Source: Maribacter sp.
Lineage (GTDB): Bacteria; Bacteroidota; Bacteroidia; Flavobacteriales; Flavobacteriaceae
Reading direction: 5' to 3'
Assembly: GCA_022865355.1 (NCBI GenBank)
Contig: JALHST010000028.1
Span: 1 to 32,914 of the forward strand
DNA: 32,914 bases
Part shown: in pieces, positions 1-32,914 of the stretch
Position numbering within the stretch: the first letter of the stretch is position 1
Layout of the letters: the number at the start of each line of letters is the position of its first letter
The notes under the pieces: model-generated
Database searches by the model: none
What the model was told of the DNA's origin: nothing
What the model saw: only the letters and a program-made list of their open reading frames with translations
Translations under genes and position numbers: made by a program

Positions 1-83
1 CTGTTTGATGAACAACTTATCATCAATGGTATTATGAAAACGAATAATGTTAATTTTTTCATTTATTGAATTTTAGAAATTAT

Positions 84-905
84 TTACTTAGGAAAAAGAA
101 AAACGACATTGGCTCTTATTCCCATATCGGCTTTAGCACTATTTGGTGCCGCTAAATTAAATCTTGGGCCAATAGAAAACTGGGTTTTTTGTGTTCCTAA
201 ACTGGTAACCGCACTGATGGTCGGAATAAACCAAACGGTTGTGGTATTTGCCTCCCAATTTTGGGTGATTTCAAACTGACCGCCAATACCGGCGCCACTT
301 TTCCAGTTATAGGTTAAAAATGGTTGAAAAAATAGCGTACTCACATCGCCGCGATCTTTATTGCCCGCTACACTCCAAATCTGATTGATTAAACCCCCAA
401 TGGTAAATCCGTTTGTTTGATATAAAGCAACGGCCGTTGGACCTACACCTAATTTTTTTGTTGTGAGAAAATCATCGGTTCCTGTGGGTACCAAAAACAC
501 AGGCCCTACACCCCATGTAAGTCCCCCTTTAGATTGAGAGGGACTTAAAAAGGCACTTAATACGGCATCTCCTAAACCAACTTCAGAATTTCCTTGACCG
601 GTAATATTGTACTGCGAGATAACAGGCAATATCAATCTTGTGATCAGATTTAAATTATCGTTCAAACTAATGGGCAGAACGGGTTGAATATTGAGCGTGT
701 TTTTTGAACCATTATTTGGGCCTATACCAAAATCGGTATTGTTTTGAAAGGGCACGCTGATTAAACTGGAAATAGGGTTTGCCAATTTTTTGGCCAGTTC
801 TTCAGCGCTTTCTTGAGGTTTTTCTTCAGGCGTATCTTGTGCCGACATTAGTTGAGAAAAGCAAATGATGCTAAATAGGAGTATTTTTAAAAGATAATTT
901 TTCAT
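84..905 (-). CDS. Neuromedin U-like outer-membrane beta-barrel protein
   Basis: A 273-aa secreted protein. Residues 1-22 are a classic Sec leader (MKNYLLKILLF... ending LMSAQ), followed by a charged Glu/Lys-rich linker to about residue 42. The rest alternates short polar turns with amphipathic strands (for example FGIGPNNGSKNTLNIQPVLP and the closing strand NVVFLFPK), as expected for an outer-membrane barrel. The pattern fits the Bacteroidota proteins often annotated 'neuromedin U' or 'transporter', whose role is unknown. The ATG at 905 directly precedes the leader, so the start is secure. It is the last gene of the minus-strand AT-rich block; the nearest upstream ORF is a 47-aa candidate 35 bp away. 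Family assignment is from recall of typical strand motifs; substrate is unknown. Confidence 0.75.
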   Translation of the reverse strand: MKNYLLKILLFSIICFSQLMSAQDTPEEKPQESAEELAKKLANPISSLISVPFQNNTDFGIGPNNGSKNTLNIQPVLPISLNDNLNLITRLILPVISQYNITGQGNSEVGLGDAVLSAFLSPSQSKGGLTWGVGPVFLVPTGTDDFLTTKKLGVGPTAVALYQTNGFTIGGLINQIWSVAGNKDRGDVSTLFFQPFLTYNWKSGAGIGGQFEITQNWEANTTTVWFIPTISAVTSLGTQKTQFSIGPRFNLAAPNSAKADMGIRANVVFLFPK

Positions 906-940
906 TTTACTTTATATTTATTCGGTCGATTTTTCTCAAT

Positions 941-1084
941 TTATATAGGATTCAAGTCACAAATGTAACTTTTAATTATAAATGGTATTTTTACCATTTC
1001 GACATAACTCTTCTGTTTGGTATCATCTACCTTTAAATCCTCAATATTTTTTATATATTTAGTTTTCAAATCGTTGTGAGCCAT
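941..1084 (-). CDS. Small ORF, 47 aa, unrecognised
   Basis: ATG-to-TAA frame of 47 codons beginning MAHNDLKTKYIKN and ending YICDLNPI. It reads like normal protein (mixed Lys, Glu, Asp and hydrophobics, no low complexity) and stops 35 bp before the barrel gene on the same strand. There is no signal peptide or recognisable motif. It may be a genuine small protein, the remnant of a larger gene, or chance. It is the only plausible coding content in the 375-bp gap between the barrel gene and the AraC-type regulator; nothing else was seen there. Confidence 0.25.
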   Translation of the reverse strand: MAHNDLKTKYIKNIEDLKVDDTKQKSYVEMVKIPFIIKSYICDLNPI

Positions 1085-1280
1085 GAGCTTCGATTCTTGA
1101 AGGAATTGTTGATCTCATGATTTAAAGTTTAAATGGTCTTATTTTTACAAAAGTGACTATTTACTTCAAAAAATAATATCCGAAATACGACAAATTTACT
1201 AAAAATTGATAGCCCTTACCTCTTCACACACTATAAAATATGTATTTCAGGTTATTACGAAAAAATATATTAACCTGTAG

Positions 1281-2189
1281 CTAAAGACTTATTAAATCCT
1301 GTTTAGGAGTTAAGCCATAAAAACTTTTATATAACTGAATGGTTCTGCCTATATGATTAAAACCAATATCATAAGACAAATCAGTAATGGTTTTACCTTT
1401 TATTTGTAGTAATGAAGTTTTTAATTTATTGATGCGAATAATCTGCAAAGCCCTTAAGGGAGAGGTGTTTAAATAATTTTTAAAATAGCGTTGTAAATTC
1501 CGTGGTGATATATGGAGTTCCTCACTAATACGTTCCAAGGTGAGTTCTTGATGATGATGGGACTCAAAAAATTTAAGTGTTTTTAAAACTTTTCTTTTTT
1601 GGCTGGTTTCATTGTGTTCTTTTTCAGTAGGTTTTAAATAGAACATATCAAATAATTCACTTGTTAATTCTTCCATTGCAATTGAAAAATCTAAATAAGA
1701 AGAATTTTGTATTATAAAATGATGTCTAAACAAATGAAGATACCTATTTAATTTATTTTGTTTCAATTCAATATACCTCGATTGTTTTGCATATTCACCC
1801 ATTGTTGGGTCGATATCCATGAGTTTTAAATAGGCATCTCCTATCTTTTTTGGGATTGAAAGGCAGGTATATTTAGTTTTATCTAACTTACTCATTATCT
1901 CAACTTTTGGAGGCATTAGTAATACTATGGGTTTGCAAATTTTCATCCCATTGTACCTTACTTCTTTTTTTGGGTCAGTAAAAAAAAAACCATACTCGGA
2001 ATTAGATTCTCCGTAATCAAGTAGTGAGTTTGAAAATTCTACCGTATTAATTTGATATTCTTCTCTAAAGAAAACATTGATATTGGATAGAATTTCGCCA
2101 CAACCCAAATGCTTTAGAAATACTTCATATCCCAATGAATTCAAAACATGTTGTACTTCTAATAAGTCTTTACTGTTGATTATTTTCAT
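1281..2189 (-). CDS. AraC-family transcriptional regulator
   Basis: 302 aa. The C-terminal ~95 residues (about 205-300) form an AraC/XylS double helix-turn-helix: first helix pair around LTLERISEELHISPRNLQRYF, second around TITDLSYDIGFNHIGRTIQLYKSFYGLTP, with the typical 'GF...R.FK..YG.TP' layout (here IGRTIQLYKSFYG). The N-terminal ~200 residues resemble no sensor domain I can name, so the effector is unknown. No membrane segment is visible, so it should be cytoplasmic. Its target may be its own promoter or the envelope genes around it, but no operator is evident. The ATG at 2189 is followed by a natural N-terminus. It lies downstream of a 581-bp gap with little coding content. Confidence 0.85.
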   Translation of the reverse strand: MKIINSKDLLEVQHVLNSLGYEVFLKHLGCGEILSNINVFFREEYQINTVEFSNSLLDYGESNSEYGFFFTDPKKEVRYNGMKICKPIVLLMPPKVEIMSKLDKTKYTCLSIPKKIGDAYLKLMDIDPTMGEYAKQSRYIELKQNKLNRYLHLFRHHFIIQNSSYLDFSIAMEELTSELFDMFYLKPTEKEHNETSQKRKVLKTLKFFESHHHQELTLERISEELHISPRNLQRYFKNYLNTSPLRALQIIRINKLKTSLLQIKGKTITDLSYDIGFNHIGRTIQLYKSFYGLTPKQDLISL

Positions 2190-2320
2190 TTTTATACCGA
2201 ATTTGAAATCATATTTTTTATTATCAAATCCTTAACAAATTGATAAAATAAACATCACAAAAATTGCTCAATTAATTTCGTAATTATTATCGTTTAATTT
2301 GCATCAATCAATTGCTTAAC

Positions 2321-2505
2321 ATGAGTGGAAAAAGGAGCCCTTATCAAGCAGGTAAATTAGGCGAAATCAGTGAGGAGCCTATGCTGATTTAATCATAGCA
2401 GATGGAAACCCTTTAGAGCAAATCAAACTAATCGAAGACCCGGAATCCCATTTCAAAGTAATCATAAAAGACGGGGGGATTTATAAGAACGAAATGAATA
2501 AATAA
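2321..2505 (+). pseudogene. Amidohydrolase C-terminal remnant, frameshifted
   Basis: The plus strand encodes MSGKRSPYQAGKLGEISE, then, after a one-base frame change near 2379, AYADLIIADGNPLEQIKLIE and a tail ending IYKNEMNK at a TAA (2503-2505). Together these form the characteristic last ~60 residues of imidazolonepropionase-like metal-dependent amidohydrolases, where 'GKLG.I.EG.YADLI..DGNPLE' closes the small beta-sandwich domain. The catalytic barrel is missing altogether, so this is a truncated and frameshifted relic. Restoring one base (GAG-GGA-GCC instead of GAG-GAGCC) would rejoin the frames. It is the only plus-strand coding relic in the first 8 kb and is unrelated to the neighbouring genes. 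An intact but different amidohydrolase lies at 20620-22044. Confidence 0.8.
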
Positions 2506-2695
2506 CATGAGTTGATTAATCGAATCTATCAATAGTTGAGCATTATCATAAGTCGCCATTTTCAATACTTCAAAAGGAGTGTTTTTAAAAGATGCTTTTT
2601 CATTTTATTTGATTTATAAATATTAATAAATTTAACCAAATACATGGAAAAAATCACTTTACACTTTTGAACACACTCATTATCAGGTGTTTGTC

Positions 2696-2713
2696 ACGCT
2701 TTCGCGAAAGCGT
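2696..2713. repeat. 18-bp perfect palindrome ACGCTTTCGCGAAAGCGT
   Basis: A perfect inverted repeat with the core TTCGCGAA, followed by TAAAAAG. It lies about 60 bp downstream of the stop of the lipoprotein gene at 2771-3460 (minus strand). It could be a dispersed extragenic palindrome or part of a transcription end for that gene. No second copy was seen in this window. Confidence 0.6.
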
Positions 2714-2770
2714 AAAAAGTATTAATTATGAGATAGTTACATTTTTTTGTCATGTACTAAATAAATTTAA

Positions 2771-3460
2771 TTATAACCAATCTATTGTTAGTGGTTGTTC
2801 TAATTGAAAGGTTGCTTCGGTACCTGCGGGGAATTGAATAACTTCACCTTTGCTTAATAAGCCAATGGCCCCACCAACGGCAGCTCCTTTTCCTGCCCCT
2901 TTACCACCTCCAAAAGCAGCACCGACACCGGCACCAATTGCCGCTTTTTTAACGGTACCACCTGCTTTATCTTCTGTTGTTACAACTTTGGTCTCTGTTT
3001 GAACGTGCTGCAGGTAATTATCTATAATAAATCCGTCAACCGTTACAGCAAATTCGCTTGCTCTACGATTGTTGTTATCAGATACCAAGACCTCCATCTG
3101 CACAACAGTTCCTTTAGGAATAAGAACCTTTCCATTCTGTGCCACATTCTTATCGAGTTCGACAAAAAAATGATCTCCTGCATTAAAATTCTTTGCAGTA
3201 ATCGTTTTCGTTGATTTCAAGAACAAAATAGTACCCTTTGGTAGTATTATGGGTTCTTGAATGACCACCTTTTCTTCAACTTTGGTCATAATTTCAGGAC
3301 TAGAGGGTTTGGGAACTTCATTTTCATCAGCGACTGAATCCAATTCTGCTTCAACCACAACTTGTTCTACTGGTGTTGATTCTGTTTTTTTACTGGCTTC
3401 CTTACAAGAAATCAGGCCAAGAATGGCGAATAATGTAATACCAAAAAGTTTAATTTTCAT
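2771..3460 (-). CDS. Glycine-zipper lipoprotein (paralogue 1)
   Basis: 229 aa. The leader ends in the lipobox LISC, giving a lipidated Cys at residue 20, so the protein should sit in the inner or outer membrane leaflet facing the periplasm. Residues ~21-70 are a low-complexity acidic/proline linker. Residues ~72-165 form a conserved beta-rich domain starting LPKGTILFLKSTKTI. Residues ~170-205 are a glycine zipper (KKAAIGAGVGAAFGGGKGAG...), and the end is a short beta segment (FPAGTEATFQLEQPL). The C-terminal ~155 residues are closely similar to those of the protein at 3695-4303. Function is unknown; glycine zippers usually mediate membrane association or oligomerisation. It probably shares a transcript with the upstream minus-strand genes. 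Confidence 0.8.
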   Translation of the reverse strand: MKIKLFGITLFAILGLISCKEASKKTESTPVEQVVVEAELDSVADENEVPKPSSPEIMTKVEEKVVIQEPIILPKGTILFLKSTKTITAKNFNAGDHFFVELDKNVAQNGKVLIPKGTVVQMEVLVSDNNNRRASEFAVTVDGFIIDNYLQHVQTETKVVTTEDKAGGTVKKAAIGAGVGAAFGGGKGAGKGAAVGGAIGLLSKGEVIQFPAGTEATFQLEQPLTIDWL

Positions 3461-3527
3461 TTCAATTATATTTTTAAATTATTTATTCCTATATAAACGA
3501 TAATTAACAGATAAAAGCAATGATTTT

Positions 3528-3680
3528 CTATCTCCAATGAGCGTCGCCTTCAAGACCAAATTCTAAGCCTTTAGAATTTGATTTATCTCCAAATATCAAA
3601 GATTGTAAAACTTGGGAATGCACATTGATTCCCGTTAACATCAGGGACAATACAACCATGTGCTTTATTTTCTTCCTCAT
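3528..3680 (-). pseudogene. Truncated secreted or outer-membrane protein, N-terminal 50 codons
   Basis: An ATG at 3680 opens a frame of 50 codons: a good Sec leader (MRKKIKHMVVLSLMLTGI ... VHSQ) followed by VLQSLIFGDKSNSKGLEFGL and an early TAG at 3528. The motif 'FGDK.NS..LEFGL.G' is how several flavobacterial outer-membrane barrel proteins (PorT-like size class) begin after the leader, so this is most simply the 5' end of such a gene with the rest lost. No continuation was found in any frame before the next gene. It sits 14 bp after the stop of the paralogue at 3695-4303 and ahead of the one at 2771-3460, so the remnant lies inside the duplicated pair. A genuine 50-aa secreted peptide is the alternative. 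Confidence 0.55.
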
Positions 3681-3694
3681 ATTTTTAAATCCTA

Positions 3695-4303
3695 TTACCA
3701 ATCCACTTTTAGTGGTAATTCAAGTTGAAACTGTGCTTCCGTTCCGGCTGGAAATTGGATACTCTGGCCCGGTTTTAACAAACCCACTGCACCACCAATA
3801 GCGGCTCCACGTCCTGCGCCTCTGCCACCGTCAAAGGCTGCACCTACACCTGCTCCAATAGCCGCCTTTTTAACTGTACCACCTGCCATATCCTCTGTGG
3901 TTACCAGTTTCGTCTCAGTTTTAACTTGTTGCAGGTAATTGTCAATGATAAATCCACCTACGGTCACACCAAATTGGCTGGCTCTGCGCTTATTATTTTC
4001 CGATACCAATACGTCCATTTGCACAATGGTTCCTTTCGGGATAAGTACTTTTCCTTTGCTGGTAACATCTTTATCCAACTCTACAAAAAAGTGATCTCCC
4101 GCATTAAAGTTCTTTGCGGATATGGTTTTGGTCGACTTTAAGAACAGGATAGTACCTACCGGTAAGGTTATGGGGTCCTGATCGTTTACCATTGGATCTT
4201 TATCACAATTGCTGTTATCGATCTTGGAATCGTTAGCTGTGAGCGTCATTCCCATTAAGAATAAGATGACCATAGTATAAGTTGTTTTTTTTATACTTTT
4301 CAT
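3695..4303 (-). CDS. Glycine-zipper periplasmic protein (paralogue 2)
   Basis: 202 aa. The leader (MKSIKKTTYTMVILFLMGMTLTAND) has no lipobox, so unlike its neighbour it should be released into the periplasm after ordinary signal-peptidase cleavage near Ala23. A short Asp/Asn-rich linker precedes the conserved domain (LPVGTILFLKSTKTI, residues ~47-140), then a glycine zipper (KKAAIGAGVGAAFDGGRGAG) and the terminal strand FPAGTEAQFQLELPL. The conserved part matches the 2771-3460 product nearly residue for residue, with the leaders and linkers unrelated: a tandem duplication with divergent targeting. Function is unknown. A possible promoter element lies about 125 bp upstream. Confidence 0.8.
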   Translation of the reverse strand: MKSIKKTTYTMVILFLMGMTLTANDSKIDNSNCDKDPMVNDQDPITLPVGTILFLKSTKTISAKNFNAGDHFFVELDKDVTSKGKVLIPKGTIVQMDVLVSENNKRRASQFGVTVGGFIIDNYLQQVKTETKLVTTEDMAGGTVKKAAIGAGVGAAFDGGRGAGRGAAIGGAVGLLKPGQSIQFPAGTEAQFQLELPLKVDW

Positions 4304-4426
4304 TTTGTTTTCTATTTAAATTATTCTAGTTCTTATTTTTTAAATTAATAATAAATCTCCTTCCATTCTCGGCGGTTTATGCAAAATGATTCACCCTCCT
4401 GGGAATCAGGTCTATAAAACTGGCAA

Positions 4427-4434
4427 CAAATATA
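4427..4434 (-). promoter_or_regulatory. Possible Bacteroidota -7 element TATATTTG
   Basis: The minus strand reads TATATTTG, matching the Bacteroidota sigma-ABfr -7 consensus TAnnTTTG, upstream of the gene starting at 4303. No convincing TTTG -33 partner was found at the right distance, and the implied leader would be about 115 nt, so the call is weak. Confidence 0.25.
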
Positions 4435-4574
4435 ATTTAATTAGGATAAAAGAGCGCCTTAAAAATCTTTGTTTTATTGCGGTCTTGGGTATTTGCCGAG
4501 CCCATTAAAACTAAAGAGACAAATTTATGAAAACAATTTCAACATTCGAAGTGATCCGTATAACTACCAATTAT

Positions 4575-5060
4575 TCAATCTAAACCCTCAAACTTAAAAT
4601 GTTGACCCCCAATAGAGGCCTCATACATTAAACCTCCTTTTACGCGAGTAAATACAGCTACACCATTGGCATTGGCGGCATCAATGGAGGCTCCCTTTGT
4701 TATAGCAACTGCCGACGCCTGGGCATCAAACTTCAATTTGTCATTAATGAAATGTTCAAAAGCCTCCCTATTTTCAAAGAAGATGACTTCGCTATATTGC
4801 TGACCCCCGGTCTGTAGCCCAAAGGAGGCCTGTTTCAATTTAGAGGATCCAACAATTTCCTTTGATTTATAGACCATACCAGTACCTGCGGCCCCGCCAA
4901 TAGCTAAACCCGCTTTGGTAATTTTAGGGAATACAGCATAGCCATAGGCCTTACTTACGAAGGTTGCCAATGTAGGAGATTCCTCTAACATTTTATCCAA
5001 AGCCTCTTTGGATTCTTTTTCCAATTCGGGATTCCAACCCCCAATTTGAGCGTTGCCCAT
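4575..5060 (-). CDS. SYLF/Ysc84-domain protein with damaged leader start
   Basis: 161 aa from the ATG at 5060. Nearly the whole chain is a SYLF (Ysc84, DUF500) domain: ALDKMLEESPTLATFVSKAYGYAVFPKITKAG, then a Gly-rich GLAIGGAAGTGMVYK and GLQTGGQQYSEVIFF, ending GLMYEASIGGQHFKFEGL. Such domains bind phosphoinositides in eukaryotes; the bacterial members are secreted and uncharacterised. In frame upstream of this ATG the DNA encodes 13 more residues, QVFLLLISLVFSF, which with MGNAQ would be a perfect signal peptide, but the codon before Gln is TGA (5100-5102). An ATG at 5101-5103 overlaps that TGA one base out of frame. Deleting the single A at 5100 would restore an intact leader. As it stands the product is either started inside the leader or not exported. 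Confidence 0.75.
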   Translation of the reverse strand: MGNAQIGGWNPELEKESKEALDKMLEESPTLATFVSKAYGYAVFPKITKAGLAIGGAAGTGMVYKSKEIVGSSKLKQASFGLQTGGQQYSEVIFFENREAFEHFINDKLKFDAQASAVAITKGASIDAANANGVAVFTRVKGGLMYEASIGGQHFKFEGLD

Positions 5061-5141
5061 AAAAGAAAAGACGAGACTGATCAGAAGGAGGAATACTTGT
5101 CATTTTGTTGTAAATAATGTTCTTATAACTTTGATTTTATG

Positions 5142-5573
5142 TTAAAAATTAAAGTTGAAACCAGTTATGAAGCCACCGGTATAGATATCATACATAAAGG
5201 AGTTATTCCCTTCGTAGTTTACATCATATCCTTGATAACCAATATGCCAGGAGCTTAGGTCTGAAATTTGATACCCTATGAGTAAGTTTAATTTCCAGCT
5301 GATTTTGGATCCTATGCCAAATCCGCCCACATCAAAGCGGGCGCTATTTATCCATTTATCGTTTACGGTCTTAAAGCGCATTCCAAAGTAGGGGTCTATA
5401 AAATCTAAATTTTTAGTAAATTCGTTCTGCTGACCTATCTGTATGCTTGGCTTTAGGCCAAAATAACGCAGCCCAAAAAGACCGTCCAAGGTTAGGAAGT
5501 CAGTTAAATTAATAAGGGTTTACCCGCCACCTAACTCCCAGATGGTTTGGTCAATTTCTACTTTGGTGCCTTT
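5142..5573 (-). pseudogene. Outer-membrane beta-barrel protein, C-terminal part with nonsense codon
   Basis: From 5489 to 5142 the frame is open (115 codons, TTG in place of a start) and ends with a typical barrel: FIDPYFGMRF, DVGGFGIGS, LLIGYQISDLSSWHIGYQGY and the terminal strand TGFNFNF. This follows the family with the signature 'DP..G.R......W.....D.GGFG.GS...W'. Upstream in the same frame the family sequence continues through an in-frame TAA at 5520-5522 (GTKVEIDQTIWELGGG, stop, TLINLTDF), where a Tyr codon is expected, until another TAA at 5574-5576. Further upstream nothing of the N-terminal half or leader can be recognised. The gene is therefore a 5'-truncated pseudogene with a nonsense mutation. 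Translation from the TTG would give a leaderless fragment, unlikely to reach the outer membrane. Confidence 0.75.
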
Positions 5574-5942
5574 TTATTTTTCGAGCAAAATAGTTACAGT
5601 AAAAATAGATATTACAGTAAGTTCATACAATAAACTAAAGTGGAAGAATTAAGAGCTGTTGGGGAATATACTATGGAAATTGTCTTTACCGTGAAATCAC
5701 AGGATTCATTAATTCATTATTATAAAAATATTAATGATTGAATAAAAAGGAAATCTATTTTTTTTGAATTTTAAATGATTCATTTTTAGTTTGAACAAAT
5801 AGCGTACTTATCCTTGTTTGTACACTGTAATTATGAAAAAATCTGAAGGTTGATGGCAATAGGCTTTGGATGAAAATAATCAGTACGGAATTTAAGAAAT
5901 GGCAATGTTTTTTTAGAGCAATATTAAATTGAAGTACGGCAC
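5574..5942. other. 369-bp AT-rich gap
   Basis: The region lies between the barrel pseudogene and the DUF481 gene. A 33-codon plus-strand frame (5640-5741, beginning at GTG) is the longest reading with protein-like composition, but it has no family signature. No promoter or RNA was recognised. Confidence 0.4.
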
Positions 5943-6962
5943 TTAATCCAATTTAAAGCCAAAACCACTGCTAAAAATATAATCCAGATCAGTTCCACTA
6001 ACTGCTGGCTGATTATCATAATTTAATGTGAATTCCGTTTTAATATAAAAATCCCAGGGCAGATCATATTTAAGGGTTATGTGGTAATCCAAACGAAACC
6101 TACCTCTTTCAGAGATACCTGCATAAAATTTAAAACCTGTATTTAGATCGAAATCCTTGAAGTCATACATATTAAAATTTGAACCAAGAAAGGCTTCAGA
6201 TGAGGTTTTATTAAAGGAGGTGTCCTCATAGTTTTCAATGTTGTAGGTGGCTCCAACAGTTACTCCAAAATAAAGCTTATTTGTACTTTTTATGAATCGG
6301 CCTAAACCTAAACTTGGGGTGACTCTTCCTGTTAGAGATTGCTCGGTGTTTGAAAGAAAGGAAACATCAGCTAACATATACCATTTTTTTGGTAGTAGCC
6401 GTATGGTCTCTAACATTGCGTCTACCCGTTTAACATCTCTCAGACCGTCCTGCGAAGAATTTAGCACGTTAATATTGGCTTTATTTCGCCATTTTTCACC
6501 AATGAATCCAACATTTCCGGCAATGGTGAACTGGGCATTATTGCTTGCTTTGGTAAAGTTATAGCCTAAATCTATACCGCCTTCGAATCTTTTCCAAAAT
6601 TCATCAAAGACTTCTACTAAATTGATCAGTTCGTTCAATTGGAATCGTTCAGAACTACCGTCTTCTAAAATAATAGTTACCCCACCGGAGTTTTCTGATC
6701 GTATATTCCCGTAAAAGCGCCTATCATTGGTTAATGTAATAAAACATTTGCGGCCGATGCTAAGTGTTTCTACCTTATTGAACTCAATTTTAAAATCCTT
6801 GTCGCTATAGGAAGTTTCCATGGTTAAAATACCAGTGGATAACGATTTTATCTCGCCAACCAAAATATCATTGTTTTTTAGGCGAATCGTGTCATTTTGA
6901 GCATAAGTAGTTAAACCGATCAATAATAATAATAAAAGATAGTTATGGATGGATATGGTCAT
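5943..6962 (-). CDS. DUF481-family outer-membrane protein
   Basis: 339 aa with a leader ending LTTYAQ at residue 22. Residues ~23-115 form a small soluble domain with two 'DG/ND..GEI' type beta motifs (IRLKNNDILVGEIKSLSTG and LTNDRRFYGNIRSENSGG), followed from ~120 by a barrel of about ten strands (GGIDLGYNFTKASNNAQFTI ... DYIFSSGFGFKLD), the DUF481 pattern related to E. coli YdiY. The last residue run FGFKLD is a standard barrel-closing strand. It is intact, unlike the barrels on either side, and apparently monocistronic. Its role is unknown; YdiY-like proteins are often linked to salt response, but nothing here confirms it. Confidence 0.8.
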   Translation of the reverse strand: MTISIHNYLLLLLLIGLTTYAQNDTIRLKNNDILVGEIKSLSTGILTMETSYSDKDFKIEFNKVETLSIGRKCFITLTNDRRFYGNIRSENSGGVTIILEDGSSERFQLNELINLVEVFDEFWKRFEGGIDLGYNFTKASNNAQFTIAGNVGFIGEKWRNKANINVLNSSQDGLRDVKRVDAMLETIRLLPKKWYMLADVSFLSNTEQSLTGRVTPSLGLGRFIKSTNKLYFGVTVGATYNIENYEDTSFNKTSSEAFLGSNFNMYDFKDFDLNTGFKFYAGISERGRFRLDYHITLKYDLPWDFYIKTEFTLNYDNQPAVSGTDLDYIFSSGFGFKLD

Positions 6963-7061
6963 TCAAAATATATGTCTCTCTAAAATATTAAAAATTAAGC
7001 TAAAAAACACATCTAATTTTTTCTCGAATAAAAATACGGAACTTATAATTTTTCATTTTTA

Positions 7062-7504
7062 TTAATGAATGCAGTATTTAAAAAACAATAAAAGGAATCT
7101 GTAATTTAATGATAATAGTACAGATTTTCAATCGCCTATAACACCTGCGTCTGTTCTAAAGGTCGAGTTTTTATTCCATTGTAATTGAGCGCCAATTAAT
7201 CCGTTCCATTCTTGCTTTAAAACTTTATCTTTACCGTATCATGTTATGGCTTCACCATTGGCAGACTCAATGCGCTCTACAATTGGGGTAAATTTTAATT
7301 GTTTTTTCTATTTTTATGGCATCTACCGGGTTGTTCGGATCAAACTATCCTAACCAGTTATAATATTCGGCAGAAATTTCATCTGCCCTAGCAAAGGTTT
7401 CAGGTAGAAGGGCATCTTTCATGTTGACCTCTTCAACGGTATTCGAGATTAAAGAGGCCTTCATGGCACCAACCCATAACCCAATGTAGCGATAAGGTTT
7501 GTTC
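7062..7504 (-). pseudogene. Decayed outer-membrane protein, C-terminal half
   Basis: Reading the minus strand from 7504 gives PYRYIGLWVGAMKASLISNT, then MKDALLPETFARADEISAEY and NWLG, a TAG (7345-7347), FDPNNPVDAIK, a frame change near 7290, TPIVERIESANGEAIT, a TGA (7239-7241), YGKDKVLKQEWNGLIGAQLQ, a TGA (7128-7130) and KSVLLSLNYRFL. The order and the closing 'D.KS.LLSLNYRF' strand fit a flavobacterial outer-membrane protein of ~400 aa. The TGA at 7128 probably replaced CGA (Arg). With three stops and a frameshift it cannot make protein. The N-terminal half is absent: at 7505 the sequence passes directly into a DUF6090 fragment. Confidence 0.75.
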
Positions 7505-7627
7505 TTACAAGGCGATTAAAATTCCGATTACCACTAGTACAATTTCTCCGATTGCATACCTGGGGTATTTTATGGGCTTATGGTCGTCTGCTAGTTGTTG
7601 ACGTATTCGCCAAAAAAAATTAAGCAT
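7505..7627 (-). pseudogene. DUF6090 N-terminal fragment
   Basis: From the ATG at 7627 the minus strand encodes MLNFFWRIRQQLADDHKPIK followed by YPRYAIGEIVLVVIGILIAL and a TAA. This is the highly stereotyped first 40 residues of DUF6090 membrane proteins ('ML.FFR.IR...L..GK..KYL.YA.GEI.LVVIGILIALQINNWN'): a short amphipathic head and one membrane helix. The reading stops exactly where the family continues QINNWN, and the next base pairs belong to a different decayed gene. It is therefore a gene head cut at a recombination junction. A longer frame upstream to 7765 only reads through repeat DNA and is not part of the protein. Confidence 0.75.
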
Positions 7628-7680
7628 CGTTTCTAATTCTATCGTCAAGACGTCTGCAAGCCGCTTTCTCAAACATCCCG

Positions 7681-7698
7681 TCCCGATAGCTATCGGGA
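7681..7698. repeat. 18-bp palindrome TCCCGATAGCTATCGGGA
   Basis: A perfect palindrome. A one-base variant (TCCCGATAGTTATCGGGA) occurs at 19670-19687 and a more decayed relative (CCCTATAGCTATCTGG) near 22724-22739. All three are extragenic, suggesting a dispersed palindromic repeat. Confidence 0.65.
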
Positions 7699-7753
7699 GT
7701 CTACCAGACTTTTGATCTTGCATTACTCCTACGCACCGGCTGGCCCGTTCGCT

Positions 7754-7776
7754 AAAAACATTCACTGAATGTTTTT
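7754..7776. repeat. Hairpin: 10-bp stem, ACT loop
   Basis: AAAAACATTC and GAATGTTTTT are exact inverted copies around ACT, with a T-rich run on both strands after the stem, so it could terminate transcription in either direction. It lies between two blocks of opposite orientation, a sensible place for a bidirectional terminator, but a repeat origin is equally possible. Confidence 0.5.
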
Positions 7777-8133
7777 TAACGCTCCGTCCTGTTTCGATAA
7801 TGAAAGAAGTTGGTCATTGAAAGGGTGTAGTTGGTTGTTCTTCCTAAGGTAATAATTTATTAAGCCATTCAAGCATAAAGATTATGCAAGAATATTACGG
7901 GCAGATTGTCCAGAAAAGGGTCAGTGAGGAGAGTGAGGAGATGGAAAGGATTTCGAGAAAAGTCCGTTACTGCATATATTTGATTTTGTTGCCCTTATTT
8001 GGGACGAAATCGAACAATTATATGCGCGACTTCCGGTATTAAACCTATTTTAGCGCTACAGCGATCAAGGCGAGACGAAACGTCCCTTCTTTTAAGTGGA
8101 TCTTAGGCGAATCTTATAAAAACGACCAAACCT

Positions 8134-9045
8134 TTGAAAAAAATAGGTTTCCTACTACTGCTTTTTACCCTCTTTGGGAATGCCCAAGAATATGTCGACC
8201 TATTAAGAATAGGGTATGGACAAACCTTTGCCAATAATTTTGAAGGAAGCGATAACGGTACCCAGGTCACATCGCTCGAGGTCAACCTGACATTTCCGGT
8301 AGTCCTCAATAAAAATAACGCCCTGATCACCGGGCTTGCCTTTAGCGAAAATACCCTGCAATTGTATCCAAGTGTCGGCACCCTAGCGACCCCATTCTCC
8401 AATTTATATAGTACCACCTTAAAGCTAGGGCTGAGCACCACCTACAATGAGAAATGGAGCACCACCTTGGTCCTATTGCCAAAAATCGCCTCGGCGTATC
8501 GGCCTATTTCCAAGGAGGATTTCTATATAGGCGGAGTGGCCATTTTAAAACTTCAGAAAACCGAAAATCTCATCTACCGTTTTGGTATCTATACTTCCAC
8601 CGAGGCCTTTGGCTTCTTTACAACCCCGATTATTGGATGGTATTATTTGAGTCCCAATACTAGGTTTGAGATGGACATGTCCCTGCCGATCTCTGCCGAT
8701 CTTAATTATACCAAGGGCATACTGACCTACGGTTTTGACTATTTTGGGATTGGACGTAGTTTTAATATGCAGCAAGATGGCATGAAGAATTACGTGGATT
8801 TAAATTCACTGGAGTTTGCGAGTTATATCCAGTTGAATGCCTTGGAAAAAAGTGTCTTGTTGCGCGCTAAATTCGGGTATTCGAGCAACGATTATGAGGT
8901 GTATGCCCAAGGGGATAAAATAGATTTTGGTTTAACAGCATTCAGTTTCGGGGATGATCGGACCCAATTAAACCCGGACTTGAAAGGTGGCTTATTTCTG
9001 AAGTTTGAGGCGGTTTATAGGTTTCATCTGAAATCTGAAAAGTAA
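8134..9045 (+). CDS. DUF6268-type outer-membrane beta-barrel protein
   Basis: 303 aa. The TTG at 8134 is taken as start because an in-frame TAG lies close upstream and the next residues form a leader (KKIGFLLLLFTLFGNAQ). The mature chain is a barrel of roughly a dozen strands; motifs such as STTLKLGLSTTYNEKWS, TLVLLPKIAS, FYIGGVAILK, RFGIYTSTEAFGFF and MDMSLPISADLNY follow the Bacteroidota DUF6268 family, and the last strand is AVYRFHLK. Function is unknown. It is the first plus-strand gene of the region and is separated by 188 bp from the glycan cluster. The non-ATG start may lower expression. Confidence 0.75.
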   Translation: MKKIGFLLLLFTLFGNAQEYVDLLRIGYGQTFANNFEGSDNGTQVTSLEVNLTFPVVLNKNNALITGLAFSENTLQLYPSVGTLATPFSNLYSTTLKLGLSTTYNEKWSTTLVLLPKIASAYRPISKEDFYIGGVAILKLQKTENLIYRFGIYTSTEAFGFFTTPIIGWYYLSPNTRFEMDMSLPISADLNYTKGILTYGFDYFGIGRSFNMQQDGMKNYVDLNSLEFASYIQLNALEKSVLLRAKFGYSSNDYEVYAQGDKIDFGLTAFSFGDDRTQLNPDLKGGLFLKFEAVYRFHLKSEK

Positions 9046-9233
9046 ATCCTTGGCAGTGTCGTTATCCTGAATTTCTTGATCACAGGGGCTCGAATTTTTC
9101 ATAACCTTTACCGGCCCTGACGACAAATTTCAAATTTTAGGGTTTTCATTTTCATTTTTATGTAATTCTACGGGTTATCCACTATCTTGGTAGGTGGTAC
9201 TTGTTACCTATTGAGGAGGAACCCCAGAACCCT

Positions 9234-12026
9234 ATGAAACCAAAAATCTTAGTTACGGTTGTTTTAAGTTTTTTGCTGCTGCACGTACTGTCGGCACAGC
9301 AACTGAAAGCAATCGAATTTGGCCCAGGAAACCAGGAGATCACCGCCTTCCGGGATTCGGATAACGAATCGATTCCGCTAAAAATGCACCTACCGTTGGT
9401 CTCCTACGAAGTGAACGGCAGTCCATCTACTGCGGAGACCGTCTTGCAATTAGAAGTAATCCACCAAAACGATTTTTTACCGGGGTACAAGGCCATCCTC
9501 AAATTTACGAACACCTCCTCCGATACGCTTTCGCTTTCCAATGTGGTGCCCCTGGGCATAACCCATAAAGCGGCCTATATTACGGGCCTGGGCGACCACC
9601 CGCTTTCCCGTTCGCATCTCTTTCTGCCCGGAAAAGCGCCGATCAATTGCATCCTGCCCGACAATGCCTGGGAACTCGGGTATTCGGGTACTGTCCTGAA
9701 TTCAGAACTTTCCGTCTGTGCCCTGGTGCGCCGCGATGGGGAAAGTTTGGAAAACGCGACCAGAAAACGCTTTATGACGATCATTGCTCCGGGCGGTTCG
9801 GTTCGCTATGATCTCTACGCCGATTTCTATACCGGCGCCTGGCAGGAAGGGGTGCGCAAACTCTTCCAGGAACGCTATTTGTACGATGTGGCCGATTTTG
9901 ATGCGTCGCTCTACGAACGTCAAGACCTCCAATGGATCCGCCACGCCTATGTCATGCACCTCCTAATGGCCTGGGATAAAAATTTTTACGATGCGAGGCA
10001 GGAAAACTATACCCTCGACGCTTTTTTGGCCCGGGGGCAAAAACTGTATGGGGGCGATGATGTCATCGGACTCTGGCCTACCTGGCCCACCCTGGGGACG
10101 GATCAACGGAACCAGTTCGACCTGTATCGCGATCTTCCGGGCGGCCTGTCCAAAATCAAGGAAATGGGCGCTGTCATTAGAAAACAGGGGACCGTTTTCT
10201 TTCTCTCCTTCAATCCCTGGGACGAGAGCACCCGGGAAGAGGATCCCATGGCGGGATTGGCGTATTTGCTCCGGGAGACCGATGCCGATGGGGTGGTGCT
10301 CGATACCCGGGGGGCCTCCAACAAGGAATTTCAAGCCGCCGCCGATGGCGTCAAAAAAGGGGTGATCATGTACAGCGAAGGGATGGCCGTGCCCAAGGAC
10401 ATGCAGGGCATCGTGGCCGGGCGGGTGCACAACGCCCTGTATTATCCGCCCTTATTAAACCTCAATAAATTCATTAAACCCGACTTTGCCATCTTTCGCG
10501 TTGCGGAGCTGTATAAGGAACCCATCCAACGCGAATTCGCCGTGGCATTTTTTAATGGCTATGGCACCGAACTGAACATCTTTCAGCCCGGGCAGCCCGC
10601 CTGGGTAAAAGAACAATACAACTATTTGGGGCGGACCAGCCGCATCTTACGCGAAAACTCCCCCAACTTTAACGCCAAAGCGTATACCCCCTTAGTCCCC
10701 ACGTTGCGTGACAGCATTTATGTGAACCAATGGCCTTTGGGCGAAAAAACGCTCTATACGGTCTTCAGTTTGATCCCCGAGGGATTTAAAGGCCCCTTGT
10801 TCGCCGTAGAAAAGGATGCCGCCCATCATTTTGTGGACCTTTGGCACCATACGGAACTCGAACCCATTCAAATGGACGGTAAACTGTACGTGGAGGTGGA
10901 AACCGACGCCTTTAACCAAACATATTTGGGCACCAACAACGAAGGGGAAGTCGATTGCATCGCCCGCCTGCCAAAGATCCTAACCTCCTCACTCACCAAT
11001 GATGTTCTGCAGGTTTTGACTTCCCAAGGCGATCGTATCAAAATCTGGGCGGGGCCCCCGGCCTATGATACAACCCCGCTAGAACTAGCCGCTGGCACGC
11101 ATTCCCTACCCTTGTTGGACCATTTTGGGCGCTACGAGGGGAAATTCATACTACAACTCTTCGAAAAGGGGATTTTGTTGGATGAGAACATCGTTGAGGT
11201 ACAACCCGGAACGCCCCGTTTAGCGAGTCGTGTCGTGAAAACGAATACCAGCGCAAAGGTCAAGGGCATGGTAAGGATTCCCGCAGGCAGCTTTATCTTT
11301 AAAACGACCCATGGGGATGGCTTTATTCCCTATCCCGATTTTCAGCAGGGAAAGTCCTTTCAAATGGACGCCTTTTTGATGGACAAACACCCGGTGACGA
11401 ATGCGGAGTTTAAAGCCTTCATGGAGCAAAGCGGCTATCGCACAACCGACACGGCCAATTTTTTGAAACATTGGGAAAACGGCGCGCCACCAATGGGGCA
11501 GGAAAATTTTCCGGTGGTCTATGTAAGTTATGAGGATGCCCAAGCCTATGCCGAATGGGCAAAAAAAAGGTTGCCCACCGAACTGGAATGGCAATATGCG
11601 GCACAGACCTCCGATGGGCGCGAATGGCCTTGGTCAAAAAATACCAAAAACATCCATCGGGAGGCCGAGGCGATTACCGAGACCTTGACCACCTATAAGA
11701 TCAAGGGCATCGATCCCCAATTTTGTAACTTGGGGAACGGGATTCCGGATCCGGTAGGCAGCCATCCCAAAGGGGCGAATCCGTTTGGCCTCGAGGATCT
11801 GGTCGGTTCGGTCTGGCAACTGACCAACGACTCTTACAAAAGCGGGTCGTACGACTATATCATCATGAAGGGGGGCTCCTATTACAATCCTTCTTCGAGT
11901 TGGTGGTACGTGCAGGGCGGGCCGCGGGAATTGAACTATCGGGAACATTTGTTGCGGGTGTCCCAAGGATTCGAACGGAATGCCACCGTCGGGTTTCGCT
12001 GCGTCAAAGATCTGGAGCAAAAATAA
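9234..12026 (+). CDS. Secreted glycosidase-like protein with C-terminal FGE-sulfatase-like domain
   Basis: 930 aa from the ATG at 9234, chosen over an in-frame TTG at 9201 because it starts directly at a leader (MKPKILVTVVLSFLLLHVLSAQ). Residues ~25-220 look beta-rich. Residues ~240-480 resemble a TIM-barrel hydrolase: WPTWPTLGTDQRNQF, then GVVLDTRGAS (Asp357) and VIMYSEGM (Glu382), plausible nucleophile and acid/base. Residues ~679-927 are an FGE-sulfatase (SUMF1-type, PF03781) fold: MVRIPAGSF, MDKHPVTNAEF, RLPTELEWQYAA, GLEDLVGSVWQLTND, KGGSYYNPSS, VGFRC. The two catalytic cysteines of true formylglycine-generating enzymes (GGSxxC....C) are replaced by Asn885 and Trp890, so modification of sulfatases is unlikely and a binding or structural role is inferred. 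The GH127 gene follows after 29 bp, probably in one operon. Unusually GC-rich. Confidence 0.75.
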   Translation: MKPKILVTVVLSFLLLHVLSAQQLKAIEFGPGNQEITAFRDSDNESIPLKMHLPLVSYEVNGSPSTAETVLQLEVIHQNDFLPGYKAILKFTNTSSDTLSLSNVVPLGITHKAAYITGLGDHPLSRSHLFLPGKAPINCILPDNAWELGYSGTVLNSELSVCALVRRDGESLENATRKRFMTIIAPGGSVRYDLYADFYTGAWQEGVRKLFQERYLYDVADFDASLYERQDLQWIRHAYVMHLLMAWDKNFYDARQENYTLDAFLARGQKLYGGDDVIGLWPTWPTLGTDQRNQFDLYRDLPGGLSKIKEMGAVIRKQGTVFFLSFNPWDESTREEDPMAGLAYLLRETDADGVVLDTRGASNKEFQAAADGVKKGVIMYSEGMAVPKDMQGIVAGRVHNALYYPPLLNLNKFIKPDFAIFRVAELYKEPIQREFAVAFFNGYGTELNIFQPGQPAWVKEQYNYLGRTSRILRENSPNFNAKAYTPLVPTLRDSIYVNQWPLGEKTLYTVFSLIPEGFKGPLFAVEKDAAHHFVDLWHHTELEPIQMDGKLYVEVETDAFNQTYLGTNNEGEVDCIARLPKILTSSLTNDVLQVLTSQGDRIKIWAGPPAYDTTPLELAAGTHSLPLLDHFGRYEGKFILQLFEKGILLDENIVEVQPGTPRLASRVVKTNTSAKVKGMVRIPAGSFIFKTTHGDGFIPYPDFQQGKSFQMDAFLMDKHPVTNAEFKAFMEQSGYRTTDTANFLKHWENGAPPMGQENFPVVYVSYEDAQAYAEWAKKRLPTELEWQYAAQTSDGREWPWSKNTKNIHREAEAITETLTTYKIKGIDPQFCNLGNGIPDPVGSHPKGANPFGLEDLVGSVWQLTNDSYKSGSYDYIIMKGGSYYNPSSSWWYVQGGPRELNYREHLLRVSQGFERNATVGFRCVKDLEQK

Positions 12027-12055
12027 AGGGCCATGGATTTAAAATTGGACTACGA

Positions 12056-14134
12056 ATGATTACAATACAAAAGTTAGGGCTGGTGCTGGGTGTGGGGATG
12101 GTGCTATTAAGCTGCGAGCCCAAAAAAGAGAATATTAGCAAAGAAGGTGTCGCAAAGGCACAGGTCCTTATCCCCGTCCCCTTTAATGAAGTCGAAGTGG
12201 AGGATGATTTTTGGCTGCCCCGGTTGCGGACGCAAAAGGAGACCTTGGTGCCCTTCGCCTTGGACAAGACCCGGCCCGCGGTCGAAAACCTGGCCAAGAC
12301 GGCCAAGTTTTTACAGGGCGATACCACCGACCTGCCCTTCCCCCATCGCTATATCGCCTCGGATCTGTACAAGGTGATGGAAGGGGCCGCCCTATTACTC
12401 CGGCAGAATCCGGATCCGCAGCTGGAAAAACGCATGGACAGTATCATTGCCATCATTGGCCACGCCCAAAAGGCCGATGGCTACCTGTATGAGGCGCACA
12501 TTACCGGGGTATCCAAAAATGCCGAACACTGGGGTGGGGCCGGCATGGGCGACAAACCCTATTCCTGGGTGCTGCACAGCCACGAACTCTACGATATGGG
12601 GCATATGTACGAGGCCGCCATCGCCTATTACCAGGCGACGGGGAAGGACGCCTGGCTGAAGATCGCCGAAAAAAGCGCCCAACATATCAACCAGGTGTTT
12701 TTTGAAGGGGATCCAAATTACAACGGCGGAAAGCCCGTCAACCAGGCCCCGGGCCATGAGGAACTCGAACTGGCCCTGGTAAAACTGTACCGGGTTACGG
12801 GAAACGCACTTTATCTACAGATGGCAAAAAAGTTTTTGGATATCCGCGGGAAGACGTTCAAACCGGAAGGTGAAGATGAGATGTCCCCCGAATATTCCCA
12901 GCAGCACAAGCCGGTGGCCGAACAGGACAAGGCAGTGGGCCACGCCGTACGGGCCGCCTACCTCTATTCGGGCATGGCCGATGTGGCCGCCTTGACGGGG
13001 ACCCATGAATATGACCACGCGTTGGAGTCCATTTGGGAGGACATCACCGATACCAAGATGCACATTACAGGTGGACTCGGAGCGGTGCGGGGCATCGAGG
13101 GCTTTGGGCCCGCCTATGAGCTGCCGAATGCCGAAGCCTATGACGAGACCTGTGCGGCCGTGGGCAATGTGTTCTTTAATTATCGGATGTTCCTATTGAC
13201 GAAGGAGTCCCGCTTTATGGACGTGGCCGAAGTGGCCTTGTTCAACAACGCCCTGGCCGGGGTTAATCTCGCCGGAAACGAATTCTTTTATGTGAATCCG
13301 TTGGAGGCCGATGGCATCACTCCCTTCAATCAGGGAAAAGCCGGGCGCGCCCCCTGGTTCGGCACGGCCTGTTGCCCTTCGAACATCGCCCGCCTGCTGC
13401 CACAGGTTTCGGGAATGATGTACTCGTATGACCAAAATGAAATCTATGCGACTTTATACGCCAGCAGTACGACGACCCTGCCGCTCCAAGGTGGAAAGGT
13501 AGCGATCCGCGAGCGAACAGGCTACCCTTTTAACGAACAGGTAGCGTTTGAAGTATCGCCCGAAAAGGAGCAACATTTTACGCTTAAGCTACGAATACCC
13601 ACTTGGGCCCAGGGGCAATTCGTGCCCGGGGCACTCTACCAATATGTCAACAAAGGTGAACGGAATTGGGAAGTAAAGATCAACGGTGAGCAGATTTTGG
13701 CACCTTTGGAAAACGGCTTTGCGGTACTCGACCGAACCTGGAAACCGGGGGATGAGGTGTTGTTAACGCTGCCCATGCCGGTACGCTTTAATACGGCCCT
13801 CGCTGCGGTGGAAGCCGATCGGGGACGGGTGGCCGTGACCAAAGGGCCTTTGGTGTATAGTGCCGAGGGGGTGGACAATGACGGACCCGTACAGCGGCTG
13901 TTTTTGGACGATCTGGCGCAAGCGGATCCCAAGACCGAATCCATCGTGGAGGGTGTTTTAAAGGATATCCCCCGAATTTCCCTGCAAGGAAAAATCAAGG
14001 ATGCGAAGGGGATTCGAACGCAGGAGATACGCCTGAAACCTTACTACGCCTGGGACAACCGCGGGGATACCTCGATGCTGGTCTGGTTTCCGACCACCTC
14101 CGAGATGGTGGAGGAAGTAGGCAGTGTTCAGTAG
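12056..14134 (+). CDS. GH127-family beta-L-arabinofuranosidase-like lipoprotein
   Basis: 692 aa starting at the ATG at 12056; the frame is open further upstream but overlaps the previous gene without a start-like sequence. The leader MITIQKLGLVLGVGMVLLSC carries a lipobox with Cys20. The rest is a (alpha/alpha)6 barrel plus C-terminal beta-sandwiches of the GH127 (DUF1680) family. Key residues of the zinc-thiolate site are present: Glu348 (RGIEGFG, acid/base position), Glu364 and Cys366 (YDETCAAVG), Cys439 and Cys440 (TACCPSN; Cys439 matches the nucleophile of HypBA1). It should release terminal L-arabinofuranose, or a related furanose, from glycans at the cell surface. The last codons and the TAG stop lie inside a heptamer repeat tract that continues into the spacer. 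Confidence 0.88.
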   Translation: MITIQKLGLVLGVGMVLLSCEPKKENISKEGVAKAQVLIPVPFNEVEVEDDFWLPRLRTQKETLVPFALDKTRPAVENLAKTAKFLQGDTTDLPFPHRYIASDLYKVMEGAALLLRQNPDPQLEKRMDSIIAIIGHAQKADGYLYEAHITGVSKNAEHWGGAGMGDKPYSWVLHSHELYDMGHMYEAAIAYYQATGKDAWLKIAEKSAQHINQVFFEGDPNYNGGKPVNQAPGHEELELALVKLYRVTGNALYLQMAKKFLDIRGKTFKPEGEDEMSPEYSQQHKPVAEQDKAVGHAVRAAYLYSGMADVAALTGTHEYDHALESIWEDITDTKMHITGGLGAVRGIEGFGPAYELPNAEAYDETCAAVGNVFFNYRMFLLTKESRFMDVAEVALFNNALAGVNLAGNEFFYVNPLEADGITPFNQGKAGRAPWFGTACCPSNIARLLPQVSGMMYSYDQNEIYATLYASSTTTLPLQGGKVAIRERTGYPFNEQVAFEVSPEKEQHFTLKLRIPTWAQGQFVPGALYQYVNKGERNWEVKINGEQILAPLENGFAVLDRTWKPGDEVLLTLPMPVRFNTALAAVEADRGRVAVTKGPLVYSAEGVDNDGPVQRLFLDDLAQADPKTESIVEGVLKDIPRISLQGKIKDAKGIRTQEIRLKPYYAWDNRGDTSMLVWFPTTSEMVEEVGSVQ

Positions 14135-14210
14135 GCAGTAATCAGTAAGCAGTGTGCAGTGTGCAGTAATCAGTAATCAGTAAACAGTGAACAATAAACA
14201 ATGAATAATG
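14117..14210. repeat. Heptamer repeat tract 1 (CAGTAAT/CAGTAAG/CAATGAA)
   Basis: About 13 imperfect 7-bp units of the form CARTRNN (CAGTAAT, CAGTAAG, CAGTGTG, CAGTAAA, CAGTGAA, CAATAAA). The tract begins within the last six codons of the GH127 gene and provides its TAG stop. Unit length 7 is not a multiple of three, so gain or loss of units here would alter the C-terminus. Confidence 0.85.
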
Positions 14211-14246
14211 ACGTCATCACGAGGAGGCACGACGAAGTGATTTGAT
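14211..14246. repeat. Extragenic palindrome of the GTCATnnCGAGGAGG type
   Basis: The segment starts ACGTCATCACGAGGAGG and contains ATCAC...GTGAT as inverted arms, followed by TTGAT. It resembles the widespread bacterial intergenic repeat 'GTCATTGCGAGGAGG..CGACGAAGCAATC', with TCAC/GTGA replacing TTGC/GCAA by compensated changes, which supports selection or origin as a hairpin. Confidence 0.6.
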
Positions 14247-14301
14247 TCTTTGGGACACAAGCTTCAAAAACTGACGTACGATACAATTAAAAAACGAGAG
14301 G

Positions 14302-14336
14302 CCCTCCCCTCCTTAGAGGGGATTGAGGGGTGGGTA
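14302..14336. repeat. Half copy of the 170-bp inverted-repeat element
   Basis: CCCTCCCCTCCTTAGAGGGG followed by ATTGAGGGGTGGGTA matches one end of the elements at 19450-19617 and 22286-22455. Only this terminal repeat is present; the central ~100 bp and other end are missing. Confidence 0.7.
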
Positions 14337-14340
14337 GATG

Positions 14341-14416
14341 CAGTAATCAGTAAGCAGTGAACAGTAGGCAGTGATCAGTATGCAGTAATCACTAATCAGT
14401 AAGCAGTTAGCAGTAA
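14341..14416. repeat. Heptamer repeat tract 2
   Basis: About 11 imperfect 7-bp units (CAGTAAT, CAGTAAG, CAGTGAA, CAGTAGG, CAGTGAT, CAGTATG). The tract ends 16 bp before the ATG of the second GH127-type gene, so its length sets the spacing of any promoter to that start. Confidence 0.85.
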
Positions 14417-14432
14417 CCCTATAACCCCTAAT

Positions 14433-16658
14433 ATGAAAATAACGATAGAACCCTCCGCATTAACATCCATCACAAAATCGGTAATGGGGCTCCTATGCCT
14501 ATTAGTACTGGCCTGCGGGACCAAAAACGAAGATCCGGCCCAAAGAATTAGCGTGGTAGACATCCCGGATACATCGGCTACCGATGCCTATTACGTCAGC
14601 AATCGGGTACCCTTGAAACCGAGTGTCCTGATCAAATTGCCGGTGGGGGCGGTACGGCCCGAGGGCTGGTTAAAGGAATATTTGGTGAGGCAAAAAAACG
14701 GACTTACCGGGAATCTCGGGAATATCAGTGCCTGGCTTCAAAAGGACAACAACGCCTGGCTGAGTCCGGACGGGCAAGGTGAATGGGGCTGGGAGGAAGT
14801 GCCTTATTGGTTAAAAGGCTACGCCAATATCGGCTATATTTTGCAGGATACGGCGATGATAAAAGAGGCCAGGATCTGGATCGAAGGCGCTTTGAACAGC
14901 CAGCAGCCTGACGGCTTTTTCGGACCCTCCCTTGCCTGGGAGAGCTATACCTCCGATGAAAACAGGACAGCGGAGCGCCTAGCCGAAAAACTCAAAAAAC
15001 GCGATTACTGGCCGAACATGATCATGCTCTACTGCCTGCAATCGTACTATGAATATTCGGGGGATCCGCGGGTGATCGCCCTGATGACCAAGTATTTCAA
15101 ATACCAGCTGAGCGTGCCCGACGAGGATTTCTTATCGGAAGTGCAGTATTGGCAACGCATCCGCGGGGGCGATAATCTGCACAGTGTGTTGTGGCTCTAC
15201 AACCATACCGGGGAACCCTGGCTGCTCGATTTGGCCGAAAAGGTGCACCGCAATACGGCGCCTTGGAGCAAGCGGGGGAATGCCTTGGCCGATATTGGCA
15301 ACCACAAGGAAATACGGGAAGGGATGGAATGGCCCGCTTGGTACGGGGATTTGATCGATTGGCACAATGTGAACGTGGCACAGGGGTTTCGGGAGCCGGC
15401 CCAGTACTATTTACTCAGCGGGGATCCAAAAGATCTACAGGCCACCTATGACGATTTTAAGATCGTGCGGGACCATTTCGGGCAGGTGCCCGGGGGCATG
15501 TTCGGGGCCGACGAGAACAGTCGCCCGGGCTATGCCGATCCCCGGCAGGGGGTGGAGACCTGCGGCATGGTCGAGCAGATGAACTCCGACGAACATTTGT
15601 TGCGCATTACCGGCGATATCTTTTGGGCCGACCATGCCGAGGAGGTGGCCTTTAATACCTACCCGGCGGCCGTGGCCCCCGATTTTCGAAGCCTGCGGTA
15701 CATTACCAGCCCGAATATGGTGCTGAACGACAACAAAGACCATAGTCCGGGGATTGACAACCCGGGGCCCTATCTGATGATGAACCCCTTTAGTTCGCGC
15801 TGTTGCCAGCACAACCACGCCCAGGGCTGGCCCTATTTTGCCGAAAATCTGTGGATGGCCACCCCCGACAACGGCCTGGCGGCGGTGCTCTATGCCGCCA
15901 ATACGGTGACCGCCAAAGTAGGCGAAGGCGCTGAGGTAACTATTACCACTACTACCCATTACCCTTTTGAGGATCAGATGAATTTTGAGATCGGGCTGGA
16001 AGCGCCCAGTAGCTTTCCCTTGTATTTTCGCATTCCGGGGTGGGCGAAGTCCGCGTTGCTCATGATCAATGGGCAAGAAGTGGAAGCAAGTCCGCAAGCC
16101 GGGAAGTATGTGCGGATCGAACGGGCATGGCAAAACGGGGACAAGATAGAATTGCAATTGCCCATGGAAATCAGCGTTCGTACCTGGGCCGCCAACAAGC
16201 ATAGTGTCAGTGTCGATTACGGGCCTTTGACCTTTTCGTTAAAGATCGGGGAGGACTATGTAAAAACGGGTACCGCCGAAAATGTGCAGCACGATTCGAA
16301 ATGGCAAAAGGGGGCCGACGTCACCGCCTGGCCGTCGTATGAGATCCACCCGACCACGGCCTGGAACTATGGCCTGGTGTTACACCAAGACCCCGCCACT
16401 TCTTTTACTATCCAGAAACGACTCTGGCCAGCAGATGATTTTCCCTTCACCCCGGAAAGCGTGCCCCTAATTATGACGGCCCAGGCCAAAAAAATCCTGG
16501 AGTGGCAGCTGGACCCATACGGCCTCGTAGGCGAACTGATGGAAAGTCCGGTCGTCTCCGAAGAACCCGTAGAAACCGTGGAGCTGATCCCCATGGGGGC
16601 CGCGAGGTTGCGGATCTCTGCGTTTCCGGTGGTTGAGAGTAAGGTATTGGGGAATTGA
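14433..16658 (+). CDS. GH127-superfamily glycoside hydrolase lipoprotein (second copy type)
   Basis: 741 aa. The leader ends at a lipobox, VLAC, with Cys28. The N-terminal part (PEGWLKEYLVRQKNGLTGNL) and the whole fold follow a long-chain branch of the GH127/GH146 (DUF1680) superfamily, clearly different from the preceding gene. Metal and catalytic positions are conserved: Glu375 and Cys377 (GVETCGMVEQMNSDE), Cys457 and Cys458 (SRCCQHNHAQGW), and Glu361 (GADENS) as likely acid/base. C-terminal beta-sandwich motifs include FPLYFRIPGWAKSA and YGPLTFSLKIG. It probably acts with the preceding hydrolase on L-arabinofuranose-rich or related glycans. The exact linkage cannot be read from sequence. 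It is separated from the first by 298 bp of repeats, so it may have its own promoter. Confidence 0.85.
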   Translation: MKITIEPSALTSITKSVMGLLCLLVLACGTKNEDPAQRISVVDIPDTSATDAYYVSNRVPLKPSVLIKLPVGAVRPEGWLKEYLVRQKNGLTGNLGNISAWLQKDNNAWLSPDGQGEWGWEEVPYWLKGYANIGYILQDTAMIKEARIWIEGALNSQQPDGFFGPSLAWESYTSDENRTAERLAEKLKKRDYWPNMIMLYCLQSYYEYSGDPRVIALMTKYFKYQLSVPDEDFLSEVQYWQRIRGGDNLHSVLWLYNHTGEPWLLDLAEKVHRNTAPWSKRGNALADIGNHKEIREGMEWPAWYGDLIDWHNVNVAQGFREPAQYYLLSGDPKDLQATYDDFKIVRDHFGQVPGGMFGADENSRPGYADPRQGVETCGMVEQMNSDEHLLRITGDIFWADHAEEVAFNTYPAAVAPDFRSLRYITSPNMVLNDNKDHSPGIDNPGPYLMMNPFSSRCCQHNHAQGWPYFAENLWMATPDNGLAAVLYAANTVTAKVGEGAEVTITTTTHYPFEDQMNFEIGLEAPSSFPLYFRIPGWAKSALLMINGQEVEASPQAGKYVRIERAWQNGDKIELQLPMEISVRTWAANKHSVSVDYGPLTFSLKIGEDYVKTGTAENVQHDSKWQKGADVTAWPSYEIHPTTAWNYGLVLHQDPATSFTIQKRLWPADDFPFTPESVPLIMTAQAKKILEWQLDPYGLVGELMESPVVSEEPVETVELIPMGAARLRISAFPVVESKVLGN

Positions 16659-16789
16659 AAAATTATAGGATGGGGTTGGGGAAATAGGACAGGGGGGAGA
16701 TATGGAGGATCCTGAAAAGATCTAAATAATGGTTTGGCTAAACTGCGTTTTAATCAAGTTTAGGTTGTGATAGTTTTAATTTTTCCTAT

Positions 16790-17377
16790 TTAACAGAAGC
16801 TGTCATTTTTACTATCTTCTGTCCATGTATACTCGATTTGTTTTGCTACTTGTCGTGCGACATCAATTCCGTGTATGTCTTTTAAAAAATCCAGGGTCAT
16901 ATCCATTCCGGCACTTACTCCTGAAGAAGTATAAAATTTTTCGTCAACGACCCATCTAGCCTTTCGTATCCAATTCACATTTTTACCATTGGTTATAACC
17001 CAATCAAAGGCTATTTTATTGGTTGTTGCGTTTTTAAAATCCAGCAATCCGGTCCTTGCCAATAAAGCACTGCCCGTACAAACTGTCAGTACATAGTTAC
17101 ATACTTCGGATATTTCCCGGATGGTTTTCACAAGGGATTTATTTTCGACTTCTTTTCGGGTACCATAACCCCCTGGGATCAGAAAAATGTCGACGCCGGT
17201 TTTAATTTCTTCCAATTTTTTGGTGAAAATCGTAACTCCATGGCTATTGGATATATCGCCACCAGATAATGAATAGAATTTAATCGTATAATCGTTTTTA
17301 AGGCGCCCTAGAATTTCCACAGGACCAAAAACGTCTAACGTTTCAAAATCTTCAAAAAGCAAAATAGCTACATCCAT
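16790..17377 (-). CDS. DJ-1/PfpI-family protein
   Basis: 195 aa without a leader, so cytoplasmic. The order of motifs is standard for the class I glutamine-amidotransferase-like DJ-1/PfpI fold: MDVAILLFEDFETLDVFGP at the N-terminus, IFLIPGGYGTR at ~64-74, and the nucleophile elbow LTVCTGSALLARTGLL with Cys100. The C-terminus (VSAGMDMTLDFLKDIHG) matches isocyanide-hydratase-like and AraC-sensor-like members, where the fold may act as hydratase, glyoxalase or ligand sensor; the activity here is open. The gene is noticeably AT-rich between GC-rich neighbours of opposite or equal strand, which suggests separate origin. Confidence 0.85.
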   Translation of the reverse strand: MDVAILLFEDFETLDVFGPVEILGRLKNDYTIKFYSLSGGDISNSHGVTIFTKKLEEIKTGVDIFLIPGGYGTRKEVENKSLVKTIREISEVCNYVLTVCTGSALLARTGLLDFKNATTNKIAFDWVITNGKNVNWIRKARWVVDEKFYTSSGVSAGMDMTLDFLKDIHGIDVARQVAKQIEYTWTEDSKNDSFC

Positions 17378-17536
17378 CTTTTCCTATTTTATTTTATGCC
17401 AACACAGGCTTATAATCCTTAACTAATTTCGGAATTTATAGTTAATTACCCTTCAATTCTTACAAGATTACCAATAATTTGAAGTAAACCCTAAACCACT
17501 TAAAACATCAGAGACAATTATGAAATCAAAATGGTT

Positions 17537-18700
17537 TCACCCAAACCTCTCCGAGCCTAAAAACCCAATCGGGTGGTCGGTGGTGCCGGATAAACAAAGA
17601 TCCGCCAGAATTTCGCCGATCAGCGGCACAAATTTAAAGCCATGGCCGCTAAAGCCGCAGGCCACACTTACGTTGGGGTGGGTTTTGGAATTTTCGACAA
17701 TAAAATGTCCATCGTCACTATAGGTATAAAGACAGGGTTTGGTGGCCAACAGCGAGCCATAGCCTTCGGGGAGAAAGCGGCGCATAAAGTCCGTGATGGG
17801 TTGCGCCTCGGTATCCTCCTCAAACTCATGCAGGGCATAGGGATCGATTGCTTCCCCGGGTTCATGGTAGCCGACCTTTACGCCCAGGGGAGAAGCCGTA
17901 TCGTTTATAGCCACCAAGGGAAAGCCATAAAAGGCGCCCGGCCGGTCGGGGACGACATAGAGAAAGCAGGGGAATTTCTTACCGGTAAAAAGAGCCGGTC
18001 TTTTTGGTGCGAACCAGGAGGTGATCTGCCGGCGCGGGACCAAGGTATAGGGGAGATCGGGCAACAGCGCCGGGGTAAAGGCGCCCGCCGTACAAATCAG
18101 TTTTTTGGCTACATAGGTGGCGTTTTGGGTGGTGACGGTTACGCCTGCCCCGGTGGTAGTCCACTTGGCTACCCGTTGGTTTTCAAGCAGGGTAGCCCCA
18201 GCCTGTTTGGCCAAGTCGGCATACAGGCGTACGACCTGTTCGGGCACCACATAGCCGGAATCGGGTTCAAAGAGCACTTCATAATTTGTTGGGACCCTAA
18301 AAGCGGGGTAGCGCGCTTGGCACTCAGTTGTCGACAATTTGGTCAAGGGAATGCCGTATTTTTTGGCGGAGTACTTGACGCCTTCCAACAGTTCATCTTT
18401 TTTAGGGCCGAGGTAGAGGAGTCCGGTTTTATGAAAGATGGTTTGCCCCGTTTTTTGTTCGAGTTCGCCCCATAGGTCATAGGCTTTATTGAGCAACGGC
18501 ACATAGTCGGGATGTTCAAAATACGCCTTGCGCACCATACGCGTACGCCCCGCATGCGAGCCATTTTCGTGGGCGATGGTAAACTGTTCCAAACCCAGCA
18601 CCTTCACGCCCCGTTCGGCTAGGGCATGACACGTGGCCGCCCCCATGGAGCCGACCCCCATTACGATGACATCATAACGTTGCTCTGCCAAACTTTTCAA
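17537..18700 (-). CDS. Sarcosine oxidase / N-methyl-L-tryptophan oxidase-type flavoenzyme
   Basis: 387 aa. The FAD-binding GxGxxG (MGVGSMGAATCHALAERG, residues 15-20 of the motif) is at the N-terminus, followed by the acidic end of the Rossmann beta-alpha-beta (LGLEQF) and the ENGSHAGRTRMVRKAYFEHPDYV segment characteristic of monomeric sarcosine oxidase (MSOX) and SolA. Cys323 in KPCLYTYS occupies the position of the covalent 8-alpha-S-cysteinyl FAD link, and CGFSGHGFKFVP near the C-terminus is the conserved flavin-contacting loop. The expected reaction is O2-dependent demethylation of an N-methyl amino acid, giving formaldehyde and H2O2. Substrate cannot be told from sequence. The small lipoprotein gene lies 76 bp upstream on the same strand. 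Confidence 0.88.
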   Translation of the reverse strand: MKSLAEQRYDVIVMGVGSMGAATCHALAERGVKVLGLEQFTIAHENGSHAGRTRMVRKAYFEHPDYVPLLNKAYDLWGELEQKTGQTIFHKTGLLYLGPKKDELLEGVKYSAKKYGIPLTKLSTTECQARYPAFRVPTNYEVLFEPDSGYVVPEQVVRLYADLAKQAGATLLENQRVAKWTTTGAGVTVTTQNATYVAKKLICTAGAFTPALLPDLPYTLVPRRQITSWFAPKRPALFTGKKFPCFLYVVPDRPGAFYGFPLVAINDTASPLGVKVGYHEPGEAIDPYALHEFEEDTEAQPITDFMRRFLPEGYGSLLATKPCLYTYSDDGHFIVENSKTHPNVSVACGFSGHGFKFVPLIGEILADLCLSGTTDHPIGFLGSERFG

Positions 18701-18776
18701 TTTTTATACCTATACCCAAATGATTTCGCCCCGGCCTTTGCCTTCCACACGGCACACAGTCTTGGCATGGCCCCCC

Positions 18777-19184
18777 CTATCGAGTAAAACGATTGACGAC
18801 CACATCCAAGGTACCGTCTTTATACCGATCGACCACCGCTTTCAATATAAGGGTATTTTGCGTGAGCTCCTTGATCTCCGAAACCGTGGTATCAAAGCCC
18901 GAGACAAAGGTAATCTGGTTCGAATTCATCGTGTAGGTGTCATAGAGATACCCGTCCTCGCAGTCCTGATAGAAGTAGAGGATAAGTCCGCCCCCCGGGG
19001 TAAACTCTATGTAATCCTGCTTGATGTCCTCACAACCATAATCCTGTTGTACGATGGCGGTCCGCTCCCCATTCACCTCGATGTAGTCATAATACCATTT
19101 CCCGAGCAGGCTGGCTTCCGCCAGGGGTTCCTCCCCCGACGTACAGGCGGATAAGAGCAATAGCAAGATAAGGACCTTTTTCAC
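18777..19184 (-). CDS. Small lipocalin-like lipoprotein
   Basis: The GTG at 19184 gives a 135-aa protein with a short leader (VKKVLILLLLLSAC) and lipobox Cys14. A beta-rich domain follows (LLGKWYYDYIEVNG, then DYIEFTPGGGLILYFYQDCE and DTYTMNSNQITFV), like lipocalin-type small lipoproteins common in Bacteroidota. A longer frame to 19274 exists, but its 30 extra residues (CSLFIVYCSLFIVHC repeats) are only translation of the adjacent heptamer tract, so the later start is preferred. It may be cotranscribed with the flavoenzyme gene. Function is unknown. Confidence 0.65.
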   Translation of the reverse strand: MKKVLILLLLLSACTSGEEPLAEASLLGKWYYDYIEVNGERTAIVQQDYGCEDIKQDYIEFTPGGGLILYFYQDCEDGYLYDTYTMNSNQITFVSGFDTTVSEIKELTQNTLILKAVVDRYKDGTLDVVVNRFTR

Positions 19185-19204
19185 GTGCGATGGTTTGATT
19201 AAAA

Positions 19205-19331
19205 ATAACAATAAACAATGAACAATAAACAATGAACAATAAACAATGAACAATGAACAATGAACAATTAACAATTATCAGTGAACAGTAAGCAGTAGGC
19301 AGTAGGCAGTGAGCAGTAATCAGTGAGCCGT
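19205..19331. repeat. Heptamer repeat tract 3 (CAATGAA then CAGTNNN)
   Basis: About 18 imperfect 7-bp units: first AACAATAAACAATG-type units, then CAGTGAA, CAGTAAG, CAGTAGG and CAGTAAT. It is the same repeat family as the tracts at 14117 and 14341. It lies immediately upstream of the lipoprotein start at 19184 on the minus strand, where a promoter would be expected. Confidence 0.85.
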
Positions 19332-19449
19332 AAAGTATAACCGAAATGGGGATTAAAAGCGAGTCCAAGTGCAGTTTGAGTGGACTCACGGGATTTTTTT
19401 GGATCAAATTTTGGTGGATTTTCTAAAGAATTTGATCATAGCAATACAC

Positions 19450-19617
19450 TCTTCCCCTCTTGGGAGGGGCCAGGGGTGGGTTTCATCCCCAATATCCTTT
19501 GTTTGATCGCAATCGAATCGCTATCCCTTGCTCCCGGCTTTTTGTATAATTTTGGTAGAGTATGACCCACCCCTTTATCTCCTCCAAGGAGGGGAGGGCT
19601 TGGTTGCTAGGGTTGAT
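19450..19617. mobile_element. MITE-like ~170-bp element, copy A
   Basis: The left end TCCCCTCTTGGGAGGGG..AGGGGTGGGTTTCAT and the reverse complement of the right end (CCCTCCCCTCCTTGGAGG then GATAAAGGGGTGGGTC) form ~33-bp imperfect terminal inverted repeats, each containing its own short hairpin. The centre includes CTCCCGGCTTTTTGTATAAT. Copy B at 22286-22455 has the same order and orientation with roughly 80% identity by eye. No coding capacity was seen, so it would be non-autonomous. No clear target-site duplication was found, so a plain dispersed repeat is also possible. Confidence 0.65.
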
Positions 19618-19669
19618 GGCAGACATGATTGAAATGGCTATTGCGATAAGAAGGTTTTCCCGCGCGCCC

Positions 19670-19687
19670 TCCCGATAGTTATCGGGA
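19670..19687. repeat. Palindrome variant TCCCGATAGTTATCGGGA
   Basis: This differs by one base in the centre from the perfect palindrome at 7681-7698. It is extragenic, between MITE-like copy A and the DUF6090 gene. Confidence 0.6.
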
Positions 19688-19794
19688 GATGGCAGGGGTT
19701 TCCGAGCGCAGTTGGTTTCACATTTATCAATTTCGTACATTCCGTTCAACCCAATCTAGGGTATCCCATTTAGGAAGAAAGCCATGGTTTGACT

Positions 19795-20607
19795 TTATTC
19801 TGGTGCCATTTCTTTAGCAATCAAATGTAGAATCTTTTCCACAACATTTTTAAGGGCCATCATTTGGATTTTGGAGATGTGATTCAGATTTAGCATATCA
19901 GTAGTCTGGTTTTCCAACGCGGCCAATTCTGCAGGGAACATTATTATCTCCTTTTGAGGGGCTATTTTCGAAGGTCCGAAGGAAAGATGCTCATAGGCCC
20001 TTCCAAAGTTCATTATTTTATTTGATTTCTCGTCCGCCGCACCTATGATAGACATGTTTCTATACGAGAAGTTTTCCTTTAAATACGGGATAAATGCCTC
20101 ATCCCGTACCTTTCTCCAGATGAGCTCCTCTTCGGTGGCGGCCACAATATCCCCACTCCAGCCCGAGATGAGTTGCCTTAGTTCGTCATTGCGTATCAAA
20201 TACAGTTTCCCTGAGTTGATCAGGTCATTGGTCACCCCCAAGGACGCATCGAAGGTCGGCGCGGTCAGGGTATAGGAAAGATACCGGTTCAATGAATCTA
20301 TATTCTTATAGTTTCCGGGGTCGTCGATGATTTCAAAAATTTTGAACCCACTTTACACGATTTTTTGGTGCAGGAATATTTTGTCGTTGATCTGGTCACG
20401 GTTGGCCTCAAATTCAGCCTTTAATTGTTTCAATACCTGTTGCTCCTCTTTGCGGTCATTTCGTTCCTGGTTCCAGGCATTCACCTGTACGGCCAATAAG
20501 ATGCCGATCATCACAAGGGCAACCTCGCCCAGGGCATACAGCAGATACCGGGTTACTTTGTTCCCTGAGAGTTGGTTCTGACGGATATTTCTAAAGAATT
20601 TAAGCAT
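19795..20607 (-). pseudogene. DUF6090 gene interrupted by one nonsense codon
   Basis: The frame starts at 20607 with the DUF6090 signature (MLKFFRNIRQNQLSGNKVTR, then YLLYALGEVALVMIGILLAV and QVNAWNQERNDRKEEQ), reaches TAA at 20353-20355, and continues in the same frame as SGFKIFEIIDDPGNYKNID, LGVTNDLINSGKLYLIRNDE and so on to a stop at 19795. Apart from that codon all 270 positions are open and family-like, including the 'F...TNDLI.SG.L.LI.N..LR..ISGW' block. A single substitution (for example from GAA, CAA or AAA) explains it. The protein would be membrane-anchored by one N-terminal helix with a large soluble part. It begins 12 bp after the amidohydrolase stop, so the two were probably one operon. 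Confidence 0.8.
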
Positions 20608-20619
20608 AGGCCGTTACTT

Positions 20620-22044
20620 TCAATCGAGTCCGATTTTGCCTTGTACCGAGTCGAAGATTTTTTTCGAATCAAAGCCGACCCCGTTTTTAAAAACCAGTTC
20701 GGTCTTTCGGATGTTCGAAATAGCTTGGGTCAAGTCGCCATCGATCAGGATCAGATCGGCCTTTTTTCCAACTTCTACTGTCCCAGTTTCTTTTTCGATC
20801 CCTAAATATTGGGCCCCGTTGTAGGTGGCCAACTTTATGGCCTCCTCGATAGGAAAGCCTGTTTCGATCAGCATTTCGATCAAATGCCGGTTCGAATAGC
20901 CGGCTATGGTTTTTCCACTGCCCGTGGGATCGGTCCCCACCGTAAGCTTGCCCCCCAGTTCATGAAATTTTAGGACCCGTTTCATCTCTTTCCTAAAAGC
21001 CAGGGTGCGAAGGGAATCGTCTTTGGTGGCGATGTTTTGATCATAGATCGTTTGCATCTGATCGAGCAGATAGGGGGCGAGTGCTTCCGCTGCGCCGCCG
21101 GGCACGACTTCCCGGTCGGTGAAGGGCTCGAACGGATTTGGGGTATAGGTCAGGGTCACCTTTTTTTCGATGAGGTATTTCATCAGATCCAATAATTTCG
21201 GATCGTTTTCATCGAGTTCCAACAATGACCGCCCCCCGTTGACACATTGGTTTTCCGGTTTGTCGGCCACAAAATCGGTGGCCGCCATAAAGCTGTGCTC
21301 CAAATTGTCGATTCCCAATTCGGCGGCCTCCCGGTAGGTAATCGAGCATAAATGTCCGGTTACCTTGATATTCCGTGCATGGGCGACCGCAATGATTTTT
21401 TTCAGGTCTTCTTTGGTGATGTTGTTATACACTTTCACCGAGGTAACGCCCTTGACAAACCAATAGTCCAGCCATTTTTCAATATCCTCATCGCCATAAA
21501 GCGATTGTATTTGGGGGATAAAACCTTCGCGCTCCACGTGTGGGGTCGATACATCGATGGTCGGCCCCAAGGCTTTTCCGGCGTTGATCGCGTTTTTTAC
21601 GTTCAGATCTGAATTTGCCTCGATACTTCCGGCCGTCCTCATCGTGGTCACCCCAGCGGCCAAGTACATTTTCGGGAAGGTATGGGTCATGTGCACGGCC
21701 TTAAAATTGTTATCAAAGGGTTTGGCGTAAAATAAATGTTCGTGCAACATGACGAATCCAGGGAGTACGGTTTTCCCCGTGGCATCAATGACCGTGACGT
21801 TTTCAGGAAGCTGCAGTTCCCCGGCAGTTCCGATGTCGGTGATCCGTCCATTCCGCAATACGATATCTTGATGAGGTTTTAGGGCACCTCCGGTGCCATC
21901 GATGAGAAGCGCATTTTTAAGTATGATTACGCTGTCCTGGGTCTCGATAAAATCGGAAACCCGCTTTGAAAATTCCTGTGCCTGGCTATTTTTGGAAAAG
22001 GCCATCAGCACGATGGCCCATACTACAAGTAGGTTTATTTTCAT
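20620..22044 (-). CDS. Secreted imidazolonepropionase-like amidohydrolase
   Basis: 474 aa with a leader ending NSQAQ at residue 23. The metal site of the amidohydrolase superfamily is complete: His101 and His103 (MLHEHLFY), Lys203 (GVTSVKVYNN, the bridging carboxylated Lys position), His230 (VTGHLCS), His249 (NLEHSFMAA) and Asp371 (VGTDPTGSG). The last ~60 residues (GTVEVGKKADLILIDGDLTQ) close the small beta-sandwich domain. This group includes secreted dipeptidases and lactamase-like hydrolases, so it may process peptides or cyclic amides in the periplasm; the substrate is not evident. It is flanked by broken DUF6090 genes on both sides and by MITE-like elements. Confidence 0.88.
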   Translation of the reverse strand: MKINLLVVWAIVLMAFSKNSQAQEFSKRVSDFIETQDSVIILKNALLIDGTGGALKPHQDIVLRNGRITDIGTAGELQLPENVTVIDATGKTVLPGFVMLHEHLFYAKPFDNNFKAVHMTHTFPKMYLAAGVTTMRTAGSIEANSDLNVKNAINAGKALGPTIDVSTPHVEREGFIPQIQSLYGDEDIEKWLDYWFVKGVTSVKVYNNITKEDLKKIIAVAHARNIKVTGHLCSITYREAAELGIDNLEHSFMAATDFVADKPENQCVNGGRSLLELDENDPKLLDLMKYLIEKKVTLTYTPNPFEPFTDREVVPGGAAEALAPYLLDQMQTIYDQNIATKDDSLRTLAFRKEMKRVLKFHELGGKLTVGTDPTGSGKTIAGYSNRHLIEMLIETGFPIEEAIKLATYNGAQYLGIEKETGTVEVGKKADLILIDGDLTQAISNIRKTELVFKNGVGFDSKKIFDSVQGKIGLD

Positions 22045-22066
22045 ATTGTCTTTATAGCAAGCCTAC

Positions 22067-22246
22067 CTACGATCCCTTAGGGGCATTTTCAAGCTTTGTA
22101 ATGAGAAGGGAGGTTTCCTGTTTAAGTTCCTCGATTTCCTTGCTTGCGTCCTTATCGATCCAATAATGAACGGCCGCATTGCTAATATAGCGCATTTTTT
22201 TATCTCGAAGTTCGAGTAGGCTCAAACGATTTTCTTTGATTATAGG
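22067..22246 (-). pseudogene. DUF6090-like C-terminal fragment
   Basis: The minus strand reads PIIKENRLSLLELRDKK and MRYISNAAVHYWIDKDASKE, then ending ITKLENAPKGS and a TAG at 22067-22069. A TAA immediately precedes the Pro. The helical, charged pattern with a terminal 'EIEELKQETSLLITKLE' is how DUF6090-type proteins end. No head is present; about 40 bp further upstream MITE-like copy B begins. An ATG at 22195 could start a 42-aa peptide, but a truncated gene is more likely. It lies 22 bp ahead of the amidohydrolase start. Confidence 0.5.
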
Positions 22247-22285
22247 TTATCTTATTTTTCTAAGAAATTGATTTTAGCCAGAAAC

Positions 22286-22455
22286 TTTTCCCCTTTTGGG
22301 AAGGGCTAGGGGTGGGTTTCATCACCAATTTGCTTTGTTTGACCCCATCCAAATCGCTATCCTTCGCCCCCGGCTTTTTGTATAATTTTTGGTATTGTAG
22401 GACCCACCCCTTTATCCCCTCCAAGGAGGGGAGGTCTTCGTTGCTAGGGCTGATT
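22286..22455. mobile_element. MITE-like ~170-bp element, copy B
   Basis: This has the same order as copy A: a hairpin-bearing left end (TTCCCCTTTTGGGAAGGG, AGGGGTGGGTTTCATC), the shared core CCCCCGGCTTTTTGTATAAT and a right end GACCCACCCCTTTATCCCC then TCCAAGGAGGGGAGG. Downstream flank GTTGCTAGGG is also shared with copy A, so the unit extends slightly past the inverted repeats. It is in direct orientation relative to copy A, 2.7 kb away. Confidence 0.65.
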
Positions 22456-22870
22456 CCGGGTGCGATAAAAATGCCTTTAAGGAGTTTTCAAGTACTATTT
22501 ACAAGGTATGGCCCTCTAATTTGGTATACGGTCAATAATCGTTTTAATAGCGTCAAAATATTTTTCTTAATACCTCATATGTACTGTTCCATTGTGTATT
22601 TTTAATACGTGGTAGGGAGAAATGTCGCGTAACTCCATCCAATATCGGAAGATTATGACGAAACACCAATTTTTAATGTGTTCGACCGGAATGTTTTTGG
22701 GTAAAGGAAGGGTCGCGACCTGATCCCTATAGCTATCTGGAGGGGCTTTCAGCGGAGAATATGGTCCTAGGACGACATTCCGGGGTGATTGGGATCATAC
22801 ACCCTTCTTTGCGTTACTTTCGTCGGTTCCCAAAGGGAAATTTAACAAGGACCTGCGGTAAACCCTTTTA
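22456..22870. other. 415-bp gap upstream of the beta-helix gene
   Basis: No coding sequence or RNA gene was recognised. It contains a decayed palindrome (CCCTATAGCTATCTGG near 22724-22739). The segment TACTTTCG near 22816 is one mismatch from the TAnnTTTG -7 consensus and could serve the gene at 22871, but the support is weak. Confidence 0.4.
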
Positions 22871-24577
22871 ATGTCAAACCAAAAACCAATGATGATGAAA
22901 AAACTCCTAGGGACCTTATTTTTAGTTCTCCTTTTCGCAGGATGTGACCAGGAGGTGAACACACAGGAAAGTATGTTGCCGCCGGTTCAACAGCTAAACC
23001 CTGGCAAGAATTATTTGGACGGTTATTTAGCAAGGGCCTCGGACCTTGTAACCAACTTGAATACAAATGCCCAGTCTGCACAGGAGCGTTTTTCACTGGC
23101 GAACCTGCAACTTGATGAGGCAATCAGCGCGAGAAGACAATTCAGAATCGAACAAGGAACCGCTTTAAAAGACAAACCGAAAGAGGGCGAAATTCAGGTA
23201 CCGCAAGATTATCCAACGCTGCAGGAAGCCATCGATAATTCAGAACCCGATGGAAAAATAAAAGTGAAAGGAGATCTTGCCTTTGCCGAGGGCTATATTC
23301 TGGTCGATGTCCCCGGCTTACAAATCGAAGGCGAAGGGAAGGCTTCCGTCTCTGGCAGCTTTTTGATCCTCATCGAAGACAACGTTACGATCAATAAACT
23401 CGATTTAGACATCGTTTTGGTAATCGCTCCGCAAGCAGCGGGGGCGCAAATCCTAAAGAATTCCTTTACCCCATCAGTAAATACTACCAATTTCAGTGGG
23501 GTTGCCATTTTAATGATCGGGGCATCCGATTGCATGCTCAAGGATAATGACATTACCGATAAGAAAGGCAATTTGCATTGGGGTATTCTCGGATCCGATT
23601 GTCAGAACAATAGCTTTATTTCGAATACCATCTCGGGCGGACCGGCTACGGAGGGCCATATCGAGCTGTATCAATCCGCTCCGGACCAAGGCACCCGAAA
23701 TAATGTAATAAAAGACTGCAAGCTGATCAGCGGCGGAGTAGCCGTTGGGGGCTCGGCATTGCGAATTACGGGGGCACGCAGCGGCAATGTAATTTCAGGA
23801 TGTAGTGTTAAGAATGTAGCCTATAATGGCATTATTTTGCAGGGGAATAACAACCTCCTAGGACCTATTTTAGGCAACGATAATCAGATAGTGGATTGTG
23901 ATGTACAAAACTATGCAGGCTTTGGCATTCGAATGGAAAACGAATCCCATGGTCTGATTAGCAAATGCAAGGTCAACAATAAAAAAGGGGATTCAGAGGA
24001 AACCTTGGGTTCGGAAGGCATAGGCCTCTTCGGGACCGATGGAACGATCGTCGATTGCAGTTCAAGCAGCAATAATGGGGGCGGCATCGTAGTATTTGGG
24101 AATCCGTTTGGAACTGGAAGTTCGAATGCCATCCTGAATTGTAAGGCGAACGACAATCGTTATTTTGGCATCTTTTATTTTGGTGGCGGGGAGGAAAATG
24201 CGACTGCCGTCATCAAGGATTGCGAAGCCAATAATAATACGGATCTTGACAATTGGGGAAGTATTCTGTTACAATCTACGGGTACGAGTTCGACCTATAC
24301 GATTTCAAAATGTAAAATCAACGACAATGCTGGCGCGTGTTCGGCAGGTCTTGTCGCGTATGCCGATCCGGGTTTTTCGGCGAATTGGATCATTGAGGAC
24401 AATGACATATCCAAAAATTTTGTGGGCATCTACCTTGAAAATGCCACCATGGCAACCCTTTCCCATAACAAGGCAAAGAAGAATAGCAGGTGTGATCTGG
24501 ATCAAGTGAATACCTCCGGTACGGTATTGCAAAGCAACCAATTTGAACGCAGCTGTATCGACCAAACCTGTGATTGA
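22871..24577 (+). CDS. Right-handed parallel beta-helix lipoprotein
   Basis: 568 aa from the ATG at 22871; ATGs at 22889, 22892 and 22895 are in frame and the last gives the tightest leader (MKKLLGTLFLVLLFAGC). The lipobox Cys is residue 25 from the first ATG. Residues ~30-110 are a helical, charged linker. From ~115 (YPTLQEAIDNSEPDGKIKVKG) a NosD/pectate-lyase-like helix begins, with PbH1 coils such as NNSFISNTISGGPATEG, GNVISGCSVKNVAYNGI, GLISKCKVNN and AILNCKANDNRYFGIFYFGG, up to ~550. Cys recurs at one coil position. Such surface proteins bind or cleave polysaccharide; no catalytic set is obvious here. It stands alone, followed 298 bp later by katG. Confidence 0.85.
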   Translation: MSNQKPMMMKKLLGTLFLVLLFAGCDQEVNTQESMLPPVQQLNPGKNYLDGYLARASDLVTNLNTNAQSAQERFSLANLQLDEAISARRQFRIEQGTALKDKPKEGEIQVPQDYPTLQEAIDNSEPDGKIKVKGDLAFAEGYILVDVPGLQIEGEGKASVSGSFLILIEDNVTINKLDLDIVLVIAPQAAGAQILKNSFTPSVNTTNFSGVAILMIGASDCMLKDNDITDKKGNLHWGILGSDCQNNSFISNTISGGPATEGHIELYQSAPDQGTRNNVIKDCKLISGGVAVGGSALRITGARSGNVISGCSVKNVAYNGIILQGNNNLLGPILGNDNQIVDCDVQNYAGFGIRMENESHGLISKCKVNNKKGDSEETLGSEGIGLFGTDGTIVDCSSSSNNGGGIVVFGNPFGTGSSNAILNCKANDNRYFGIFYFGGGEENATAVIKDCEANNNTDLDNWGSILLQSTGTSSTYTISKCKINDNAGACSAGLVAYADPGFSANWIIEDNDISKNFVGIYLENATMATLSHNKAKKNSRCDLDQVNTSGTVLQSNQFERSCIDQTCD

Positions 24578-27128
<2,551 letters not shown>

Positions 27129-27170
27129 AAAGCACGGAAGGGAAGCAAAACGTATATTGCTATGAAAGTA

Positions 27171-27204
27171 AAAAAGGCGGCCTGGGAATGGGCCGCTTTT
27201 TTTT
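27171..27204 (+). terminator. Rho-independent terminator of katG
   Basis: GCGGCC and GGCCGC form a GC-rich stem around an 8-nt loop (TGGGAATG); it is followed by eight T residues and preceded by A residues that extend the stem. Confidence 0.85.
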
Positions 27205-27279
27205 ATGGGATCGAAATTATAAACAAGGTTCAAGGCCTGATTTGATGAACTCGTATCAAAGAATACATCGACCTTGGGA

Positions 27280-27810
27280 TCATTCCAGGGTGATGGTATC
27301 GATCAGGAGTTTGAATTTTTCGGACCTTTTATTCCCGATCAAAAAAGCGATTTCTTCCAGGGTATCCTGTGAAAAATTAGGTAGGTCGAGTTTCCGGCCC
27401 CGAAACGAAGGGTACATAGTCTTCAGCGGAATTTCAATGTCCTCCCAGGCCCCGGAAGTTGTAAAATAGGCTACATACGAATAATAAGTACCCACAGCAT
27501 CCTTTATCCTAAGTTGGTAATTCTTGCCATCGCCTTTTAATCGCAAACGGATCTTGGTGTCAGGGGTTACCTTTATTTTTTTGAAGGGATAGCGTACCGA
27601 GGAGAATCCCCCGTTATTTTCCAAAGAGATCGTACCTTCAAATACCCCATGACCCTCCCGACTCAGGAGGAAGGTTCCCGATGACTTACCGCCCATCACC
27701 CCGTCGTCCATGATTTTCCAATCTTGGAGTTCCGAATTTTCATTGAAATCAAATAGCGGCTCCCGGCCCATGGAAAGGGTCAAGATAATGCCGCCTAAAA
27801 AATATTTCAT
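27280..27810 (-). CDS. CIA30-family protein
   Basis: 176 aa. After a short hydrophobic N-terminus (MKYFLGGIILTLSMG) comes a beta-sandwich domain of the complex I intermediate-associated protein 30 family (PF08547): FDFNENSELQDWKIMDDGVM, GGKSSGTFLL, FEGTISLENNGGFSSVR, LRLKGDGKNYQLRIKD and GRKLDLPNFSQDTLEEIAFL. In eukaryotes CIA30 helps assemble complex I; bacterial homologues are stand-alone carbohydrate-binding-like folds of unknown role. The DNA between it and the next minus-strand gene is short, so it may be cotranscribed with the membrane protein upstream. Confidence 0.85.
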   Translation of the reverse strand: MKYFLGGIILTLSMGREPLFDFNENSELQDWKIMDDGVMGGKSSGTFLLSREGHGVFEGTISLENNGGFSSVRYPFKKIKVTPDTKIRLRLKGDGKNYQLRIKDAVGTYYSYVAYFTTSGAWEDIEIPLKTMYPSFRGRKLDLPNFSQDTLEEIAFLIGNKRSEKFKLLIDTITLE

Positions 27811-27896
27811 ATGGGGTGCTTTTTTGATTGTGCACTGTGTGGACTGCGATTCCAGGGTTTAGGCTTTGTCAAAGCGTCTATGCGATACGATCAGAC

Positions 27897-28181
27897 CTAG
27901 GATCCTGCCATGGGTGTCCCGAAAATGCCGACGGCCAGTTCGGCCCAAATAAGTAGCAGTAAAACCAGGATCGCACCCACTATGGCGATTTGGTAGCTTT
28001 TTTTGTTGATCTTGCGTAGGGCCAAATCGCATAGAAAACCGCTGCCGAGCAACAGTACCCCCGCCACCACAAAATCGGTCAGTGACCAACGTACTTCCTC
28101 GGTGAACTGCATGGCGATCAAGGGAATGAGCAAGAGAAATGCCACGATACCCAAGATAATAAAGAATCCTTTGTTTTTCAT
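27897..28181 (-). CDS. Small membrane protein, three transmembrane helices
   Basis: Taken from the ATG at 28181 (94 aa, MKNKGFFIILGIVAFLLLIP); a longer frame to 28238 adds 19 residues without coding character. Three hydrophobic segments are visible: residues ~5-25, ~37-55 (FVVAGVLLLGSGFLCDLAL) and ~65-88 (IAIVGAILVLLLLIWAELAVG), ending GIFGTPMAGS. The polar WSLTDF segment lies between helices 1 and 2. The pattern is recognisable from other Bacteroidota small inner-membrane proteins of unknown function. Confidence 0.75.
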   Translation of the reverse strand: MKNKGFFIILGIVAFLLLIPLIAMQFTEEVRWSLTDFVVAGVLLLGSGFLCDLALRKINKKSYQIAIVGAILVLLLLIWAELAVGIFGTPMAGS

Positions 28182-28397
28182 AAGCAGCTGCTTAAATTGA
28201 AGTAACCTAATAATTAGCCGGTGCGATGCATTGTGCAAACGGTTTGGCGCGATCCGTATTTATGAACTAAGTTACACCAATATCGACGGTTGTGCAAACC
28301 CACCTGCTTCTCTATTTCCATTGCTTGAATCGCTATTATGCACCTAAAAATAAGGTATCCGGATATTCAAAACTTGGATGAACGCAATCAAAACGCT

Positions 28398-29342
28398 TTA
28401 TTTTTGTTGCCCCGAACCCTCTTCAGCAATTTCAAGTCGAAGAAAGCGCGCCGCATTGTTATAAAAAATATCGCGCTTTTGCTGCTGTGTTAAAAAGGGT
28501 GCTTGTTCAATTGCTTCGACTGCTTTCCCAATCTTTTCGGGCCATACCATTTGGTCGGAACCAAACATCAGACGCTTTCCAAGGCCGGCCCGAATGAAGG
28601 CCTCCAGATAATCATAAAAGGCGGTACGGGGAATCACCCAGGTAATCGTAGAAACATCCGCATAGAGCTGGGGATACTGGTACATCATGGCGATCATTTC
28701 ATCGCGATAGGGATACCCGGCATTCTCGACAAAAAGCCGAAGGTCAGGATGGTTGACCAGTACCTCCTCCAACAGCAAGGGGCTGCCGGCAGCCGAACTG
28801 AAATGGGGCGTATAGGGTCCGATTCCCAAGGTGTGAATGAGTACGGGCAGGTCGAGCTCTTCCGCAAGCTTGAAATAAGGATCTAGCGATGGGTCATTGG
28901 GAGCGATACCCATAAGCTGTGTTCCGATTTCACCCATACCACTAAAACGTCCAGTAGCATATTCTACTTTGAGGCTCTCAAGGTCTTTGGTGCTGGGGCT
29001 CAGGATAAATGGGGATGCTATGAAACGCCCCGGAGCAGACTTGTCCCATTTTCGGACGGCCGATAAATCGACTCCGCTAAGAAAGGCCTTGACGATATTA
29101 TAACGGTCCATGGCCTCCATGGTTTTCTCCATCAACTGGGTGGGATCGACCGTGGCATGACCACTGCCTTGACAAGGTTCCGGTCGGCAGAAAGCCGGTA
29201 TCCCGGGAGGCACCTCCTCTGGAAGTCCGGTGTGCATGTGCATGTCGATAATCTGATGTTGACTCTGTTCTTTGGGATCATTTTGGGAATAAGCGTTTAC
29301 ACTCTCTAAAATGATAAAACAAATGGATAATAGATTTTTCAT
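28398..29342 (-). CDS. Amidohydrolase_2-family protein lacking the usual active-site His
   Basis: 314 aa with a leader ending NAYSQ (residue 20). It is related to the ACMSD/amidohydrolase_2 family (PF04909): His35 and His37 (DMHMHTG), Glu138 (GMGEIG), His170 (VLIHTLG) and Asp263 (MFGSDQMVWPE) are all in place, and the C-terminus (REIFYNNAARFL-like, here KRDIFYNNAARFL) is typical. The motif normally reading 'MHAGYP', whose His acts in catalysis in ACMSD-like enzymes, is ENAGYP here, with Asn207 replacing His. The metal site may therefore be intact while turnover is impaired. The alpha/beta hydrolase gene lies 52 bp upstream on the same strand, likely one operon. Confidence 0.82.
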   Translation of the reverse strand: MKNLLSICFIILESVNAYSQNDPKEQSQHQIIDMHMHTGLPEEVPPGIPAFCRPEPCQGSGHATVDPTQLMEKTMEAMDRYNIVKAFLSGVDLSAVRKWDKSAPGRFIASPFILSPSTKDLESLKVEYATGRFSGMGEIGTQLMGIAPNDPSLDPYFKLAEELDLPVLIHTLGIGPYTPHFSSAAGSPLLLEEVLVNHPDLRLFVENAGYPYRDEMIAMMYQYPQLYADVSTITWVIPRTAFYDYLEAFIRAGLGKRLMFGSDQMVWPEKIGKAVEAIEQAPFLTQQQKRDIFYNNAARFLRLEIAEEGSGQQK

Positions 29343-29394
29343 AATATTAATTTTTCCTGTTGTTGGGTATCTTTTTCCCAGAATTTAAGCATTC

Positions 29395-30300
29395 CTATGG
29401 TTCCTGTTTTTCCAGGACAGGTTTGGCCATCATTGATTCAACTACCTGCACAAACTCTTCAGGCTTTTCAAGCTTTGGGTCATCCCGGGCATCCTCGATA
29501 ATACGAAGGGCCCATCCATATTTTTTACTTGCTTTAAAGGCAACCTTTAGATCATTGGCCTTATCATGCCTTCCCCATATGAGTGTCACCGGAATATCAA
29601 TTTTCGCCAGTTCACCGTCGGGAATTTTTCCACTCATGGCACTCATTATCCCTTTAGCAGCTGCCTTCTTTTCCGGATGTTGGGCACAAGCCAAATTGTA
29701 TGCGAGGAAGGAGGGCCAGTAGATGCCTATGCTACTGATTAATCCCTTCAGGTCGTAGATGCAATGTGGCAAAAAGCGCAAATAGCTTTTCTCGGTGGGA
29801 TTAATCATGAACCTTAGAAATTGGTAAGCGAATCGGGGAGCGGGGCGAAAAGACGAAAGTCCAAGCGAGTCGACTAATACTAATTGCTTCACCTTTTCCC
29901 CGGCTTGAATAGCATAACTGGCCGCAATGGCTCCCCCGACCACGTGCCCGATTAGCACCGGGGGTTTGCTACAGGTTTTATAGAGAAACGCATCAAGCCA
30001 GTCTAGCACGATGTCCTTGGTAAGTTTTTCCTTAGCTGACCCCGAAGAACCATGGCCAGGAAGATCAGGGACTATTACATTGAAATTTTTGACCAGGTGC
30101 GGAATCACACGCATCCACCAAATGGCAGATTCACCCGGACCATGCAACAGAACGAAAGGGGTACCCTCACCCCCTTCAAGATAGGTAGTAAGAATATCTC
30201 CCACCTGTATTTGATATTCTTTTACTTGCAAATCATTGACGATTTCTTCTCGATAGGACTCGGCATTTTTAAATACCTCTTTTTTGGTTATTGCTTCCAT
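29395..30300 (-). CDS. Alpha/beta-hydrolase fold protein lacking nucleophile and His
   Basis: 301 aa, no leader. The fold is clear: LEGGEGTPFVLLHGPGES (oxyanion loop), FNVIVPDLPGHGSSG, the elbow LIGHVVGGAIAASYA, LVLVDSLGL, the acid strand VTLIWGRHDKAND (Asp246) and IIEDARDDPKLEKPEEFV. Two catalytic positions are missing: the nucleophile (G-x-Ser-x-G) is Val120 in GHVVG, and the His of the usual 'EDAGHDP.LEKP' is replaced (ARDDP, residues 271-275). Only the acid remains. As both losses are simple substitutions in an otherwise intact, full-length frame, a non-hydrolytic binding role is inferred. It is cytoplasmic, 52 bp upstream of the amidohydrolase_2 gene and 195 bp downstream of the TPR-LuxR gene. 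Confidence 0.85.
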   Translation of the reverse strand: MEAITKKEVFKNAESYREEIVNDLQVKEYQIQVGDILTTYLEGGEGTPFVLLHGPGESAIWWMRVIPHLVKNFNVIVPDLPGHGSSGSAKEKLTKDIVLDWLDAFLYKTCSKPPVLIGHVVGGAIAASYAIQAGEKVKQLVLVDSLGLSSFRPAPRFAYQFLRFMINPTEKSYLRFLPHCIYDLKGLISSIGIYWPSFLAYNLACAQHPEKKAAAKGIMSAMSGKIPDGELAKIDIPVTLIWGRHDKANDLKVAFKASKKYGWALRIIEDARDDPKLEKPEEFVQVVESMMAKPVLEKQEP

Positions 30301-30398
30301 GTTTGTTAATTTAACATGACTATTGCTAGTACAGGATAAAACTACGATGAATGGCTGCCTGCCGCATCGGTGTGATTACCCAATTTCTAGGGAAGCTG

Positions 30399-30420
30399 AA
30401 AAATGGGTACTTCTACCCAT
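30399..30420 (-). terminator. Hairpin between the LuxR-type and hydrolase genes
   Basis: ATGGGTA-CTTC-TACCCAT is a perfect 7-bp stem with a tetraloop (30403-30420), followed on the minus strand by a T run (30399-30403). It lies downstream of the regulator gene's stop and could terminate its transcript. Its symmetry also allows an operator reading. Confidence 0.5.
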
Positions 30421-30495
30421 GGGAGAAAAAGACGGTAAAAAGGGGGAAGCGTAAGCGGGAATGATTTTGGGGATAGGGTTACTTCCCGGTTTTCG

Positions 30496-32115
30496 TCAAA
30501 GCGCGCTATCCAGTAAGTGATGCTTCAGGGAGAAGGTGGTAGCTTCCACCCGCGACGATACGTCTAGCTTATTGAAGATATTACTCACATGACGATCTAC
30601 TGTGCGCTCACTGATGAACAATTCCCCCGCGATGGTTTTATTGGTTTTGCCCGATGCAACTCGCTGCAAAACCTGGAGTTCGCGAAGGGTCAGACCATGG
30701 GTCTCGTGATGTTTTTTTTTCGTATGCAACAAGCGATTGATCCGTTCCAGATCCGGTTTGGCCTTGAGTTGTTCAAAAATCCATTTGGCCGCCGCCAACT
30801 CCATAACCGAATTGTCTTTGTCATGCAATTCCTTATAGACAAGTCCTTTCAGCTCCCGGGTATACGCCGATTCATATGGTAGCTGTTGCGTATTCCAATA
30901 TTTCAAAGAGTTTAGCAATGGATCGATGGCAAGTTGAGGTCGCCCCTCGGCAAGAAAAACCGCTCCTTGGCAGTATGCCGATAGTGCTTGGAGATATGGC
31001 GCCTCAAATGCATGGGCGATATCACGGAGTTCCTTGGTGGCTTTATGGGCCTCTTCGGTTTTCTTGACGGCTATCATGATCCGCACGACGGCAGGGAGAA
31101 GTTCCGCACGTCTTCGTAAATCCTCGGTTTCCCTCAGGGCATTTTTTATAGAAGTCTCCGCCGCGTCGGCCTGTCCTTGTGCCAGGCGAAGTAAGGCAAA
31201 ACCGGGTTGTTGATTCCTGCCCCACTTGGCAGCTTCGCGATAGCCATCTTCGGCCGCTTCAAAATCTCCCAATAAACGCAGCAGTTCGGCCTTGCGGTAA
31301 TAAGCCTCCCCCGCTGCCGGTTCGCCCGGTGGTCGTGTCAACAGGGCGCAGGCGTCTTTGGTTTCCGTAAGTGCTTTGTGCCATTCCCCATGAAACTGAA
31401 TAATCTCGGCCCTGCGTACCAAACATTGGCCTCTAAAGGCGACGATGTCTGGTTGTGCAGCGCACCACTTGGTCAATGCCGATGTCCACTCCTGTGCCCG
31501 GCCCAAATCCCATACCTTGCGACAAGTCTCAATGACGGCGCAGTAGATGATTCCACAAGCTACGGGAAAAACTTCCTGGGTTTCTAAGGTAATCATGGTT
31601 TCATCAAGTAGTTTTATGCCTTGGGACACTTCCCCATGTTGGATCATGGCCTGTCCGTGTCCTAGCCGTCCAAGGGCGATCAGATCAGCATCGCCGAAGT
31701 GTTCTCCTATGCTTGCAGCCTGCTCAAAAAGTTCCACTGCCTGGGCAGCATGACCTCCGGAAAGCGCTACCAGAGCTTTGGGAATGAGGAATAATCCTTG
31801 TTCGGCACATGCCGGTACTTGTTCTTCATTGAGAAGCCGTTCGCCTCTGGCGATCCATCCACCGCCCCGTGCCCTCGCCCCGGTATTCAGGAGCATCAGG
31901 CCCAGCCAAAAAGCGCAGCGTACAGCCTTTTCGGTCTGTCGCAGGTCCAAATAGCCCTGATGGGCTTGTTCGAGAATCTGAAAACTTTCGGCCTCCTTCC
32001 CGGTGAGGTACGCGGCCAAGGCATAAGTTTCCAATTCCTTGGGCTCTAAGGCATTTTCCTTACCGGCTTTGATAAGCCGTGCGTACGTCTCGTTCCATTT
32101 TTCAAATCGTGGCAT
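30496..32115 (-). CDS. TPR-containing LuxR-type transcriptional regulator
   Basis: 539 aa, cytoplasmic. Residues ~20-440 are helical repeats of TPR character (YALAAYLTGKEAESFQILEQ, LFEQAASIGEHFGDADLIAL, YYRKAELLRLLGDFEAAEDG, YCQGAVFLAEGRPQLAIDPL). The last 67 residues are a LuxR/GerE helix-turn-helix: LTLRELQVLQRVASGKTNK, IAGELFISERTVDRHVSNIF and NKLDVSSRVEA. There is no N-terminal ATPase, so it is not a MalT/LAL-type regulator, and no phosphoacceptor domain. TPR-LuxR proteins of this kind are often found next to alpha/beta-hydrolase genes, as here. Its effector is unknown; a protein partner bound by the TPRs is a reasonable guess. The ATG at 32115 is preferred; nothing better is upstream. 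Confidence 0.85.
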   Translation of the reverse strand: MPRFEKWNETYARLIKAGKENALEPKELETYALAAYLTGKEAESFQILEQAHQGYLDLRQTEKAVRCAFWLGLMLLNTGARARGGGWIARGERLLNEEQVPACAEQGLFLIPKALVALSGGHAAQAVELFEQAASIGEHFGDADLIALGRLGHGQAMIQHGEVSQGIKLLDETMITLETQEVFPVACGIIYCAVIETCRKVWDLGRAQEWTSALTKWCAAQPDIVAFRGQCLVRRAEIIQFHGEWHKALTETKDACALLTRPPGEPAAGEAYYRKAELLRLLGDFEAAEDGYREAAKWGRNQQPGFALLRLAQGQADAAETSIKNALRETEDLRRRAELLPAVVRIMIAVKKTEEAHKATKELRDIAHAFEAPYLQALSAYCQGAVFLAEGRPQLAIDPLLNSLKYWNTQQLPYESAYTRELKGLVYKELHDKDNSVMELAAAKWIFEQLKAKPDLERINRLLHTKKKHHETHGLTLRELQVLQRVASGKTNKTIAGELFISERTVDRHVSNIFNKLDVSSRVEATTFSLKHHLLDSAL

Positions 32116-32629
32116 CCCTACTCAATGGTTAAAATTCAACACCAGTTGAAGTTCTGTATCAAAGTTCTCCATGGTTTGTTACAATGGGGGGTCTTTTCGG
32201 GTATTACCTTGACCGATATAATTTGATCTTATGGTAACACTATCGTCAATGTTTATTTTTTAGGTCGCTTGACCCGTTCGTTCGTGTATAAAAAATAGCT
32301 TGCCAAAATAAATTGGGGAATGTTTTTTGGTTTTTTCCTTTCAGTAAGCTCCATAAAAAATGGATATAATTATAGATCCATTTCGAGAACCACGATCGGA
32401 ATGGTCTAATTTCTTTGAGGGATAACATAAATTTACTACATATTAAGCAGCTTATTCCAGTATAGTAATTTAAATCATTTTTTATTTTGAAGGGATTTTG
32501 GGTTCGCACGCTATCGATTCTCCTTCCATGGGTTGAACATCTGAAGGTGCCGAGGCCGATGGTATTGTGAAATTGTTGAATGGACTAATGTGAAAAAGTG
32601 ACTGCATTTTATAAAAAGGACATCATGGA
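32116..32629. other. 514-bp AT-rich gap
   Basis: No gene was recognised. An 87-codon minus-strand frame (32246-32509) has poor coding character. An inverted repeat (ATGGAT...ATCCAT, 32360-32381) surrounds an AT-rich loop. Confidence 0.4.
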
Positions 32630-32914
32630 CTATTTTTTGGTCGGGTCTTGGCCACTTTTCTTAAAATGGCCCACAATAAAGAGCACCCCGACGACGACAA
32701 ACGGAATAGTAATACACATTATAATGCCCAGACTCGTCCAGACGGAGTGGTTCATTCTATAATTCCAACTAAAAACAAAAGGGCTTAGCCCAAGGCCCAC
32801 AATAATAAATAGGACGCCCCAAAGATATTCCCATTTCCATGCCACAAGCAGCAGGGCCAGTAATAGGAACGATGGTATAAGATGCATTAGAAAGCCACCG
32901 AGCTGTTGCCAAAA
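32630..32914 (-). CDS. Membrane protein, 3' part of a gene cut by the window edge
   Basis: The frame is open from 32914 (FWQQLGGFLMHLIPSFLLLA) to the stop at 32630, giving 94 codons with no start in view apart from the internal Met at 32887. Three membrane helices are visible (LIPSFLLLALLLVAW, WGVLFIIVGLGLSPFVF, LGIIMCITIPFVVVGVLFIV), and the C-terminus is Lys-rich (HFKKSGQDPTKK). The segment 'FW..L.GFLMHLIP.F.LL...' resembles the middle of small Bacteroidota membrane proteins of ~125 aa, so the true start probably lies a few tens of codons beyond the window. Confidence 0.7.
   Translation of the reverse strand, partial: FWQQLGGFLMHLIPSFLLLALLLVAWKWEYLWGVLFIIVGLGLSPFVFSWNYRMNHSVWTSLGIIMCITIPFVVVGVLFIVGHFKKSGQDPTKK

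Follow-up and report, generated by a model that had tools for sequence, protein, structure and literature searches.

A hydrolase-fold protein lacking its nucleophile and catalytic histidine in a LuxR-type regulator cassette: a candidate non-hydrolytic handler of small molecules

The window is the whole stretch of DNA analysed, 32,914 nucleotides from contig JALHST010000028.1 of Maribacter sp. Three genes on its minus strand are considered here. The upstream gene of the cassette (30496-32115) encodes a 539 amino acid TPR-LuxR transcriptional regulator with a GerE HTH. It is followed by a gene for a 301 amino acid protein with the alpha/beta-hydrolase fold (29395-30300), hereafter the pseudo-hydrolase, and 52 nt further downstream by a gene for an Amidohydro_2 family protein (28398-29342), the N-terminus of which resembles a signal peptide by eye. 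The gap between the regulator and pseudo-hydrolase genes carries an operator-like palindrome, TGGGTA-N4-TACCCA (30404-30419), which the regulator presumably binds, and a third half-site, TGGGTA (30377-30382, minus strand), 21 nt from the palindrome on the gene side.

A DNA search of the strain's own 3.97 Mb genome finds the pseudo-hydrolase gene as a single copy, and its frame is open from ATG to stop. Placement in the alpha/beta-hydrolase fold superfamily follows from Pfam matches to Abhydrolase_1 (3.3e-21), Abhydrolase_6 and Hydrolase_4, from an AlphaFold2 model with a pTM of 0.78, and from Z of at least 8 for 1000 of the best 1000 Foldseek-ranked chains. This is the second of two models (pLDDT 74.6, with most of residues 147-190 below 50); the first was poor (pLDDT 51) and was left out of the analysis. 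The nucleophile elbow (residues 118-123) reads G-H-V-V-G-G, and the His loop (residues 271-275) reads A-R-D-D-P. In an alignment of entry 5jz9 with a four-member profile, position 120 falls opposite the Ser of GNSLGG and position 273 opposite the His of QCGH, which we take to be the catalytic residues of this HsaD/BphD entry. In the second model, residue 120 sits at the elbow, flanked by strand 115-119 and helix 121-136, Asp246 follows strand 238-243 (strand 7), and Asp273 is in the loop after strand 264-268 (strand 8). By this model, residues 120, 246 and 273 occupy the three triad positions, and only the acid, Asp246, is left of the triad. The sequence-only reading had described an intact, full-length frame in which Val120 stands for the nucleophile (GHVVG), the catalytic His is gone (ARDDP) and Asp246 is the sole triad residue remaining; the frame, the alignment and the model bear it out on each point.

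The closest known structures are those of meta-cleavage-product (C-C) hydrolases, and HsaD, BphD, CarC and DxnB2 share the fold. The best profile matches are the HsaD/BphD entries 2wud (1.3e-22) and 5jz9 (2.1e-22). The best structural match by VIA is CarC 1j1i (Z 27.4, 243 aligned residues, rmsd 3.0), families missing from the VIA list not being counted as excluded. Single-sequence and Foldseek searches instead give the putative lipase 4opm as best match. Unlike HsaD/BphD, in which 5jz9 has Ser and His at positions 120 and 273, the window protein has neither.

At least nine intact orthologues were found, with 39-49% identity: six belong to another family of the host's phylum, while two come from haloarchaeal plasmids and one from a Sinorhizobium meliloti plasmid. 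The plasmid relatives, from Haloterrigena turkmenica (48%), Halorussus halophilus (49%) and S. meliloti LMB1 (40%), cover 92-94% of the query; these three family members are among the best 15 of 852 matching plasmid records. The annotation of the haloarchaeal members is that of hydrolases and no more. A phylum sample of 395 genomes yielded three more orthologues (48-51%), all in one other family, and 92 genomes of that family contain six in total, with no orthologues beyond these six in 244 genomes of the relatives' class. No orthologue was found in the host's own family or class (119 genomes at E<=1e-15, 395 genomes at E<=1e-20). The 119-genome search gave four other matches, 31-38% identical and three of them partial, with Ser or Asp at the elbow (GNSLG, GHSMG, GHDIG and GHSMG), and the other matches from the 395-genome class search (G320) and the phylum sample (G320 and G564) are canonical, with GLSQGG and His. 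A contig scan gave six weak relatives, from Cyclobacteriaceae and Cytophagales, all with the elbow GHSMGG; their taxonomy is in line with Bacteroidota as the host's phylum. Among viral contigs, no relative was seen with A1, P0001 or a canonical relative as query; another scan with a canonical relative returned one locus, and a mixed alignment led by P0001 returned three loci, two of which have the elbows GNSFGG and GHSLGG.

Across the ten intact members, a small aliphatic residue occupies position 120 (V, I, I, I, L, L, A, L, L and I), and none has the Ser, Cys or Asp of a working elbow. The His of the loop after strand 8, in the register set by 5jz9, is replaced by Asp in 10/10, and the acid after strand 7 is Asp246 in 10/10. 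Whether close orthologues share the two changes was a check asked for by the sequence-only reading, and all ten intact members have both losses. A sequencing error or a lesion specific to this strain is excluded, both changes being present in all nine intact orthologues. Asp273, Asp274, Asp246, Glu57 and Arg244 are each found in 10/10, and different members use different codons for Asp246, Asp273 and Asp274. Glu57 and Arg244, invariant in the family, differ in the three canonical relatives compared. Invariant positions make up 70 of 301 overall, with 8/15 in the oxyanion loop, 5/14 in the elbow, 7/12 in the acid loop, 6/13 in the His loop and 14/83 in the cap. The sole invariant His is His53, in an HG motif. 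No Ser or Cys is invariant except Ser258, which is predicted to lie in a helix behind the acid, and Cys180, which belongs to the cap, modelled with low confidence. Cys180 might conceivably serve as an alternative nucleophile, although there is no second invariant His.

The ten members group together as a fully supported clade (100/100) in a 21-row tree, apart from canonical relatives. A GxSxG-type elbow is recognised by pattern in 10 of the 11 outgroup rows, the exception being a second hydrolase of G690. The simplest reading is that the two losses had one origin. The patchy spread of the family suggests gene transfer. Finite dS was obtained for 13 of 45 pairs, and for these Nei-Gojobori dN/dS is 0.12-0.38, with dS itself mostly above 1.6 and near 1 in two of the 13; dS is saturated in the other 32 pairs, including all nine with the window gene. 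The dN/dS comparison proposed with the sequence-only reading gave values below 0.4 in every measurable pair, while for the window gene itself saturation leaves no ratio.

Three broken copies were also found, in G869, Natrinema and Salinigranum. The G869 copy (L056, 1479-2295 of G869:C367), flanked by an intact regulator and an intact methyltransferase, has suffered an internal deletion and contains a stop, and its C-terminal part still reads GDDP. On the Natrinema plasmid (L026, 4881-4961) and the Salinigranum plasmid (L028, 4857-5051), a gene fragment directly follows an intact methyltransferase, with only query residues 261-287 and 17-81 recognisable, respectively. The pair was therefore once present there and the pseudo-hydrolase gene has been lost. 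No trace of the gene is seen behind the methyltransferase of Natronorubrum. Some lineages have thus retained the gene and others have not, and its loss comes more readily than that of the genes next to it.

In 8/8 bacterial loci with an intact pseudo-hydrolase gene, the gene immediately upstream encodes a TPR-LuxR regulator and runs in the same direction; the regulator is 44-50% identical to that of the window in the six phylum relatives and 43% in S. meliloti. In the 395-genome phylum sample, where a few candidates were scored per genome, the regulator at E<=1e-80 occurs among the matches listed only in G000, G556, G690 and G741, the same four genomes that hold the pseudo-hydrolase gene among the matches listed. 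In the 92-genome family, a close regulator (44-50%) is present at eight loci in seven genomes, four weaker matches (28-31%) being left out. Six of these loci have the intact gene, one has the broken copy of G869, and one, a second locus of G868, has no such gene. Pfam recognises a LuxR HTH in the window regulator; its TPR_MalT match is weak (5.3e-4), at 19.8 bits against a cut-off of 45. Both haloarchaeal loci are without a LuxR-family regulator in the 10.8 kb around the gene, and a FilR1-type regulator precedes the methyltransferase there. Regulator relatives also occur on plasmids of Streptomyces (two), Embleya, Rhodococcus and Phyllobacterium, where the surrounding stretches contain no match to the pseudo-hydrolase.

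In 8/8 intact bacterial loci, the gap between regulator and gene contains TGGGTA-N4-TACCCA or a variant altered at one position in each half, and the palindrome is absent from both haloarchaeal loci. The half-site TACCCAT fits what we take to be the NarL-type heptamer, TACYYMT. The third half-site is spaced at 20 nt in the six intact phylum relatives (as TGAGTA in G840), and S. meliloti has no more than a weak form of it. None of 100 shuffles of the window contains the window palindrome, and the exact palindrome occurs once in the 3.97 Mb genome, where base composition would predict 0.22. Of 234 genomes from the class of the relatives, 7 have the tripartite pattern, G869 included, once each and always in the regulator-gene gap; read backwards as a control, it has one match, in G654. 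The loose palindrome TGGGTR-N4-TACCYA is not specific by itself, occurring at 0-2 further places in each of seven genomes (0-3 when read backwards). The gaps after the plasmid regulator relatives were scored for near-matches to the palindrome at three mismatch limits, with 500 base shuffles for comparison. With at most one mismatch, one was seen (shuffle mean 0.012, 6 shuffles as high); with at most two, two were seen, in L019 and L020 (mean 0.046, none as high); and with at most three, again two (mean 0.61, 57 as high). The gaps of L018, L021 and L022 have no near-match.

Some of these loci are arranged differently. The second G868 locus (L055, 4670-8255 of G868:C258) has a second copy of the regulator with an adjoining palindrome, where the tripartite pattern is absent, a 226 amino acid protein that lacks a Pfam match and appears membrane-bound by eye, and a methyltransferase of the haloarchaeal type, with no pseudo-hydrolase. 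From this locus, the cargo of the cassette seems interchangeable. On the Rhodococcus opacus plasmid (L020, 4954-9336), the long frame of the regulator homologue runs N-terminally into a stretch that by eye is protein-kinase-like; a near-match to the palindrome follows the homologue, and then a single protein combining hemerythrin and polyketide-cyclase. On the Phyllobacterium plasmid (L019, 6001-9165), the regulator homologue is in three pieces, followed by TGGGTGGAATCACCCA at 7395, and the neighbour is an FAD-binding_3 gene.

The enzyme encoded next to the pseudo-hydrolase varies. It is a SAM methyltransferase in 5/8 bacterial loci and an Amidohydro_2 protein in the window and in G556, the two being 67% identical and at the same place, and neither is found in G741. 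The methyltransferase gene is downstream in four of the six intact phylum relatives (G690, G842, G840 and G868), whereas S. meliloti has a fusion, with the methyltransferase as the C-terminal half of the protein. Just upstream of the gene, both haloarchaea carry an S. meliloti-type methyltransferase (48.5% identity in Haloterrigena). The family is thus linked to two methyltransferase types, which are 23-33% alike. Loci with a broken or missing gene still have the methyltransferase, namely those of G869, Natrinema, Salinigranum, Natronorubrum and the second locus of G868. PADLOC gave no match for the pseudo-hydrolase or the amidohydrolase, and only HTH or methyltransferase cross-matches for the other neighbours scanned. 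No description of the cassette was recognised in the freely readable literature searched.

Several known proteins have this fold with an incomplete triad. The gibberellin receptor GID1 is, according to PMC3531792, hydrolase-derived, with the catalytic His lost and a small molecule in the pocket. The window protein is like it in descent and in the loss of the His; unlike the window protein, GID1 has kept its Ser, comes from hormone-sensitive lipases, is a plant protein and has a known ligand. NDRG proteins such as NDRG3, as described in PMC7022630, have triad residues replaced by non-reactive ones and put the fold to non-enzymatic use. The replacement is a likeness to the window protein, which nevertheless has no Pfam Ndr (PF03096) match at E<=1e-3; of three other members scanned, that of G868 narrowly exceeds the Ndr cut-off (23.8 bits, cut-off 23.3), with a far higher Abhydrolase_1 score of 95.2. 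DUF687, DUF3530, Arb2 and CGI-58 are described in PMC11878206 as being without all or part of the triad. The window protein differs from the first three of these in having no Pfam match to them, and in host and gene context. It also differs from the serine-free carboxy-lyases, which by the definition in PMC11878206 keep an acid-His dyad, the His being absent in 10/10 members.

The leading explanation, held with slightly less than even confidence, is that the pseudo-hydrolase is a non-hydrolytic protein that handles a small molecule, carried as cargo of a dedicated regulator cassette. The regulator would sense its signal, bind the palindromic site and switch on the operon. The protein would bind a small molecule in the old active-site pocket, which would now carry carboxylates (Asp246, Asp273 and probably Glu57 and Asp274), and the bound molecule would be held, or handed to the enzyme encoded alongside (a methyltransferase in most loci, the amidohydrolase in the window). 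The gene comes immediately after the operator-like site, so its product is probably an output of the regulator. Neither partner alone explains the gene, which persists in archaea without a LuxR-type gene and in three bacterial loci (the window, G556 and G741) with no adjoining methyltransferase. Both absences are best explained if the protein has its own function, either small-molecule binding or new chemistry at the former active site with its acidic lining. A binding function is plausible; strictly conserved Asp246, Asp273, Asp274, Glu57 and Arg244 would fit ligand binding, and would equally fit a new catalytic site. Invariance of the motif loops alone is no proof of a working pocket, since ordinary hydrolases conserve these loops too. 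The partner is not constant, and the neighbours are retained at loci where the gene is not; both points count against the cargo explanation. The pseudo-hydrolase is an accessory rather than the core of the cassette, as regulator and methyltransferase outlive the gene in several loci. A further proposal, somewhat unlikely in our estimation, is that of a transferred signal cassette shared by rhizobia, haloarchaea and two families of one bacterial phylum, in which a fold with the all-carboxylate set Asp246-Asp273-Asp274-Glu57 would act as a metal-binding catalyst of a new reaction or as a receptor for a signal molecule modified by the adjacent methyltransferase.

A direct role in regulation has a possible model. 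The E. coli esterase Aes has the alpha/beta-hydrolase fold, and MalT has a LuxR-type HTH. According to PMC10427625, Aes inhibits MalT by direct interaction, with repression passing through T38 of the nucleotide-binding domain. By analogy, the pseudo-hydrolase could be a feedback inhibitor or co-sensor of the TPR-LuxR regulator, with hydrolysis unneeded and the triad lost for that reason; we regard this as unlikely, while giving it real weight. The likeness lies in the pairing of a hydrolase-fold protein with a LuxR-type regulator, seen here as gene adjacency and co-occurrence. The regulator adjoins the gene in every intact bacterial locus, the two occur in the same four of 395 genomes among the matches listed, and the weak TPR_MalT match points the same way. 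However, both haloarchaeal loci keep the protein and its residues with no such regulator nearby, and the regulator also occurs with other neighbours, without such a protein. The window regulator has no Pfam match to the domain that carries T38, Aes has esterase activity where the window protein has lost its triad, and a contact role alone would leave the conserved acidic residues at the old active site unexplained. The protein could also be an enzyme that would use a new carboxylate-based site (Asp246-Asp273 with Glu57, Asp274 and Arg244), perhaps metal-dependent, and act as a lyase, isomerase or hydrolase on a compound shared with the adjacent methyltransferase or amidohydrolase. This reading, also rather unlikely but a genuine contender, draws on the specific change of His to Asp in 10/10, followed by a second invariant Asp, on Glu57 and Arg244 being invariant here and different in canonical relatives, and on neighbours that are small-molecule enzymes. 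Serine-free carboxy-lyases of this fold do exist (PMC11878206), but they keep the dyad that is broken here. Furthermore, His53 is the sole invariant His, and position 120 drifts among V, I, L and A.

The protein may instead serve the adjacent methyltransferase as a dedicated subunit or activator with no catalysis of its own, comparable to the lipase cofactor CGI-58. The S. meliloti fusion would suit such a role, as would an adjoining methyltransferase in 4/6 intact phylum relatives and 2/2 haloarchaea and the involvement of two methyltransferase types. The window, G556 and G741 have no adjoining methyltransferase, however; matches to the haloarchaeal methyltransferase in the window's own genome are only 27-37% identical, and the methyltransferase outlasts the gene at the five loci named above, making this reading improbable. 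Least credible, and very improbable indeed, is a decaying pseudogene whose frame is open by chance. Two catalytic residues are lost, and truly broken copies or fragments do exist in G869, Natrinema and Salinigranum, but the same two changes are fixed in ten intact bacterial and archaeal genes. At the family level, the pseudogene reading is refuted by the shared changes, the low dN/dS where measurable and the conserved gene order. The earlier view that this is not a random pseudogene therefore stands, on losses shared by 10/10, dN/dS below 0.4 in every one of the 13 measurable pairs (of 45) and His53 as the sole invariant His. The regulator, the operator-like site and the methyltransferase or amidohydrolase neighbours are additions to the sequence-only reading.

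The same double loss is common to archaea and bacteria, and the bacterial copies come with their own regulator and operator-like site. Signal, ligand and partner are therefore each directly testable. If true, the cargo explanation would show how one of the commonest enzyme folds can be put to non-hydrolytic use.

Elsewhere in the window, two adjacent genes at 2771-4303 encode proteins of 229 and 202 amino acids with closely similar C-terminal halves by eye, which looks like a tandem duplication. G+C per kb is 0.29-0.38 in 1-8000 and 0.42-0.57 in 8001-32000, as if stretches of different origin had been joined.
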